Origin: an uncultured bacterium
Lineage (GTDB): Bacteria > Cyanobacteriota > Vampirovibrionia > Gastranaerophilales > Gastranaerophilaceae
DNA length: 64,000 nucleotides
Direction of reading: 5' to 3'
NCBI GenBank assembly: GCA_949296355.1
Contig: CASFPS010000008.1
Span: forward strand, 1 to 64,000
Made by a program: the position numbers and the translations under genes. The notes under the pieces are model-generated. The model was given only the letters and a program-made list of their open reading frames with translations, was not told the origin of the DNA and searched no databases. Shown in pieces: positions 1-64,000 of the stretch (position 1 is its first letter; each line of letters starts with the position of its first letter).

Positions 1-640
1 ATGAGCGCTGCCGCGGCTCTCTCCCTGAATGAGGGAGAGATGGAGAGGGTGATAAACATACAAAAAACAGCACCCATCCCAACCTTCCCGGGGTAAATAT
101 ATTGGTTTGGTATGTAATACTACAAGCAGGATGTATTTATCCGTGGAAGGAATGCACGCTGTCGTCCGATTAACGCATTACCAACGCCCGATAATCGCGC
201 TTACCTCCCAAGTTGGGGAGGTCGCAGTTGTGCGAACGCCGGTGAGCTACAAATGCGGGTGGGGTTCAAACAAAACTAATCCCCATCCTAACCTTCCCCA
301 ACTGGGGAAGGAATGCGCTTGTGTCGCCCAATTAACGTATTCCCCTCGCCCTATTGGGGAGAGCGGATTTGCGGACGGAGCGGGTGAAACAGCCAAGACA
401 GCCACCCCTCCGGATAGCGAACGGATTGAGTCGGCAGGAGCTTTGCTCCGAAGGCGAAACTCCGAGAGCGCGGAGCAAATCCAAGACAGGGAGCAGCTGT
501 TCTTGAGCCGTCAGGCGAAAGTTACAGATGCAGGAGAGGGGCTGAATATTAACCGAACAATCACCCATCCTAGCCTTCCCTCATATAGGGAAGGAACGCG
601 CGCTGTCGCTCAATTGGCGCATTCCCGCAGAATTGTAAAT
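1..640. repeat. Composite dispersed repeat, inverted copy of 34255-34960
   Basis: No gene is supported in 1-738. The stretch is built from modules seen elsewhere in the window: a CTCTCCCTGAATGAGGGAG hairpin near the start, a GGGGTAAATATATTGGTTTGG module near 89, and CCTTCCCC..GGGGAAGG modules near 290-315 and 570-595. The same modules occur in nearly the same order on the opposite strand at 34255-34960, so the two blocks form a long, imperfect inverted repeat about 34 kb apart. An open frame at 107-700 crosses the block, but it is made of repeat sequence and has no ribosome binding site, so I do not call it. Confidence 0.75.
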
Positions 641-738
641 TTTTGTAACAATTTTTCTAAAAATCCTAAAGTTTTTGCTCAATTTTGCCGTAATACATAG
701 TAAATAAGGGAAAAATTTAAAGGAAAGCGGAACTCAAT

Positions 739-2232
739 ATGGGAATGGCAGCATCACAAGTTAGACTTTTACAGCTGACTGGCCGAAAAAACGATATCGG
801 CTACCAGCTTCAAAACTTGTCTTTGCAAAAAACTGCGCTTTCAAGGGATATGAAGAGAGTTACAAGAAATTATCAGAATGCACTGAATTCTAAAGTTTTA
901 AAATGGTCTAATAACGGCGGCGCTTCTTATGTTGATTTGAGTTATGCAAATTTAATGCGCCCGGGCAGTGCAAATAAAAATAAACCTTATTTAATTACAA
1001 ACAGTTCCGGCAAAGTAGTTGTAGACAGCAAGTACCAGAAATATGCAGAAATGATTTCTCCTGACGGAAAATCCGGCGGAGATTGGGATTCTGTAAGAAC
1101 AGAGGTTCTGTCAAGCATAACCGGTATTTCTGCCGAAAAAATTGACAGTGCAGCTTCTGCAGAAACAAACCTTGATACAACTGCTGATAATGTAAATGCT
1201 TTAATGAAAGAAGTTGACAGATTGCAGGCTAAAGCTGAGATTTCCGGAACTGAGACTGAATTTTTGGAAGCTTGTTTTGGCTCAAGCTGGAATGGAGCAC
1301 ATGTATCGAACGGTGCAACAAGCGCCTCTACAATTGCTAATGATTATAACGGGGCAAGTACTGTATGGATTCTCGGAACAGATTTAAGTTCTTCTAAATC
1401 TCAACTGAAAGGTATGATTGAAACTATGGGAAGCCGTGTCAGCGCATTCCTTAGCGACGAAGATAACGAAGCTTTCCAACGGGCTTGTGAAACTACGATT
1501 AGTAATTATAATACCTATCTGGAAACCTCCGGAGAACAGTGCGGGGCAACATGCCAGACATCCTGGGATACTGATGGTTATGCTGCCGGACATTATGTTG
1601 TAAATATTAATTTATTAATCACTGAATTATTAAGAAATTACAGAACCGAGGGCGGTACAACTGACTCTAACGGAAGAGGAGATACTGTTTACTGCTGGTA
1701 TGACAAAAATTCTGCTGAATATCAGGAATATGCGGAAAAATTAGCAGAACTTGAAGCAGCTAAGGAAGAATACGGCTCATTAGTTGATTCAAGCAATCAA
1801 ATTCTTACAGCTGAAGAAGAAAACAGTATCAATTTCTATGACCAGCTATTCTCTGCTATTGCGGACAAAGGCTGGGTTGCAGATTCGCAGGCAGAAGACA
1901 ATGATTATTTAAACAATATGCTGCAAAACAATCAGTATTACATAACAACTATGTCCTCAGAAGTTGATGAAGACGGTGAAGAATATTTGGACTATGCTAC
2001 AGATATAGCTTCTAACTGCAGTAATATATTCTCTGTTAATGATTCTGACGCGCAAAATGAAGCTCTTGTTCAGTATGAGTATGAAAAAAGTGTAATTAAT
2101 GAAAAAGAAGCACGTATTGACACAAGAATGGAAAATCTGCAAACAGAACAGTCTGCTATTAATGAAATGATTAAAGGTATAGAAACTGTTAAGAATGACA
2201 ACACTGAAAGAACATTCGGTATATTCGCATAA
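739..2232 (+). CDS. Coiled-coil protein of unknown function with MGMAASQ-type N-terminus
   Basis: 497 residues, function not recognised. The N-terminus (MGMAASQVRLLQLTGRK) is followed by about 40 residues of amphipathic helix rich in Gln, Lys and Ser. The middle is Asp/Asn/Ser-rich and low in hydrophobic segments. The C-terminal 60 residues again look like coiled coil, ending MIKGIETVKNDNTERTFGIFA. There is no signal peptide or membrane helix. The start at 739 is supported by an AAAGGAAAG ribosome site about ten bases upstream. I recall similar N-termini as a recurrent family in gut Melainabacteria, where they are unassigned; the helix-plus-variable-middle layout vaguely resembles axial or secreted filament proteins, but nothing here proves that. 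It stands alone, with its own promoter region in the repeat-rich DNA upstream. Confidence 0.85.
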   Translation: MGMAASQVRLLQLTGRKNDIGYQLQNLSLQKTALSRDMKRVTRNYQNALNSKVLKWSNNGGASYVDLSYANLMRPGSANKNKPYLITNSSGKVVVDSKYQKYAEMISPDGKSGGDWDSVRTEVLSSITGISAEKIDSAASAETNLDTTADNVNALMKEVDRLQAKAEISGTETEFLEACFGSSWNGAHVSNGATSASTIANDYNGASTVWILGTDLSSSKSQLKGMIETMGSRVSAFLSDEDNEAFQRACETTISNYNTYLETSGEQCGATCQTSWDTDGYAAGHYVVNINLLITELLRNYRTEGGTTDSNGRGDTVYCWYDKNSAEYQEYAEKLAELEAAKEEYGSLVDSSNQILTAEEENSINFYDQLFSAIADKGWVADSQAEDNDYLNNMLQNNQYYITTMSSEVDEDGEEYLDYATDIASNCSNIFSVNDSDAQNEALVQYEYEKSVINEKEARIDTRMENLQTEQSAINEMIKGIETVKNDNTERTFGIFA

Positions 2233-2283
2233 TGATATGTTTATGTTATAATTCCTTTATATTTTTGTGTAAAGGGATTATAA

Positions 2284-3672
2284 ATGTTTGATTCGTTGTC
2301 TGATAAATTACAGGATATTATAGCAAAAACTGCAGGTCAAAAAGAGCTTACGCAGGATAATATGCAGGAGGCTTTGAGGGAAATCAGGCGTGCGCTTTTA
2401 GAGGCGGATGTTAACCTGAGAGTTGTAAAGGCTTTTATTTCTAATATTAAAGACAAAGCCGAGGGCGAAAATGTTCTCTCCGGCGTAAATCCTTCCCAGC
2501 AGCTTGTAAAAATCGTTCATGACGAACTTATTGAGCTTCTGGGTAAAACCGTATCTCCGCTTGATTTTTCCGGGCATCCTAATTTGATAATGATGCTGGG
2601 ACTTCAGGGAAGCGGTAAGACAACTTCTTCAGCTAAACTTGCAGTTAAATTAAAAAAAGAAGGCAGAAATCCTCTTATGGTTGCCTGTGATGTTTACAGA
2701 CCTGCTGCAATTACCCAGTTAAGAACTCTCGGGGAACAAATCGGGGTAGAAGTTTATTCTGAGGATTCAAAAGATGTTCAGTCTATTATACAAAATGCCA
2801 TTAATTATGCTAAAGATAAAGGATTCAATACTTTGATTCTTGATACGGCAGGCCGTTTGCAGATAGATACGGATATGATGGCAGAGCTTTTGCTTATAGA
2901 CAGAGTCTTTCATCCGGCGGAAAAACTTCTTGTAGTTGACTCAATGACAGGGCAGGAAGCTGTAAATGTTGCGGAAAACTTTGATGCCCAGCTAAGTATT
3001 ACAGGGCTTGTCCTTACTAAATTAGACGGCGACTCCAGAGGCGGTGCAGCTTTGAGCGTTGTATACTGCACTCATAAACCTATAAAATTAACCGGTACAG
3101 GTGAAAAGCTCAATGCTCTTGAAGATTTCTATCCTGAAAGAATGGCAACGAGAATTCTCGGTATGGGGGATATTGTATCTCTTGTAGAGCGTGCGCAGGA
3201 AGTTTTTGACGAAAAAACCGCAAAAGAGATGGAAAAGAAAATGGCAAAGGCTGAATTTTCTTTTAACGATTTCTTAAAAATGCAGTCTCAGATGAAAATG
3301 TTCGGTTCAATGGATCAGCTTCTTGGCATGATTCCGGGACTCAAGATGTCTAAAGATGACAGACAGAAGATTTCTCATGAAGGCGAAAAACAGGTTAAGC
3401 GGATTGAAGTTATGATTCAGAGTATGACGCCCGAAGAGCGCGAGCATCCTGAATTAATGAATTCTTCAAGAAAGAAACGTATTGCCGAGGGTGCAGGGGT
3501 TCCTATACACGAATTGAATGTATTTATTAACCAGTTTGAACAAATGCGCAAGATGATGAAAGGTTTTTCCGACGTTAAGAAAAATATGGGTTCTATGATG
3601 GGCAAGATGGGACAGGCAGGCGCTAAGCTCACTGCTCATCAGATGATGAAAAATATGCGGAGATTTCGTTAA
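2284..3672 (+). CDS. ffh: Signal recognition particle protein Ffh (SRP54)
   Basis: SRP GTPase that binds signal peptides of nascent membrane proteins together with SRP RNA and docks with FtsY at the inner membrane. 462 residues, a normal length. An N-terminal helical bundle (about 1-90) precedes the NG GTPase domain. The G1 loop GLQGSGKTT is near 106-114, DTAGR is at 187-191 and TKLDGDSRGG starts near 245. The M domain (about 295-462) is methionine-rich, with many Met residues in the last 80 positions, as expected for signal-peptide binding. An AAAGGGA ribosome site lies before the ATG, and a TATAAT box at 2247-2252 could be its promoter. It is followed three bases later by pth, so the two are probably co-transcribed. 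No SRP RNA gene was seen in the window. Confidence 0.98.
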   Translation: MFDSLSDKLQDIIAKTAGQKELTQDNMQEALREIRRALLEADVNLRVVKAFISNIKDKAEGENVLSGVNPSQQLVKIVHDELIELLGKTVSPLDFSGHPNLIMMLGLQGSGKTTSSAKLAVKLKKEGRNPLMVACDVYRPAAITQLRTLGEQIGVEVYSEDSKDVQSIIQNAINYAKDKGFNTLILDTAGRLQIDTDMMAELLLIDRVFHPAEKLLVVDSMTGQEAVNVAENFDAQLSITGLVLTKLDGDSRGGAALSVVYCTHKPIKLTGTGEKLNALEDFYPERMATRILGMGDIVSLVERAQEVFDEKTAKEMEKKMAKAEFSFNDFLKMQSQMKMFGSMDQLLGMIPGLKMSKDDRQKISHEGEKQVKRIEVMIQSMTPEEREHPELMNSSRKKRIAEGAGVPIHELNVFINQFEQMRKMMKGFSDVKKNMGSMMGKMGQAGAKLTAHQMMKNMRRFR

Positions 3673-3675
3673 TTA

Positions 3676-4233
3676 ATGAGATTAATAGCAGGATTGGGAA
3701 ATATTGGCGACAGATACATTTTTACAAGGCATAATGCAGGTTTTATGCTTATAGACAGTATTGCGCTTAATTCAAATCTTACATTCAGGGAAAATTCCAG
3801 ATTAAAAAGTATTATGACTAATTTAAGGACTCCTAAAGAGGACTACCTGCTTATTAAACCGACAACATTTATGAATCTGTCGGGGGAGGCAGTAAGAGCT
3901 GTTATGGACTATTATAAAATACCAATTGAGGATGTCCTTATTGTGTATGATGATATATCTTTAGAGTTAGGCAGAATCCGCTTCCGCCCTAACGGCTCAG
4001 ACGGCGGTCACAACGGGATTAAATCAGTGATTCAGCATCTCGGGACAAATAATATTGCAAGATTAAAAATCGGAATAGGTCCGCAGCCAAATATACCTTC
4101 TGAGGTTTTCGTTCTTCAGAATTTTTCAAAAGAAGAGCTTGAAACATTAAAGACAGTGTTAAGCAAAGCAAAGGACGGAATAGGTTGCTATTTTAAAGAA
4201 GGTATGGCAGCAGCGCAGAACAAATACAATTAA
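3676..4233 (+). CDS. pth: Peptidyl-tRNA hydrolase
   Basis: Releases tRNA from prematurely dissociated peptidyl-tRNA by cleaving the ester bond, recycling tRNA in the cytosol. 185 residues, typical for the family. Visible family motifs are GLGN near the start, the catalytic His in TRHNAGF (H19), the substrate-contacting Asn in TFMNLSG (about 67), the acidic pair in VYDD (about 92-93) and the GGHNG loop (H112). The start lies three bases after the ffh stop, so it is almost certainly translated from the ffh mRNA. No active-site residue appears to be missing. Confidence 0.97.
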   Translation: MRLIAGLGNIGDRYIFTRHNAGFMLIDSIALNSNLTFRENSRLKSIMTNLRTPKEDYLLIKPTTFMNLSGEAVRAVMDYYKIPIEDVLIVYDDISLELGRIRFRPNGSDGGHNGIKSVIQHLGTNNIARLKIGIGPQPNIPSEVFVLQNFSKEELETLKTVLSKAKDGIGCYFKEGMAAAQNKYN

Positions 4234-4270
4234 AACTCTAATCACTGTTCACTAAAGAAAGGATTTACAA

Positions 4271-5554
4271 ATGAATATAGCAGAACAACTTGAACAAAAC
4301 GAAAAATATGACGAAGCTTACGCTGAATATAAGAAACTATTGGCACAAAAGCCTTCTGATGTTGAAATTTTGTCAAAACTTGCGCATCTGGCATTAATTC
4401 TTGATAAGAAAGAAGAAGCAAAAGCTTATTATGCGATGATTTTAGAAGTTGACCCTGCTAATATTATGGCGCATGAACAATTGATTGATATTTTTGCTGA
4501 CGAAGACAGGTTTAAGTATTATCTTATAAGAGGTAATATGCACGCTCTTCAGCAGCAGATGAGCCATGCAAGGAATGATTATAAAAAAGCCATCGAACAC
4601 GCAAAAGATGCGCAGGAATCTCTTCCCGCAAGGTATTTGTACGCCGGCTTGTGTGAAGGACAGGGAAAATTAACCGAAGCAATTGATGAGTATTTAAAGA
4701 TTTCTGATTATGATGACAAGAATCCGGTTGTGTTCTTGAAGTTAGCAGAATTGTATGAAAAAACAGAAGGGCTTGTCGCTGCTATTCAAACACTTGAGCG
4801 CGGGCGTAAAGACAGAGGGTTTAAAGATTTTGAAGAAGTTCTTGCCGGATATTATATAAGAAATTCACAGCCTGATAAAGCGTATGAACTTGCAAAAAGC
4901 GAACTTACAAAAGCAAGAGCATTGTTTGATATGGGGAAAAATGATGCAGGGTATGAAATCCTTATGAAAATTAAGGATAAGTATTCAAAAGAAAAGATTT
5001 TCCATTCGCTTTTGGCTCAGTATTATTTCCAGAAAGATATGTTTGAAGAAGCGTTCAAAGAAATTGATGAGTTTGCAAAGATTGATCCTAACTCGCCTCT
5101 GATTTACCAGATGAGAGCTTTAATCTATGAGAAAAAAGGGGATTCTTTTAACGAGCACGTAAACTGGGGTAAATACAATATTGTCCGCGGAGAAAAAGAT
5201 GTTGCATTGAATGAATACCTTACTGCATACAGGTTTGATGACAAGAATATAGATTTAATTGAAACGATTGCGGCTCTATTGGAAGCAGAAGGGGATAAGA
5301 CTAAAGCTGCGGAATTTTATGAAAGACTTGCGGATGTTGACCCTAAAAATAAACTTGCGCTTGAGAAGCTGGCTGTATTTAGAGAATCAATCGGCGACAA
5401 CTATGGTGCTGTAGAATATATGGACAGATTAAAAGAGATTGATCCAAGAAACAAATTTGTTGCAGATAATTATGAGAAGATAAAAAACGGAGCTGAAAAC
5501 GGAGGTTTTGGGGCGTTTTTGAAAAAAATATTCGGTCGAAAAATGGGAATGTGA
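4271..5554 (+). CDS. Tetratricopeptide-repeat protein
   Basis: 427 residues made almost wholly of TPR-like helix pairs from residue 1 on, for example KYDEAYAEYKKLLAQKPSD, then further units near 40, 110-150, 155-180, 270-300, 315-340 and 345-375, ending in a short basic tail (FLKKIFGRKMGM). There is no signal peptide or membrane segment, so it should be a cytosolic scaffold for protein-protein contacts; the partner is unknown. A clear AAAGGA ribosome site precedes the ATG. It follows pth by 37 bases and could be the last gene of the ffh-pth transcript. The stop is followed directly by tandem repeats beginning at about 5566. Confidence 0.85.
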   Translation: MNIAEQLEQNEKYDEAYAEYKKLLAQKPSDVEILSKLAHLALILDKKEEAKAYYAMILEVDPANIMAHEQLIDIFADEDRFKYYLIRGNMHALQQQMSHARNDYKKAIEHAKDAQESLPARYLYAGLCEGQGKLTEAIDEYLKISDYDDKNPVVFLKLAELYEKTEGLVAAIQTLERGRKDRGFKDFEEVLAGYYIRNSQPDKAYELAKSELTKARALFDMGKNDAGYEILMKIKDKYSKEKIFHSLLAQYYFQKDMFEEAFKEIDEFAKIDPNSPLIYQMRALIYEKKGDSFNEHVNWGKYNIVRGEKDVALNEYLTAYRFDDKNIDLIETIAALLEAEGDKTKAAEFYERLADVDPKNKLALEKLAVFRESIGDNYGAVEYMDRLKEIDPRNKFVADNYEKIKNGAENGGFGAFLKKIFGRKMGM

Positions 5555-5565
5555 TTCTCTCATTC

Positions 5566-5724
5566 ATTGTGGGGGGTAAATGTTTGGGTTGGTAGATAAG
5601 ACTACAAACTTCGTGTCATTGTGGGGGGTAAATGTTTGGGTTGGTAGATAAGACTACAAACTTCGTGTCATTGCGGGGGTAAATGTTTGGGTTGGTAGGT
5701 GAAACTACCGGCGGGGTGTCATTG
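5566..5724. repeat. Three tandem ~51-bp units of the GGGGTAAATG repeat family
   Basis: Three head-to-tail copies of a unit that starts with a G-run plus TAAATGTTTGGGTTGG, continues through GTAG..CTAC and ends in GTGTCATTG. Copies 1 and 2 are nearly identical; copy 3 differs in the middle (GGTAGGTGAAACTACC). Each unit can form a small GTAG/CTAC hairpin. The array begins 12 bases after the TPR gene stop codon. The whole stretch 5555-6506 holds no gene. Confidence 0.85.
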
Positions 5725-5845
5725 CGAGGAGCGGGAGCGACGCGGCAATCCATACAGTTATTGTTGGGTTCCACCCACCTACTATTTTTAAATGCAAAAT
5801 TTGTTCAAGATTGCTTCGGGCTGAATTGCTGTTCCCTCGCAATGA
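5719..5845. repeat. CATTGCGAG-bounded palindromic element (~127 bp)
   Basis: Begins TCATTGCGAGGAGCGG and ends with the inverted sequence CTCGCAATGA. The inside holds GGCAATCC and the partly matching GATTGC, flanking a shorter palindrome (GTTGGGTTCCACCCACC). Related elements lie at 28860-28965, 29178-29265, 34065-34195 and 57632-57762. The ends overlap the CATTG termini of the neighbouring tandem units, so the two families are interlocked. There is no coding capacity. It looks like a small non-autonomous palindromic repeat. Confidence 0.8.
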
Positions 5846-5879
5846 CGCCAGACTTGTAGGCTTACTTCATACCTGAAAT

Positions 5880-6003
5880 CATTTACCCCTGCAATGACGA
5901 CCAACTAGTAGTTTTGCCCACCAGCCCAAACATTTACCCCCGCAATGACGACCAACTAGTAGTTTTGCCCACCAGCCCAAACATTTACCCCCGCAATGAC
6001 ATG
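5880..6003. repeat. Inverted tandem units of the GGGGTAAATG family
   Basis: Two and a half units in the opposite orientation to 5566-5724, each reading CATTTACCCCCGCAATGACG then a linker ending in CCAGCCCAAA. With the forward array and the element at 5719-5845 they form one large mirror-like block. The two full units are nearly identical over about 52 bases, which suggests recent duplication. Confidence 0.8.
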
Positions 6004-6004
6004 A

Positions 6005-6440
6005 ATTTTAGAGGGTGAGGGAGTAACTTTCTATTGTTTGAACCCCTCACCCGAATTTCTAAGTTTCGCTCCAGCTCAACTTGAAATTCTCCCCTCTCCC
6101 ACAAGGGGCGAGGGTTAGGCGTTAATCGAACGACAACGCGCGTTCCTTCCCCGGTTGGGGAAGGTTAGGATGGGGATTAGTTTTGTCTGAACCCCGCCCG
6201 CATTTGTAGCTCGCTAACGCTCGCATAACTGCGACCTCCCCAATTTGGGAGGTAGACGCGATTATCTGGCGCTGATAATGCGCTAATTGGACGACAACGC
6301 GCGTTCCTTCCCCGGTTGGGGAAGGCTAGGATGGGGATTAGTTTTGTCTGAACCCCGCCCGCATTTGTAGCTCGCTAACGCTCGCATAACTGCGACCTTC
6401 CCAACTTGGGAGGTGAGAGCGGTAATCTTCAATAATCCCT
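6005..6440. repeat. GGGGAAGG-type dispersed repeats with a 161-bp direct duplication
   Basis: Contains the CCTTCCCC..GGGGAAGG and CCTCCC..GGGAGG modules also present at 1-640 and 34255-34960. Two nearly identical copies of a block of about 130 bases start near 6131 and 6292, each running from CGACAACGCGCGTTCC to the GGGAGGT module. The open frame on the minus strand at 6283-6480 lies in this block and is not called as a gene. Confidence 0.75.
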
Positions 6441-6469
6441 CCTGTTTTGAGCAGGAAAAGATAATAAAG

Positions 6470-6496
6470 TTGACAGGCAAAAATTTTGCTTATAGT
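6470..6496 (+). promoter_or_regulatory. Sigma-70-type promoter of the U32 gene, nearly leaderless
   Basis: TTGACA at 6470-6475 and TATAGT at 6491-6496 with a 15-base spacer. Transcription would begin near 6503, only about four bases before the ATG at 6507, and no Shine-Dalgarno sequence is present. The short spacer lowers confidence. Confidence 0.5.
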
Positions 6497-6506
6497 CTAA
6501 TATTGT

Positions 6507-8258
6507 ATGGATCTAAAAACAGAACTTTTATCACCGGCAAGAGACAAAGAAACAGCATTAGCGGCGATTGATTGCGGAGCGGATGCGGTTTACATAGGCG
6601 CGCCCGCTTTCGGCGCAAGACAAAATGCCTGCAATTCTATTGAGGACATTAAAGAAGTTGTTAATTATGCCCATAAATTCAGAGTGAAAGTTTTTGTTAC
6701 AGTAAACACAATCTTAACTGATGAAGAAGTTGAGCAGGCTCTAAAACTTGTAAAGCAGCTTGATAAAACACTCGTAGATGCAGTTATAATTCAGGATATG
6801 GGGCTTTTAAAGCGTTTGATTGATGAAGAGATTAAAATTCCTGTTCATATAAGCACCCAGTGCGACAACAGAGACCCCGAAAAAGTCACATTCTTTAATA
6901 ATCTGGGTGTTTCAAGGGTTGTACTTGCGCGTGAACTCTCAATAGAACAGATAAAAGAAATCCATCAAAAAAATCCGGATTTAGAATTGGAAGCTTTTGT
7001 TCACGGAGCGCTTTGTGTTTCTTATAGCGGTCAATGCTATTTGAGCCAACATATCGGCGGTCGTTCCGCAAACAGAGGCGAATGCGCCCAGCCTTGCAGA
7101 AAAAAGTATTCTGTTGAGACTGCAGAGGGTAAAGTGTTGGCAAAAGACATATATGCACTCTGCTTAAAAGATTTTAATGCTTCTAAGCATTTAAAAGAAA
7201 TGACAGAAGCAGGAATTTATTCTTTTAAAATCGAAGGACGGCTTAAAGATTCTAACTACGTGAAAAATGTGACGGCGTACTACCGGCATGAGTTGGATAA
7301 ATTTTCTAACAAATCTTCTTCCGGCAAAAGCATTTACCCCTTTGAGCCAGCACCGGAAAAGAGTTTCAACCGCGGATTTACCGATTACTTTCTGGAAAAA
7401 AGAAAAGATTGCTTTAATCTTCTCTCACCAAAATCACGCGGAGAGTATTTAGGAAAAGTTGTCGATATAAAAAACGGAGCTTTAAAGATTAATACAGACA
7501 AAATTATTCATGCTCAGGACGGTTTAACTGACGGAGTTACAGGATTTCTGGTAAACAAAGTTGAAAATGGATACATTTACCCCAATAAACCGGTAGTATT
7601 TAAAAAAGGGGATAAAATATACAGAAATCTTGATATAGAATTTGAAAAACTTTTGTCACAGCCGGTAAAACGTCAAATCGCTGTCAAAGTCCTGTTAAAA
7701 GATAACATACTAAATCTTATTGATGAAGATAATGTAACTCTTCAGGTACAACTTCCCGATGGTGAACCGGCAAAAAATCCCGAGAAAATGAGAGAAAATT
7801 TTCTAAAACAGTTTTCTAAAACAGGAGAGAGTGATTTTTATATAAATGATATAAAAATAGAATCTGAAATCCCCTTCATGCCGGTCTCATCTATAAACGA
7901 ATTCAGGCGCAGCGTACTGGATAAGCTTATGCAAAAGCGGCTTGCTGAATATAAGCGCGAGGAGCAGAAAAAAATGCACTATATCCCTTATTATAAGCCG
8001 GAAATTGATTACAGGGGGAATGTTCATAATACATATGCTAAAGAGTTTTACGAATTATGCGGAGCAAAAGTTACGGAAATGTCGTTTGAAAGCTCCCGAC
8101 CGCTACGTGAGGTTGAACTTATGCGTACAAAGCACTGTATAAAGTACGCTCTTAATATGTGTAAATCTCCTGAAAAGCTGGTCTTAAGAGATGAATTCGG
8201 GAAAATTTACCCCCTGAAATTTGACTGCACAAAGTGTGAAATGGCAGTATTGGGGTAA
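6507..8258 (+). CDS. Peptidase U32 family protein (RNA-hydroxylation type)
   Basis: 583 residues. The N-terminal half has the U32 TIM-barrel pattern: DCGADAVYIG near 22-31, then FVHGALC and the cysteine signature CYLSQHIGGRSANRGECAQPC. Cys 170, 177, 193 and 197 match the iron-sulfur ligands known in TrhP/RlhA-like members. Those relatives (E. coli YegQ, YdcP) hydroxylate tRNA U34 or 23S rRNA using prephenate. The longer C-terminal half fits the RlhA-like, DUF3656-containing branch better than the short TrhP form. So an RNA-modifying role is more likely than proteolysis, but the substrate is not readable from sequence. Four copies of the 9-mer ATTTACCCC/GGGGTAAAT fall in this gene, one overlapping the stop codon. 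The stop lies two bases from the convergent gene at 8260. Confidence 0.88.
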   Translation: MDLKTELLSPARDKETALAAIDCGADAVYIGAPAFGARQNACNSIEDIKEVVNYAHKFRVKVFVTVNTILTDEEVEQALKLVKQLDKTLVDAVIIQDMGLLKRLIDEEIKIPVHISTQCDNRDPEKVTFFNNLGVSRVVLARELSIEQIKEIHQKNPDLELEAFVHGALCVSYSGQCYLSQHIGGRSANRGECAQPCRKKYSVETAEGKVLAKDIYALCLKDFNASKHLKEMTEAGIYSFKIEGRLKDSNYVKNVTAYYRHELDKFSNKSSSGKSIYPFEPAPEKSFNRGFTDYFLEKRKDCFNLLSPKSRGEYLGKVVDIKNGALKINTDKIIHAQDGLTDGVTGFLVNKVENGYIYPNKPVVFKKGDKIYRNLDIEFEKLLSQPVKRQIAVKVLLKDNILNLIDEDNVTLQVQLPDGEPAKNPEKMRENFLKQFSKTGESDFYINDIKIESEIPFMPVSSINEFRRSVLDKLMQKRLAEYKREEQKKMHYIPYYKPEIDYRGNVHNTYAKEFYELCGAKVTEMSFESSRPLREVELMRTKHCIKYALNMCKSPEKLVLRDEFGKIYPLKFDCTKCEMAVLG

Positions 8259-8259
8259 A

Positions 8260-10374
8260 TTATTGTTGCCCTTGAGCTTCCTGGGCTGCTTGTGCTGCTG
8301 CCTGAGCTTCTTTTTGAGCTTTTAATTGTGCAGCATACTGAGCTTTTATTGTTTCCCATTCTTCAGCCGACTCAATCTCATTTAAAGCCTCCAGAGTTTT
8401 TTCGTACTCAGCTATCTGCTGCTCCAGCTGGGTTATGTATTCTTCTCCCTGTTCTTTCGTTAATTGTGTAAGAGAGCCGAACATCGGTATAGAATATTCT
8501 CTGTCCCATTGTCCCATTGTTAACGGAACTGCTGCTGCAGGATGTGTCAATGCTTTTCCGGCATAACTTCTTAATGCTCCGAATGACGCATTACTTCCGC
8601 CGATGTAGTTACTGTATTCATTTTTTAACCAGGTTGAACTCTTGAATAATGATTTGAATTTTATGGAATTACAAATTGCAAGTTCATTTTCTGCCGCAAG
8701 CTTTTGAGCCTTCAAGTTATTAAGTGTATTTTTGAGACCTGTAATCTTTCTCCGGCTTGTTGCCCGTGCAATTTTCTCCTCAACTTCTGCAATTTTAGTC
8801 GTTAAATTTTCTATTTTACTGCTTAGATTTTGTATACCGGCTTTTAATTTGTCTTTAGTATTGTATTTTGCACGAACTGTTGCATCTGTGTATTCATTCA
8901 ATTCTCTTCTGTGAGAATCAGGATGTTTTGAGAAGCTGCGCATCTGAGCTTCTTTGAATTGATTCAATTTCTTAAGATCTTTGATATAAGATTTTTGCAT
9001 TGCTTGTATTTCTTTTTGGAATACTTCAAAGCTTTGACCGGAAATTGATTGTCCATTAATTTCGTAACTGCCGCTTGAATTTTGTGTATAAGAAGAAAGC
9101 TTTTCCTGATTTCTGATACCTGAATTTTCCGTGTTAAGTCTGTCAAATTCCGTTTTTGACTTGAATCCTGAAATTGAACGGAGTTCGTTCAGGTTGCTTT
9201 CAAGCATTGCTTTTTGTTCCTGTAATAATGTACGCTTTGCGGCATTAGTTTCTGCTGCAATTTGACTATTTAGTTCTGAAATTCTGTTATTCAAAGATGT
9301 TTCCATCTCTGCATATTTATCCTGATATCTTTTGCTCCAGTTATTGACATTATTAACTGCAGTGTTAACTTTATTAGCATAAGCTTTGCCAAACCCTTTA
9401 ATACCGCGGCCGTTTGCAGCAATAAGCACTTTGTCTGCCTGCATAGCATTTGTTGTTGCCTTAAATGCGTTAACTGTCATGTCTCTCGTTGCCTGAGATA
9501 TTACCTCTATAGGTTTTCCTAATCCTGTTCTTGCTTTAGCAACTGCCGAGATACCCATAGTTGTTGTATTAGTACCTGATGCTTTTGCTGCAGCACTTAC
9601 TGATTTACCAAGTCCTCTGAGACCGATTGCGGAGGATATACCGACAAATGCACCGGAACAAATATCCTGTCTTGCCTGCTCTTTCGCCTCTTCTGTTTTA
9701 GCTTTGTTGAGTTTTGATATACCTTTGGCAACGCCGACACCGCCGCTTACGACTCCGTAAGCCAACAAGCCGTATCCGATAGCAGGACCCACTACCGGAA
9801 TAAATGTTGCTCCGATTGCAGCTGCTGTAATTGCTACGTTTTTAAGACATTTTTTCCAGCTCCATTTACCGTTTTCATCAAAGCCGATTAAACTCTTGCC
9901 CATGTTCTTCAAGGCAGAACCTGCAGAACATACCCACTCGCCGGCTTTTGCCCAGAACCCTTTCTTTTTAGGCTTTGAGGCTTCTTTGTCAATGCTGCCG
10001 TCTTCTTTTAATTTTGGTCCTTCAAGTTTTGCGTTTTCTACGACGTAACTGCCGTCAGCTTTTTTTCCTTTTTTTATATTCTTAATTATATTTTCTTGTG
10101 CTTCTATTAATTCTTTAGTTTTTTTCACTTCTTCCGAACGTTCATCCAGAAAAGCAGATTTTTTTGCTTCTTCTTCCTGCCTTTTTAATTCTTCTTTTTT
10201 CCATGCCTCATAGGAATCCGGAGCTGTTGAGTCTGATGATGACGAAGTTCCAAACCATGGCATTTGAAAATTCCCGAATCCCCCGTTCCATCCGCCAACA
10301 GGGGAAAATGTATTGAATGTGAAATTACTAGGATCCCACAATGGTTTATTTAAACTGTAATTATAAGATGACAT
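8260..10374 (-). CDS. Large coiled-coil protein with glycine-rich hydrophobic segment, unknown
   Basis: 704 residues, no recognised family. The N-terminus is Asn/Gly/Trp/Phe-rich, followed by a Lys/Glu helix (about 55-130). Next comes a strongly hydrophobic Gly/Ala stretch of about 60 residues (NVAITAAAIGATFIPVVGPA, near 175-235) that could insert in a membrane or pack as a helical hairpin. Long Gln/Glu/Lys coiled coils occupy about 340-420 and 540-610, and the tail is Ala/Gln-rich. That layout (hydrophobic hairpin between coiled coils) resembles secreted translocator or effector-like proteins, but this is only a shape comparison. There is no signal peptide. An AGGGAGAAAAT ribosome site precedes the ATG. 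It is monocistronic, convergent with the U32 gene and divergent from era. Confidence 0.8.
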   Translation of the reverse strand: MSSYNYSLNKPLWDPSNFTFNTFSPVGGWNGGFGNFQMPWFGTSSSSDSTAPDSYEAWKKEELKRQEEEAKKSAFLDERSEEVKKTKELIEAQENIIKNIKKGKKADGSYVVENAKLEGPKLKEDGSIDKEASKPKKKGFWAKAGEWVCSAGSALKNMGKSLIGFDENGKWSWKKCLKNVAITAAAIGATFIPVVGPAIGYGLLAYGVVSGGVGVAKGISKLNKAKTEEAKEQARQDICSGAFVGISSAIGLRGLGKSVSAAAKASGTNTTTMGISAVAKARTGLGKPIEVISQATRDMTVNAFKATTNAMQADKVLIAANGRGIKGFGKAYANKVNTAVNNVNNWSKRYQDKYAEMETSLNNRISELNSQIAAETNAAKRTLLQEQKAMLESNLNELRSISGFKSKTEFDRLNTENSGIRNQEKLSSYTQNSSGSYEINGQSISGQSFEVFQKEIQAMQKSYIKDLKKLNQFKEAQMRSFSKHPDSHRRELNEYTDATVRAKYNTKDKLKAGIQNLSSKIENLTTKIAEVEEKIARATSRRKITGLKNTLNNLKAQKLAAENELAICNSIKFKSLFKSSTWLKNEYSNYIGGSNASFGALRSYAGKALTHPAAAVPLTMGQWDREYSIPMFGSLTQLTKEQGEEYITQLEQQIAEYEKTLEALNEIESAEEWETIKAQYAAQLKAQKEAQAAAQAAQEAQGQQ

Positions 10375-10509
10375 ATTTTCTCCCTATTTTATCCCTTATA
10401 TATAAGAAGTTAAGGAGAGGTGAAAAAATTGCCTTTTCTTAACAAAAATTTACAATAAATATTTATTTTAGCTATGGTGTATTATATATGTTTAGGATAG
10501 AATTGATTT

Positions 10510-11403
10510 ATGAAGTGTGGTTTTGTAACAATATTAGGGCGTCCTAATGTTGGCAAATCTACTCTTTTGAATCAGATGCTGGGACAGAAGATAGTTATTG
10601 CAACAGACAAGGCGCAAACTACGAGGAAAAGAATTAAAGGAGTTTTAACCGAAGAGTGTGGACAAATAGTCTTTGTAGACACCCCGGGGGTTCATCGTCC
10701 TCTGGACAAGCTGGGAGAATTTTTACTTGATGAGGCAAAAGTTGCGGTACCGGATGCGGATTTAATTTTATTTTTAGTCGACGGATCTGAACCCGCCGGC
10801 AAGGGAGACAAATGGATAGTGGAAAATATCCTTAAAGATATTAAAATACCTGTAATACTTGTTATGAATAAAGTTGATAAAGTTAAAAATACACAAAAAA
10901 TAGAAGAGAATTTAATGTCATACAAAACTCTGTTTAAAGAAAATATTCCGCTTGTGAGAATATCCGCAAAAACAGGCAGAAATAAAGACACGCTTCTGGA
11001 TAATATCTTTAAGAAGCTTCCGGAGGGAGAAATGCTTTATCCTGCGGATATTGTGACAGAAGAAAATATGCGCGGTATTGCAGAAGAGATTATAAGAGAG
11101 AAAATCCTCATCCATACAGAGGATGAAATTCCACACTCAGTTGTGATTAAAATAGATAAGTATGAAGAGTGTGTGGACATAGATAGAATCTATGCAATTA
11201 TTTATTGCGAACAGAAGAGCCAAAAAGGCATTTTGATAGGTAAAGGCGGTGCTTTATTAAAGAAAATCGGAACCGAAGCCCGTCAGGAATTGGAAGAAAT
11301 TGTTGAAAAAAAGGTTTATTTAAACCTTGAGGTAAAAGTTGAAAAAGATTGGCGTAAAAAAGAAAAATTATTAAAAAATTTCGGGTTTAAATCCCCTGAT
11401 TAA
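10510..11403 (+). CDS. era: GTPase Era
   Basis: Essential GTPase that binds the 3' end of 16S rRNA and helps 30S subunit maturation. 297 residues, the usual length. G1 GRPNVGKST is at 10-18, the switch region follows in TTRKRIKG, G3 is DTPG near 57-60 and G4 is NKVD near 120. The C-terminal KH domain is visible as GILIGKGGALLKKIGTEAR and ends EKLLKNFGF. A promoter candidate TTTACA (10449-10454) and TATGGT (10473-10478) with an 18-base spacer lies upstream, and an AGGA element lies about 12 bases before the ATG. Confidence 0.97.
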   Translation: MKCGFVTILGRPNVGKSTLLNQMLGQKIVIATDKAQTTRKRIKGVLTEECGQIVFVDTPGVHRPLDKLGEFLLDEAKVAVPDADLILFLVDGSEPAGKGDKWIVENILKDIKIPVILVMNKVDKVKNTQKIEENLMSYKTLFKENIPLVRISAKTGRNKDTLLDNIFKKLPEGEMLYPADIVTEENMRGIAEEIIREKILIHTEDEIPHSVVIKIDKYEECVDIDRIYAIIYCEQKSQKGILIGKGGALLKKIGTEARQELEEIVEKKVYLNLEVKVEKDWRKKEKLLKNFGFKSPD

Positions 11404-11528
11404 TAGCAAAAAAGGTTTTTATGTGTTTTATTAATAATATAAAGTGTGTGTGAAAAAGAGAAGTATAAAATGTATAAAAAAGCAATAAATCATGAGTATA
11501 TAAACAGTGTGTGTTAGGAGATTTTGGA

Positions 11529-13826
11529 ATGAAAGTTGAAAACATTGGTGTTACATTAGGAACAAACAATCGGACAATTAAGAAATCAAAAGATCAAAAT
11601 TACAGTTACCCTGCGTTTAGACGTAACTGGGCAGAACATGCAAGCTGGGGTGCCAATTATTTAAAGAAATCCGGAACAACTAATTTTAAATTGTTCTCTT
11701 TTCCGGATGCAAAAGCAGTATTTGTAGAAGTTGCAGAAAATGCAGCCGTAAAATTGGCAAATATTCGAGAAAGATTTATTACTGTTTTAGGACTTGCCGG
11801 AGCCGCAGGTGCTTCTGCAGCTGCAGGAAATATTGAAGCAAAGCCTATTGACAGTAAATCAAGAGTTTTTCCTATGGAAAATAAAGGAGATGGTGTTTTT
11901 CAGGTTGATAATGTTCAGGCAAAACCCGGAGACAAATACCGCTATATTATCGTAACAAAAGATAATCAGGTAAATATGGTAAAAGATCCGTATTCCAAGA
12001 AGCAGGATAATATCCACGGCTGGAGTACGGTTTATAATCCGGATGGATACAAGTGGAAAAACACAGGCTGGTTAGAAGGCAAAGACCCGAGAAGAATTGT
12101 AAGAAAAGGAAACGAACCTTTAAGAGGCTTGGAAAAGCTTATTATAGATGAAGTTAATATTCCTACGCTGACAAAAGAAGGCACATTTGAAAGTGCAAAG
12201 GCCAGAATTGATGAAATCGCAAGAAAAGGCATTGCAACGGCTATAGAGCTTATGCCTATTGAAAATACATTTTCAAAACAGTGGGGGTACGACGGAGTAG
12301 ACAAATTTGCAGTAAATTCAAATCTCGGAACTCCTGAACAATTAAAAGAATTAATTGACCATGCTCACGGTAAAGGTTTGAATGTTATTATAGATATGGT
12401 ACCAAACCACATGGGACCTGACGGAGATTACCTTGCACAAACAGGACCTTATATAAAAGGTCCGGGAGAGTTCGGTAATCTTTTAAATTATGAAGGAAAA
12501 GATAACAGATATGTCCGCGACTGGATGACAAATGCCGCTCTCTGGTGGGCAACAGAATTTAAAGTTGACGGCTTGAGATTCGATTTAACCAACAAAACAG
12601 GTTCTGATTACCTTTTAAGACAGATTGCCGTCGAACTTAACGAGCATGCTCCTAATGTATTTCTAATTGCAGAAGACCATGAGAAAAAACGTCATTCAAT
12701 TACAAGCTATTACAAAAATCCTAATGCAGACCATGCCGGAGAACTCAATTTTATAGATTCAAGCGTGGATAATATTACAAAAGGGTGGCTTACATACCCT
12801 TGGAGTATCGGATTTGACAGCGAGTGGGATTCTCAGTATAAAGATGCGGTAAGCAGAGCTGCACTTGAACCTAACAGATTTACAATAGATGATCTGGATA
12901 AATATATCAAAACATCTCATTACCGTGTAAAATACGCATACAGCCATGATGAAATCGGAAACGAAGATGGTACAAGATTTATTCCTAAATATATGAGCCG
13001 TCACCTCGGTTTATTCTTTAACGTAAACGGTCTGGACGATGCAGAAAAGGGACAGAATGCAGCAAAAGCAGCCCAGGATCTTGCAGAATTAGTTGTATCC
13101 AAAGATTTTGCAAAAATGTCTGATGAAAAGCTTGCTGAAGCTGAAAGAGATTACGGTATTCATAGATTTATCTCCAAGCAGGAGTTAACAGATGTATTTA
13201 AAACAGCATTTGCAAAACAAAAAATCATGCTTGGAACTATAATGACAACACCCGGTCCGAAGATGTTCTTCCAGGGTGATGATGAAATGGATTTGTCTTA
13301 CTTCAAATTCTTCCGTGAGCTTTCTGATGATAAAGCAAAGAGAAAAGATAATCCGAACCTTGTAAAAGAAGAAATTAAGAAAAAAGGGTATGACACCCTG
13401 GAAGCTGTTGCGCGACCTGAATCAACTCTCGGTACTGTTGAGCCGGAAGGTATGTTTAGAGACATAGATGACCAGATGATAGAGTTTAATGCTGACTTAA
13501 GAGAGCTTCTGGACAAATATCCGGTTCTGGCTAAAGGTGAGATGATTGCGACTTACAAAGATAATTACCATATGGTTCATGCTCATCAGTTGAAGCTTGA
13601 TGGTGAAGAACTTTTGATAATCAAGAACTTCGGGCAGGGCTTCCACAGCCATACTTATAATTATGCGGGTTTCCCTAAATATGGTACATGGCAGGAAATA
13701 TTCAACAGTGATGCTAAAGAATACGGCGGATCCGGATATTCAAACGCTAAGAGAACTATTACGCATAATAATCAAAATCTTTCACTTGCACCGAATAGTT
13801 TCACAATCTTAAAGAAAATCAAATAA
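11529..13826 (+). CDS. GH13 alpha-amylase-family glycoside hydrolase or branching enzyme
   Basis: About 765 residues from the ATG at 11529, chosen because TAGGAG (11515-11520) sits at the right distance; an upstream ATG at 11511 lacks this. GH13 signatures are present: region I DMVPNH (about residue 290), region II GLRFDLTN with the nucleophile Asp (about 352), region III LIAEDH with the acid/base Glu (about 381) and region IV SHDE (about 472). SHDE instead of the commoner NHD is shared with glycogen branching and trehalohydrolase-type enzymes, and the N-terminal part is consistent with a CBM48-like domain. An Ala/Gly-rich insertion (GLAGAAGASAAAGN) interrupts that domain. There is no signal peptide, so cytosolic alpha-glucan metabolism is likely. 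The exact activity (branching, debranching or hydrolysis) cannot be set from the sequence alone. A perfect hairpin follows the gene. Confidence 0.88.
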   Translation: MKVENIGVTLGTNNRTIKKSKDQNYSYPAFRRNWAEHASWGANYLKKSGTTNFKLFSFPDAKAVFVEVAENAAVKLANIRERFITVLGLAGAAGASAAAGNIEAKPIDSKSRVFPMENKGDGVFQVDNVQAKPGDKYRYIIVTKDNQVNMVKDPYSKKQDNIHGWSTVYNPDGYKWKNTGWLEGKDPRRIVRKGNEPLRGLEKLIIDEVNIPTLTKEGTFESAKARIDEIARKGIATAIELMPIENTFSKQWGYDGVDKFAVNSNLGTPEQLKELIDHAHGKGLNVIIDMVPNHMGPDGDYLAQTGPYIKGPGEFGNLLNYEGKDNRYVRDWMTNAALWWATEFKVDGLRFDLTNKTGSDYLLRQIAVELNEHAPNVFLIAEDHEKKRHSITSYYKNPNADHAGELNFIDSSVDNITKGWLTYPWSIGFDSEWDSQYKDAVSRAALEPNRFTIDDLDKYIKTSHYRVKYAYSHDEIGNEDGTRFIPKYMSRHLGLFFNVNGLDDAEKGQNAAKAAQDLAELVVSKDFAKMSDEKLAEAERDYGIHRFISKQELTDVFKTAFAKQKIMLGTIMTTPGPKMFFQGDDEMDLSYFKFFRELSDDKAKRKDNPNLVKEEIKKKGYDTLEAVARPESTLGTVEPEGMFRDIDDQMIEFNADLRELLDKYPVLAKGEMIATYKDNYHMVHAHQLKLDGEELLIIKNFGQGFHSHTYNYAGFPKYGTWQEIFNSDAKEYGGSGYSNAKRTITHNNQNLSLAPNSFTILKKIK

Positions 13827-13850
13827 TGTAAAAAACTTAGACATTTAAAA

Positions 13851-13881
13851 GGGCTACAGCGTATATACGCTGTAGCCCTTT
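13851..13881 (+). terminator. Perfect 14-bp-arm hairpin terminator after the GH13 gene
   Basis: GGGCTACAGCGTAT is followed directly by its exact complement, giving a 28-base perfect palindrome with AAAA before it and TTT after it. It lies 24 bases past the stop codon. The U-tract is short, so termination efficiency is uncertain, but position and symmetry fit a factor-independent terminator. Confidence 0.75.
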
Positions 13882-13926
13882 ACAAATACATGCTTCATGA
13901 TATTATTGTAAAAAAAGGAAAGAATA

Positions 13927-14004
13927 ATGGCATTAACTTTAAAGAGACATCATCATACTCATGCGAACCCGGAAGGGCTCGGAGTTTTTGTGCATCTCTT
14001 CTAA
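13927..14004 (+). CDS. Putative His-rich leader peptide, 25 residues
   Basis: An ATG at 13927 preceded by an AAAAAAAGGAAAG ribosome site opens a 25-codon frame starting MALTLKRHHHTHANPEG and ending VFVHLF. Four of five consecutive codons are histidine (HHHTH) and a fifth His follows near the end. The frame ends inside an RNA hairpin region (13968-14033) upstream of the gene at 14085. This is the layout of an amino-acid-sensing leader peptide, but the downstream gene is not a histidine biosynthesis gene and no U-run follows the hairpin. A longer overlapping frame (13890-14081) exists but has no ribosome site. Confidence 0.4.
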   Translation: MALTLKRHHHTHANPEGLGVFVHLF

Positions 14005-14033
14005 AACTCCTTTCCCCACTCGGCTCTTTCGGG
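13968..14033 (+). promoter_or_regulatory. Two-part stem-loop in the leader of the 14085 gene
   Basis: The outer arms CCCGGAAGGGCT (13968-13979) and GGCTCTTTCGGG (14022-14033) pair over about 12 positions with a few G-U pairs. The inner arms GGAGTTTT (13981-13988) and AAAACTCC (14003-14010) pair perfectly over 8. The stop codon of the His-rich micro-ORF lies in the inner loop, so ribosome position could change folding. The ribosome site of the next gene (AAGGAG) is downstream at about 14068-14073. Confidence 0.5.
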
Positions 14034-14084
14034 ATATTCAAGAGAGAATGTAAAGAGTACGATTACCAAGGAGAAATTTAAAAA

Positions 14085-15320
14085 ATGTCATTAGTAAATA
14101 TAATATCTGCAATAGGGAATAATTCCAGTATTTACCCTCTTATTGTACGTGACTGCGGGATTGAGAACCCTGTAAAAATCGGAATGACTTATAATCAGAA
14201 CCTCAAAGATTCCAAACAGATGGCAAACAATGCTTTAAGGGAACGTACAATAGATGAGTACGGCTCGTCTATTGTGTGGCTGGGAGGAATCCCCGTTATG
14301 AACAAGGTTTGTGACTGGATGATTAAAAAATCCGGATTTGATCCGGAGGTAAATGTTAATTTATTGAAAGAGGACGGCAAACAGGGGCTTAAGTATAATA
14401 TTGATAAGTTTAGAAAGTCGGCACCGGATGAGGTTAAGAGTCTGGAAAAAGTTTTAAGCAATAAATCAAAATACCAGAAGCTTCTTGCCGGCAAATTTGT
14501 TCTATCGACTGCAATTCCTGTCCTGCTTATGGGATATATTCTACCTAAATCCAATTTTGCTCTGACAGCGAAGCTTAAGAAAAAACAGGAGGCAGTTAAA
14601 CCGATTGTAGAAAAAACTATGGCTGCAGAGAGAACTTATCAGCTTCCTGCTGACAGTTCTAATCCTTCTTTTAAGGGTGTTGTATCAGCGCTTGCAAATA
14701 TGTCAACGGTTAATAAAATGGCTGTAACTGACGGCGGGCTTACAATCGGGCGTGTCGGAACGGCAAGAAATAAATACGAAAAACTTGAAAACGGGTTTAA
14801 GATGACTATGATGATGTTTTTAAACTTTGTGGCTCCAATCTGGATTGCAAAAGGATTTGACTCTATTTCAGGGAAATTATTTAACACAAATGTCAACCTT
14901 GATCCAATGCTTATGAATGACAAAACCTTCATTAATTCTATAAAGGACGGAACTTTAAATATTCCAAAAGAAAATTATATTGATTATCTTGATAAGAATC
15001 CTGATTCGCAAATTTCCAAACTGTGCGAAAAATATTGCGGGGTCAGATATTTAAAAAACAGGGTGAGAGACCCGAGAGCCTATGTTGACGAAAAACGAAT
15101 TGAAAAATTCTTAACAGAAGTGGAAAAATTTGCAAAAGAAGCAAAAGCAACGAATAATATAGATAAATACGCAAAAAAAGCTCTTATGGTAAAATCAGCA
15201 AATATTCTCGCTAATGTCGGAATTAGCAGTATTTTGCTTGCGGTTGCGCTTCCTAAGCTTACTTTTGTTTTAAGAAAGAAAGTTACAGGTTCAGACGCGG
15301 AGCCGGGCTTAAAAGGGTAA
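14085..15320 (+). CDS. Membrane protein of unknown function with two similar hydrophobic hairpins
   Basis: 411 residues, family not recognised. There are hydrophobic segments near 145-165 (VLSTAIPVLLMGYILPK), about 250-270 and near 385-405 (ANVGISSILLAVALPK). The first and last share the order hydrophobic helix, LPK, short loop and a basic stretch, which suggests an old internal duplication. A mid-protein SFKG motif near 200 resembles the short FKG tag seen at the N-termini of other proteins in the window. The start is supported by AAGGAG 11 bases upstream. The leader carries a His-rich micro-ORF and stem-loops, so expression may be controlled by translation of the leader. Its role is unknown. 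Confidence 0.8.
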   Translation: MSLVNIISAIGNNSSIYPLIVRDCGIENPVKIGMTYNQNLKDSKQMANNALRERTIDEYGSSIVWLGGIPVMNKVCDWMIKKSGFDPEVNVNLLKEDGKQGLKYNIDKFRKSAPDEVKSLEKVLSNKSKYQKLLAGKFVLSTAIPVLLMGYILPKSNFALTAKLKKKQEAVKPIVEKTMAAERTYQLPADSSNPSFKGVVSALANMSTVNKMAVTDGGLTIGRVGTARNKYEKLENGFKMTMMMFLNFVAPIWIAKGFDSISGKLFNTNVNLDPMLMNDKTFINSIKDGTLNIPKENYIDYLDKNPDSQISKLCEKYCGVRYLKNRVRDPRAYVDEKRIEKFLTEVEKFAKEAKATNNIDKYAKKALMVKSANILANVGISSILLAVALPKLTFVLRKKVTGSDAEPGLKG

Positions 15321-15334
15321 GATACAAAAACCCG

Positions 15335-15943
15335 TTAAAACTTTTCGCCGTGGAAGTCAGTACCGCCTGTTTGGATTAATTCAGGGTATTTATCAGCAAT
15401 TCTTTTAACGTCCCTGGAGGAATGGAATTTTACAATCTTCCTGAACCTTGGATACGGGTAGTAGACTTCTATCCCGTCTAACCCGTATTTCATAAGTTTT
15501 TTTACCAACCTCTCTAAGCTTACTGCCCAGTAGCATGCCGGATGCGCAAGTACGGCAATTCCTCCGGCTTCGTGAATTGCATTGATTAGTTTAGGAACAT
15601 TCCGCCTTGCAAACAGCCGTATTATATCACCTTCGGTTTCTGCTCTGTTTTTTGCAAGAAATGGGCTGAGAGCCGGATGATTCACATCAATCCCGTACGC
15701 TAAAAGATGTATAAAAACATAACCGAACCAGCAGTCGAATTCCGCCCCTGTTACAAGAATTTCATCCTGATACTTTTTATGCCCCTCAACCGTATTGTGG
15801 TCGGTAATAGATATAAGTTTATACCCTTTATCTTTTGCGCTGTCTATAATTTCTTTAAAATCGGCTTTTCCGTCAGAGTAATTTGAATGGATATGCAAAT
15901 CGACTTTTCCGGACAAAAAATCTTCTCTTGTTAAATTTTTCAT
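15335..15943 (-). CDS. PHP-domain phosphoesterase
   Basis: 202 residues of PHP metallo-phosphoesterase. The metal ligands are visible: DLHIHSNYSDG near 15-25, ITDHNTVEG near 45-53, the Glu in GAEFDCWFG, LAHPACY and the final GGTDFHGE. The order matches the RnaAM/YciV-like group (3',5'-nucleotide phosphatases and 5'-3' exonucleases on short RNA) more than the polymerase PHP domain. The protein is shorter than YciV (about 290 residues) and lacks its inserted helical domain, so the substrate is uncertain. It is convergent with the 14085 gene and divergent from the membrane protein at 15994. Confidence 0.85.
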   Translation of the reverse strand: MKNLTREDFLSGKVDLHIHSNYSDGKADFKEIIDSAKDKGYKLISITDHNTVEGHKKYQDEILVTGAEFDCWFGYVFIHLLAYGIDVNHPALSPFLAKNRAETEGDIIRLFARRNVPKLINAIHEAGGIAVLAHPACYWAVSLERLVKKLMKYGLDGIEVYYPYPRFRKIVKFHSSRDVKRIADKYPELIQTGGTDFHGEKF

Positions 15944-15993
15944 AATAATATCTTTATACTACAATAGGGTAGAAAAGAGAAGCGGAGATAAAA

Positions 15994-17013
15994 ATGTCTA
16001 AAAAAAATAACACACCTCTCGGAATTTTTACCGAATCAATCGGATTGTATTTTTCTAACTTTGATAAATTTATGAAGTACATGACCTTCCCTGTACTCGG
16101 GCAGCTTGCAGGACTTTTGCTTGTATTTTTAATAACGTATCTTTACACAAAAAACCTGCCTCCGTTGATTGACAAATTTTCCGGTCTGAATAATTTTAAC
16201 GTACTTATTCTGCTCTCAATTCTTATAACCCTTCCGGGGCTTGCTATATTTGTAAAAGCTTTCTGGGAATATCTTGTTGCGTACGGGGCAATAAATTCCA
16301 TGTTTGATAATATGCAGAAATCCGGACGGGTATATGATTTTGGCGCTCATACGGAATTAATTAAAAGAAGAACCATTCCTTATATCGGCTTATGGTTCCT
16401 GTTCGGAATATTTTCCGCCGCATCATTCTGCCCGCTTTTCTGGATAATCTGCGGAATACTTGCGGTTTATTTTGTACTGGTATTTCAGGTATTCACTTTT
16501 GAGCCTGTGCTTTCACCTATCGGGTGTGTAAAAAGAAGCTTAACTCTTGTTAAAGGTCATTTTGCTTCAACTTTTATGCTGATGGCTCTTGCAGGAGCCT
16601 TAACTTATATATTTATTCCGCAGCTTTTTATAAAAGTTTTTGATTTAACAGGAGTTAATAATTTTATTGCAAAAGGGATAATTCCTGTTATTTCAGAGCT
16701 TCCGATGCCGGATTTAACGCAATACGGAGTAAAGTCTCCGACTGAATACGATATTGCGATTTTTACAATAAAGGTTTTTGCAGCGCAAATATTGATTCAA
16801 TATACTCTTCCGCTGCGCTCTATTTTATGGTCTCTCTGGTACAGAGAACTCGGCGGTTCTTTTTCTAATCCCTCCGCTGGAGTGCAGACAAAAAAATCAT
16901 CAAAAAAGCGCCCGAGTGAAAAACTTATGGAAGAATCCCATAAAAAATACGGAAAGAAAAAGTTAGACAGAAATATTCTCAGGCGTGCTGCCGAGAAGGA
17001 TGATGAGACTTAA
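15994..17013 (+). CDS. Polytopic membrane protein, unknown
   Basis: 339 residues. A short N-terminal segment (TESIGLYFSNFDKFMKY) resembles the start of YciC/DUF-type inner-membrane proteins whose amphipathic helix precedes the first membrane span. About six hydrophobic spans follow (near 35-55, 75-95, 130-165, 195-215, 250-275 and possibly one more), and the C-terminus is a very basic cytosolic tail of about 50 residues. The motif CVKRSLTLVKGHF lies between spans. An AGCGGAG ribosome site supports the start. Its last 35 bases overlap the convergent gene at 16979. The function is not known. Confidence 0.8.
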   Translation: MSKKNNTPLGIFTESIGLYFSNFDKFMKYMTFPVLGQLAGLLLVFLITYLYTKNLPPLIDKFSGLNNFNVLILLSILITLPGLAIFVKAFWEYLVAYGAINSMFDNMQKSGRVYDFGAHTELIKRRTIPYIGLWFLFGIFSAASFCPLFWIICGILAVYFVLVFQVFTFEPVLSPIGCVKRSLTLVKGHFASTFMLMALAGALTYIFIPQLFIKVFDLTGVNNFIAKGIIPVISELPMPDLTQYGVKSPTEYDIAIFTIKVFAAQILIQYTLPLRSILWSLWYRELGGSFSNPSAGVQTKKSSKKRPSEKLMEESHKKYGKKKLDRNILRRAAEKDDET

Positions 17014-18568
17014 GTTTATAAACTGTAAAAATTAGTCCCTCTCCGATTTCTGCTTGTTTTTCATAGTTATTTAAAACGTATTCCATAATTTTTGTGGCAT
17101 AATCTTTTCCAAAATATGAGTAATAATAAATTGAAGTATCATAATTGCTGACAATAATATATTCAGGCTTTTTGATATCAAGACGCTTAATTATCACATC
17201 TTCGCCGAAAGTTTCCACATACAAAGGTATAAGCGAATAGAATTTGTTATCCGAATCTTTTGAGGCTAAGACATTTACGCCGAGACATTCCGGATACACA
17301 AGAACCTTATCCTCCGGCTTTGTATTGGATGAAATGTATTCAACAAGCGGTTTTATGGAATTGCCGTTATAAGGTGACGTGTATATTGAGCCTGTAGAAG
17401 CTGTTATTTTTACGTTTTTAGAATAAAGTGTTTGAAGGTTCTTTATCCCGAAAGAAATTCCGCAAAGGACAAGGACAATAAGCGCCTGACTCCTTATACG
17501 TTTTGGCAGCAGTATAAATACTGAAATAAGCGCAAAAGGCAGAAAATAAATACCGTAAGATTGCATTGTAAGCGCAAAAAATATTTTTACGGACAAAAGC
17601 AGAGAGGCAAGTACAAAGAATTTTTCTTTCTTAGAAAGCTCCGTAAATCTGGCTACATATAAAATTAAAATCAACGGGAAAATATAGATAAGAATTTCCG
17701 GCGTAAAAATATAATAGCAATAAGCGAAAACCAGCGGGTAAACCAGCCAATTTCTCAAATAATATAAAACTGCTGCAGGGATTGCAAATTTGATAAAGTT
17801 TTCCAGATAAATAGGAATTAACTCCGGTCTGAATACAAGCCCCGTTACGGAATAGAACCAGTAAAGAGTTTTAGTGGCGCTCATTGCCATTGTAAGCTGG
17901 TATGAGACTATAAGATTTTTAATACCTGCACCCTGAATAAGCAGTGGTAAAAATGTTACTACGATGGGAACAAACAAAGCAAGAATATTTTTCCGGAGAT
18001 TTTTCTTACCTGCAATATAGAATAATAACGGCAAAAGAAGCAAAAATTCATACTTTGAGCAAATTGCAAATGAATACATTAGAAATGAGAGAGGATATTT
18101 GTCATTTAAAGCAAAGTACAGAGATAACAGAATAAACAATAATCCGTAAAGCATTCCGTAAGAATACGGGAAAAAGCAGTTAAAAACGTTTCCTGAAATG
18201 ACTGCAGCACAAATAAAAAACAATACTATGCAAAAAGAAATGTTTCTATTGAAAAATTTATTCGATATAAAAAACGTAAGATTAGAAACTCCTAAAGTGG
18301 CAAAAAGTCCTGCAAAATACAAAACTGAAAGTTTTACACCGAAAATTTTAAAAAGCAGCGCATTAAACAGATACGCAAACGGAGCGTAAATATTAAAGAT
18401 ATTTTTATACAAAACCTGACCTTTAATAATTTGAGCAGGAATATAGACTTCCCTGAAGGAGTCAAAAATAACATCTCCAAACCTTCCGTAACCAAGTATA
18501 AAAGCCAGAATTATTAACAAATTAATTAATACAATCTGCCGGTGTTTTTTAAAAAAAGCCTTCTCCAT
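16979..18568 (-). CDS. GT-C-type integral membrane glycosyltransferase-like protein
   Basis: 529 residues with about 10-12 membrane spans. The first loop carries an acidic pattern, DSFREVYIPAQIIKGQVLYKD-like followed by NIYAPFAYLFNALLF, which is the style of polyprenyl-phosphate-sugar glycosyltransferases (GT-C fold), where a loop-1 Asp is catalytic. The soluble C-terminal part (about 400-529) would be periplasmic. Donor and acceptor are unknown; envelope glycan or protein glycosylation is likely. A promoter TTGCTT/TACGAT with a 17-base spacer (18576-18604, minus strand) places transcription start at or next to the ATG, and no ribosome site is visible. The 3' end overlaps the 15994 gene by 35 bases. 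Confidence 0.8.
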   Translation of the reverse strand: MEKAFFKKHRQIVLINLLIILAFILGYGRFGDVIFDSFREVYIPAQIIKGQVLYKNIFNIYAPFAYLFNALLFKIFGVKLSVLYFAGLFATLGVSNLTFFISNKFFNRNISFCIVLFFICAAVISGNVFNCFFPYSYGMLYGLLFILLSLYFALNDKYPLSFLMYSFAICSKYEFLLLLPLLFYIAGKKNLRKNILALFVPIVVTFLPLLIQGAGIKNLIVSYQLTMAMSATKTLYWFYSVTGLVFRPELIPIYLENFIKFAIPAAVLYYLRNWLVYPLVFAYCYYIFTPEILIYIFPLILILYVARFTELSKKEKFFVLASLLLSVKIFFALTMQSYGIYFLPFALISVFILLPKRIRSQALIVLVLCGISFGIKNLQTLYSKNVKITASTGSIYTSPYNGNSIKPLVEYISSNTKPEDKVLVYPECLGVNVLASKDSDNKFYSLIPLYVETFGEDVIIKRLDIKKPEYIIVSNYDTSIYYYSYFGKDYATKIMEYVLNNYEKQAEIGEGLIFTVYKLKSHHPSRQHA

Positions 18569-18575
18569 AAAACTT

Positions 18576-18604
18576 ATCGTAACAAAGCTTTACAAATAAA
18601 GCAA
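18576..18604 (-). promoter_or_regulatory. Promoter giving a probable leaderless mRNA for the GT-C-like gene
   Basis: On the minus strand TTGCTT (18599-18604) and TACGAT (18576-18581) are separated by 17 bases. The ATG at 18568 begins 7 bases after the -10 box, which is where transcription should start. Confidence 0.5.
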
Positions 18605-18659
18605 TTTTTTAACAAAAAATAACTTTATATATATGTGTGTTAGTGAAAGGTATTTTGAT

Positions 18660-19214
18660 ATGACGAACCCGTTTACATTAAACAATTTGTATTCTCACGG
18701 AATCATAGATTATGTACCGTATGATTTATGCAATGGAGTTAACGTATCTTCCGGGATTGCAAATCCTTATCTTCAAAGTGCAATGCAGGGCTCTTTATAT
18801 CAAAATCACGGAATGTACGGAGACAGTTTTACATACTCTTCCCCGTTCGGTATGCGGCAGCTTGCCGTAAATTCTCAGGCGGGGAAAAATGCGTGGGGTA
18901 TGCAGGGAATAGGTACTGAATCAAGCGCCGGATTAAACGCTTTCGGACTCGGCGGAATAGGAACAAATTCTCAAGCAGGTGTAAATGCATGGGGCGGGTT
19001 TAATGACGTAGGCGGAAATGTTTCCGCACATTTAGACGGCACTCTTTCGTTCTTTGATAGAATTCCAAAGGCAGTAAAAGGAATTGCAGCAGGACTTCTT
19101 ATGATAGGTTCGCTGGCTCTTGTATTCAGGGGCAAGAAAAAGCCGCCTGTTCAAAAAACAAGTTTCTTTTCTAAGTTGAATCCGGTTAACTGGTTCAAGA
19201 AAACAAAAGTTTAG
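18660..19214 (+). CDS. Repeat-containing protein with a single C-terminal membrane anchor, unknown
   Basis: About 184 residues from the ATG at 18660, preferred over 18633 because GAAAGG lies just before it. The middle holds two to three copies of a Gly/Asn-rich unit (NSQAGKNAWGMQGIGT, then ESSAGLNAFGLGGIGT and NSQAGVNAWGGF), which could form a beta-rich or flexible passenger. One hydrophobic segment (about 143-160, AAGLLMIGSLALVF) is followed by a basic tail ending NPVNWFKKTKV. A tail-anchored topology with the repeats on one face of the membrane seems likely. The function is unknown. A hairpin terminator lies downstream at 19260-19280. Confidence 0.75.
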   Translation: MTNPFTLNNLYSHGIIDYVPYDLCNGVNVSSGIANPYLQSAMQGSLYQNHGMYGDSFTYSSPFGMRQLAVNSQAGKNAWGMQGIGTESSAGLNAFGLGGIGTNSQAGVNAWGGFNDVGGNVSAHLDGTLSFFDRIPKAVKGIAAGLLMIGSLALVFRGKKKPPVQKTSFFSKLNPVNWFKKTKV

Positions 19215-19259
19215 CATAAATAACCTTATTAAAATACCTTATTAATTAACCAAATTTAT

Positions 19260-19280
19260 ACGCCTCCGGGCGTTTTTTTT
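19260..19280 (+). terminator. Rho-independent terminator
   Basis: ACGCC-TCCG-GGCGT stem-loop (19260-19273) followed by a run of eight T. It ends the 18660 gene and lies just upstream of the TolC-like gene, so that gene needs its own promoter in the next 18 bases. Confidence 0.85.
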
Positions 19281-19298
19281 ATGGTAATATATTTCTGT

Positions 19299-20561
19299 AT
19301 GAAGAGATTTCTATTTGCATTAGCTGTATTAATATTTACCACAATCAATGTTCAGGCTGAGGTTGTGAATGTTGATTTAGACAAAATGATTGAAATAGGG
19401 CTTAATGAAAATTGTGATTTAAAAATGAAGCGTCTTGAACTTGATGCTGCAAAAAAAGATATAAAAATTGCAAACAGACTGCAGAACCCCGAGATTCAAT
19501 CAAATGTTGTTCTGGGTAATGTTGCCCTCGGAAACGCTTCTCAAGCCGGAGTTAATCTTCCGATAGAAGTTTTAAAGCGCGGAATTAGAAAAAAGATTGC
19601 CGAAAAAGAGTATTCTATAAAAGAAACAGAACTTATGCAGGCGGAACACAATTACAAATTGCAGATTATGCAGGCATATTTTGATGTTTTGTATGCAAAA
19701 TCTGTATATAAAATACAGGAGGACCGCCTTAAACTGTTTAAAGACCTTGTAAAAATTACAACTGAGAAGCCTAAATATCCTTCTTACGAGATTGATAATT
19801 TAAAAGCCGATATTCAGTACGGGCAGCAGCTTATAGAAGTTAACAGGGCTAAGGCTAATGTTTTTGCTAAACAATTTGACCTTAACAAGGTCTTGAATAC
19901 CGGAAAAGATGATGTTATGTATGATACACTTGAGGATTCACTTATCGGACATAGTGCATTTTTGGATATAAAGCTTCCCGAGTATAAGTTTCTGGAAAAT
20001 ACTGCGCTTCAATACAGTTATATTATAAAGCTTTCGGATATGAATATAAAAAAATCTCAGGATGAAGTATTGCAGGCAAAAAGAAACAGAGTTCCCGATA
20101 TAAGTGTTGCTGGCGGATATGCTTGGCAGGCATATAGAAACACAACAAATAACTATGGCGGCGCTTATGTAGGATTCGGGATGGATGTTCCGATTCTTTA
20201 TAACTTCACTCCGGAAATACAAAAGGCTGAAATATTTCTTGAAAGGAGCAAAGTTAACAAAAAAGCTTATGAATATCAATTAAAGTATGAACTAAAAAAA
20301 GATTACAATATTTTTAAGTATTCTGCCGAGAATATGGAACATTCAAAAAAAATACTCGAAGATTCCGAAAAAATTGTTAAGCTTTCAACAGAAGGGTATA
20401 TTAAGGGCAAAAATTCCTATACTGATTTAGTAATTAATGAAAACGGGCATCAGGAAGTTCTAAGCCAGTATCTTGCATCTATGTCCAGACATTTTTATTC
20501 TTATCTGGAATTAATGCAGGATATCGGGCATGATATTTTGATAGAAGAGGATTTGTTATGA
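19299..20561 (+). CDS. TolC-family outer-membrane efflux protein
   Basis: About 420 residues from the ATG at 19299. I prefer this start to 19281 because it gives a clean signal peptide: MKRFLFALAVLIFTTINVQA, cleaved before EVVNVD. The rest shows the TolC/outer membrane efflux pattern: LNENCDLKMKRLELDAAKKDI in the first half, long helical stretches (about 95-180 and 310-400), and a Gly/Tyr-rich strand region near 260-290 (AYVGFGMDVPI). It should form a trimeric outer-membrane and periplasmic duct. No inner-membrane partner is adjacent; its stop codon overlaps the start of a HAD phosphatase gene. TAATAT at 19285-19290 and the lack of a ribosome site suggest a very short leader. Confidence 0.85.
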   Translation: MKRFLFALAVLIFTTINVQAEVVNVDLDKMIEIGLNENCDLKMKRLELDAAKKDIKIANRLQNPEIQSNVVLGNVALGNASQAGVNLPIEVLKRGIRKKIAEKEYSIKETELMQAEHNYKLQIMQAYFDVLYAKSVYKIQEDRLKLFKDLVKITTEKPKYPSYEIDNLKADIQYGQQLIEVNRAKANVFAKQFDLNKVLNTGKDDVMYDTLEDSLIGHSAFLDIKLPEYKFLENTALQYSYIIKLSDMNIKKSQDEVLQAKRNRVPDISVAGGYAWQAYRNTTNNYGGAYVGFGMDVPILYNFTPEIQKAEIFLERSKVNKKAYEYQLKYELKKDYNIFKYSAENMEHSKKILEDSEKIVKLSTEGYIKGKNSYTDLVINENGHQEVLSQYLASMSRHFYSYLELMQDIGHDILIEEDLL

Positions 20562-21340
20562 TAAAACTTGTTGCAACTGATATTGACGGTACGCTTTTAA
20601 TTCCTGAAGGGAATTTTACCGAAGGAGTAAAACAGTGTGTTCGCAAATTATGCAATAAAGGAATAAAAGTTGTCCTTGTAACCGGCAGGATGAACGCTGC
20701 AGCAACAAGGATTGCAAAAGATTTAGGGCTTGATACTCCTGTTGTATCTTATCAGGGCGGATTAATAAAGTATCAGGATAAAACCCTCTACGAGAGATGC
20801 CTGACACCGGAGCAGACAGAGAAAATTCTCGATTGGGCAAAAGAGGAAAACATTCATATAAATTTGTATAACGATGATATTTTGTATTCTGAAAAAGAGT
20901 GTTATGAAATTGAGCGCTATTGCAATAATTTGCATACAGAGTATGAAATTTGCGCCTTTAAAGATATAAAAAAAGACAAGGTTAATAAACTCCTTGCAAT
21001 TGATTATTCTAATCCGGATAAAATCGACAGGTTAGAAAAAGAATTGCCGGAGATTTTTCCTGAACTTTATATAGTTAAATCAACTCCGTATTTCCTTGAA
21101 TTTTCAAACAAAGAAGCTTCAAAATACTGTGCTGTACAATTCCTGCAAAATTATTGGGGAATAAAAGAAGATGAGACTTTAACAATAGGCGACCAAAACA
21201 ACGACATTGCCCTCTTAAAAGCCGGCGGAGTACGTGTTGCAATGGGTAATGCAACAGAAGAATTAAAGCAGGTCGCAAATTATACGACAGACACTGTTTT
21301 TAATGACGGGTTTGTAAAAGCAATGGAAAGATTTTGTTAA
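20558..21340 (+). CDS. Cof-type HAD-superfamily phosphatase
   Basis: 260 residues. The HAD motif I Asp pair is in ATDIDGTLL (D8, D10), motif II is in VLVTGR, and the motif IV acidic cluster is in GDQNNDIALL near 208. A Cof-type C2 cap lies between about 85 and 190. Members dephosphorylate small metabolites such as sugar phosphates or flavin precursors; the substrate is not readable. The start overlaps the TolC-like stop by four bases (ATGA), indicating translational coupling. The 3' end overlaps the convergent gene at 21337 by four bases. Confidence 0.9.
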   Translation: MIKLVATDIDGTLLIPEGNFTEGVKQCVRKLCNKGIKVVLVTGRMNAAATRIAKDLGLDTPVVSYQGGLIKYQDKTLYERCLTPEQTEKILDWAKEENIHINLYNDDILYSEKECYEIERYCNNLHTEYEICAFKDIKKDKVNKLLAIDYSNPDKIDRLEKELPEIFPELYIVKSTPYFLEFSNKEASKYCAVQFLQNYWGIKEDETLTIGDQNNDIALLKAGGVRVAMGNATEELKQVANYTTDTVFNDGFVKAMERFC

Positions 21341-22851
21341 GAATATACAAACGGCGGACCGTTTTTGATTTCAAACAAAATATTGTCGGCTATAATTTTT
21401 AACTCTTCGTTGGATTTTCCGTTTTCTTTTTGCTTGAAAAACTCATCGCATAAAGGTTCTATTGCAGATTCTTTTTTTGCTTTAAAGTTACGAAGTTCGG
21501 TAGAAACAAGCCTGTTTTGCAGATTTAATTCAATCTGCGCGTTGTATTTTTTTACCTGAACTTCTTTTACAGCTTCCGCTGCTGCTTTGCCGCCGTAAGC
21601 AAGTGCCGAAATTCCCGCAATTCCGAAAAATAAATTCTTAAACTGCGGATTTTTAGGATTCATAAGCCAGTCATAGAAGAACGAGAGATAGTCATTTACG
21701 TGGGAAAAATAAGTAATTTTATTTCTGCCGCTTCCGCCCATCATCGGATTAACCTTTTCAGTTGCCTGATTCATACTGTCAAGAAGCCTGTTTAAATACT
21801 CTGCCTTCTCCTTTGGAGGCAAATTCATTTTATCTACGGTTTGCTTAACTTCATCAGGTCTTGCATAAACAGATTCCAGAAGATTTTCTATAAGAAGCTT
21901 GTACGCATCTTTTCCGGTCAAAACTTCTCCGTTATGCCCCTGAATTTCTCCTATCGGCTTATTTTTATTAAAATCATCTATTACATTATCCAGCCCTTTT
22001 CTGGTATTTTTAAGCCCTTTTGTAATAAATTCATCACTTTTTCTGATGTTTCTAACTGCCCAGTAGCCGAGTCCTAAAATTGAAAGCAGCGTTATTCCGC
22101 CTGCCAGCAAAAAAGATTTGTTATCATTATTTTTATCTTGTTTTTCTTTGGCTTTAAAAGAAGTATTTTCGTACGGTTTTTCCGGCGCAAGCTCTTCTGA
22201 AAACGCTTTGGCTTTAGAAGAGAGCATACTCCTTATAATCTGAATTTTTCCGGAAAAAGAGCGTGTTTCAACCGCAATCAGGTTTTCCTGCAAATTCTTC
22301 TGAATATCAGCCTCCTGTTTTTTGACCCAGACCTCCTTAAACCCGTCAATAAATATTTTTCCCATAAAAGCCATTGAGCCTAATGTAATCACGCCCAGTG
22401 ATGCGAGGATTGTTTTCCTGCTCGGAGATTGAATCATACTAAAAATACTCTGGTGAATCTCGTCATTAATACAGTGGTTTCTTGTAATTCCCGGCAGCAG
22501 ATATTCTTTTGAACTCTCCAATTTGCCTTTGGAAAACTTTTTCATCATTGCGGTAAATCCGCCCAGCAAAGCCATCACACCTACTGTCGCCGCGCACAAT
22601 GGCAGAAGCGGACTTTTGTTTTTATCCTCTTTTTCGTAAACACCGGAAGGAAGTGGAATTTCATCAGATATTACAAGCGTATCGTAAGTTTCGTTAAGTG
22701 GTGATGACTTTGGTCCTTCAAGCAGCGGGTCTTTGACAAACGTGTTTACAATAACACCTTCTTTAACATAGGTGTCATTCTTTTTTTGAGTATTGGTCAT
22801 ATTTTTCTGGTGTCTTGAAGATTCAAGATCCAGATTCACTTTCGGTATCAT
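21337..22851 (-). CDS. Membrane protein with an internal duplication, unknown
   Basis: 504 residues. There are about four hydrophobic spans, near 80-105, 145-165, 245-265 and 405-425. Two segments are clearly duplicated: after the second span GFKEVWVKKQEADIQKNLQE..ETRSF, and after the fourth AVKEVQVKKYNAQIELNLQN..ELRNF. In both, a helix leads straight into an EV-VKK helix of about 40 residues. An N-terminal region of about 75 residues is polar and could be cytosolic. No family is recognised. It overlaps the upstream gene (22823-23530) by 29 bases and is therefore co-transcribed with it, downstream of a cobalamin-riboswitch-like element. Confidence 0.8.
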   Translation of the reverse strand: MIPKVNLDLESSRHQKNMTNTQKKNDTYVKEGVIVNTFVKDPLLEGPKSSPLNETYDTLVISDEIPLPSGVYEKEDKNKSPLLPLCAATVGVMALLGGFTAMMKKFSKGKLESSKEYLLPGITRNHCINDEIHQSIFSMIQSPSRKTILASLGVITLGSMAFMGKIFIDGFKEVWVKKQEADIQKNLQENLIAVETRSFSGKIQIIRSMLSSKAKAFSEELAPEKPYENTSFKAKEKQDKNNDNKSFLLAGGITLLSILGLGYWAVRNIRKSDEFITKGLKNTRKGLDNVIDDFNKNKPIGEIQGHNGEVLTGKDAYKLLIENLLESVYARPDEVKQTVDKMNLPPKEKAEYLNRLLDSMNQATEKVNPMMGGSGRNKITYFSHVNDYLSFFYDWLMNPKNPQFKNLFFGIAGISALAYGGKAAAEAVKEVQVKKYNAQIELNLQNRLVSTELRNFKAKKESAIEPLCDEFFKQKENGKSNEELKIIADNILFEIKNGPPFVYS

Positions 22852-23530
22852 CTTTTTTCTTTCTTCGCATGATTTTGTGCAGTATGGTTTTTAGATTAAA
22901 GATTTTTTTATCTTCATCAATTTTTGTATCATCGTCTTTTGTGTTATTTCTTTTAAAAATCTTAAAAAGTCCTTCCAGCTTTGATTTTACCGTGCTTACG
23001 ATTTCAGAGACTTTTTTTTCAATAAAAGCCTTGGCTTCCCCGAATACAGCATTAAGCTTATCCTGAATATCGACCAGTTTCTGTTTGATTTGAGATAGTT
23101 TGTCTCTAATATTAGAAATTACATTAAGGACAGCAGCTATACCTTTTATAAGGTTATTTACTCCGCCGACGACGATATTACTAATTGTATACGCAACAGG
23201 TTTTAAAATAAAGCCGGTTGAACTTTGATTGATAAAATCAATCATTTTTTGCGCTAATTTCTCCAGGTTTTGCTGAAACTGCAAAAGCTGTTGCGCATGG
23301 TTGAGCAGATTTTTTTCATGAGCTTCAAGCCTCTGTTCTCTTGCCCTCATCATTGCGCCAATCATTGCACACTGATGGTAACTCCATTCTCCGGCTTTTT
23401 GCGGGCGTTCGCCCATTCTTGTGCTGCCTCCGCCGCCCATACCCGAACAAATAGGACAGGCGCCCGGCGACATTCCGTGCGGACAGGTTCCTGTATTAAC
23501 TTTTCCGGCTCCGGCTGATATTCCTGCCAA
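22823..23530 (-). CDS. CPHG..CPIC zinc-motif protein with central hydrophobic helix, unknown
   Basis: 235 residues starting with TTG at 23530, supported by a strong TAAAGGAAG ribosome site seven bases away. The N-terminus has CPHGMSPGACPICSG, two Cys pairs that could bind one zinc, then a Gly-rich linker. A coiled coil covers about 65-95 and a moderately hydrophobic amphipathic segment covers about 105-140 (VAYTISNIVVGGVNNLIKGI). Another coiled coil precedes a highly charged C-terminus. The family is unknown to me beyond a recollection of similar Cys motifs in gut Melainabacteria. It overlaps the next gene by 29 bases. A cobalamin-riboswitch-like element lies 110-260 bases upstream on the same strand. 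Confidence 0.75.
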   Translation of the reverse strand: MAGISAGAGKVNTGTCPHGMSPGACPICSGMGGGGSTRMGERPQKAGEWSYHQCAMIGAMMRAREQRLEAHEKNLLNHAQQLLQFQQNLEKLAQKMIDFINQSSTGFILKPVAYTISNIVVGGVNNLIKGIAAVLNVISNIRDKLSQIKQKLVDIQDKLNAVFGEAKAFIEKKVSEIVSTVKSKLEGLFKIFKRNNTKDDDTKIDEDKKIFNLKTILHKIMRRKKKDDTESESGS

Positions 23531-23639
23531 TAAAAAACTTCCTTTACTGCTTTTTAGTTTATCTTATGTATTGTTTTGAGGGAAATTTTGCCGCAGTAAT
23601 AGAAAGCTACATACAAAACTGTGACTCGCAGTATTGTTT

Positions 23640-23800
23640 TAAGATTAGCCCCCACCCTCCCCTATGAAGGGATGGAACGAGAGCTCTTGAGCATTCCGGC
23701 TTTTACGGCTGCGGCACAGTCACGGAATTCCACCGTAGTTTCCCCGTATTTAGTTTTCTTTATCGTATGATAAGGATAAATCTTTGTCAAAATAAATAAT
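23640..23800 (-). promoter_or_regulatory. Cobalamin riboswitch-like element
   Basis: Read on the minus strand, 23687-23748 contains GGGGAA, then CTACGGTGGAATTCCGT, then GACTGTGCCGCAGCCGTAA, then AGCCGGAATGC. The order (GGGAA, GGTGnAATnCC, CTGnnCCGCnnCnGTAA) matches the conserved core of B12 riboswitches such as the one before E. coli btuB. The usual 3' AGACCTGCC box is not evident, so the element could be a variant, degraded, or have outer limits different from those given. It is oriented towards the TTG start at 23530. The remaining bases of 23531-24146 hold repeats and no gene. Confidence 0.6.
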
Positions 23801-23841
23801 TAAAGTTAAAGGGATTCTTCTCAAGACCTCAATATAGCAAT

Positions 23842-23919
23842 AGTAGTGTGGAGCTTGCTCCACAAGCGTTGTGCAAATTTATTATAAATTAAATTTTGTG
23901 GAGCAAGCTCCACACTACT
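23842..23919. repeat. 78-bp inverted repeat with GTGGAGCTTGCTCCAC ends
   Basis: AGTAGTGTGGAGCTTGCTCC at one end and its complement at the other enclose a short AT-rich centre. Each arm is itself palindromic (GGAGCTTGCTCC versus GGAGCAAGCTCC). A single arm recurs at 29354-29376. It looks like a small mobile or structured repeat with no coding capacity. Confidence 0.8.
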
Positions 23920-24126
23920 GAGACTGTTGTTTAATTATTGCGTTATCTTGAGAAATTGTGCTCATCTCTCCGGCGGGGAGGTCGCTGTTGTGTGAGCGTT
24001 AGCGAGCTACAAATGCGGGAGGGGGTAAATTCTTTGATTAGTAATCGTGCTTCAGCCCGACAAAAGCTCTGTAAATATATGGTTTCACCCAACCTGCATT
24101 TCTCCCCCTTTATTCTGCTTTTGCTT

Positions 24127-24132
24127 TATAAT
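24127..24132 (+). promoter_or_regulatory. TATAAT -10 box close to the MATE start codon
   Basis: Perfect -10 consensus ending 14 bases before the ATG. No good -35 box is present at the expected distance. The predicted leader is about 8 bases and contains no ribosome site. Confidence 0.45.
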
Positions 24133-24146
24133 ACAATATTGTCATT

Positions 24147-25475
24147 ATGCTGGTCAGAAATTTTTATATAAAAGATATTGCAAATATTGCAGGACCTATT
24201 ATTCTGGGTAATTTAGGCTTCATTATGATAGGGGTCGGAGATGTTATTGTTGCGGGAAGGTATTCAACTGATACACTTGCGGCTGTAAGTCTTGCAACTG
24301 CTATTATTAACTGCATTATGATATTCGGAATCGGAATATTAGGGAGCACTTCCGCAATTCTTTCCAATTACCGGGGAGCGGGAAAAGAAGCTGAAAAGTA
24401 TTTTTATCCTTCGTTAAAATTTGCTTCTATTCTCTCTGTAATAATGTCAATTCTAATAGCGGCATTCATTCCGCTTATTGACAAATTTGGGTTTGAAGCA
24501 AAACTTGTGCCTTTAATCAAGGACTATTTCTGGATAACTGCTTTTTCAACTTTCGGCGCTTATATTCATTGTGTCGTAAAAGAGTTTTTGCAGGCATTTG
24601 AGATTGTTGTTTTTCCGAATATTCTCACTGTCATCTGCATTTTTGTTAACCTCGGATTAAATATCCTTCTGGCGTTCGGCTGGGGAATAATTCCGGAGAT
24701 GGGTACTGCAGGGCTTGCACTTGCAAGTTTAATTACAAGATATATTATGGGAATTGTGCTTTTAATTTATTGCTATAAAAAAGTAAATATCAAACACCAC
24801 AAGGATAAAAATTATTACAAAGATATGCTCCGTGTCGGCGTTCCGGCATCTCTTGCGGTTATGATAGAGTTTATCGGGTTTAATGCTATTACAATAATTT
24901 TAGGCAGAATCTCAGGGATTTACGCAGCGGCTCAAAATATTGTCTGCACTCTCACCAGCGTGTCATTTATGGTACCGCTTGCAATTTCAAACGCAACCGC
25001 TGTTAAAGTCGGGTTTGCAAACGGAGCTAAGTATTTTAAATCGCTTAAAACTTACGCTTATACAGGTATTGCTATGTGTGTAGCATTTATGACCTGTTCT
25101 GCAATTGTTGTCGGAATTTTTCCGGAACTTCTGTTAAGTTTGTTTACAAAAGATGCAGAGCTTGTTGAAGTTTGTATCCCTGTAGTTTATATGTTGTGTG
25201 CATTTCAAGTTTTTGACGGCTTGCAGGTAGCGCTTGCCGGAGTGTTTAAAGGGATAAAACAAACCGGAGTTGTAATGCTTGCGAACTTTATTGCTTACTG
25301 GCTTATATCAATTCCTCTCGGGTGTTACTTCGGGCTTAAATTAAAATTAAATCTTTTAGGATTCTGGTACAGTCTTGGTATTTCTGCCGTTGTTTTGTGT
25401 ACAATAATGTTAGTAACACTTATTAAGAAATTCAAAACGGAGTACAAAGAAACATCATGCCGCACTTCTTTATAG
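24147..25475 (+). CDS. MATE-family efflux transporter
   Basis: 442 residues with about 12 membrane spans in two similar halves, as in NorM/DinF-like MATE transporters that export cationic drugs or metabolites using a Na+ or H+ gradient. The typical first-half pattern is visible (IAGPIILGNLGFIMIGVGD and later VSLATAIINC). The second half has LRVGVPASLAVMIEFIGF-type sequence and FQVFDGLQVALAGVFKGIKQT, a common MATE signature in the sixth loop. No ribosome site is visible, and a TATAAT box at 24127-24132 would start transcription about 8 bases before the ATG. The 3' end overlaps rsmE by 19 bases. Confidence 0.92.
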   Translation: MLVRNFYIKDIANIAGPIILGNLGFIMIGVGDVIVAGRYSTDTLAAVSLATAIINCIMIFGIGILGSTSAILSNYRGAGKEAEKYFYPSLKFASILSVIMSILIAAFIPLIDKFGFEAKLVPLIKDYFWITAFSTFGAYIHCVVKEFLQAFEIVVFPNILTVICIFVNLGLNILLAFGWGIIPEMGTAGLALASLITRYIMGIVLLIYCYKKVNIKHHKDKNYYKDMLRVGVPASLAVMIEFIGFNAITIILGRISGIYAAAQNIVCTLTSVSFMVPLAISNATAVKVGFANGAKYFKSLKTYAYTGIAMCVAFMTCSAIVVGIFPELLLSLFTKDAELVEVCIPVVYMLCAFQVFDGLQVALAGVFKGIKQTGVVMLANFIAYWLISIPLGCYFGLKLKLNLLGFWYSLGISAVVLCTIMLVTLIKKFKTEYKETSCRTSL

Positions 25476-26212
25476 GCGGAGGGGTAAATCCCGGGGTAAA
25501 TAAGGAAGAAAATCCCAACAAAATTGAACCGCCTCTGATTACAATAAAAGATTCTGATAATTACCGGCATATTGCACGTTCGCTGCGTGCTAGGGCGGGA
25601 GAAAAGCTTTTGCTTATTGATGATAATCAGATTCAGTATGAAACAGTGATAAAAGAGATTAACTCTAAAGAAATTATTTGCGAGATTCAAAAATCTTACC
25701 CGTCAAAAAGGGATCTGGATTTTGACTTATATTTAGCTCAAAGCCCCTTGAGAAGTGACTCTCAACTTACGATTATGGAAAAAGCAACAGAGCTTGGTAT
25801 AAGAGAAGTTTTTCCGGTTGCAACGGATAATTGTGCTTTAAAAGTTGATAAACACGAAAAGTGGCAGCGGGTAATGTATGAAGCTTCCAAACAGTGTGAG
25901 AGGGCAAAGATTCCGACCTGCCATAAGCTTTCAACTCTTGAAGAAGTCTTATCTAAAGACTTTGACAGAATTATAGTTTTTGCGGAACGCTCGACAGAGA
26001 TGAGCCTGAAACAGTATTTGAGAGAGAATCCGGTAAAAAAAGGCGAGAGATTTCTTGTAATCATCGGACCGGAAGGCGGATTTTCGGAGCGGGAATTTGA
26101 ATACTTTAGAGGGAAAAATCTTCCTATGATTACTCTGGGGGATTTGATACTGAAAGCCGATACCGCCGTCATTACCGCTTTAGGAGATATTATCTATGAA
26201 TATCAGGGATGA
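25457..26212 (+). CDS. rsmE: 16S rRNA (uracil-1498-N3)-methyltransferase RsmE
   Basis: SPOUT-class SAM-dependent methyltransferase modifying 16S rRNA U1498. 251 residues. The N-terminal PUA-like domain begins MPHFFI and continues at LITIKDSDNYRHIARSLRAR; the SPOUT knot motifs VIIGPEGGFSEREF and LGDLILKADTAVITAL are intact. Between them and the start, GGGVNPGVNKEENPNKIEP replaces the short loop expected in this family. The DNA there holds two GGGGTAAAT 9-mers (25481-25489 and 25493-25501), so a few extra residues may come from repeat sequence. It overlaps both the MATE gene (19 bases) and the CCA enzyme gene (17 bases), so the three form an operon. Confidence 0.93.
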   Translation: MPHFFIGGGVNPGVNKEENPNKIEPPLITIKDSDNYRHIARSLRARAGEKLLLIDDNQIQYETVIKEINSKEIICEIQKSYPSKRDLDFDLYLAQSPLRSDSQLTIMEKATELGIREVFPVATDNCALKVDKHEKWQRVMYEASKQCERAKIPTCHKLSTLEEVLSKDFDRIIVFAERSTEMSLKQYLRENPVKKGERFLVIIGPEGGFSEREFEYFRGKNLPMITLGDLILKADTAVITALGDIIYEYQG

Positions 26213-27617
26213 ATTTTTGTCTGAAATCCATGACGGTTATCTTGTAGGCGGCGCAATACGGGATTTAATGCTCGGGAAAACCACTACTGACAGGGATATT
26301 ACAATCAAAGGCGCAGAAGAGTTTGCAAAAAAGCTTGCGGAGGATTTTTGCGGAACTTTTATTGTGCTCGATTCCGAAAACAAAATTTATCGTGTAGTTC
26401 TTGAGGATAAAATTAATTTCTTTGATATATCGGAGCTTCAGGGTGAAACTATTGAAGAAGACCTGAAAAGGCGTGATTTTACAATAAATGCCATAGCCTA
26501 TGACCTTAAAGCGGACAAAATTATTGATACAACAGGCGGGATGGAGGATTTAAAAAACAAAGTTTTAAGACACATTGATGATAAGAATTTTGAAGAAGAT
26601 CCTCTAAGAATTCTACGAGCTTTCAGATTTACAGCAACAACCGGTTTTTCAATGACACCGGATATGGAAGCTGCTATAAAAAAATATTTACCGCTTGCTC
26701 TAAACCCGGCGACGGAGCGGATTCACTACGAACTTATGAAACTCTTCGGCGGGGACTTTGCCTCAAAAGTTCTTTTGAAAATGGACGAATTCGGGCTTTT
26801 AGAAAAGATATTCCCGTGTGTAAATGAGATGAAACAGGTTACACCAAACACGCATCATCATCTGGATTTATTCCATCACGTCATAGAAACCGTAAGGCAG
26901 ATAGAAATTCAGTACGCAAATGCTCCTGAGGAAATTAAAGAGCACTTAGCAAGAGTCGATTTTGGCGGTTTCCCCCGGATAAATCATCTGAAACTTGCAG
27001 GCTTTTTGCACGATATAGGGAAGTTCTCCACCTGGACTCTTGAAGGAGGCAAAGACGGGTGTGATAAATACGAATGTTTGCACAACAAGCCGGAATGTGC
27101 CCTCTGCAGCGCCCGCCATAGGTTTATTAAGCACGATGACGTTGGCTCAAAAATGGTCATTTCGCTTCTTAGAAACTTAAAATTTTCTAAAAAGCAAATT
27201 GAATATATTGCCTGTATGATTAAAAACCATATTTACCCCTCAAGTGTAATTATTGCACCGGAATTAAATGACAAAGTAAAAATGCGCTATATCAGAAAAA
27301 TGGGTGATAATGTAATAGATAATATAACTTTAGCCCGCGCAGACAGGCTCTCCGCCCTGGGAGCAGACGTTACGGATGAGATGATAAACAACAACCTCGA
27401 CGGTTTAGAAACTCTTTTAAACTTTTATCTTGAAAAGCGCGAAACGCTGGAACCTTTACCGAAACTCCTTGACGGGAATGAAATTATGCAGATTTTGAAC
27501 ATTAAACCGTCTCCGCTTTTAGGCAAAATAGTTAACGCGCTAACTGAAGCACAGTTAAACGGGGATATCGTTACAAAAGATGATGCCGTTAAGTTTGTAT
27601 TAAATACAAAATGTTAA
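26196..27617 (+). CDS. cca: tRNA nucleotidyltransferase with HD domain (CCA-adding enzyme)
   Basis: 473 residues of class II polymerase beta-like nucleotidyltransferase followed by an HD domain. The N-terminal GG motif and metal-binding Asp pair are in LVGGAIRDLMLGKTTTDRDI, and the template motif RRDFTINAIA lies near 95. The HD domain starts near 270 with LAGFLHDIGKF and contains a Cys/His-rich insert (CDKYECLHNKPECALCSARH, about 288-308). It adds or repairs the 3' CCA of tRNAs, which fits the tRNA-Arg in this window having no encoded CCA. Poly(A) polymerase activity cannot be excluded. It overlaps rsmE by 17 bases and is the last gene of that operon. Confidence 0.93.
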   Translation: MNIRDEFLSEIHDGYLVGGAIRDLMLGKTTTDRDITIKGAEEFAKKLAEDFCGTFIVLDSENKIYRVVLEDKINFFDISELQGETIEEDLKRRDFTINAIAYDLKADKIIDTTGGMEDLKNKVLRHIDDKNFEEDPLRILRAFRFTATTGFSMTPDMEAAIKKYLPLALNPATERIHYELMKLFGGDFASKVLLKMDEFGLLEKIFPCVNEMKQVTPNTHHHLDLFHHVIETVRQIEIQYANAPEEIKEHLARVDFGGFPRINHLKLAGFLHDIGKFSTWTLEGGKDGCDKYECLHNKPECALCSARHRFIKHDDVGSKMVISLLRNLKFSKKQIEYIACMIKNHIYPSSVIIAPELNDKVKMRYIRKMGDNVIDNITLARADRLSALGADVTDEMINNNLDGLETLLNFYLEKRETLEPLPKLLDGNEIMQILNIKPSPLLGKIVNALTEAQLNGDIVTKDDAVKFVLNTKC

Positions 27618-27625
27618 GTTCATGT

Positions 27626-27654
27626 CTGACATTAATATTTGTTTATTATAAAAT
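27626..27654 (+). promoter_or_regulatory. Promoter giving a probable leaderless phosphatase mRNA
   Basis: CTGACA (27626-27631) and TAAAAT (27649-27654) are 17 bases apart. Transcription should start near 27661, exactly at the ATG. No ribosome site is visible. Confidence 0.45.
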
Positions 27655-27660
27655 AATGAA

Positions 27661-28152
27661 ATGAAAATCTTTCCAATCACATTTAAAGGCAAACCGGATA
27701 ATTACGCTAAAATAGATAATTTCCTTTCACGCTCCGCCCAGCCTCAAAAAGATGATTTTAAATGGCTTAAAGAACAGGGCGTAACTGACGTTATTAATTT
27801 CAGAACAATGGCTAAATCCGGCTTAGATTTTGACGAAAAAGAAGTTGTCGAATCACTCGGTATGAAATACCATAACATACCGACAGTTTCTGCAAAACCC
27901 CGTAAACATTCTGTTATGGATTTTTTAGACTTGATAAAAAATATTGCCCAAAATAACGGCAAAGCCCACATTCACTGCAAAGCCGGCGCCGACAGAACCG
28001 GAATGTATTCTTTTGTTTACAAAACCCTGAAAAATATTGGTACAAAAGAAGAAAATGAAAAAGAATGGATTCAAAGAGGGCATAATACAAAAAGATATCC
28101 CAATATGATAAAATGGACAGAAAATCTTCTGAAAAAGATTGCAAATAAATAG
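27661..28152 (+). CDS. Dual-specificity/tyrosine phosphatase-like protein
   Basis: 163 residues. The signature CX5R loop is HCKAGADRTG (Cys106, Arg112), and the N-terminal RSAQP followed by WLKEQGVTDVINFR is the usual entry into bacterial DSP-like phosphatases. Upstream of that fold there is a short extension, MKIFPITFKGKPD, carrying the ITFKG tag seen in other proteins here. Substrate is unknown; phosphotyrosine, phosphoinositide or nucleotide phosphate are all possible in this family. No signal peptide is visible. It is transcribed alone from its own promoter and ends in a hairpin terminator that it shares with the convergent rpsP. Confidence 0.87.
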   Translation: MKIFPITFKGKPDNYAKIDNFLSRSAQPQKDDFKWLKEQGVTDVINFRTMAKSGLDFDEKEVVESLGMKYHNIPTVSAKPRKHSVMDFLDLIKNIAQNNGKAHIHCKAGADRTGMYSFVYKTLKNIGTKEENEKEWIQRGHNTKRYPNMIKWTENLLKKIANK

Positions 28153-28185
28153 AACCGCTTCTTATAGAAAGCGGTTCTATTTTTA
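28151..28185. terminator. Terminator between the phosphatase gene and rpsP
   Basis: AGAACCGCTT (28151-28160) pairs with AAGCGGTTCT (28169-28178) over 10 bases, followed by ATTTTTA on the plus strand. On the minus strand the hairpin is followed by a moderately T-rich stretch (ATTTATTTGC), so it may act in both directions. Confidence 0.8.
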
Positions 28186-28199
28186 TAACTTTTAAAAAA

Positions 28200-28592
28200 C
28201 TACTCAGCTGCAGTTTCTTCAGCCGGAGCTTGTGCTGCGGCTTCTGCTTCAGCTTTTGCAGCCTCTTCTGCTGCTTTTTTAGCTTCTTCTTCAGCAGCTT
28301 TCTTAGCCAGTGCTTTTTTTGATAATTTCACAACTTCAGGTTTTTTGTAATTCAATGTTCCGTCATCGTTGCAGTTATTAATCAAATACTTAACTGTATC
28401 TGTAGGTTGAGCACCCTTAGAAATCCACGCAAGAGCGCTTTCTTTATTGAGCTTCATAACCTTTGTCTTAGGATTGTAATGACCTAATTCTTCAATAGGT
28501 TTACCTTCTCTTTTTGTAGTTGAATTAATAACTATTATTCTGTAAGTCGGAGCTTTTTTAGCGCCTAATCTTTTTAATCTGATTTTTAACAT
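28200..28592 (-). CDS. rpsP: Ribosomal protein S16
   Basis: Small-subunit protein that stabilises the 16S 5' domain. The first about 85 residues are canonical S16: MLKIRLKRLGAKKAPTYRII, then the conserved REGKPIEELGHYNP and WISKGAQPTDTV. The last 45 residues form an Ala/Glu/Lys-rich helix ending QAPAEETAAE, an extension found in several lineages. 130 residues in total. An AGAAGGA ribosome site precedes the ATG. It is not adjacent to rimM, trmD or ffh, unlike many bacteria. The leader has a small stem-loop at 28661-28685. Confidence 0.97.
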   Translation of the reverse strand: MLKIRLKRLGAKKAPTYRIIVINSTTKREGKPIEELGHYNPKTKVMKLNKESALAWISKGAQPTDTVKYLINNCNDDGTLNYKKPEVVKLSKKALAKKAAEEEAKKAAEEAAKAEAEAAAQAPAEETAAE

Positions 28593-28660
28593 ATTTATAT
28601 TCCTTCTTTTAATTTTAAGAGATGCTTACTTGACATTCACACCCCTTTAATTTAATACTC

Positions 28661-28685
28661 CTAAGAATCAAGCCGCTATTCTTAG
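28661..28685 (-). promoter_or_regulatory. Stem-loop in the rpsP leader
   Basis: CTAAGAAT and ATTCTTAG form a perfect 8-bp stem with a 9-base loop, about 70-95 bases upstream of the rpsP start. It could be a binding site in the leader or a chance hairpin; no partner is known. Confidence 0.3.
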
Positions 28686-28749
28686 ATTGAATAAGTTCAA
28701 GAGGATATAACTTACCTGATTATAAATAACCACAAACATAAACAACAAT

Positions 28750-29345
28750 CAAGGGGGGGTAAATGTATTTAGTATGCAGGTGAAACTACAGGCTTGGCGT
28801 CCTTCGGATAGGGGGGGGGGTAAATGTATTTGGTTTGTAGGTGGGGCTACAAGTCGGGTGTCATTGCGAGGGAACAACCTTTCAGCCCGAAGCAATCCAA
28901 AACATATTTGACAATTAAATAAAATATGGATTGCCACGAAAATCAAAGATTTTCTCGCAATGACAGCAATCTGGAAGTAAACCTACAAGTCACGCATCAT
29001 CACGGGGGTAAATGTATTAGATTGTTAGGTGAAATTGACATCCTTCGGATGGGGGGGGAGAAATATATCTGGTTTGTAGACAAGGCTACAGGTTTGGCGT
29101 TTCACAGGGTGTGATTGGAGCGTGAGGGGTGAGGAGTGACTGCAAATTATTATGGGGTTACTTCTCAGTTTGCAGTCATTGCGAGGCACGTGAGTGCCGT
29201 GGCAATCCATTTTTATCTAATTGTTATATGTTTGCTTCGGGACAAATGGTTGTCCCTTTTAATGACACCAAGCCTTACTTCATACTTGAAATCATTTACC
29301 CCCTCCCTAGCCCTCCCCGTTGGAGAGGGAATGCGCGCTGATGTT
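28750..29345. repeat. Nested dispersed repeats between rpsP and ykgJ-like gene
   Basis: Within the gene-free stretch 28593-29507 there are GGGGTAAATGTATT units at about 28757, 28811 and 29004 with GTAG..CTAC hairpins. Two CATTGCGAG elements lie at 28860-28965 and about 29178-29265. A run of ten G is at 28811-28820, and another GGGGAAGG-type fragment lies near 29290-29340. A single GTGGAGCTTGCTCCAC arm follows at 29354-29376. No gene is supported. Confidence 0.75.
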
Positions 29346-29507
29346 CAACAGAAGTAGTGTGGAGCTTGCTCCACAAACTAGCTGAGAATACGAAAATTCT
29401 ATGGCGGGTTAAACCCCGACATAAATTAACAAAATAAAGCTTGCATTTTTATTTATAATAACAGAATAGTTTGACCTGATATTCAGGAGGTATAAATCGA
29501 GGTGAAG

Positions 29508-30080
29508 TTATACCCCGAAATCTTCTTCTGATAACCACTCCACAAGTGATTTGTCTTCGCCGAAAAATATATCAAACTGTTTTTCAACTTTTGGAGTTAT
29601 AAGCACCTTACGGGTAATATTATATGCAGCAGGCTCTGTTCCGTCCTCTGCTTTAGAAACAATCATATGCTTTTCTTTATCGTAAACATTGGAATAATTT
29701 AAATCAAGATTTACACAAAACGGAATTCGTTTTTTATCCTTATCATCATAGGATATCAAACCGAATGTTCTGCAAATAATACCTCTGGCTTTATAAATAC
29801 TGCACCTGTTATCAACAAGAAACGGGCATTCATACAGCTTTTCTCTTGATTTTTTCAAGAGATTTATAATATTTTCAGTAACTCTGTCTTTAATTTCATC
29901 CTCTAATTCATTGTATGCAAGCATCATACACACGTATTCCAGCTCTGTTAGAGGATATTCGCCTTCTTTACAGCAATAAGCGCACCCTTCTTTACATTTA
30001 ATAAAAGGTTTCTGGGCTTCAAACATTTTCCCCAGCTTTTCATCAAGAAATTCAAGATATTCTCTATACCGCGTTATCAT
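29508..30080 (-). CDS. YkgJ-type cysteine-cluster protein
   Basis: About 190 residues from the ATG at 30080; a longer TTG start at 30107 is possible but less likely. The family signature is CKEGCAYCC (C29, C33, C36, C37 from this start), followed by CPFLVDNRCSIYKARGIICR, together the zinc or iron-sulfur cluster set of the UPF0153/YkgJ family. Family members are often annotated as Fe-S oxidoreductase-like; no reaction is established. It overlaps the upstream yihY-like gene by 17 bases, so the three minus-strand genes (DHH, YihY, YkgJ) are one operon. Confidence 0.85.
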   Translation of the reverse strand: MITRYREYLEFLDEKLGKMFEAQKPFIKCKEGCAYCCKEGEYPLTELEYVCMMLAYNELEDEIKDRVTENIINLLKKSREKLYECPFLVDNRCSIYKARGIICRTFGLISYDDKDKKRIPFCVNLDLNYSNVYDKEKHMIVSKAEDGTEPAAYNITRKVLITPKVEKQFDIFFGEDKSLVEWLSEEDFGV

Positions 30081-30951
30081 TTTTTCGCATCCTGTCTCTG
30101 CGCGCAATTATTTCTTCACGCCTTTCCAGTTTATTATAAAGTTGTGAATTAATTTCACCGCCTATCAGTATTAAAATTGATGTATAGTAAAGCCAGACCA
30201 TCATAACCGCAAATCCGGCAATAGTTCCGTATACAAAGTTATACGTATGCAAGTTGTTAATATACACTGAAAACAACCACGAACCCAGCAGCCAGGATAC
30301 GCAGAAAAATATCGTCCCCGGTAAAGCACTATGCCTACGGAGCTTTTCATTGCCGCTCAAATCCGGCAGTATGTAATAACTCAAATACGCCATGATAAAC
30401 AGGGTTAAAAACGCAATCGGCCAGCGGACAAATAACATAATGTTAGCCAGATGCTGGGTCATTCCTATATAAGCAACCAAAAATTTTATAATAACTTTAC
30501 CGAATACGATTAATGTAATACTCAAAAACAAAACCAGCGTATTTACAAATACCATAATAAGCGCCAGAAGCCTTGAATAAAGAAAACTTCTGGTTTCTTT
30601 TACCTTATAAGCTCTGTTCAAACCTTTCGCAACAATTGCTATTGTGTTTGTAGAAAGAAACAGCGTTATACAAAAGCCTAAAACTGCAACAAGTCCGCCT
30701 TTTTTGAAGAAGAAAACTTCATTTAATACAGTATTAACAACCGTAAGCACATCTGTAGGCATAATATTCTGCATAAAAATAAAAATCGGCTGCATAAAGT
30801 TTTGCTTACCTATGTACCCGAAAATTGCCGTTAAAAACAGAAGAAAAGGACAGATTCCGATGCAGAGCATATACCCCATCTCGGATGCCATACCGAAATA
30901 GTCATGCTCTATTACAGAATTTATTATATTTCTCAGTGTTCTGAATCTCAC
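30064..30951 (-). CDS. YihY/BrkB-family inner-membrane protein
   Basis: 295 residues with six to seven membrane spans. The family pattern is visible: an N-terminal amphipathic helix and MASEMGYMLCIGICPFLLFL, then the central FGYIGKQ segment, and the late FVYGTIAGFAVMMVWLYYTSILILIGGEINSQL motif. Once taken for ribonuclease BN, the family is now regarded as a membrane protein of uncertain transport or envelope role. It overlaps the upstream DHH gene by four bases and the downstream YkgJ-type gene by 17, indicating coupling. Confidence 0.92.
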   Translation of the reverse strand: MRFRTLRNIINSVIEHDYFGMASEMGYMLCIGICPFLLFLTAIFGYIGKQNFMQPIFIFMQNIMPTDVLTVVNTVLNEVFFFKKGGLVAVLGFCITLFLSTNTIAIVAKGLNRAYKVKETRSFLYSRLLALIMVFVNTLVLFLSITLIVFGKVIIKFLVAYIGMTQHLANIMLFVRWPIAFLTLFIMAYLSYYILPDLSGNEKLRRHSALPGTIFFCVSWLLGSWLFSVYINNLHTYNFVYGTIAGFAVMMVWLYYTSILILIGGEINSQLYNKLERREEIIARRDRMRKNDNAV

Positions 30952-31895
30952 GGTTTTATTTCTCTCAACAATTTGTCAATGGAGTCCTGTACATTTAATT
31001 TTATTGTGCAGCCTGCTGCAAAAGTATGTCCGCCGCCGCCAAATTTTGAACAAATCTCGGCTACATCAACTTTTTTAGAGCGCATTGAAATCTTAGTTAA
31101 TTTTGTATCAACTTCTTTTGCAACAAAAGAAACTTCTGTTGTGTCTATTGCCCGGAGAGTTTCCGCGATCCCGTCTGTATAATCGTCACCTGCTGAAAAT
31201 TTCTCCAGATCTTTTTTGTAAACAGTTGTATAGGCTATTTTATTGTCCTCCAAAAATACAGCTTTATTTACGCAATAGTTTTGGAACATTACAAAGTTTT
31301 TGGTTTTAGTTTCATAACACATTTTATATATATAATTCGGATTAGCTCCGGCATCAACCAGATCTGCCGCTGCCCGGAGAGTGCTTGATGAAGTATTTTC
31401 AAACCTAAAGTTTCCCGTATCTGTCATTATTGCCGTATATAAACAGATTGCGGAATCTTTATCAATTGTCCAGTTTTCGGATTTAAAAATATCAAAAAGA
31501 ACTTCACCGCAGGAGCTTGCCTCCGGATTAATAATCTGATAGTCGCCGAACCCCGGATTGGTTTTGTGATGATCTATATTAATGCTTAATTTTGCTTTAT
31601 CAAAAAGGATTTTAGAATCCAGAGTTCTCTCTATAGCCGCAACATCAAGAGTTATAACGAGGTCGTAAACAAGAGACTTATCAAAATAACGCTCAGCTAG
31701 GTCAATATTCGGCATAAATTTGTAATTATAAGGAATATTAGATACAACACTCATATCGGCTTTTTTCTTAAACCGGTGATAAATCATGCTATAGAGAGCG
31801 CACATAGAACCCAGTGTATCACCGTCAGGGTTCATGTGTGATAAAAGAAGTATCTTATTTGATGATTTTATGATATCATTTAAATTACAACTCAT
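30948..31895 (-). CDS. DHH/DHHA1 phosphoesterase, NrnA-like
   Basis: 315 residues. Motifs in order: SHMNPDGDTLGS (metal-binding Asp, about 19-30), the Asp in LDVAAIERT, IDHHKTNPGFGD (DHH proper), TDTGNFRFENTS, and GGGGHTFAAGC in the C-terminal DHHA1 RNA-binding domain. NrnA-like enzymes degrade short oligoribonucleotides and convert pAp to AMP, linking RNA turnover with sulfur metabolism. The length matches (about 310-325). The start is 21 bases from the divergent DciA-like gene. TATTAT lies just upstream of the ATG and no ribosome site is seen. Confidence 0.93.
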   Translation of the reverse strand: MSCNLNDIIKSSNKILLLSHMNPDGDTLGSMCALYSMIYHRFKKKADMSVVSNIPYNYKFMPNIDLAERYFDKSLVYDLVITLDVAAIERTLDSKILFDKAKLSINIDHHKTNPGFGDYQIINPEASSCGEVLFDIFKSENWTIDKDSAICLYTAIMTDTGNFRFENTSSSTLRAAADLVDAGANPNYIYKMCYETKTKNFVMFQNYCVNKAVFLEDNKIAYTTVYKKDLEKFSAGDDYTDGIAETLRAIDTTEVSFVAKEVDTKLTKISMRSKKVDVAEICSKFGGGGHTFAAGCTIKLNVQDSIDKLLREIKP

Positions 31896-31916
31896 AGAAA
31901 AATAATAACATAAACA

Positions 31917-32246
31917 ATGAAAAAAGTTCTTTATACAGATTTTGAAGGGGTAGATTCGGTAATAAGTTCAATGATGGATAATCCGCAGCTTAAAAAAGCA
32001 ATTGCGCGGACGAACCTGATAAGCTTATGGGATAAAATTCTGCCTTCAAAATTCAAGGGCAGATCAAAACCTTATTCAATGCTCCCGGGTTATGTAATGG
32101 TAATTGCTTGTGAGAATCCGATTGTTGCGCAGGAGCTTTCGCTGCACAAAATTATTCTGCTTAAAAAATTTGAACCCTATGCAAAATCTTTAAAAATGAA
32201 GGTTTCGGATTTTAAATTCGACCCTAAAAAGTGGATTATTGATTAA
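31917..32246 (+). CDS. DciA-like (DUF721) protein
   Basis: 109 residues. The pattern of a Trp-containing helix (LISLWDKIL), a central strand (GYVMVIACENPIVAQELSLHK) and a following helix with LLKKFEP matches DUF721/DciA, which loads the replicative helicase DnaB in bacteria lacking DnaC/DnaI. The lineage is sequence-divergent, so assignment rests on this short pattern. Divergent from the DHH gene, with 21 bases between; the last 11 bases overlap the convergent 32236 gene. Confidence 0.7.
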   Translation: MKKVLYTDFEGVDSVISSMMDNPQLKKAIARTNLISLWDKILPSKFKGRSKPYSMLPGYVMVIACENPIVAQELSLHKIILLKKFEPYAKSLKMKVSDFKFDPKKWIID

Positions 32247-33666
32247 TTTCCTGTTTAGATTTTTCGATACATTCCTGAACAGTGTATTTATAATTCCCGT
32301 TTTCGTCTTTTAATTCTACTAAATCTCTAAAGGATAACCAAAAATCACCTGTCAATAAAGTGTTTTTTGCTATTTCTACAATTTCATCAGCACTGCACTC
32401 ACGCGGCGGATTCATAAATTTTTCCATTATGAATTTTCTGGTAAACGGTTCTATTTGCAATAATTCTTTGCATTGTTTCGAATTAAAGAACGGCTTGCCG
32501 TCACGAACTGTTTTCAAATATTTAAGCTCGGAAGGTTCTTTATATAAATCCAGTTCATTTATAATTTCGCAGCATTCTTTTTCACTAAACATCGGCTGTA
32601 AATTTTCATATCTTGCGTTTATTACAGCCTTAGCTTTTTTAGATTTAAGTAACATATAATAGTCGATTTTATACTTCATTTTATCCGGCATAATTTCTCC
32701 GGATTCCAGAATAAGAGGTTTGCATTCAGACACGGAGTTGTCAACTTTTTCAAAGAAGCTTTTTGCATCAATCCAGCCGGTTTTTTTGTTCCACTCTTCC
32801 ATTACAGCCTGTTTTGCTTCTGCTTTTTTAGCTCTGGCATTTGCTTTAGCCTGAGCTTTTTCTTCTTGCACTGAGCGGGCTGCTATTTCAGCTATTTCAC
32901 GCTGCTTCTTTAATTCCCGTTGTTGTTTATCAGTGCGTTCCAAATACAGCCTCTTTAGAGTGTGTATAAGCTGCTTGCCGTAACTATCGCTATCCTTTGG
33001 AACACTTTGCAGCGCTTCATCTAAAATAAACGGAAATTCCTGAATAGCAGCGCCCGTATCAGTTATAAAATTCCGGCAATCTTCTGCATCTAATTCCGTT
33101 ATAGATAATACAGCTTCAAATGCTTTAGGGTAAGCTTTTAACAAATCCGCCTGTCTCATAAGTGCAGCACACTCATCACGATTAAATCTTGTTTCTCCGT
33201 CTTTATCTTTTGCATTTATAATTTGTTTAAAAATTTCCGGATACTTATCTATTTCTTCTCCGGCATCATCAAATAACGTCATTGAATCCTGGAAATCAAA
33301 TTTGTAAGTAGTATCTTCATTTTTAGCATTAATAATTGCTCTGAAAGCTTTAGGGTAAAGATTTATGTCATCAATGCGGTGGTTGATTTCATATTTTTCT
33401 TGTTCTGAAAATCTGTTCAGATTAAATTTTGCATTTATAACTCTGCTGTTTTCGTTTGCATAATATTCATCAATAATTTTTTCAGGGTTTTTAACATCAT
33501 TTTTCGCCATTAGGAATAAAGCACTTGCAGAAAGTGCACTTGCTCCCAGTTTTATACCGTCGGTAACAAGTTTTTCTTTTCTGCTTCCAAAAACCGTTCG
33601 GTTATCCGTATTTCTTTTATAATTCATTCCATAATTATTGTAAAAAGATATTTTCCCTATATTCAT
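32236..33666 (-). CDS. Repeat protein with YPxxF..IINAK units, unknown
   Basis: 476 residues. Residues about 65-190 contain three similar units of about 45 residues centred on YPKAFRAIINAKN, YPEIFKQIINAKD and YPKAFEAVLSI; weaker copies may follow near 200-215 and in the C-terminal third (YENLQPMFSEKECCEI). A Lys/Ala/Glu coiled coil (about 250-290) separates the two halves. The N-terminus MNIGKISFYNNYGMNYKR leads into TVFGSRKEK. A short hydrophobic patch lies near 40-52. The units resemble helical leucine-rich-type modules, but I cannot assign a family. It is monocistronic and convergent with the DciA-like gene. Confidence 0.75.
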   Translation of the reverse strand: MNIGKISFYNNYGMNYKRNTDNRTVFGSRKEKLVTDGIKLGASALSASALFLMAKNDVKNPEKIIDEYYANENSRVINAKFNLNRFSEQEKYEINHRIDDINLYPKAFRAIINAKNEDTTYKFDFQDSMTLFDDAGEEIDKYPEIFKQIINAKDKDGETRFNRDECAALMRQADLLKAYPKAFEAVLSITELDAEDCRNFITDTGAAIQEFPFILDEALQSVPKDSDSYGKQLIHTLKRLYLERTDKQQRELKKQREIAEIAARSVQEEKAQAKANARAKKAEAKQAVMEEWNKKTGWIDAKSFFEKVDNSVSECKPLILESGEIMPDKMKYKIDYYMLLKSKKAKAVINARYENLQPMFSEKECCEIINELDLYKEPSELKYLKTVRDGKPFFNSKQCKELLQIEPFTRKFIMEKFMNPPRECSADEIVEIAKNTLLTGDFWLSFRDLVELKDENGNYKYTVQECIEKSKQEINQ

Positions 33667-33754
33667 ATTCTCAAACCCATTATTTTATACAGTAATGAAT
33701 AAAAAACAGGTAAAAAAGTTTTTTGCGTCTATATTAATAAATATTTACAATATC

Positions 33755-34250
33755 CGGAGGGGTAAATATATTGGATATCTGCCCTGCTCTGTCCGCAAAT
33801 CCGCTCTCCCCAAAGGGGCACGGGATAAGCATTAATTAAGCGCTGCTGCATCTGCCCCCCCCTTGCGGGGGAAGTGACCGGAGGTCGTAGGGGGGTAGTG
33901 TTTGAGGTGATAGTTTTTCAGCCCCTCTCCCGCATCTGTAACTTTCGCCTCACGGCTCAAGAACAGCTGCTCCCTCTCCCCAAAGGGGAGAGGGATGACA
34001 CCTAGTTGGGCATCAGGAGTTAATGTGTATTTTGACTGGTAGTTAAGCCTACCGACTTGGCGTCATTGCGAGGAGCGGGAGCGACGCGGCAATCCATATT
34101 GTTATTGTTGGGTTTCACCCAACCGACTGTTTTTAATTGTAAAATTCGTTCGGGATTGCTTCGGGCTGAATTGCTATTCCCTCGCAATGACGTCGAGCTG
34201 GTAGTATTACATACCAAACCAAACATTTACCCCCGCAATGACGTGGTTTT
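33755..34250. repeat. Mixed dispersed repeats upstream of the M16 peptidase gene
   Basis: GGGGTAAATATATTGG unit at 33762, a CCCCCCTTGCGGGGGAAG stem-loop block at 33854-33895, and a CATTGCGAG element (34065-34195) with the palindrome GTTGGGTTTCACCCAAC inside it at about 34107-34125. An inverted ATTTACCCCCGCAATGACG end follows near 34225. Together with 34255-34960 this fills 33667-35083, which carries no gene. Confidence 0.75.
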
Positions 34251-34254
34251 TAGA

Positions 34255-34960
34255 GGATGAGGGATATGCGCTAATTGAGCGACAGCGCGCATTCCTTCCC
34301 CAGTTGGGGAAGGTTAGGATGGGGATTAGTTTTGTCTGAACCCCACCCGCATTTGTAGCTCACTGGCGTTCGCACAACTGCGACCTCCCCAACTTGGGAG
34401 GTAGACGCGGTTATCGGGCGAGGGGAATGCGCTAATTGAATGACACAAGCGCATTCCTTCCACGGATAAATACATCCTGCTTGTAGTATTGCATACCAAA
34501 CCAATATATTTACCCCGGGAAGGTTAGGATGGGGATTAGCTTTGACTAAACCCCACCCGCATTTGTAGCTCGCTAACGCTCGCACAACTGCGACCTCCCC
34601 AACTTGGGAGGTGAACGCGGTTATCGGGCGAGGGGGCAACTTTTTGTTATTTAAACCCCTCACCCGAATTTCTAAGTTTCGCCCCGGCTCAACTTGAAAT
34701 TCTTCCCTGTCTTGGATTTGCTCCACGCTCTCGGAGTTTCGCCTTCGGAGCAAAGCTCCTGCCGGCTCAATCCGTTCGCTATCCGGCGCTGATTGGACAT
34801 CACAAGCGCATTCCTTCCCTGGATAAATACATCCTGCTTGTAGTATTACATACCAAACCAATATATTTACCCGGGGAAGGTTAGGATGGGTACTGATTTT
34901 TTGTATAACCATCACCCTCTCCATCTCTCCCTCATTCAGGGAGAGAGCCGCGGCAGCGCT
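34255..34960. repeat. Composite repeat, inverted partner of 1-640
   Basis: On the minus strand this repeats the module order of 1-640 (the GAGGGAGAG hairpin, GGGGTAAATATATTGG, GGGAGG and GGGGAAGG modules), with an extra copy of the GGGAGG/GGGGAAGG block inside. The minus-strand frame at 34271-34993 stays open through it. The shared arrangement suggests duplication by inversion or transposition. Confidence 0.75.
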
Positions 34961-35077
34961 CTTTAGTCGAAATATATTCAATATATGCAACATTTTAGAA
35001 ATTGATAACGCTTTGTTAAAATTTTGTTACAAAAAAGTGTCAAAAATACGCAATTTTTTCAGAGATAATGTTTTTTA

Positions 35078-35083
35078 TATAAT
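35078..35083 (+). promoter_or_regulatory. TATAAT box abutting the M16 peptidase start
   Basis: TATAAT ends immediately before the first ATG (35084). Transcription from it should begin near 35090, exactly at a second in-frame ATG, so a leaderless mRNA is likely. A -35 box is not evident. Confidence 0.5.
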
Positions 35084-35089
35084 ATGGTT

Positions 35090-37846
35090 ATGAAAGTCGA
35101 CAGTATTCATAGTGTGTTTTTTAAGTCAAAACCGGAAGTCACAAACCCGCAAAAAAAGCAAGAATATCAGCAGGTTAATGAACTTCCTGCAGTTTCGCCT
35201 GACTATAGTATAAAAGTTCCGCAAAAATATAGAAAAATTGCAGAACAAAATCTGGATAACGGGCTTAAGCTCCATTTATACAAACTTGCAAACGGACAGA
35301 GAGTTGCAATTATTCCTATGGAAGGCTCGCCTGCCGTTGTTAAAAACTACGTCAACGTCGGTTCTATGAATGAAACCTCTGACATAAAAGGTATCAGCCA
35401 TTTTCTTGAACACATGGCTTTCAACGGCACAAACGGGGAAAACGGACACATTAAACTTGAAGTCGGCGACTCATTTAAAAAGATTGACGAACTCGGCGGC
35501 TGGGCTAATGCAAGTACAAATTATGCCGTCACAGATTATGTCAACTCCACTCCGCAATTGACACAAAATGATTTAGAAAAGCAGATAAAAATCATTGCTG
35601 CTATGAGCGAGGATTTAAAGCTTTCCCGGGATATGATTGACAAAGAAAAATTCCCGGTTTGTTCAGAAATAAATATGATACTTGATGATCCGCAGACAAT
35701 TGCGCTCGATCAGACTGTCCGCTCTGTTTTCAATATTAAAAATCCGGCAGACGAAATGGTCGGAGGAAGCGTTAAACACATTCAAAATCTTACAAGACAG
35801 GATATTCTTGATTATTACAACAAATATTATACGCCTGATAATATGTGTCTTGTAATCACCGGAGACGTTAACCCCGAAGAAGCGATTCAGCTTGCGGCTA
35901 AAAATTTTAATTCTAAAAAAGTTTCGCAGGGCAAAAAGTTTGATGAAAAGTTAACCCCTCTTGATAAAACCGTAAGGAAAGATTTTATAAGCGACAAAGC
36001 ACGCTCAACAGAAATAATTCTGGGGTTTGCCGGACCTAAAAATACTGATACAAGAGAGCGGATAATTTTTGATCTGGCTAAAACCTATATGCTTTCTTAT
36101 TCTACAGGGCTAAATCAGAACTTAAAGAAGTACAATTCGACTCCTTTTATAGAAAGCGAAAAAATCAGTACGAACCCGAACAGTCCGCGCCTCGTTTATC
36201 TTGCGGCAAACAGTGCGGAAGAAAACAGTGAAAAAGTTTTAAAAACAATATTTGACAGTATAAATAATGTTCAAAAACCTGATAATGAAAGCTTAAACGA
36301 GATTAAGCAAAGAATTTTAAGGGCTAAAGAAAGACGGTTTGAATACTCGTCTGATGTAAATGATATTATAGGAAATGCGCTTTTAAATAACAATCTTGAG
36401 TACATAACAGAGTATGAGACAATTCTCAATTCCATTACTCCGGAGGAAGTGTTGAGTGGTGTAAAGAAATATTTTGACCTGAATAAAGCTGCTATTACTC
36501 TTGTTCACCCGCAAAATGATAATACAATTTCTTTTAAAGGCAAGCGTGAACCTTTAAAATTGAGTAATACAAGCGGATATACACTTGATAACAATTTTAA
36601 TGCCGGACTTTACAGAACAAAAAGCAGTAATATTCAATACAATATTGCGCTTTACCTTGATAAACCTTATAACAAAAAAGCCGGTGTTATTGATGTATTA
36701 AGTGAAATGTATACAATGGGAACCGCTTCAATGCCGGAAGATGAATTTGAAAGGTTTGAAGAGAAAAACAATCTTTCTCTGAGCGCTTCTGTTTCGGCAT
36801 CAAAACTTAAAATCTACTCTGACAGCACTTATGAAAACAGAAATCTGATTTTTGAGAACGCAAAAAAACTCCTGTATGAGCCGGCATTTACAGAAGAAAA
36901 CCTCAAAAAAGCAAAAGAGCGGATTAGAGATTATCTTACACGTGCTCAAGACAGCGCATACAGGCTTTATTTAAACTACGACAGCCAAAACAATCCGTAT
37001 GATTTTTCAGAAAAAGAAATTCTTGAAAACTTAGACAGCATTACCCTTGAGGATGTAAAAGACTGCCATAAATACCTGCTTGAAAACTCAAGAGGAATAA
37101 TTACCGCAAATATTCCGGAAGAGTTTCCGGAAGCGGAACAAGAAGTCTTAAATACGGCAGAAAGTTTACAAAATGTACTTCCAAACAAGAAAGAAACCGT
37201 TAAAATTTACAAAGAAAACACAAAACCTGTTGTTATAACTAAAGCTAATAACCATTCGCAGGCTGATATTATGCAGGTTTATAAGTTCCAATGCGATAAT
37301 TCCGTCAGAGAAAACGCTCTGGCTGAGATTACAAACTCAATCCTCACAAATTCAAGCATCGGGCTCTTTAATACGCTTAGAGAAAAAGACCATCTTGCGT
37401 ATTCGGTTTATTCTTCCGTTGATAAAACCGGCGATTGCGGAGAAATTTCCTGCAATATACTGACAACAACCGACAACAAAGAAATCGGTGAAATTTCTTA
37501 CGATAACGTCAAGAAGTCAATCAACGGGTTCAACAGGCAGATTAATGAATTAAAAAGCGGGAATTTTACGGACCAAGACCTTGAAAACGCCAAGCTATCC
37601 ATGAAAGCCAATCTTCTGAATAATGAAGGAACCGGATCAAAACTCGGCGCTATTAATTCCGGACTAAATTCAAAATATGGAATAACTTATACAAATCAAC
37701 TATTCGATGAAATAGACAAAATTACCAAGCAGGATATAGTTGATTTTGCGGATAAAATATTCAAAAATCCGCCGGTTTATTCGATCGTTGCAAGCAAAGA
37801 TACGCTAGATAACAACAACGAATTTTTCAAAACGCTTGAAGGATAA
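35090..37846 (+). CDS. M16-family zinc metallopeptidase
   Basis: About 918 residues from the ATG at 35090; the in-frame ATG at 35084 lies within 6 bases and cannot be excluded. The inverted zinc motif is HFLEH (H106, E109, H110 counted from 35084), with the distal Glu ligand in CSEINMILDDP about 75 residues later. A second M16 domain pair without zinc residues fills the C-terminal half (about 500-915), as in pitrilysin-like and PqqL-like proteases. There is no signal peptide; the N-terminus (MKVDSIHSVFFKSKPE) has a tag like the FKG motif, and a central SFKGKREP recurs. It probably degrades peptides or small proteins. It is transcribed alone. Confidence 0.88.
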   Translation: MKVDSIHSVFFKSKPEVTNPQKKQEYQQVNELPAVSPDYSIKVPQKYRKIAEQNLDNGLKLHLYKLANGQRVAIIPMEGSPAVVKNYVNVGSMNETSDIKGISHFLEHMAFNGTNGENGHIKLEVGDSFKKIDELGGWANASTNYAVTDYVNSTPQLTQNDLEKQIKIIAAMSEDLKLSRDMIDKEKFPVCSEINMILDDPQTIALDQTVRSVFNIKNPADEMVGGSVKHIQNLTRQDILDYYNKYYTPDNMCLVITGDVNPEEAIQLAAKNFNSKKVSQGKKFDEKLTPLDKTVRKDFISDKARSTEIILGFAGPKNTDTRERIIFDLAKTYMLSYSTGLNQNLKKYNSTPFIESEKISTNPNSPRLVYLAANSAEENSEKVLKTIFDSINNVQKPDNESLNEIKQRILRAKERRFEYSSDVNDIIGNALLNNNLEYITEYETILNSITPEEVLSGVKKYFDLNKAAITLVHPQNDNTISFKGKREPLKLSNTSGYTLDNNFNAGLYRTKSSNIQYNIALYLDKPYNKKAGVIDVLSEMYTMGTASMPEDEFERFEEKNNLSLSASVSASKLKIYSDSTYENRNLIFENAKKLLYEPAFTEENLKKAKERIRDYLTRAQDSAYRLYLNYDSQNNPYDFSEKEILENLDSITLEDVKDCHKYLLENSRGIITANIPEEFPEAEQEVLNTAESLQNVLPNKKETVKIYKENTKPVVITKANNHSQADIMQVYKFQCDNSVRENALAEITNSILTNSSIGLFNTLREKDHLAYSVYSSVDKTGDCGEISCNILTTTDNKEIGEISYDNVKKSINGFNRQINELKSGNFTDQDLENAKLSMKANLLNNEGTGSKLGAINSGLNSKYGITYTNQLFDEIDKITKQDIVDFADKIFKNPPVYSIVASKDTLDNNNEFFKTLEG

Positions 37847-37852
37847 GTTAAT

Positions 37853-37941
37853 GTTGGGTTTCACCCAACCTACAGTAATGTATAAAAATGCGTTAATTAA
37901 ACAGAATATATTTTGACAAAGTAGGTTGGGTGAAACCTAAC
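37853..37941. repeat. 89-bp element with inverted GTTGGGTTTCACCCAAC ends
   Basis: Starts GTTGGGTTTCACCCAACC and ends with the complementary GGTTGGGTGAAACCTAAC. Each end is itself palindromic (TTGGGT..ACCCAA). The AT-rich centre is homologous to that of 39342-39430 in reverse complement. A single end also occurs at about 38044-38061. No gene lies in 37847-38167. Confidence 0.85.
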
Positions 37942-38167
37942 AATTTATTATAATTTACTCATAATTCTATATTGATTAATAAAACAGTACATTGTAATTT
38001 ATAATATATTTCATAATAATAAAATAACGCAATCAATTTATTTGTTGGGTTCCTCCCAACCTAAACTTATATTTATGAAATATCATTATAAGCGCAGTGG
38101 CTCTAGACTAAAATATCCGGCAACACTGCACTTATAATGTTTTTATTCTGTGATTTATACTTATTAT

Positions 38168-39082
38168 CTATTCAGTTTTTCCTGTATTCAAATTAATAAA
38201 TGGTATAGAATTTCCCATCATATACTGTGGTAATTTCCCATCCCATTTCTGAACAGCTTCATATTCAACTAAAGATTTATTCTGACTTAAGGCTTCTGCT
38301 CTTATTGCCATAGATTTTGCTTCTGCCTCGGCTGCAATAATTTTTTGTTTTGCTTCTTCTTCTATTTGAACTGTTTTATTTTTAGCCTTCAAAGCTTCTT
38401 GCTCAGCCGTAACTTTTTCTTCAATAGCTCTTTCAAAAGTGTCAGAATAATTTAAATCTGTTATTTCAAAATTTGTTACTGTAACGTAATTGTTTTGTAG
38501 TTGATTTTGGAGTTTTTCTAAAATATCAGTTGCTGCTTTTTCTCTATTTCCAATTAAATCTTGTGCATTCCATTTTCCAACAACATCTTTAATAGCACCT
38601 AATACTATTGGTGTTATAATTTTATCTTCATAATCTTGCAGGCCGATTTCTTGATAGAGTTTATTTACTTTTTGCGGTTGTAAATTGTAGTTAATAGCAT
38701 AGTCTACTGTTGCTTGTTGTATGTCTTTTGTGTAAACATTTGTTTGCAATTGCATCTTTTTTGTTTTTATATTTGCTGTTTCAATTGATTCTATAAAAGG
38801 CCATTTGAAATGCAAACCTTCTTCATAAACATCCGGTAAAACTTTTCCAAGACGTACTTTTATCCCTCTTTCACCGGGATCAACTATTTTGAATGAACTA
38901 GCACCACCGATTGATAGTAATACTCCTCCTAAGCCTAGGGCAATATATTTACCAATATTCAGATGTTTAGCGGCTGTTTTTGTTTCAAATCCGCCCTGAA
39001 AAGAAATAATGTTATTATGTTTGTTTTGAGATTTTGCAACATTGTTTGTCTGTGGCATAGCTGGATTAAGATTGATTTTCAT
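38168..39082 (-). CDS. Prohibitin-like SPFH/band-7 membrane protein
   Basis: 304 residues. A cytosolic N-terminal extension (about 40 residues, with NNIISFQGG) precedes one membrane span (about 46-62), then the SPFH domain VDPGERGIKVRLGKV..EGLHFKWPF near 65-105. A long Ala/Glu/Lys coiled coil lies near 230-275. The pattern is that of prohibitin and its bacterial homologues, which assemble into rings that partition membrane and chaperone membrane proteins or proteases. An AAAGGAG ribosome site supports the start. It is monocistronic. Confidence 0.9.
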   Translation of the reverse strand: MKINLNPAMPQTNNVAKSQNKHNNIISFQGGFETKTAAKHLNIGKYIALGLGGVLLSIGGASSFKIVDPGERGIKVRLGKVLPDVYEEGLHFKWPFIESIETANIKTKKMQLQTNVYTKDIQQATVDYAINYNLQPQKVNKLYQEIGLQDYEDKIITPIVLGAIKDVVGKWNAQDLIGNREKAATDILEKLQNQLQNNYVTVTNFEITDLNYSDTFERAIEEKVTAEQEALKAKNKTVQIEEEAKQKIIAAEAEAKSMAIRAEALSQNKSLVEYEAVQKWDGKLPQYMMGNSIPFINLNTGKTE

Positions 39083-39200
39083 TTTTTCTCCTTTTTAATA
39101 AAATTATTTACATATCTTACGTTTATAGCAAACCCTGTAAAATTTTATTTTGCTATATAATTTACAAAAATTTACAAATTTAAACTCGGAATTGTTTTCG

Positions 39201-39227
39201 ATGCGGTAAATCTGCAATTTACCGCAT
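39201..39227. repeat. Perfect ATGCGGTAAAT palindrome
   Basis: ATGCGGTAAAT, five bases, then ATTTACCGCAT: 11-bp perfect arms. Similar palindromes occur at 42101-42124 and 57480-57498. It lies in the intergenic stretch 39083-39436, which has no gene. Confidence 0.7.
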
Positions 39228-39341
39228 TCTACGGAACTTTTTATTAAATAGAATATATGCATAATATTGCTTGTTATTCATAAATAATATCAAAATATTA
39301 AAAGGCTGGATTGCTTCGAGCTAATCGTTCTAGACTTGTAA

Positions 39342-39430
39342 GTTGGGTTTCACCCAACCTACTTTATTAAAATAAATTCTGTTTTACTACGAAATTTTTA
39401 TACTTAATTGTAGGTTGGGTGAAACCCAAC
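39342..39430. repeat. 89-bp element with inverted GTTGGGTTTCACCCAAC ends (second copy)
   Basis: Begins GTTGGGTTTCACCCAACC and ends GGTTGGGTGAAACCCAAC. The interior read backwards matches 37853-37941 over most of its length (TATAAAAAT..AACAGAAT..TATTTT..). It lies directly beyond the tyrA stop codon and could act as a transcription barrier. Confidence 0.85.
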
Positions 39431-39436
39431 AAAAAC

Positions 39437-40204
39437 TTAACTCTTTGCATAAAGTTCATTGCGGAAGGCTTTAATTTTTTCCGCTTCATCTCTGTAGTTA
39501 CCGGTAAAAAGTTTATTTACGTTTTCATTAAGGAGCTTAATAACGTCTTTTATGTTTTCTCCGTTCATAACAACCATATCATTTGCCATTTCTGTATTTG
39601 AAAGCGCAAGCCTTGTTGTATCTCTAAAACCTGATGCGGCAAGCTTTTGAGCGAGTTCGTTATCCTCAATATTTTTACAAAGTGCCTGCGCTACAAGCAT
39701 CGGGGCGTGAGAAATCAAAGCTACAGCTCTGTCGTGCTCAAGAGGAGTTGTCATTATAACATTTGCTCCCGTTGATTCAATTACTGTTTTTAATACCCCA
39801 AAATCTTTTAAATCCGTATCTTCTTTTGGAGTAACCGCCCAGACTGCCCCATTAAAAAGTTCCGCAAAAGAATGTTCCCAACCGCTATGCTCCGTTCCTG
39901 CCATCGGATGAGACGGAATGAACTTGTATTTGTATGATTTATGGGATACAAACTCTTTTAAACTGCAAACATCGGTAACTATAGTATTTTCATCCAGATA
40001 ATTTTCCAATTTATCTAAAATATCCAGCGTTTTGTTCATAGGAGTGCAGACAAAAACAACATCGCAGCCTTTGAGTGTCGAATAATCACTGCTTACATTT
40101 TCTTCTTCTAAAGAGCGTGAAACACCAACCACGTCATATTTTTCACGGCACTTTTTAAATATAGAGCCGCCGATCAACCCCAACCCGATAACTCCTATTT
40201 TCAT
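39437..40204 (-). CDS. tyrA: Prephenate/arogenate dehydrogenase
   Basis: NAD(P)-dependent dehydrogenase of tyrosine synthesis. 255 residues. The nucleotide-binding loop is GLGLIGGS (7-14), and the catalytic region is IPSHPMAGTEHSGWEHS, containing the family His. The C-terminal all-helical dimerisation domain follows, with the expected SGFRDTTRLA segment. There is no ACT domain or chorismate mutase fusion. A ribosome site (AAAGGA) precedes it. It lies 34 bases after proA and may be its co-transcribed partner. The substrate (prephenate or arogenate) cannot be set by eye. Confidence 0.93.
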   Translation of the reverse strand: MKIGVIGLGLIGGSIFKKCREKYDVVGVSRSLEEENVSSDYSTLKGCDVVFVCTPMNKTLDILDKLENYLDENTIVTDVCSLKEFVSHKSYKYKFIPSHPMAGTEHSGWEHSFAELFNGAVWAVTPKEDTDLKDFGVLKTVIESTGANVIMTTPLEHDRAVALISHAPMLVAQALCKNIEDNELAQKLAASGFRDTTRLALSNTEMANDMVVMNGENIKDVIKLLNENVNKLFTGNYRDEAEKIKAFRNELYAKS

Positions 40205-40237
40205 AAATCTTTTTATCCTTTTTTGTCTATTTACCCC

Positions 40238-41497
40238 TTACCCTAAATCTTTATGGTGAAAGTGTTTTATGCCTTCTACATAATCTTTTACAATATCGCC
40301 GCTTCCTTCAAGATTGTATTTGTATATAGTAAGTCCGTCTAATCCAACCGGACCTCTGGCGTGAGTCTTGTTGGTAGAAATTCCGACTTCTGCTCCAAAA
40401 CCGTACCTGAAACCATCGGCAAATCTTGTTGATACATTATGGTAAACTCCTGCAGAATCAACCGCATTCATAAAGATTTTTGCATTCTTCTCATCCTCGG
40501 TAATAATAGATTCCGTATGACCGGAGGAGTATGTATTTATATGCTCGATTGCTTCTTCAAGCGAGGAAACGAATTTGTATGCAAGAATCTTGTCAGAATA
40601 CTCTTTATGCCAGCTTTCAGGCTTATCTATAAGTTCTATTCCGGCATCTTCAAGAGCCTTTAATAATTCTTTAGAAGATTCAAAGCCCTTATGTATTAAA
40701 AGCGTTTCTACAGAATTGCAGGCAGACGGATACTGGGTTTTGGCATCTATAATAACTCTTGTCGCTTTTTCTGAATCCGCACTTTCATCAACAAATATAT
40801 GGCAGATTCCGTCAGCGTGTCCGAGAACCGGAATTTTGGTATTTTCTTTAATGAATTTCACAAGACTGTTGCCGCCTCTCGGGATAATTAAATCAATATA
40901 CTTGTCCTGAGAAAGCATATTAGCGACATCATCTCTTGTAAAGACCTGAGTCAAAACATTTTTCGGGAAATTATAAGTGCTATCAAGAGCTTCCTGAATA
41001 ACCCGCATAATTTCTTTATTAGTGTTAATCGACTCTTTTCCGCCTTTTAGAATCACTGCATTAGAAGATTTTATAGCAAGCGCAGAAATTTGTGAAATAA
41101 CATCCGGTCTTGCTTCAAAAATTATCCCTAAAACTCCAATCGGACAGGAAACTTTAGTCAGAACCAGCCCTTCATCCAACTCTCTTTTTAAAAGAACTTT
41201 ACCTACCGGATCTTCAAGATTGGAAATATCAATAATTCCCTGAACCATATCCCGCATTTTGTTTTCGTCCAATTTTAAACGGTTGTATGTGGATTGGCTT
41301 AATTCTCCCGCTTCAACAAGCGGTTTTGCTTCCTCCAAATCCCTTTGATTTGCTTCAAAAATCCTTTCTTTATTGTCTTTCAGATTTTTGGCAATATTTA
41401 ATAAAGCCGTGTTTTTGACTCCTACAGGAAGCACCGCAATTTTTTTTGACGCGGCTTTTGCCTTTTTTGCAAGTTCTATAAATTTATCTTCTTCCAT
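40238..41497 (-). CDS. proA: Glutamate-5-semialdehyde dehydrogenase
   Basis: Second enzyme of proline synthesis; reduces gamma-glutamyl phosphate to glutamate semialdehyde using NADPH. 419 residues, the normal length. The catalytic Cys is in YPSACNSVETLL; other family stretches are ARPDVISQISALAIKSSNAVILKGGKE and the terminal GRGPVGLDGLTIYKY-type sequence (here ARGPVGLDGLTIYKY). The partner proB is not adjacent. The start overlaps the small upstream gene (41484-41705) by 14 bases, so the two are translationally coupled. Confidence 0.97.
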   Translation of the reverse strand: MEEDKFIELAKKAKAASKKIAVLPVGVKNTALLNIAKNLKDNKERIFEANQRDLEEAKPLVEAGELSQSTYNRLKLDENKMRDMVQGIIDISNLEDPVGKVLLKRELDEGLVLTKVSCPIGVLGIIFEARPDVISQISALAIKSSNAVILKGGKESINTNKEIMRVIQEALDSTYNFPKNVLTQVFTRDDVANMLSQDKYIDLIIPRGGNSLVKFIKENTKIPVLGHADGICHIFVDESADSEKATRVIIDAKTQYPSACNSVETLLIHKGFESSKELLKALEDAGIELIDKPESWHKEYSDKILAYKFVSSLEEAIEHINTYSSGHTESIITEDEKNAKIFMNAVDSAGVYHNVSTRFADGFRYGFGAEVGISTNKTHARGPVGLDGLTIYKYNLEGSGDIVKDYVEGIKHFHHKDLG

Positions 41498-41705
41498 TTC
41501 TGTAATCCTCGCATAGCTTGCAATACATCATTCTTCTAAGATTTACCATACGGGAGAATTTCTTTCTCATAAGGTGTTCCTGAAGAGACATTGCCGGTTT
41601 TTCATCCAGAACCGTCGGACGCTTAACAATATATCCGGACAAATTCATAAAAGGGACAGCATCTCTGTAATCCATAAAAGGATTTCTTCTGTATTGTTCG
41701 CTCAT
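41484..41705 (-). CDS. Small basic protein preceding proA, unknown
   Basis: 73 residues: MSEQYRRNPFMDYRDAVPF and onward, basic and Arg/Met-rich, with a single CKLC motif near 63-66 and a tail NGRR. The strong AAGGAGAAGGT ribosome site and 14-base overlap with proA argue that it is expressed. Nothing in the sequence gives a function; the CKLC pair could hold a metal with other cysteines only in a dimer. Confidence 0.7.
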   Translation of the reverse strand: MSEQYRRNPFMDYRDAVPFMNLSGYIVKRPTVLDEKPAMSLQEHLMRKKFSRMVNLRRMMYCKLCEDYRNGRR

Positions 41706-41801
41706 ACCTTCTCCTTATTTGTGATAGTCATTGACTAAATCTTATTCAAAATATTTTGTTGTATCAAGGCTTTGTAAACGAAAATTTACTAAATTTTAAA
41801 C

Positions 41802-41830
41802 TTGAAAAAATTTTATCTTGTTGATATAGT
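41802..41830 (+). promoter_or_regulatory. Sigma-70 promoter of the tRNA-Arg gene
   Basis: TTGAAA (41802-41807) and TATAGT (41825-41830) with a 17-base spacer, about 50 bases upstream of the mature 5' end of the tRNA. Confidence 0.75.
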
Positions 41831-41878
41831 AGACAGGTGGGTAAAGTAAAGTATTATATTTACCCCCAGAAAAAGTAA

Positions 41879-41952
<74 letters not shown>

Positions 41953-41960
41953 TTTTTTAG

Positions 41961-41985
41961 AAAGAGTCGAAAGACTCTTTTTTTA
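41961..41985 (+). terminator. tRNA terminator
   Basis: AAAGAGTC-GAAA-GACTCTTT stem-loop followed by further T, eight bases after the tRNA end. Confidence 0.9.
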
Positions 41986-42100
41986 TTAAGGTATATTTAG
42001 GATGCCGGTGCGGTTGTATTTTAATATCTGATTTGTATATAAACTATAAACTGTTGGTTGGCATACCTGCCCAACCGACAAAGCCACACTACTGGCAGGA

Positions 42101-42124
42101 TGCGGTAAATTTTGATTTACCGCA
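42101..42124. repeat. TGCGGTAAAT palindrome
   Basis: TGCGGTAAAT-TTTG-ATTTACCGCA: 10-bp perfect arms. It is a second member of the family at 39201-39227. Confidence 0.65.
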
Positions 42125-42167
42125 ACAAAAATGCTTCGGAAATCAGTAATGTAGTTATGCAGTATTA

Positions 42168-42404
42168 TTAAGGAGTCCAAATATTTAGATTATCAAATAT
42201 TCTCCAGTCATTTTTCAGATTATAAAAACGACCAGAATACCAGAAGGCACAATCTTCTTTACATTTTACACTAATACGATGAGGTCTTTGATTTTTATAA
42301 TTTGTTACTGTATTTTCTATCCGTTTTGAGAAACTGTTTCCGGGACCTGGTACGACAACTTTAGAGATTAATTCCCCAACATTCGTGAATTTTATAATTA
42401 ATCA
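42168..42404 (-). pseudogene. Gene remnant (77 codons, no start)
   Basis: On the minus strand a frame of 77 codons lies between an upstream TGA (42402-42404) and a TAA (42168-42170). It has protein-like composition, including NQRPHRISVKCKEDCAFWYSG and ending IFDNLNIWTP, but there is no ATG start or ribosome site. It looks like the 3' end of a gene cut by rearrangement. Family not identified; the Trp/Tyr/Asn richness resembles surface-polysaccharide enzymes. Confidence 0.4.
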
Positions 42405-42466
42405 GGATTTAATTTACAAATGCTACTAAAATCACCTGTATAGCATGCCTATAACAAAATATTGTG

Positions 42467-42499
42467 CATAACATTTTAGATAAAATGTTATGTTATAAT
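42467..42499 (+). promoter_or_regulatory. 26-bp perfect palindrome at the promoter of the glycan/PqqD cluster
   Basis: CATAACATTTTA-GA-TAAAATGTTATG (42467-42492) abuts TATAAT at 42494-42499 and would cover the -35 position. A dimeric regulator bound here would control transcription of the 42583-57473 genes. Predicted transcription start is about 42506, giving a leader of about 77 bases. Confidence 0.65.
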
Positions 42500-42539
42500 T
42501 TAAAAGTAATACTGAAAAGAAAAGGGTTTAATATCACAA

Positions 42540-42590
42540 ATGACTGGCATCTACGGAATAATGAATCAAAAAGGAGAGTTTAATGATTAA
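42540..42590 (+). pseudogene. 16-codon ORF resembling an asparagine-synthetase N-terminus
   Basis: ATG at 42540 opens MTGIYGIMNQKGEFND then stop. The pattern M-x-GI-(Y/F)-GI-x-N-x-x-G is the start of class II glutamine amidotransferase domains in asparagine-synthetase-like proteins, except that the catalytic Cys2 is Thr here, as in RiPP-type members that lack glutaminase activity. The frame overlaps the GT2 start by 8 bases. It could be a leftover 5' end of a replaced gene, a leader ORF, or chance. Confidence 0.35.
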
Positions 42591-43443
42591 AGTATCTGTC
42601 ATTATTCCGGTTTTTAATACCGAAAAATATATTAGTAAATGTTTATCTTCACTGGTTAACCAAACATTAGATGATATAGAAATCATTTGTGTAAATGACG
42701 GTTCTACAGACAACTCGCTTGAAATTATTGAAAAAATTGCAAACAATGATGCCCGAATCAAAATCATAAATCAGGAGCATAAAAAACAGGGAGCTGCAAG
42801 AAATGCAGGGCTGAGAATTGCAGAGGGCGAATATATCGGTTTTGTTGATTCTGACGACTGGGTTGACTTGAATTATTATGAAATGCTATACAATACAGCA
42901 AAAAAATATGATGCGGATATAGCACTTGCAGCAAATGTTAGAATAGGAAACGGCAAAACAAAGAAAAGACTTGAAATAACAGAAGAAAAAACGGCAGTGA
43001 CTTTGCAGGAAAAAATTGATATCGGAAATCAGGTAAAAAATCCTTGTCCTACAAATAAAATCTACAGGCATTCTATGCTGAAAGAGAATAATATTATCTG
43101 GCAGGAGGGAGTTTATTGCGAAGATAAATTATTTACGATACAGGCAATTTATTATGCAAACAAAATCGTAACTGTACCGGATGTAAACTACTATTATTTC
43201 AGAAATCCAAATTCTACGGTTCATACAAAATCTGAAAAACATACACTTGACAAAAACAATGCTAAAAAAGCTGTTCTCAATTTTTTAAGAGAACAAAATG
43301 CTCAGATAAGAGACAAAGAATTCTGGGCAATAACTGAACAGAAAAAGTTTTTAAGCCTGCCTCTGCTTACTAAAAAGGAAAGCTTAAAGACAGCAAAGTA
43401 TTATTTATTAGGTTTAGTTCCGGTACTGGAAAGAGGTATATAA
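42583..43443 (+). CDS. GT2-family glycosyltransferase
   Basis: 286 residues. Typical GT-A nucleotide-sugar fold: KVSVIIPVFNTEKYISKCL at the start, IICVNDGSTDNS near 35-46, the DXD-type GFVDSDDWVD near 86-95, and the acceptor-side region with EGVYCEDKLF near 168-177. There is no membrane segment. It probably adds a sugar to a growing surface glycan at the inner face of the membrane. An AAAGGAGAG ribosome site precedes the ATG. It is the first gene of the operon controlled by the palindromic promoter, and the next gene starts directly after its stop codon. Confidence 0.92.
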   Translation: MIKVSVIIPVFNTEKYISKCLSSLVNQTLDDIEIICVNDGSTDNSLEIIEKIANNDARIKIINQEHKKQGAARNAGLRIAEGEYIGFVDSDDWVDLNYYEMLYNTAKKYDADIALAANVRIGNGKTKKRLEITEEKTAVTLQEKIDIGNQVKNPCPTNKIYRHSMLKENNIIWQEGVYCEDKLFTIQAIYYANKIVTVPDVNYYYFRNPNSTVHTKSEKHTLDKNNAKKAVLNFLREQNAQIRDKEFWAITEQKKFLSLPLLTKKESLKTAKYYLLGLVPVLERGI

Positions 43444-44637
43444 GTGCAAGTTCTCTGGAAAAAAGAAATAGAAGAGATTAAAGACAGCGGGTATATGAGA
43501 AATGATATCTCAATTACTGACGCTTTGATTGAGAATTTCTTTAATGAAATTTTGTATCCTACAGACAAAGGTCTGCTTCAGCTTGCATTCAGCAAGAATC
43601 CGACCCAGCAGGATTTAGACAACCTTTTGAAAGATTTTGATATAGAAGTCAAAGGCGGAAATAAATCCCTGATGCTTTCTTATTTTATGAAACGCCATCC
43701 GGAATTAAATTTCACTGCCTATGAAGGTCCGCGTCTGAAAGGTTTGTTAAAATTTTTCAGATTTAAAAACCTTAGCACTATCTCTCATTTTACAAAAATC
43801 GGAAGAGAATTGAATAAAGCCGGCATTACTCCGATGCTATTAAAAGGCGGAGCAATGAAGTTTTTAAGGCAGGATTTACCGAGAGTAATGAGTGATATTG
43901 ATATCCTTGTTCCTGAAAAAGACTTGATGAAATGCGCAAAATTAGCAGAACCTCTCGGTTACTGGTGGGAAAAAGTTGATATTCACGCAATTGACCTTCA
44001 TCCTGCAGGAAGCGAAGAAGGCGCTTTAGATGTCCACAAATTCATTTATATGGAAACCGGACATGAGAAATCTTTACTCAAAGGGCTTTATAAAAGAGCA
44101 AGAAAAATCGTTGCATTCGGTGTAAATGCGCTGATTCCGTCTAATGAAGATTTATTGTTTATATCTCTGGTTAACCTTGCAAGAAACCTCAGAAACAAAA
44201 CCAGCCAGGCAGGGCTTTTGTATACTTTGTTTGACTGCAAATATCTGATGGAGAGCAAGCCGGATTTTGACTGGGATATTGTAAGAGAAAATGCAAGAAA
44301 AACACATACGGAAATTCAGATGAATTTTGCAATGAAATTCATTGAAAAAATTTCTCCGGATGTTTTACCGGAGGAAATTAAGCACGACAAACTTTTTGAA
44401 AAAGAAACAAACGAATATTCAAATATGGTAATGTACAACAGATTCTATCTTGAGGATTTGAGGACAAAATGCAGAGCAATGAAAGTCGGGAATTTATTAA
44501 AAAATCCGGAACAAATTCCTGAATACCTTGCACTTAAACCAAAATACTTCTTATTGAAAAGAATCCGGAAACATCCGAAATTGATTGAATTATTCATCAA
44601 AGATTTAAAAACCAGACAGTACGAGTTTACAAAATAA
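43444..44637 (+). CDS. Nucleotidyltransferase-family protein (NTP_transf_5 type)
   Basis: 397 residues, starting with GTG directly after the GT2 stop. Motifs of the NTP_transf_5 group are visible: ITPMLLKGGAMKFL, then the metal-binding Asp pair in MSDIDILVP (D151, D153), and a His-rich loop (VDIHAIDLHPAG). This group is often found beside HPr-kinase-like and PqqD-like proteins in peptide- or glycan-modifying loci; no reaction has been shown that I know of. Substrate could be a phosphorylated peptide or sugar. It is followed 10 bases later by the HprK/PqqD fusion, which supports joint function. Confidence 0.82.
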   Translation: MQVLWKKEIEEIKDSGYMRNDISITDALIENFFNEILYPTDKGLLQLAFSKNPTQQDLDNLLKDFDIEVKGGNKSLMLSYFMKRHPELNFTAYEGPRLKGLLKFFRFKNLSTISHFTKIGRELNKAGITPMLLKGGAMKFLRQDLPRVMSDIDILVPEKDLMKCAKLAEPLGYWWEKVDIHAIDLHPAGSEEGALDVHKFIYMETGHEKSLLKGLYKRARKIVAFGVNALIPSNEDLLFISLVNLARNLRNKTSQAGLLYTLFDCKYLMESKPDFDWDIVRENARKTHTEIQMNFAMKFIEKISPDVLPEEIKHDKLFEKETNEYSNMVMYNRFYLEDLRTKCRAMKVGNLLKNPEQIPEYLALKPKYFLLKRIRKHPKLIELFIKDLKTRQYEFTK

Positions 44638-44647
44638 GGAAGAATTA

Positions 44648-46174
44648 ATGCAGTTTAGAGATTTTACAAAAGAAGAAATCAGAAATTGTTTTTCAAATAT
44701 TGATAAGTATTTGAAAAACAAAGAACAAAAGTTTATAAAATATGTGGATTTAGGCTGCACGGTTGTACGTTTAATCGGCTACAGCGAAGAGTTTTTGCCG
44801 CATATTGAAAAACAATTGACTTTTGTTTTGCGTGACAATGCGCCAAAGTATGACGCCACACTTATTTTGTGGAAAGAAACCGATTTTAATACTCTAATTC
44901 CGCAGCTTTCGCCAAAATTCAATCCTAAAACTAATCTAAAACTTAGAATTGATTGGATTTATTCTAAGAGAAAATCTTTTGACTGGCTTCATGTTATTGA
45001 TAAAGATTTTTCTAAGACAAAGCCTGCAATTGATATTCAGGCAGAAAGAGGCTTCTTTATCGGAAACGATTTTGAAAAGAATACATACTATTATGGCGTA
45101 AGAAATCTGGAGCCGGAAGAATTTATTAAAGAAGGGCATTTGTTTGTTCAGTTCTTCAATAATATTTTAAAAACTCCGACCTCGAATCTTGCCCACGGAG
45201 CGGTTATCGGGCTTAACGGAAACGGAATTTTGATGTGCGCAAGAGGTCAGAGGGGCAAATCTACTTTGTCTGTACTTTCTATGATTAAAGGTTTTGAATA
45301 CGTCTCTGATGATTATTTGATTCTGCATAAGAAAGGCAACGAGCTTTTATCAAGCCCTATCTATTCTATAATCACACTTTCACCTAAGATGTACAACGAA
45401 TTGTATGATTATCTGGGCGGTTCAAGATTCGTTTCAAATAATGCAAGAAAAGACAAATACGTGTTTAATATAGCAAATTTCCACGACAGATTCAGAATGA
45501 ATTACCCGATTAAAATTTGTCTTTTCCCTGAAATTGTATCGGACAAAGAGCCTTCAATCCATCCTTGCGAAAAAGGAAGAGCAATATGCCAGTTGATTCA
45601 CTCAACATTGATGCAGACTCAAGACTTAAACGACAATAAAACCGTCAAAAAGATGATGGATATGGTTAAAGACTTTGAGTTCTATAAATTCAATCTCTGC
45701 TCTGATATTGAAAAGAATACAGAATTCCTGCGTGATTTTATGAACAATCTTGAAAAACGTGAGAGAAAAACTATCACGGAGGACAAAATTTATCTGGATA
45801 TAACGTTTGATTTTGCAAATATTCTGAACAGTGAAACCGGAATAATTTATTCTATGAACAAATTTGCGACAAATGTATTTGAGAATTTGAAACGCAGCGT
45901 TTCTTATGAAGCAGTTAAGGAAGCTTTAAAACAATTTGAAAGCGAAAACGAAAACATATTAAGAGATTTTGATTTATTTACAGAAGCTCTTGAGGCTAAA
46001 GGAATTACGCTTCCGGCTCCTGTTAACGGAGCGCGGGCGGAAATTAATGCAGAATTTGCAAAAGAAGACAATTACCGGCTGTCTTTTGTCGAACACGCTG
46101 AGGAAGAATACAGAGAATTAGTGAAAGTAAAAGAAATAAATAAGGAGAATAAAAATGAATTATGTGTTAAATGA
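44648..46174 (+). CDS. HPr-kinase-like protein fused to a PqqD-like domain
   Basis: 508 residues. The central domain has the HprK/PEPCK-type P-loop GQRGKST (about 201-207), preceded by AHGAVIGLNGNGILMCARG and followed by VSDDYLILHKKG. Related kinases phosphorylate proteins, and one type phosphorylates a Ser of a lasso peptide. The C-terminal part (about 375-450) is a PqqD/RRE-like winged helix: ETGIIYSMNKFATNVFENL, then a helix with SYEAVKEALKQF. A tail of about 55 residues rich in Glu and Lys follows. The same PqqD domain plus tail is repeated as a separate gene, which starts 20 bases before this stop. An AAGGAAG ribosome site precedes the start. Confidence 0.82.
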   Translation: MQFRDFTKEEIRNCFSNIDKYLKNKEQKFIKYVDLGCTVVRLIGYSEEFLPHIEKQLTFVLRDNAPKYDATLILWKETDFNTLIPQLSPKFNPKTNLKLRIDWIYSKRKSFDWLHVIDKDFSKTKPAIDIQAERGFFIGNDFEKNTYYYGVRNLEPEEFIKEGHLFVQFFNNILKTPTSNLAHGAVIGLNGNGILMCARGQRGKSTLSVLSMIKGFEYVSDDYLILHKKGNELLSSPIYSIITLSPKMYNELYDYLGGSRFVSNNARKDKYVFNIANFHDRFRMNYPIKICLFPEIVSDKEPSIHPCEKGRAICQLIHSTLMQTQDLNDNKTVKKMMDMVKDFEFYKFNLCSDIEKNTEFLRDFMNNLEKRERKTITEDKIYLDITFDFANILNSETGIIYSMNKFATNVFENLKRSVSYEAVKEALKQFESENENILRDFDLFTEALEAKGITLPAPVNGARAEINAEFAKEDNYRLSFVEHAEEEYRELVKVKEINKENKNELCVK

Positions 46175-46625
46175 AGAAAAAATGTTTGCTGATGTAACTG
46201 ACGGCATTGCAATTATTATTAACTCTGAAACAGGGATATACTACGGCTTAAACGGTCTTGGTACAGCGGTTTACGAAAATCTTATGAACGGCGCTAGTGT
46301 TGAGAGCGTTCTTTCTGCACTCAAAAGCTTATCAGGCGCTCCTGCTGACATTGAGGCAAGATTAAACAAATTCATTAAAGATATGGTTGATGCTGAATTG
46401 ATTATTGAAGGTTCTGCTTCTGATTCAGCGGCAAGCATTGATTCTTCAATTGCTTCAGAAGATAACTTTGAAATGGAATCTAAAGCTTATGATGATGCTC
46501 AGGAACTGTTGTTAGCCGACCCGATCCACGAAGTTAAGGAAGAAACAGGCTGGACACCTGAAAAAGATTCAATCGGCTATACAAAAGAAGAAACCCGTGA
46601 AAGAGAACAAAAAGTCGAAGCATAG
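46155..46625 (+). CDS. Stand-alone PqqD-like peptide-binding protein
   Basis: 156 residues. The first 85 are a PqqD/RRE-type domain (INSETGIYYGLNGLGTAVYENL, then a helix with SVESVLSALKSL). The rest is an acidic tail with SEDNFEMESKAYDD and ELLLADPIHEVKEETG. The C-terminal 130 residues of the preceding kinase align along the whole length (same ETGI..Y..N..A..VYENL/VFENL, then an EDN..EE tail), so the two are paralogous. PqqD domains bind leader peptides for radical SAM or other RiPP enzymes. The radical SAM gene at 52386 is the obvious candidate partner. The start overlaps the kinase stop by 20 bases. Confidence 0.85.
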   Translation: MNYVLNEEKMFADVTDGIAIIINSETGIYYGLNGLGTAVYENLMNGASVESVLSALKSLSGAPADIEARLNKFIKDMVDAELIIEGSASDSAASIDSSIASEDNFEMESKAYDDAQELLLADPIHEVKEETGWTPEKDSIGYTKEETREREQKVEA

Positions 46626-46840
46626 GGGGTAAATGTATCGGGGTTGATAGTAATACTACAAGCTTGATATCATTACAAAGAATAATTCCCTAAACCAAGT
46701 CAGCCTTTGCCCCCCTTGCGGGGGAAATGGTGCGGAGCACCAAAGGGGGGGGAAAGGGGGAGGGGGAAACAATCACCCATCATAACCTTCCCTCAAAAGG
46801 GAAGGAAGGCGCAAAACCAGACACAGGCAAGCGTAAGAAA
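46626..46840. repeat. Repeat-filled gap inside the cluster
   Basis: Begins with a GGGGTAAATGTATC unit directly after the PqqD stop codon, then a CCCCCCTTGCGGGGGAAATGG stem-loop block (46709-46750) with inner hairpin GGTGC-GGA-GCACC. A CCTTCCC..GGGAAGG module follows near 46790. The block separates the PqqD genes from the GT2-GT2 gene. Confidence 0.75.
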
Positions 46841-46859
46841 ACAATAACAGGAGAACAAA

Positions 46860-48875
46860 GTGCCAAAAGTATCAGTAATCATACCGGTTTATAACACAGA
46901 GAATTATCTCAGAAAATGCCTGGATAGCGTTTGCAACCAAACGTTAAAGGACATTGAGATAATCTGTATTAATGACTGTTCACCTGACGGCTGCCTTGAA
47001 ATCCTAAAAGAGTACGCATCAAAGGATGAAAGAATTAAAATAATCGACTTCAAAGAAAACAAAGGCGCTGCCTGCGCCCGCAACGCGGGAATCGATGCTG
47101 CCCGGGGCGAATACCTCGGCTTCGTCGACTCCGACGACTTTATCGATCTGGATTTCTATGAAAAACTATACAATAAAGCCCTCGAAACCGGCGCAGATAT
47201 AGTTAAAACAAAAATTATAACAAAACACCTTGATGGATACACTGTTGAAGAGAGAATATCTAGCCTAGATATTATCAATAACAAAATGAACTTCAATATG
47301 GGATTTGTCAGCGCAATTTACTCAACCAAATTAATAACGGATTATAATGTAAAATTCATTAAAAACTGTACCTGGGGAGAAGATAGACTTTTCATCATAC
47401 AGAGCGTATACTATGCTAATGAAGTTGTACCAATTGATAAACCAATTTATCATTATATAAACCGTGCAGATTCTACAACAGCTCTTTTTAATAAACAAAA
47501 ATTAGAATCTGCAGTTTATTCCAATAAATTAATCTTTGAATTTATAAATAATATAGATATCACCACAGAAAGTTATAAAATTGTAGCAAAAGAATTTTTA
47601 ATTGATGATATCTTATATTTACTCAAAAAATATCAAAAAGAATGTTCTTTTGATATTGCAAATGTTTTCCCTGAAATTGCCAAAATATATAACTCCTTAA
47701 AATATAATAATATTCTCAAAGATTGTTATTCATGTACACTATTTGATTCTATTGTAAATAACAATATTGAAAATTTTAATAACCCTGAAAAAGTATTATT
47801 AGAAAAATTAAAATCTTTAAAAAATATACAAACAGCTCAACCGAAAGTATCAATTATTGTACCAGTATATAGAGTAGAAAAATATTTAAGACGTTGTCTT
47901 TATAATCTTGTTTTTCAAACGTTACAAGAAATAGAAATTATATGTATTAACGACGCATCACCGGATAATTCACTACACATATTACAAGAATTTGCAAAAT
48001 ATGATAAAAGAATTAAAATTATTAATTTTAAAGAGAATGAGGGGGTAGCTATTGCAAGAAATGAAGGCATGAAAGTTGCTACAGGTGAATATATAGGTTT
48101 TATTGATAGTGATGATTATGTAGATTTAGATTTTTATGAAAAACTATACAATGCAGCAATAAAAAATAATGCAGATGTTGTAAAATCAAATATTTATACA
48201 CATCAATTAAATGGGTTAATAAATAAGCACTATGAACTATTTAATAAAATTAAAAAAAATAAATTTTATTTTAATATGACATTTTTTAGTGCAATATATA
48301 AAAGACAACTTCTCAGTGAAAATAATATAAAATTTATAGAATATTGTATCTGGGGCGAGGAAAGACTATTTCCGATTTTGGCTTGTTATTACTGCAAAAA
48401 ATTTTATGTAGAAGAGTCCGCAGTTTATCACTACATAAATAGAGAGGACTCTGCTACGGTTAGAATAAATGATACAAAACTAGCTTCGGCTATATATTCT
48501 AATGAGTTAATTTTTAAATTTTTAAACAATGCCAGAATTATTCCTGAAAATTATAAAATTATAGCTACTGAATTTTTAGAAGATTTACTCCATGTCCTAA
48601 CAACTTCAATTAAACTCAACGAATTTGATACAAACATTTATTATAGTAAAGTTTTACAAATGTTTGAGAACATAAAATATAAAGAAATTTTTAAAGAAAA
48701 TCCGTTTTTAAAATTTCAATATGAAAATTTGAAGAACAAAAAAATATCAAATTTAATTAATCCATACCCGTTATTTTATATCCAACAAACATTAAATAAT
48801 TTCAGAAATAATCATTTGGCTAATATAAATAAAAATGAAAACCTCCACAAATGCTTGAAGGAAGTGGTTAAATAA
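46860..48875 (+). CDS. Tandem GT2-GT2 glycosyltransferase, mosaic composition
   Basis: 671 residues from a GTG start with a CAGGAG ribosome site. Two GT2 domains: KVSVIIPVYNTENYL, NDCSPDG and GFVDSDDFID in the first (about 1-230), and KVSIIVPVYRVEKYL, NDASPDN and GFIDSDDYVD in the second (about 327-560). The first 330 bases are GC-rich; after about 47200 the gene turns strongly AT-rich, more so than the operon genes upstream. The N-terminal portion was probably spliced on by recombination. Two GT domains in one chain suggest alternating addition of two sugars. It is followed after one base by a GT8 gene. Confidence 0.9.
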   Translation: MPKVSVIIPVYNTENYLRKCLDSVCNQTLKDIEIICINDCSPDGCLEILKEYASKDERIKIIDFKENKGAACARNAGIDAARGEYLGFVDSDDFIDLDFYEKLYNKALETGADIVKTKIITKHLDGYTVEERISSLDIINNKMNFNMGFVSAIYSTKLITDYNVKFIKNCTWGEDRLFIIQSVYYANEVVPIDKPIYHYINRADSTTALFNKQKLESAVYSNKLIFEFINNIDITTESYKIVAKEFLIDDILYLLKKYQKECSFDIANVFPEIAKIYNSLKYNNILKDCYSCTLFDSIVNNNIENFNNPEKVLLEKLKSLKNIQTAQPKVSIIVPVYRVEKYLRRCLYNLVFQTLQEIEIICINDASPDNSLHILQEFAKYDKRIKIINFKENEGVAIARNEGMKVATGEYIGFIDSDDYVDLDFYEKLYNAAIKNNADVVKSNIYTHQLNGLINKHYELFNKIKKNKFYFNMTFFSAIYKRQLLSENNIKFIEYCIWGEERLFPILACYYCKKFYVEESAVYHYINREDSATVRINDTKLASAIYSNELIFKFLNNARIIPENYKIIATEFLEDLLHVLTTSIKLNEFDTNIYYSKVLQMFENIKYKEIFKENPFLKFQYENLKNKKISNLINPYPLFYIQQTLNNFRNNHLANINKNENLHKCLKEVVK

Positions 48876-48876
48876 A

Positions 48877-49794
48877 ATGACTAATATTCCGGTATTTCTA
48901 TCTTCAGACAATAATTATGCTCCGTTTGTTGCAACGACTATTGCTTCTATATGTGACAACACAGATAGTTTTATTGAATTTTACGTCCTTGATGGCGGAA
49001 TATCACAAGAAAATATAAGAAAAATTGAATGCTTAAATAAACAATTTAAAAACTTTAATCTTGAATTTATAAAAATTGATTTAGATAAATATTTTAAAGG
49101 TTTCAAAGAAACTGAAAAAATTACTAAGGCAATGTATTCTAGATTTTTAATTCCATATTTAAAACCAGAAATCAATAAAGCTATATATTCAGATGTAGAC
49201 GTTATTCTATTTGGAGATATAAAAGAGCTGTATGACGAGCCTTTGGATAATTATTGGCTTGGCGCCAGTTTTGAAGAATTCTGGGAAAACAGTGTCAATA
49301 TTGAACGGAAAAAATATCTGGAACTTTCTGATAAACATAAATATTTTAACTCTGGAGTATTGTTATTAGATTGTGAAAATTGGAGAAAACATAATGTTTT
49401 AGAGAAACTATTAAAATACAGTATGAAATATAAAAACGTTCTTCAGTATCCAGATCAAGATGTATTAAACAAGTATTTTGAATGTAATTATAAAATCATA
49501 GATAAAAAATATAGTTATGTTGAAGCCTGGTTTGAGCTAGACGATAACTATAACTTTTTAATAAGACATTATACGGCAGATTTAAAACCCTGGCGAATTA
49601 GTCCTGATGTAAATATAAAAGAATACCCGCACATACAAGAATTTTGGAAATATGCAAAATATACAGAATTCTATGAAGAATTACTTAACAGTGCATATAC
49701 AAAAAATGAAATAGAACGGCATATTAGACATAAAAAATTATTTAAAGCCTGTAGCAAAATAGAAGAAAGATTAAAAAGTAAAACATGCAAATAA
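48877..49794 (+). CDS. GT8-family glycosyltransferase
   Basis: 305 residues. N-terminal IPVFLSSDNNYAPFVATTIAS, then the DXD motif in YSDVDVILFGD (about 107), a KYFNSGVLLLD stretch near 155 and a His-containing RHYTADLKPW near 230, the layout of LPS-type galactosyl- and glucosyltransferases using a retaining mechanism. It is the first of three closely related GT8 genes, two of which follow after a DUF1796 gene. Strongly AT-rich codon use compared with the window as a whole. Confidence 0.92.
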   Translation: MTNIPVFLSSDNNYAPFVATTIASICDNTDSFIEFYVLDGGISQENIRKIECLNKQFKNFNLEFIKIDLDKYFKGFKETEKITKAMYSRFLIPYLKPEINKAIYSDVDVILFGDIKELYDEPLDNYWLGASFEEFWENSVNIERKKYLELSDKHKYFNSGVLLLDCENWRKHNVLEKLLKYSMKYKNVLQYPDQDVLNKYFECNYKIIDKKYSYVEAWFELDDNYNFLIRHYTADLKPWRISPDVNIKEYPHIQEFWKYAKYTEFYEELLNSAYTKNEIERHIRHKKLFKACSKIEERLKSKTCK

Positions 49795-50546
49795 AATTAG
49801 GACAAAATATTATAGATATATTTAGAGGGAAAAAAACCTTATTATCAGAAAGAAACATTTTATGGTGTAAATATAAGTTAGCATCACTTATATTTAATAT
49901 TAAAAATTTACGGCATGGTAACCCCCAATATGATGAAATCATATCATTAGGCTATAATTGTGAAGTCTCATTTCGAATTAAGGATATTTTAGGAAAGATT
50001 TTTCAACATTATTACTCCTGGATATATATAGACAACAGAAACAATTTTATTAATTCATTAAATAATACACATAATTACTTGGACGATAATTTTAGTTATT
50101 TACCAAATGGAATGTATTTAGGAAACAAAACAAAATTTGCTTTTCATAGTTCTTACAAAAGTAAAGAACACAATATTGTAAAACAAGATCTTCTGTCAAA
50201 ATTAAAGCACTTAGCTTTAAAAACAGAGACATTATTAACAAGTAATAAAAGAATTTTATTTATAATAAAGGTACAAAGTACTGATAATATGAACAATGAC
50301 CTTGAATATATTACAAACATTCGCAATATTCTAAAACAAAAATGTCTTAATAAAACATTTACATTATTATGTGTCTTTGAGAAAGTATCTCTAAACTATA
50401 GCTATCAAAAACTTTTAGAGTTTAGAGCCTCAAATGTAGTAGTAGTAGTAGTAGAGAAATTTGCAAATGTTGCTCACACAGATTACGATGGCGACATATT
50501 AGGTTGGTTAAATGCAATTGCAGGAGAATATTATGAAAAAAAGTAA
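49785..50546 (+). CDS. DUF1796 putative papain-like cysteine peptidase-type protein
   Basis: 253 residues. The family opens with a Cys-containing loop followed by FDW-like aromatics: here EIISLGYNCEVSFRIKDIL (about residues 46-64) and YYSWIYID. The C-terminus has a typical AHTDYDGDILGWLNAI. By family description a papain-like thiol peptidase, but such proteins usually sit in glycan clusters and may act on glycans or acceptors. A catalytic His near NNTHNYL or AHTDYD is possible. It overlaps the first GT8 gene by 10 bases and the next by 14, so it is tightly coupled with them. AT-rich. Confidence 0.72.
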   Translation: MQIKLGQNIIDIFRGKKTLLSERNILWCKYKLASLIFNIKNLRHGNPQYDEIISLGYNCEVSFRIKDILGKIFQHYYSWIYIDNRNNFINSLNNTHNYLDDNFSYLPNGMYLGNKTKFAFHSSYKSKEHNIVKQDLLSKLKHLALKTETLLTSNKRILFIIKVQSTDNMNNDLEYITNIRNILKQKCLNKTFTLLCVFEKVSLNYSYQKLLEFRASNVVVVVVEKFANVAHTDYDGDILGWLNAIAGEYYEKK

Positions 50547-51492
50547 TTTAAAAATTCCGATATTTTTATCATCAGATGATAATTATGCTCCCTTTGTTGC
50601 AACTACTATTGCCTCTATATGTAACAATACAAAAGCTTTTTGTGAGTTTTATGTTCTCGACAGTGGAATAAGCAATGAAAATAAAAATAAAATTTGTTAT
50701 TTAAAAAATTCATTTAAAAATTTTTCTATTGAATTTATCAATGTTAAACCAGAGGAAGAATTTAAAAATATAAATTATTGTAATGCAGGTAATTATATTT
50801 CTATTTCTACATATAATAGATTCCTAATACCAAAGGTTAAACCTGAATTGGAGAAAGTGTTATATTTAGACGTTGATATCGTTGTTTTAGGAGATATTGC
50901 TGAGCTATATAACCAAGAATTAGAAGGCTATGCACTAGGAGCCATTTGGGATAAAAGCCGTGCATTATATAATACAGAGACAAAGACGCTAGTTGATTTA
51001 TCTGAAAATTATAAATATTTTAATGCTGGCATTCTTGTAATCGATGTACAAAAATGGAAGAAAGAAAATATAATTGAAAAACTTTTTGAAATCGAAAGAA
51101 AATATCAAAATAAAATTCGTCATGCAGATGAAACCTTATTAAACAAGTATTTCGATGGGAGTTATAAAATATTAAATATTAAATATAATTATACTGATTT
51201 TGATACAGCTACAAATCCACAAGAAGAAATTGTCATAAGACATTTTGCTACGCACATAAAACCGTGGCAGATTCATCCTGATATAAAGACTAAACTATGC
51301 CCTAACACACAAGACTTTTGGAAATATGCAGAAATGACCCCATTTTTTACAGATTTATTAGATAAATGTAATAGTAATACCTCCGATGAAATTATTAGAC
51401 AGCTACGTATCCGAGATATGGTACATAAAAGGTATATTCAACTAGAAACAAAAAAACTAAACAGGACAGGAATACTAAATTATGCAAATTAA
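50533..51492 (+). CDS. GT8-family glycosyltransferase (second paralogue)
   Basis: About 320 residues from the ATG at 50533, chosen because CAGGAG lies just before it; an in-frame ATG at 50512 has no such site. IPIFLSSDDNYAPFVATTIAS, DXD in YLDVDIVVLGD, and RHFATHIKPW. Close to the other two GT8 proteins over the whole length. It overlaps the DUF1796 gene at its start and the third GT8 gene at its end. Confidence 0.92.
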   Translation: MKKSNLKIPIFLSSDDNYAPFVATTIASICNNTKAFCEFYVLDSGISNENKNKICYLKNSFKNFSIEFINVKPEEEFKNINYCNAGNYISISTYNRFLIPKVKPELEKVLYLDVDIVVLGDIAELYNQELEGYALGAIWDKSRALYNTETKTLVDLSENYKYFNAGILVIDVQKWKKENIIEKLFEIERKYQNKIRHADETLLNKYFDGSYKILNIKYNYTDFDTATNPQEEIVIRHFATHIKPWQIHPDIKTKLCPNTQDFWKYAEMTPFFTDLLDKCNSNTSDEIIRQLRIRDMVHKRYIQLETKKLNRTGILNYAN

Positions 51493-52384
51493 TGTTCCAA
51501 TATTTCTATCATCGGATAACAACTACGCGCCGTTTGTTGCAACTACTATTGCAAGTATTTGTGATAACACAAAATCCTTTTGTAATTTTTATATCTTGGA
51601 TGGCGGAATAACGGAAGAAAACAAAGAAAAAATTTGCGAACTTAAGCAACAATTTGACAATTTCTCTATTGAATTTATCGGAATAGATACGCAAAAAGAA
51701 TTTAGAACTATAAATTATAAAAATAATGAATATATCACAATATCAACATATAATAGGTTCTTAATTCCAAGCCTTAAACCTAACATAAAAAAAGCTTTAT
51801 ACCTAGATTCAGATATTATTGTTTTAGGAGATATAAAAGAATTATATGATATTGATTTGGAAAACTTTGCTTTAGGAGCTGCTTGGCATAAAAGCCGTAT
51901 TTTATACAATACTGATACAAAAGTTCCGATGGAACTATCAGAAAATTATAAATACTTTAATGCAGGAGTTTTAATAATTGATGTACAAAAATGGAACAAG
52001 GAAAAAATTGTAAATAGCTTATTTAAAATCGAACAGAAATATAAAAATAAAATTTTACACGCAGACGAAACTTTATTAAATAAGTATTTTGACAATAACT
52101 ACAAAATTTTTGATATTAAATTTAATTACACAGATTATGATGTAATTAATTACCCAACCAATGATATTGTTATACGACACTTTGCTTCTGCACTAAAGCC
52201 TTGGAACTCAAATTATTTTATTTTCAATAAACAGATAAAAGCTCTTAAAAATTTCAATGATTTCTGGAAATATGCAAAGCTTACAAATTTTAAAAATCAA
52301 ATTGAACATATTTACAAAAAAAACATTAATAAAAATATTTTTACAAAAAGATTTATAAAAAAGATAAGTATCTTGGAGGAATAA
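51482..52384 (+). CDS. GT8-family glycosyltransferase (third paralogue)
   Basis: 300 residues. NVPIFLSSDNNYAPFVATTIAS, DXD in YLDSDIIVLGD and RHFASALKPW. It overlaps the previous gene by 11 bases and ends one base before the radical SAM gene. Nearly identical stretches shared with the second paralogue (TISTYNRFL, ILHADETLLNKYFD) indicate recent duplication, perhaps with gene conversion. Confidence 0.92.
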   Translation: MQINVPIFLSSDNNYAPFVATTIASICDNTKSFCNFYILDGGITEENKEKICELKQQFDNFSIEFIGIDTQKEFRTINYKNNEYITISTYNRFLIPSLKPNIKKALYLDSDIIVLGDIKELYDIDLENFALGAAWHKSRILYNTDTKVPMELSENYKYFNAGVLIIDVQKWNKEKIVNSLFKIEQKYKNKILHADETLLNKYFDNNYKIFDIKFNYTDYDVINYPTNDIVIRHFASALKPWNSNYFIFNKQIKALKNFNDFWKYAKLTNFKNQIEHIYKKNINKNIFTKRFIKKISILEE

Positions 52385-52385
52385 C

Positions 52386-53372
52386 ATGAAAAAATTTAAC
52401 AAAAATTTTAATTTTAATTCTATATACAGAGCTTTTTGGTGGCCTACCAGAGAATGGGTACAAGAATTACTACACTTTCCTTTTTTAGGCTTTTTAAATA
52501 GATTTAAATTCGGTAAAGATTTTTATATTAACTGGCTTAAATTACGCTTTTTAGTAACAAAGAAACCAGTTTTTGGCTTGATTGAAGTTTTAGTAACATC
52601 AAGATGCACTTTGAACTGCAAACACTGTAATACACGTATACCAGAATTTACAAACAAAACACATGTACCAATTTTAAAATTTGAAGATTTCAAAAATGAT
52701 TTAGATAAATTATTAGCCGTAACTGATTATATCAATATACTTGGTTTTGTTGGAGGAGAGCCTCTTTTAGCAAATGACCTAGGGAAAATGGTGCACTATG
52801 CTGCATCTAAAAAACAAATAAAACAAGTTTTTATAGCTACAAATGCTACAATATTACCTAATGAAGATTTAATTCAGGCAATGAGAAATAGAAAAGTTGC
52901 AGTTCAACTTTCTGATTATTCACATGTAAAAATATACAAACCTAACGTTACTGTTAAATATAGGGAATTTAAAGAAATATTACTTAAAAATCATATTAAT
53001 TTTAATGGATACCAAGAAAAAAGAAATGCAACTACTTGGTTTAGTTTACCAAAAGTATTCAAAGACAAACAAAAAGATTCTATATGTAAAAATCAATGGG
53101 CTGATTGTGTACAAATATGCAATATTATTTCTAATGGTTATTTACTTCCTTGCACTATGTCTGTTCACATATTTAATAACCTTGATACAACTCAAGAAAT
53201 AAATAATGAAGTTATTGATATTAGACATACTAATAATTCAAAAGAACTTTTAAGTAAATTAATAAAATATCTTTCAATTCCATACTCTTCATTTTGCCAC
53301 TATTGTCATTTTGAAGACATTCAACAAGGTTTGCCTTGTGGTGAACAAATCGAAGAAAAGGTTGAGGTATAA
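52386..53372 (+). CDS. Radical SAM protein with C-terminal cysteine cluster
   Basis: 328 residues. The SAM-binding [4Fe-4S] motif is CTLNCKHC (C74, C78, C81), and GFVGGEPLL near 118 is the GGE SAM-binding loop. C-terminal cysteines (CKNQWADCVQIC near 235, LPC near 256 and CHYCHFED..LPCG near 303-320) suggest SPASM/twitch auxiliary clusters, as in peptide-modifying enzymes and some sugar-modifying ones. With PqqD-like proteins in the same operon, a peptide substrate is plausible; glycan modification is the alternative. A TTGGAGG ribosome site precedes it. AT-rich codon use. Confidence 0.87.
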   Translation: MKKFNKNFNFNSIYRAFWWPTREWVQELLHFPFLGFLNRFKFGKDFYINWLKLRFLVTKKPVFGLIEVLVTSRCTLNCKHCNTRIPEFTNKTHVPILKFEDFKNDLDKLLAVTDYINILGFVGGEPLLANDLGKMVHYAASKKQIKQVFIATNATILPNEDLIQAMRNRKVAVQLSDYSHVKIYKPNVTVKYREFKEILLKNHINFNGYQEKRNATTWFSLPKVFKDKQKDSICKNQWADCVQICNIISNGYLLPCTMSVHIFNNLDTTQEINNEVIDIRHTNNSKELLSKLIKYLSIPYSSFCHYCHFEDIQQGLPCGEQIEEKVEV

Positions 53373-54029
53373 ATGCAAGATTTAATTTCAATAATCATTC
53401 CCTCTTACAACGGAGAGAAGTATATAGCAGAAACAATTAAGAGCATTCTGGAACAGGATGTTCCTGTTGAGATTATTGTAGTTGATGACATTTCAACAGA
53501 CAAGACTATAGAGATAGCTCGTTCCATGGGATGCAAGGTTATTGTAAACAAAGAGCACAAAGGACAGGTTGCGGGCAAAAATACTGGTATACGAGAAGCC
53601 CACGGCGAATACTGGCTCACTATCGATCAGGACGATATGCTTACAAAAGGAGCTCTCAAAAGACTTTGGGAAGAATTTCAGAAGGATAAAAATGCCAAAA
53701 TAGTTATGGCAAAGCTCAAAGATTTTTGTTCTGCTGACACACCGGAACAAAAACGATTCTGCAAGCCGGAACCTTTTTACGGAATTCTTACAGGCTCTAC
53801 AATGTTTAAAAAGGAAGTTTTTGATGTAATTGGTGATTTTAGAGAAGATATCATTACAGGAGATGTAATAGACTTAACTAATCGTCTTAATAAAGCAGGA
53901 ATTGAAATAAAAAAAATTGATTTTATCTCCTGCGACCGGCGAATCCATTCCGCAAACTACGGTCGAACTAATCAAAAAGATGAATACAAAGATTATGCAA
54001 AAATTTTAAGAGAAAGATTAAGAAAGTAA
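53373..54029 (+). CDS. GT2-family glycosyltransferase (short)
   Basis: 218 residues. ISIIIPSYNGEKYIAETI, VDDISTDKT and an acidic loop LTIDQDDML correspond to the GT2 motifs. It is shorter than its relatives and lacks a C-terminal extension. Codon use returns to the window average. It starts directly at the radical SAM stop and ends where the acyltransferase begins, so it is tightly coupled in the operon. Confidence 0.9.
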   Translation: MQDLISIIIPSYNGEKYIAETIKSILEQDVPVEIIVVDDISTDKTIEIARSMGCKVIVNKEHKGQVAGKNTGIREAHGEYWLTIDQDDMLTKGALKRLWEEFQKDKNAKIVMAKLKDFCSADTPEQKRFCKPEPFYGILTGSTMFKKEVFDVIGDFREDIITGDVIDLTNRLNKAGIEIKKIDFISCDRRIHSANYGRTNQKDEYKDYAKILRERLRK

Positions 54030-54836
54030 ATGTCAGACCTCTTTTCAATAACCGAAGTTTTCAGACTATGGACTTCGCATATAATTTTAAAAATCCCTGG
54101 CTTTAGGATTAAAGCTCAGGAAGGAAGTCTGCTTTATAATCTGCTGTATCCTTACAGGCAGAATTCAAATATTGGAAAGAATAACAGGTTAATTATTATC
54201 GACAATGGTCAGGAAAAAACTGCTAAAATAAATAAAAATTATAAGGGATTTAAAGTTAATTTCTATGGAAATAACAACACTCTAATTATCGACAAGTCAA
54301 ACAGGCTTGTTAAAACCAATTTTATATTTGACTGTTCTGATTCTGTTATTAAAATCGGAGCCGGAGTAAACGGTAAATACCGGATTGCTTTATACGGCAA
54401 AAACTGTTCTGCCGCAATCGGTGAAAATACCTTTTCTGCCGATACATCAATATTTCTCGTTGACAATTCCATTGAAATCGGCAGAGACTGTATGTTCTCA
54501 AACAATGTGAGAATTATAACCGACCCACACAGCGTGCTGGATTATAACACTAAAGAAGTTCTGAATCTTCCCGCTAAACCGATAAAAATAGGCAATCACG
54601 TATGGCTTGGAGAAAGAACGACTTTAACAAAGAATGCACAAATTCCTGACGATTGCATTGTAGGAATAGCGTCAGTTGTAACAAAAAGTTTCAAAGAAGA
54701 ACATTGTGTTATAGCCGGCAGCCCCGCGAGAGTCGTAAAACAAAATACAAGCTGGGATTGGGCGCATCCTGCAGACTACAAAGAAAAATTTGAAAAGGAT
54801 AATAATGAAGAGAATCTTCACATTTTGGGAGCCTAA
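54030..54836 (+). CDS. Hexapeptide-repeat (left-handed beta-helix) acyltransferase
   Basis: 268 residues. The C-terminal half has the beta-helix repeat pattern with IGRDCMFSNNVRIIT, IKIGNHVWLGERTTL and IVGIASVVTKSF, as in WbbJ/CatB-like O-acetyltransferases. The N-terminal about 80 residues are not typical and may bind the acceptor. It probably acetylates a sugar of the cluster's glycan. It starts immediately after the GT2 stop and overlaps the next gene by about 32 bases. Confidence 0.88.
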   Translation: MSDLFSITEVFRLWTSHIILKIPGFRIKAQEGSLLYNLLYPYRQNSNIGKNNRLIIIDNGQEKTAKINKNYKGFKVNFYGNNNTLIIDKSNRLVKTNFIFDCSDSVIKIGAGVNGKYRIALYGKNCSAAIGENTFSADTSIFLVDNSIEIGRDCMFSNNVRIITDPHSVLDYNTKEVLNLPAKPIKIGNHVWLGERTTLTKNAQIPDDCIVGIASVVTKSFKEEHCVIAGSPARVVKQNTSWDWAHPADYKEKFEKDNNEENLHILGA

Positions 54837-55611
54837 AGAAAATATTCCGGGGTATTTGGAACTATGTCTGGCAAGTTGGAAAAAATATCTTCCGGATTAT
54901 GAAATTGTGATTCTTGATTATTTTAACCTTGAAAATTGGCTTGGAAAAGATTTTTACCCGCAGGTATTATATGAAAAGTTTTCTCTGCCGATTCAAGCGG
55001 ATGCAATCCGATGCGCACTTCTTAATAAATACGGCGGCATCTGGATGGACATTGACACAATTATCACCTCTGAAAAAATTAAACAATATTTAACCATTGA
55101 TTCAGAGCTGACACTGATTAACAACCATATAGCTTTCATCATTGCAAAACATATTGAAGGAAAAATTTTACACAACTGGCAGAAAAGAATATTTTTTAAT
55201 TTAAAAATTGCCGAAATTTATTATGATACTAAAACCCCGCAAATTATCAGAAAATTATTGCAAAAATTCTTTCAAAAGAACTTTCTGTCCTGGGATTGTA
55301 TGGGGAATAGGATTCTAAAACGGTCACTTAAAACAAAAAATAAAAAACTTTTTTATAAAATTAATTCGGAGGTAATTAAATGCTTTCCTGAAATAGAATA
55401 TAAAAAAATTAACAATATCATTACTCAGGCTCCGGAAAATTATGCAAATTTCTATTTCAAACATGACTATTCAGATTTTGCGCTCGAAAATAATGGCGGA
55501 ATTATCCTTTTACACAACTCCTGGACGCCAGAAGAGTACAAGAAAATGAGCAGGGAAGAGTTTTTGAAAACAAACAACACGCTTTCTAAAATTTTGCAGA
55601 AGATTTTATGA
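54805..55611 (+). CDS. GT32/capsular-polysaccharide-type glycosyltransferase
   Basis: 268 residues from the ATG at 54805 with AAAAGGA upstream; a TTG start at 54790 is less likely. DXD in GGIWMDIDTI (D82, D84) preceded by PIQADAIRCALLNKYGG is the GT32/Och1-like pattern of sugar transferases in capsule loci. IFTFWEPKENIP opens the chain. The acceptor is unknown. It overlaps the acyltransferase by about 32 bases. Confidence 0.87.
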   Translation: MKRIFTFWEPKENIPGYLELCLASWKKYLPDYEIVILDYFNLENWLGKDFYPQVLYEKFSLPIQADAIRCALLNKYGGIWMDIDTIITSEKIKQYLTIDSELTLINNHIAFIIAKHIEGKILHNWQKRIFFNLKIAEIYYDTKTPQIIRKLLQKFFQKNFLSWDCMGNRILKRSLKTKNKKLFYKINSEVIKCFPEIEYKKINNIITQAPENYANFYFKHDYSDFALENNGGIILLHNSWTPEEYKKMSREEFLKTNNTLSKILQKIL

Positions 55612-55649
55612 TACAATAAAATTAGTAAAAAGCAAAATGAGGATAGTAA

Positions 55650-57473
55650 ATGAAATTAAGTAATACAACAGCGCAAAATTCGTTCAAATACGGATGGCTG
55701 CTTTCAAGGATTTTTCCATACATAAAACCTTATATGTTCAGAATAATCTGCGGGTTTATAGTCGCAATACCATTAGGGCTTCTGGATGGTGTTACGGCGT
55801 TTGCGCTAAAACCTTATATGGACTATGTTGTAGGAAAACAGGACTGGGTTTTCCACCTTCTCGGGCATGAATTTACACTTTCATGGCAATTGTTTGCATT
55901 TATTATCCCGTTTGGTGTAATTGCATTTGCAGGATTTCAGGGTGTTTTGAGATACCTTAATGACTATATTTCAGCATGGACTTCCCAGAGAATTACAAAC
56001 GACGTAAAAATGGATTTGTTCCATAAATTAATCTATATGGACCCGCAATTCTTTGACGAAAATACGTCCGGTATTATTATCTCAAGATATATGAGCGATC
56101 CACAGACAGCTTCCGCTGGAATTGTAGACCAGATTAAGACAATTACAACAAGTGTATTCGGAGCGTTAGGTCTGATTGCCGTCATGCTTTACAGTTCCTG
56201 GAAACTCGCTTTAATAGGCGTTATGGTACTCGGAATTGCTTTTATTCCTGTTGCGTTAATAAGAAAAAGGATTAAAGCCGCTTCAAATAAAAACATGGTA
56301 ATCGGCGGTAATATTACAACAAATATTAACGAAACCTACAGCGGTAACAAGGTTATGGCAGCTTACGAGCTGCAGCAAAGACAGGAAAACTATTTCAGAG
56401 ACCAGATCTGGGAGTCTTTCAGAGTAAATATGTCACTCACAAAACGTGCAGCCTGGATGAGCCCTCTGATGTACGTTATAGCATCTTGCGGAATTGCAAT
56501 TGTTTTAGGTTACGGTACCCACTTAATTACAAGCGGGCAGATGACAGCCGGAGCTTTTGCATCTTTTGTAACTTCGTTACTTCTTTTGTATAAACCGGTT
56601 AAAACTCTCGGAAACACTCTTACAAGTATTCAAAATATTTTCGTTGCAATGGGCAGGGTTTTTGAATTATTTGATCTCAAACCTGAAATTACAGACAGGA
56701 AAGATGCTATTGAGATGAAGGGGCTGAATGATAAGATAGAATTTAAAAATGTTTATTTTGAATATTTACCGGATCATCCTGTTCTAAAGGACTTAAACTT
56801 AACGGTAAGAAAGAACGAAACTCTTGCTATTGTCGGAAATTCCGGCGGGGGTAAATCGACCTTAGTAAATCTTATTCCAAGATTTTACGATATCAAATCC
56901 GGCTCTATTACTTTTGACGGAATCGATATCAGAGATTTTTCAATTAATTCTCTTAGACACAACATCGCTATGGTATTTCAGGATAATTTCCTGTTTTCAG
57001 GTACAATAAGAGAAAATATTATGATGGGAAATCCGGAGGCAACGGAAGCAGAACTTGAGCAGGCAATTGAATCTGCGCATCTGCAGGAAATGATTGCCGA
57101 GCTTCCGGACGGTCTGGAAACACTTCTCGGCGAAAGAGGTTTGACTCTCTCCGGCGGTCAGAGACAAAGGGTTGCTATTGCAAGAGCAATGATTAAAAAC
57201 ACTCCGATTGTAATCTTAGATGAAGCAACATCGGCTCTTGATAATAAGTCGGAAGCTATTGTACAAAAAGCTTTAGATAACCTTATTCAGAACAAAACCG
57301 TATTTGTAATAGCGCATAGGCTCTCAACAATTAAAAATGCCGACAGGATTGCGGTAATAACAGAAGGAGAACTTGTAGAACTCGGAAATCATGAAGAGTT
57401 AATGTCCATAGAAAACGGGCAATACAGAGCTTTGTATGAAATGCAGTTCAAAAAGCAGGAAGCTTTAGTATAA
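55650..57473 (+). CDS. MsbA-like ABC exporter
   Basis: 607 residues, half-transporter with six membrane spans (about 30-320) fused to an ATPase domain. Walker A is GNSGGGKST (about 396-404), the signature is LSGGQRQR and Walker B is VILDEATSALD; the H-loop is IAHRLST. This is the MsbA/lipid-linked glycan or peptide exporter layout without a peptidase C39 domain. As the last gene of the operon it is the likely exporter of the product. A GGGGTAAAT 9-mer lies in the Walker A codons (56848-56856). A palindrome follows the stop at 57480-57498. Confidence 0.93.
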   Translation: MKLSNTTAQNSFKYGWLLSRIFPYIKPYMFRIICGFIVAIPLGLLDGVTAFALKPYMDYVVGKQDWVFHLLGHEFTLSWQLFAFIIPFGVIAFAGFQGVLRYLNDYISAWTSQRITNDVKMDLFHKLIYMDPQFFDENTSGIIISRYMSDPQTASAGIVDQIKTITTSVFGALGLIAVMLYSSWKLALIGVMVLGIAFIPVALIRKRIKAASNKNMVIGGNITTNINETYSGNKVMAAYELQQRQENYFRDQIWESFRVNMSLTKRAAWMSPLMYVIASCGIAIVLGYGTHLITSGQMTAGAFASFVTSLLLLYKPVKTLGNTLTSIQNIFVAMGRVFELFDLKPEITDRKDAIEMKGLNDKIEFKNVYFEYLPDHPVLKDLNLTVRKNETLAIVGNSGGGKSTLVNLIPRFYDIKSGSITFDGIDIRDFSINSLRHNIAMVFQDNFLFSGTIRENIMMGNPEATEAELEQAIESAHLQEMIAELPDGLETLLGERGLTLSGGQRQRVAIARAMIKNTPIVILDEATSALDNKSEAIVQKALDNLIQNKTVFVIAHRLSTIKNADRIAVITEGELVELGNHEELMSIENGQYRALYEMQFKKQEALV

Positions 57474-57479
57474 TGATGC

Positions 57480-57498
57480 GGTAAATCAAAGATTTACC
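57480..57498. repeat. GGTAAATC palindrome after the ABC exporter
   Basis: GGTAAATC-AAA-GATTTACC. Third member of the GCGGTAAAT group, seven bases past the stop codon. It could end the operon transcript but has no U-run. Confidence 0.5.
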
Positions 57499-57534
57499 AT
57501 ATTCTACCGGCTGACCTACGATTTTCCGCGTCAT

Positions 57535-57765
57535 TGCGGGGGTAAATGCTTGGATTGGGAGGTGGAACTACCGGTAGGGTGTCATTGCAGGGGTAAATGA
57601 ATCGTGTTGGTAAGTAAGACTACAAACTTAGTGTCATTGCGAGGGAATAATCATTCAGCCCGAAGCAATCCGGAGGGGATTTGACAATTAAAAAATGCAG
57701 GTTGGATTTTAACCCAACGATAACATATGGATTGCCGCGTCGCTCCCGCTCCTCGCAATGACCTC
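57535..57765. repeat. GGGGTAAATG units followed by a CATTGCGAG element
   Basis: Two GGGGTAAATG units near 57539 and 57592 lead into a CATTGCGAG element (57632-57762) with the GGTTGGATTTTAACCC palindrome in its centre. It lies in 57474-58409, a gene-free stretch. Confidence 0.75.
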
Positions 57766-57851
57766 CAACAGGTAGGTAAAACTTTCAAGTGTGCAGTCAT
57801 TCAGAGGGCGGGAGCCCAAAGAATCTCTATAACTTTTACAAATATAGTTAA

Positions 57852-57875
57852 TGTTGGGTTTCACCCAACCTACAT
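57852..57875. repeat. Solo GTTGGGTTTCACCCAAC end
   Basis: Single copy of the terminal sequence of the 89-bp elements; no partner end nearby. Confidence 0.7.
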
Positions 57876-57912
57876 TTTTTATGTTAACTTCACTCTTCAC
57901 GCCTTCTCCCCC

Positions 57913-58295
57913 ACCGAAGGACAATAAACCTGTAGCCCGACTTACTAACTGGAATACATTTACCCCCTCCGAAGAACAATGAACCTGTAGTCTGACTTAC
58001 CGACCCAAATACATTTACCCCACCGAAGGACAATGAACCTGTAGTCTGACTTACCAACCCAAATACATTTACCCCACCGAAGGACAATGAACCTGTAGTC
58101 TACCAACCCAAATACATTTACCCCACCGAAGGACAATGAACCTGTAGTCTGACTTACCAACCCAAATACATTCCCCCCACCGAAGAACAATAAACCTGTA
58201 ACCCGACTTACCAACCCAGAATACATTTACCCCCTCCGAAAGACAATGAACCTGTAGTCTGACCTACCAACCCAAATACATTTACCCCCCCCCCC
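57913..58295. repeat. Seven tandem ~54-bp units ending in an 11-C tract
   Basis: Seven copies of a unit that on the minus strand runs from GGGGTAAATG through TTGGGTTGGT and GTAG..CTAC to TTGTCCTTCGG, the same family as 5566-5724. Copy 4 lacks five bases, and copies 1 and 6 differ most. The last copy ends in a run of 11 C (58285-58295). The frame on the minus strand stays open across several copies but is only repeat sequence. No CRISPR features. Confidence 0.85.
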
Positions 58296-58305
58296 GATTG
58301 GATTC

Positions 58306-58334
58306 TTGATTTGATTTCTATTTTTTGTTAGTAT
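58306..58334 (+). promoter_or_regulatory. Candidate promoter of the RND operon
   Basis: TTGATT (58306-58311) and TAGTAT (58329-58334), 17 bases apart. The 11-C tract ends 11 bases upstream of the -35 box. Confidence 0.5.
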
Positions 58335-58409
58335 CATAATTGAAATTTAGTGTATAAACGTACACTTAATACCAAAAAGTCGTTTTTTCAAAATAGGATT
58401 TGGAGAGAA

Positions 58410-59612
58410 ATGAGATATAAAATAATAACAATAGTTGCAATTGTTTTGGCGTTGATTTTCGGTCGAATGCTGGTATCTCAGTGGGACAAAGTAAAGACAA
58501 CAAAACAGAGAATGCTTGCCAAAACTCCTTCTGTTACGGTGGCGGAGGTTCAGACCGAGGAGGTTGAAAGACAGTTTACGGCTACTGCCAGAGTTATGGC
58601 AAAATACAGAGTTGAGGTTCTTGCGCGTATCAGCGGATATTTGACTAAAAGCTACTTTAAAGAAGGTGATTATGTAAAAGCCGGTCAATTACTTTTCGAG
58701 ATTGAACCGCAGGAATATGAGTATGCTGCAAGCAAGGCAAAAGCTAACTTAAACAACGCGCAGTCTCAGTATGATTATTATGACAAGCAGTTGAAACGGT
58801 ATAAGGAACTTGTGCAGCAGGATTATATTGCAAGGTCTGATTATGATAATATTCTTTCGCAGAGAGACGCTTTTAAGGCGCAGGTAGAGAGCGCAAAAAG
58901 TGCTTATAATGATGCGGAGAGAAATCTCGGGTATACGAGAGTCAAATCTCCGGTTAACGGAAGAGTCGGAATGATTTCCGTAACCGAAGGCAACTATGTT
59001 TCAATGAACAGCGGACCTTTAACTACAATTAACAGTTCGGAGCCTATGTATGTGACGTTTCCTCTGGAGTCTAAAGATTTTGCGGAGCTTGTGAGAATTG
59101 ATAAATCCGCCAATATTAACAGAGATGTAGAATTTATATTTAGCTCCGGAGAAAAGTATAAATATAAAGGGGTTCAGGATTTTCACGATAATGAAATTGA
59201 TGAATCAACCGGAACAATTACTATGAGGGCAACTTTCCCGAATCCTGACGATGCTTTAATTCAAGGAGATTTCGGAAGAGTAATAATTTATTCCAAATCA
59301 AAAGACAATGTTCCTGTTGTTCCTCAGACAGCCACAATGGAAAATCAGGAAGGTCGGTTTGTGTATATTCTTGATGAAGATAATTTACCGAGAATGTCGT
59401 ATATAAAAACATCCGGCGAAAAAAACGGCAAATGGATAATTTCATCCGGAGTAAATGCGGGTGACAGGATTGTAACTTCGGGGCTTCAAAAAGTTATTCC
59501 GGGAAGTCCTGTAAGAATTGTTCAGGCACCTGTTCAGGAAAAGGTTCAGACTAAAAAAGCAGGTTTGTTTACAAAAATCAAGAATAAAATCACCGGTATC
59601 TTTAAGAAATAA
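58410..59612 (+). CDS. RND efflux periplasmic adaptor (HlyD/AcrA type)
   Basis: About 400 residues from the ATG at 58410, which has TTGGAGAG just before it; an upstream GTG frame start lacks this. One N-terminal membrane anchor (IITIVAIVLALIFGRML) is followed by the biotinyl-lipoyl-like and coiled-coil hairpin region (LARISGYLTKSYFKEGDYVKAG, then helices to about 190) and the beta-barrel region (FVTFPLESKDFAEL-like). It links the inner-membrane pump with the outer-membrane duct. It is followed 18 bases later by the pump gene. Confidence 0.92.
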   Translation: MRYKIITIVAIVLALIFGRMLVSQWDKVKTTKQRMLAKTPSVTVAEVQTEEVERQFTATARVMAKYRVEVLARISGYLTKSYFKEGDYVKAGQLLFEIEPQEYEYAASKAKANLNNAQSQYDYYDKQLKRYKELVQQDYIARSDYDNILSQRDAFKAQVESAKSAYNDAERNLGYTRVKSPVNGRVGMISVTEGNYVSMNSGPLTTINSSEPMYVTFPLESKDFAELVRIDKSANINRDVEFIFSSGEKYKYKGVQDFHDNEIDESTGTITMRATFPNPDDALIQGDFGRVIIYSKSKDNVPVVPQTATMENQEGRFVYILDEDNLPRMSYIKTSGEKNGKWIISSGVNAGDRIVTSGLQKVIPGSPVRIVQAPVQEKVQTKKAGLFTKIKNKITGIFKK

Positions 59613-59630
59613 TAAAATAGGAAAATATAA

Positions 59631-62600
59631 ATGGCAGGCAATTTATTCATAAAACGTCCAAAATTAGCAATAGTAATCTCTCTTGCAATCATACTTGCGG
59701 GATTGATTTCTCTTACAACTCTGCCTTTGGAAGAGTATCCGTCGATTACACCTCCTCAGGTTGTTGTAACGGCGACTTACAGCGGAGCAAGTTCGGACGT
59801 TATAACTTCAACTATTGCAGCGCCTGTCGAACTTCAATTGAACGGTATTGAAGATATGCTATATATGTACTCGGAATCCAAAAACGGGTCTTATAAATTA
59901 ACTCTGTTTTTTGAAGTAGGTTCCGACCCTGACATGGATCTTGTAAACGTTCAAAACCAGCTTCAATTAGTAACTCCGAGACTTCCGGAGGAGGTTAAGA
60001 GATACGGGCTTTCCGTAAGGAAATCAACAGGCGGCGCGGGTTGCCTTTTGATGTCTTTATCTTCTCCTAACGGAACGTACAATTCTTTGTATCTTGCAAA
60101 CTACGCAACGATGTTCATAAAAGATGAACTTGCACGTATAAAAGGCTGCGGAAGTGTTTCAATTTTCGGTGCCGGAGATTATTCAATGAGAATATGGCTT
60201 AAGCCTGATAAAATGGCAAGTTTAGGAGTTTCAACAACCGATATAAATAACGCCGTTACAGCGCAGAATATTCAATCTCCTGCCGGAAACATAGGTGTTG
60301 AGCCGATGGATGAACCGCAGGTTTTGAAATTCACTTTAAGAACAAAAGGGCGTTTAAAAACTGTAGAAGAGTTTGAAAATATTGTTGTAAAAGCCAATTT
60401 AGACGGTTCTAATGTTAAACTTAAGGATGTAGCAAGGGTTGAACTCGGAGCGGAAAGTTATTCTTCTTCCGTAACGATTGCGGGCAAAAGTGCTGCTATG
60501 ATTTCAATTGCCCAGCTTCCGGAGGCAAACACAATTGACCTTGTTAACCGTGTTGAAAAGAAGATGAAGGAGTTAAGCAAAAAATTCCCTAGTGATGTAG
60601 AATATCACGTTCAATACGACATAACAGAGTTTGTAAGAGAATCTATTCACGAGGTTATAAGCGCCATTGTACTTGCTATTATCCTCGTTAGTGCGGTGAC
60701 TTATTTGTTCCTGGGAACTGCAAGGGCAGCATTTATTCCATTCTGCGCAATTCCGGTTTCTTTAATCGGTGTATTTATATTTATGGCATTAATGGGATTT
60801 TCCATAAACCTTCTGATTCTGTTCGGGCTTGTGCTTGCGGTCGGACTGGTTGTAGATGATGCTATTGTTGTACTTGAAAATACACAAAGGCACATTCAGG
60901 AAGGAAAATCACCGAAAGATGCGACGGAAATCACGATGGAAGAAGTTTTCGGCGCCGTTGTTGCAACTTCTCTTGTATTGATGGCGGTATTTGTTCCGGT
61001 ATCCTTTATGACCGGTATTACAGGTCAGATGTACAGACAGTTTGCTGTATGTATTGCAACTTCTATCGGGCTTTCTACTATTGTTGCGCTGACTCTTTCT
61101 CCGGCTCTCTGTTCAATTATATTGAAATCAGGCGACGAGAAAACCGACTTTGAATTTATTCAAAAATTTGAGGACTGGTTTAACGGGGTCAGAGAAAAGT
61201 ATTTAAATGTAGTAAGTTATTTTGTACACGCGCCTAAAAAGACGCTTGCAGTTCTTGCGGGTGTCATAATCTTCATCGGCGCAATGTTTTTTATAACTCC
61301 GACAGGATTTTTGCCGGATGAGGACAGAGGTGCATTGTTCGTACAGGTTCAGCTTCCTGACGGTGCTACGCTTACCAGAACTGCTGATGTTGTAAGTAAT
61401 TTAACAAAGGAATTAGCACAAATTCCGGGGGTTGTATCTGTAATGCAGGTAAACGGTTTTTCGGGTGAGAATACAGCTTTTGTTGTTGTAAGGCTTGAGC
61501 CGTGGTCTAAGCGAAAATCTGCAAAACTTTCTATCAATAATATTATAAAACAGGCAAATGCTATAACATCCAAGTACACTGAGGCTAATACCTTTGTAAC
61601 CCAGCCTCCGGCAATTAGCGGTATGGGTATGTTCGGCGGGTTCGAATATCAGCTTCTGGATAAAGGGGACAGAACACCTGAGGAATTGTTCACGGAAGCG
61701 CAGAAAGTTATGCAGGCAGCAAGACAGGATGCAGCATTTTCAAGCCTGTATACTTCATATACAGCCTCGCTTCCGCAGGTTATTGTAACTGTAGAAGACG
61801 AAAAAGCTATGGCGCAGGGAGTTTCTATTGCGGAAATTTATTCAACTCTTGCGGCTCAATTCGGTGCTACTTATATCAATGACTTTAACAAGTACGGAAG
61901 AGTTTACCGTGTTTATATGCAGGCGGATGCGCCTTACCGTTCTGTACTCGGGGATTTAAGCAAAATATATGTTAAAAATAATCAGGGGAAAATGGTTCCA
62001 ATAAGTTCTGTCGTTAAAACTGAAAACATTGTAGGACCGTATTTATTGAACAGGTTTAACATGTACCCGTCTATTGTAATCAACGGTAACGCGGCAAACG
62101 GAGTAAGTTCAGGTGATGCAATGAAAGCTATGGCAGCGCTTTCTGACAGAATTTTACCGAGGGATATGGACTTTGCGTGGTCGGGAACTTCACTGCAGGA
62201 GCAGATGTCATCAGGTCAAATAGGTCCGATTCTTGCTATGGCTCTTACTTTTGTATACCTGTTCCTTGTTGCATTGTATGAAAGCTGGACGCTTCCGGTT
62301 GCGGTACTTTTGATATCACCGGTTGCACTTTTAGGCGCGCTTTTCTTCCAATATGTTTCAGGTCTGTCGCTTGATATCTACGCACAGGTAGGACTTGTTA
62401 TGTTAATCGGTTTGAGTACAAAGCAGGCTATTTTGATTGTAGAGTTTGCAAAAGACGCTATGGAAAAAGACGGAATGAATTATATTGATGCGGCGCTTCA
62501 GGCTGCAAAACTCAGATTCAGAGCCGTTATGATGACAAACATAGCGTTCATTTTAGGTTTGCTGCCGCTTGTTTTTGCAAAAGGCGCAGGCGCCGGAAGT

Positions 62601-62747
62601 CGTCATTCTATCGGTGTTTCAGTATTCGGCGGTATGCTTGCGGTTGCATTTTTAGGCAGCATTATGGTTCCGGCTTTCTTTGTGCTTACGAACCTTATGA
62701 AAGAAAATTTCTATAAGTTTATACAAAATATAAGGAGAAAAAAATGA
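59631..62747 (+). CDS. RND-superfamily multidrug efflux pump (HAE1 type)
   Basis: 1038 residues, 12 membrane spans in two halves with two large periplasmic loops. The proton-relay acidic pair is in [11 protein letters not shown] in span 4, and the conserved Lys is in [14 protein letters not shown] in the tenth span region. [15 protein letters not shown] at the start and the repeated [23 protein letters not shown] in the second loop are typical of AcrB/MexB-like pumps. It probably exports amphiphilic drugs or envelope lipids. It overlaps the TolC-like gene by four bases. Confidence 0.96.
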
Positions 62748-64000
62748 TAAGAGCTTTTATTGTTTTTATACTCTCCTTAATGATGTTCATGCCGTCTTGT
62801 AATGCTTCTCTCTGGCATAAGGAGAGCAAACTCGGAAATGAAATTAAACAGGAAGAATATCCTGACAGCAAGGATGTTGAGCCTAAAAAATCACAAGAAA
62901 ATGATAATCTTGTTATTCAAGGCGGGATTGAAACAGGGATTGATATTACTCTTGAAGAATGTTTAAAATACGCGCTCGGAAATAATCCCCGGATTCAGGC
63001 TGCTATGCAGGATGTGTTTGCATCCGACGCGAGAATACGCCAGACATGGGCGGCTTATTTCCCGCAATTCGGCTGGCAGACCGGTTATACCAAGATTAAG
63101 CAGCTCCAGTTGTCTGATGCATTAGGCAGAAATCTTGTATTCAACTACTGGGTTCTCGGACAAATAAGCGCCTCCCAGATGCTTTATGACTTCGGTGTAA
63201 CACAAAATCAGGTAACAATTAGAAAGTTGGACAATAAAGGGTATAAAATTACTTTAACCGGTACGATTAACGATGTTATATGTGAAGTTAAAAAAGCGTA
63301 TTACAATTTGCAGTATGCAATCGAAGCAAAAAAAGTTGCGGAGGATTCCGTTGCCAGATACGCTGCTTTTTATGATCAGGCAAAAGCCTTCTACAAAGCC
63401 GGTATAAAACCAAAAATTGATGTGACAATTGCAGAGGTTAATTTGAGCAATGCAAAATTAACCCTTATTCAGGCTGAAAACGGGGTTGATGTTGCAATGG
63501 CTAAACTAAATAATATGATGGGGCTTCCTTATACAAACAAATATAAAGTAGCAGAAGAGTTAAGATATGATCCTTGCGATATAACTCTGGAAAAAGCCAT
63601 CGATACCGCGCGGGAATCAAGACCGGAATTCCTTCTTGCAGAGGTAAAGGTTGAAGAGGCAAGACAAAATGTAAAACTGGTTAAAAAATCTTATTTCCCG
63701 CAACTGACAATTGAAGGACAATACCAAATCGGCGGCAAGCACCCGACATCAAATTACGGTTATAATTACGGCGGTTATTTGAATTTTCCTACAATAAACG
63801 GAATGCTTATTAAAAATGAAATTAAAGAGGCGAAAGCGCTTTATTCAAAAGAACAATCTAACGCAATTAATACAATGAATAATATTTATTATGAAGTTCA
63901 GGAATCGTATTATTCTTTAACAGAAAAGAAAAATAAAATTCCGGTTGCAACTTTAGGAGTGAAGCAGGCAAAAGAAAATTATGAACTATCTTTTGGCAGG
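62744..64000 (+). CDS. TolC-family outer-membrane factor, runs off the window end
   Basis: Partial, 419 codons to the window edge. The start overlaps the pump stop (ATGA) with AAGGAGAAAA before it. The N-terminus [20 protein letters not shown] is a signal peptide, with a weak lipobox ending at Cys19 or so, followed by an acidic linker. The TolC repeat pattern [21 protein letters not shown] and later [13 protein letters not shown] and [19 protein letters not shown] are visible. With the two genes before it, this completes a tripartite efflux operon. A TATAAT-like promoter of its own was not seen. Confidence 0.9.

Follow-up and report, generated by a model that had tools for sequence, protein, structure and literature searches.

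An AdoCbl-II-class cobalamin riboswitch with predicted OFF logic precedes a conserved, uncharacterised gene pair in gut Gastranaerophilales

What does a cobalamin riboswitch control when the genes behind it have no assigned function? The question arises on the minus strand of a 64,000-nucleotide stretch of DNA (the window) from an uncultured member of the Gastranaerophilaceae, for which an original prediction had proposed such an RNA ahead of two proteins of unknown function. We consider it very likely that the element is an OFF switch of the AdoCbl-II class and that the two genes, called A235 and B504 here, form an operon that is part of the cobalamin response in gut Gastranaerophilales. The features at the centre of this reading are the following.

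23681..23756, minus strand: AdoCbl-II class cobalamin riboswitch aptamer, P3-P6 core (RF01689 match and family covariation)
23648..23686, minus strand: GC-rich insert hairpin between aptamer core and P13 (sequence)
23613..23637, minus strand: P13 hairpin with loop CGAGUCA (L13) (family linker comparison and folding)

The motifs of a B12 aptamer core had been read in their proper order on this strand, with the Rfam cobalamin models named as the check. Both the order and the models bear the reading out: cmscan matches RF01689 (AdoCbl-II) over its full length (model 1-81) at 23756-23681 with 39.9 bits, above the gathering score of 36.5 bits and with an E value of 5.1e-6 for the 64-kb window, and the related clan models score lower at the same place. 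This match is the sole one in the 2.09-Mb genome, and 133 of the 146 genomes of the family have one. Among 92 distinct aligned core sequences from the family, P4 and P6 covary, with four to five pair types in the P4 columns and compensatory change in P6; one P3 pair shows compatible variation. The complementarity between L5 and L13 that a kissing interaction would use is short and was judged by eye, the L13 motif being conserved as CG-N(1-3)-YA. Judged from its sequence and that of its relatives, the aptamer is a genuine cobalamin riboswitch, and an ordinary one for its known class.

If the likeness were due to chance, or the aptamer a decayed remnant without control over A235-B504, one would understand a score that exceeds gathering by just 3.4 bits, the several non-standard P2 and P3 pairs in the Rfam alignment and a 76-nt core that on its own folds no better than shuffles. 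However, the best copies in the same genus reach 51.4 bits, the complement of the L5 arm is kept in the window, helices P4, P6 and P13 covary, and the gene order described below holds in 118 of 119 genomes. We regard a relic as very improbable, and as already largely refuted.

The claim that the 3′ half of the aptamer is incomplete was wrong. The core ends near 23690 and is followed by the GC-rich insert and then by P13/L13 at 23637-23613. A P13-like hairpin with the loop CG-N(1-3)-YA is found 3′ of the core in 85 of 96 distinct aptamer-linker-start sequences from relatives, compared to 10 expected from shuffles of the same linkers, and the P13 of the window folds alone at -5.7 kcal/mol. The linkers of these relatives range from 59 to 231 nt. 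At the insert site (23648-23686), near relatives have related or different inserts, and the riboswitch seems to tolerate insertion there. The span first assigned to the element, 23640-23800, also stops short on its 3′ side, as the regulatory half extends to the start codon at 23530:

23709..23716, minus strand: L5 arm UGCCGCAG of the aptamer, complementary to linker segment 23589-23596
23589..23596, minus strand: linker segment CUGCGGCA, able to pair with the aptamer L5 arm or within the hairpin that masks the Shine-Dalgarno (SD) sequence
23532..23608, minus strand: expression platform, hairpin AGCUUUCU.AUUACUGC / GCAGUAAAGGAAGUU, then a U6 run (folding and linker comparison)
23545-23538, minus strand: Shine-Dalgarno AAAGGAAG, masked by the platform hairpin directly before the TTG start at 23530

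The platform hairpin has a minimum free energy of -13.9 kcal/mol (z -2.35), and over the 96 sequences the pairing of SD with anti-SD exceeds that of shuffled and of swapped linkers. The linker segment (23596-23589) is the exact complement of the L5 arm (23716-23709), with 8/8 Watson-Crick pairs, while its 5′ part, within UUACUGC, takes part in the SD-masking hairpin. Since this segment is common to both pairings, L5-arm pairing and SD masking are mutually exclusive. Of the 96 distinct linkers, 32 contain a segment complementary to the L5 arm, and changes on the two sides match: arms with UACC in place of UGCC mostly face GGUA. Arms paired with their own linkers score 698 compared to a mean of 657, above all 5000 random swaps, although the linker sequences are related and this score is therefore supporting evidence, not a probability. 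The route of the alternative pairing differs between genera. In the genus of the window it runs through the L5 arm; in many others the linker contains UCCUCU, which can face AGAGGA at the aptamer 5′ end or in the SD. Such a linker is found 35 times, always (35/35) with an aptamer beginning AGAGGA and in 28/35 with AGAGGA as SD. By this computational comparison, the coupling of aptamer and platform, that is, SD masking together with an alternative pairing with the aptamer, is kept among relatives. A run of at least five U lies 3′ of the SD in 65 of the 96 sequences, so SD masking may be joined by termination; the two would act in the same direction, with cobalamin bound as the off state.

The two pairings fit an OFF switch. 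When cobalamin is scarce, CUGCGGCA would pair with the L5 arm, the SD would be free and the operon expressed. Bound cobalamin would hold the L5 arm in the aptamer core, upon which the linker would fold into the SD-hiding hairpin and turn the operon off, and the U-run may also terminate transcription in this state. The element shares with known AdoCbl-II (Cbl-II) riboswitches of RF01689 the aptamer core, the downstream P13, the site before a start codon and the predicted OFF logic. It differs from them in its target, an uncharacterised gene pair.

A candidate promoter lies just upstream:

23762..23790, minus strand: sigma-70-type promoter, TTGACA (23790-23785), 17-nt spacer, TACGAT (23767-23762) (10/12 consensus positions)

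It would place the transcription start at about the first aptamer base. Sites of this quality number two in the 751-base stretch scanned compared to 1.1 expected from shuffles, so the argument for this promoter rests on its position, not its score.

Between the riboswitch promoter and a divergent MATE gene lies a 78-base inverted repeat (23842-23919, AGTAGTGTGGAGCTTGCTCCACA...TGTGGAGCAAGCTCCACACTACT). Its 19-base core is found again at 29357-29375, suggesting a palindromic repeat of the dispersed kind. MicroRNA models of Rfam that match at 23842-23919 were rejected as picking up this palindrome and not RNA genes.

The two open reading frames noted downstream are real, conserved genes. By protein A235, the nearest relatives of the host are named Candidatus Gastranaerophilales (Melainabacteria) bacteria. 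Of 65 genomes in the genus, 62 have A235, as do 135 family genomes and one of the sister family among 240 sampled from the class; B504 is shared by 119 of the 142 family genomes. A listed RF01689 match lies upstream of B504 on the same strand in 101 of these 119 (692-1133 nt, median 794). When the remaining 18 loci were checked singly, 17 had a cobalamin-clan match 770-895 nt upstream, mostly weaker, all but one with an E value of at most 0.0022 and the last with 0.058. The gap is therefore mostly a matter of threshold and listing. Thereby a cobalamin riboswitch is found about 0.8 kb upstream of B504 on the same strand in 118/119 genomes, with only one genome (G109) lacking it, and the predicted arrangement of riboswitch, CPHG..CPIC protein and duplicated membrane protein is upheld in these genomes.

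The riboswitch and B504 are also absent together (counts 117/13/2/10, Fisher p value = 9e-8, not corrected for phylogeny and with three of the B504 absences inferred by elimination). Where a genome has no riboswitch match, B504 is mostly missing too, and as this is seen in several genera, repeated loss is likely. Genera g25 and g30 have A235 behind the riboswitch and then other small proteins in place of B504; these loci point to A235 as the constant partner of the riboswitch. The small proteins (at loci L176, L186, L187, L193 and L207) have 166-210 aa and an FD-x2-KVD-x-FVK-like motif, and the two examined have no Pfam match. A third gene resembling them follows B504 in 28 of 71 loci. Comparison across genomes establishes the aptamer, P13, the SD-masking hairpin as a predicted fold and the conservation of the riboswitch-A235-B504 order, and by the same comparison the pairing of riboswitch and genes is not due to chance.

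The encoded proteins are as follows.

22823..23530, minus strand: A235, 235-aa all-helical protein with an N-terminal CPHG-x5-CPIC motif and a TTG start (alignments)
21337..22851, minus strand: B504, 504-aa protein with four hydrophobic segments and an internal repeat (alignment, hydropathy, repeat search)

The B504 reading frame overlaps A235 by 29 nt. Invariant in the A235 alignments are C16, P17, H18, G19, C25, P26, C28, C54, K158 and E165, amongst which C16-P-H-G, C25-P-x-C28 and C54 probably form a metal site. The protein consists of long helices with one mildly hydrophobic stretch at about 110-135. Hydropathy places the hydrophobic segments of B504 near 82-101, 148-166, 246-264 and 406-425, its model predicts two helices of about 75 residues, and its C-terminus NILFEIKNGPPFVYS is near-invariant in the alignment. 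The internal duplication claimed for this membrane protein is real (hhalign E 2.7e-7; BLAST 35% identity over 62 aa, E 2e-9).

Searches of Pfam, NCBIfam, PADLOC and the PDB, the last by sequence and by fold, gave no significant match for either protein; for A235, no Pfam or NCBIfam family scores above cut-off and PADLOC gives no match. Coiled-coil matches of A235 (Apolipoprotein, tape measure, ZorA) were discarded as marginal or below curated cut-offs. Confidence in the AlphaFold models is low to moderate (pLDDT 66-70), and two structural candidates based on them were rejected: A235 as a PspA-like protein (Foldseek E 2.1, not significant) and B504 as a two-component alpha-helical pore-former (best Foldseek E 0.047, not significant). 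Both proteins share with PspA/Vipp1 and ClyA/XaxAB-type proteins the long amphipathic helices beside hydrophobic segments. They differ in that neither Foldseek match reaches significance and no sequence relation was found.

One rival reading places the operon outside cobalamin metabolism. Cobalamin could tell the cell where in the gut it is, and A235-B504, with the third gene in some species, could be a surface, envelope or inter-bacterial device. Within the sampled class, only one gut-associated family and a single sister-family genome have the operon, neither protein shows a recognisable B12-handling fold, and the likeness of B504 to pore-formers and of A235 to PspA, non-significant as it is, points the same way. 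Nevertheless, the structural matches come from weak models, loss of the riboswitch goes with loss of the genes, and the regulon has ordinary B12-related genes as its other members. We think such a cue unlikely.

Those other members were read from about 40 further riboswitch copies in the family. Most precede NrdD-NrdG, whereas some, in genus g19 and in one other genome (G038), precede a TonB receptor, a FecCD permease and an ATPase resembling BtuB-BtuC-BtuD. The A235-B504 pair is the commonest target in the family. NrdD-NrdG, the class III ribonucleotide reductase, lies downstream of the AdoCbl-II riboswitch at L172, L174, L183, L199 and other loci, which suggests a putative AdoCbl-dependent reductase in those genomes. 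BtuB-BtuC-BtuD-like loci under the riboswitch are L177, L181, L190 and L175, and the plug-domain receptors of the g19 and G038 loci, with one in G049, are the only ones in 30 genomes tested. In G032 (L198/L216), a TIGR04190-like B12-binding radical-SAM protein lies behind an AdoCbl-II riboswitch. NrdD-NrdG and BtuB-BtuC-BtuD are gene kinds that cobalamin represses in known systems, and the targets in the family are a normal cobalamin regulon. The expectation that B12 control marks uptake or a B12-independent isozyme thus holds in this family, where the same riboswitch class precedes both.

Both kinds of target offer a precedent for A235-B504. In E. coli, the uptake genes btuB and btuBCDF are under feedback from a cobalamin riboswitch, as this operon would be, and BtuB-BtuC-BtuD-type genes are likewise so placed in g19 and G038. 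Unlike them, A235 and B504 have no BtuB, BtuC, BtuD or BtuF domain and belong to no beta-barrel, ATPase or permease family: no TonB-dependent receptor, FecCD permease, ATPase or binding-protein domain was found in them, nor did an ECF S-component (CbrT) or BtuM model match in Pfam or NCBIfam. With the B12-independent isozymes NrdD-NrdG the operon shares the riboswitch class and the family, but A235-B504 matches no enzyme family and thus no B12-independent isozyme family.

By analogy with NrdD-NrdG, A235-B504 might spare B12, at low cobalamin replacing a cobalamin-dependent process or compensating for it. The control of that isozyme by the same family riboswitch speaks for this, as does a host genome without MetH or class I/II ribonucleotide reductase. 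On the other hand, two helical, membrane-associated proteins of no catalytic family are unlike enzymes, and a B12-dependent counterpart for them to replace is not obvious in the host. We find a sparing role rather doubtful.

The need for cobalamin and its route into these cells bear on the remaining explanation, acquisition or retention of corrinoids. An assessment family by family finds neither MetH nor class I/II ribonucleotide reductase nor QueG in the host, whose two PF02310 matches, both radical-SAM proteins, are the sole B12-type proteins found. One kind of B12-type radical-SAM protein occurs also in genomes without the operon (L217, L218). The host need for cobalamin is thus not evident, which counts against a cobalamin-limitation operon. 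CbiC is absent in 142/142 family genomes. Our survey of importers covered FecCD/BtuC and the TonB plug domain. FecCD/BtuC is absent in 130/142 family genomes, host included, and the plug domain in 24 of 30 genomes tested, again including the host; the other six have it. Four genomes with A235 (G030, G034, G040 and G087) have MetH and neither FecCD nor a plug domain, so cobalamin should enter them by another route.

In known diderm bacteria, cobalamin is imported by BtuB with BtuCDF, and a riboswitch works only if cobalamin gets into the cytoplasm. Therefore either A235-B504 or some other route not found here imports it. The Gastranaerophilales/Melainabacteria belong to the diderms (Soo et al. 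2014, PMC4040986). That A235 and B504 are unlike any known transporter counts against an acquisition role, as do eight genomes in which FecCD and B504 occur together. A strict replacement of BtuBCDF by A235-B504 was set aside: it fits g19, which has BtuB-BtuC-BtuD under the riboswitch and no B504, but not these eight genomes.

It is reasonable to infer that the A235 and B504 proteins handle cobalamin. Our best guess, a tentative one, is non-canonical corrinoid acquisition or retention, which we rank ahead of B12 sparing and of a location signal. The riboswitch would turn down a dedicated cobalamin-limitation operon, in which B504 in the membrane and A235 as its probably metal-binding helical partner would form a membrane-associated complex. 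As the least certain step, this complex may help cells without BtuBCDF to obtain or retain corrinoids. The broadest form of the proposal, held with less than even confidence, is that a non-homologous system for corrinoid acquisition or retention, with A235-B504 at its core, replaces TonB-BtuBCDF under direct cobalamin feedback, in nearly a whole diderm gut family unable to make cobalamin.

At the level of titles and abstracts, the open-access literature gave no description of cobalamin riboswitches in Melainabacteria or Gastranaerophilales. What is new here is the target, an uncharacterised, lineage-specific operon under predicted cobalamin control in bacteria that lack cobalamin synthesis and mostly lack the known BtuBCDF importer. 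Cobalamin is contested in the gut, and the family keeps its cobalamin riboswitches (133/146 genomes) yet has no CbiC (0/142) and mostly no BtuC. The analysis leaves two named, conserved protein families whose function is directly testable. Because their pairing with the riboswitch is kept though nearly all of these genomes are without the standard B12 importer, A235 and B504 may well belong to a part of B12 biology that has gone unrecognised.
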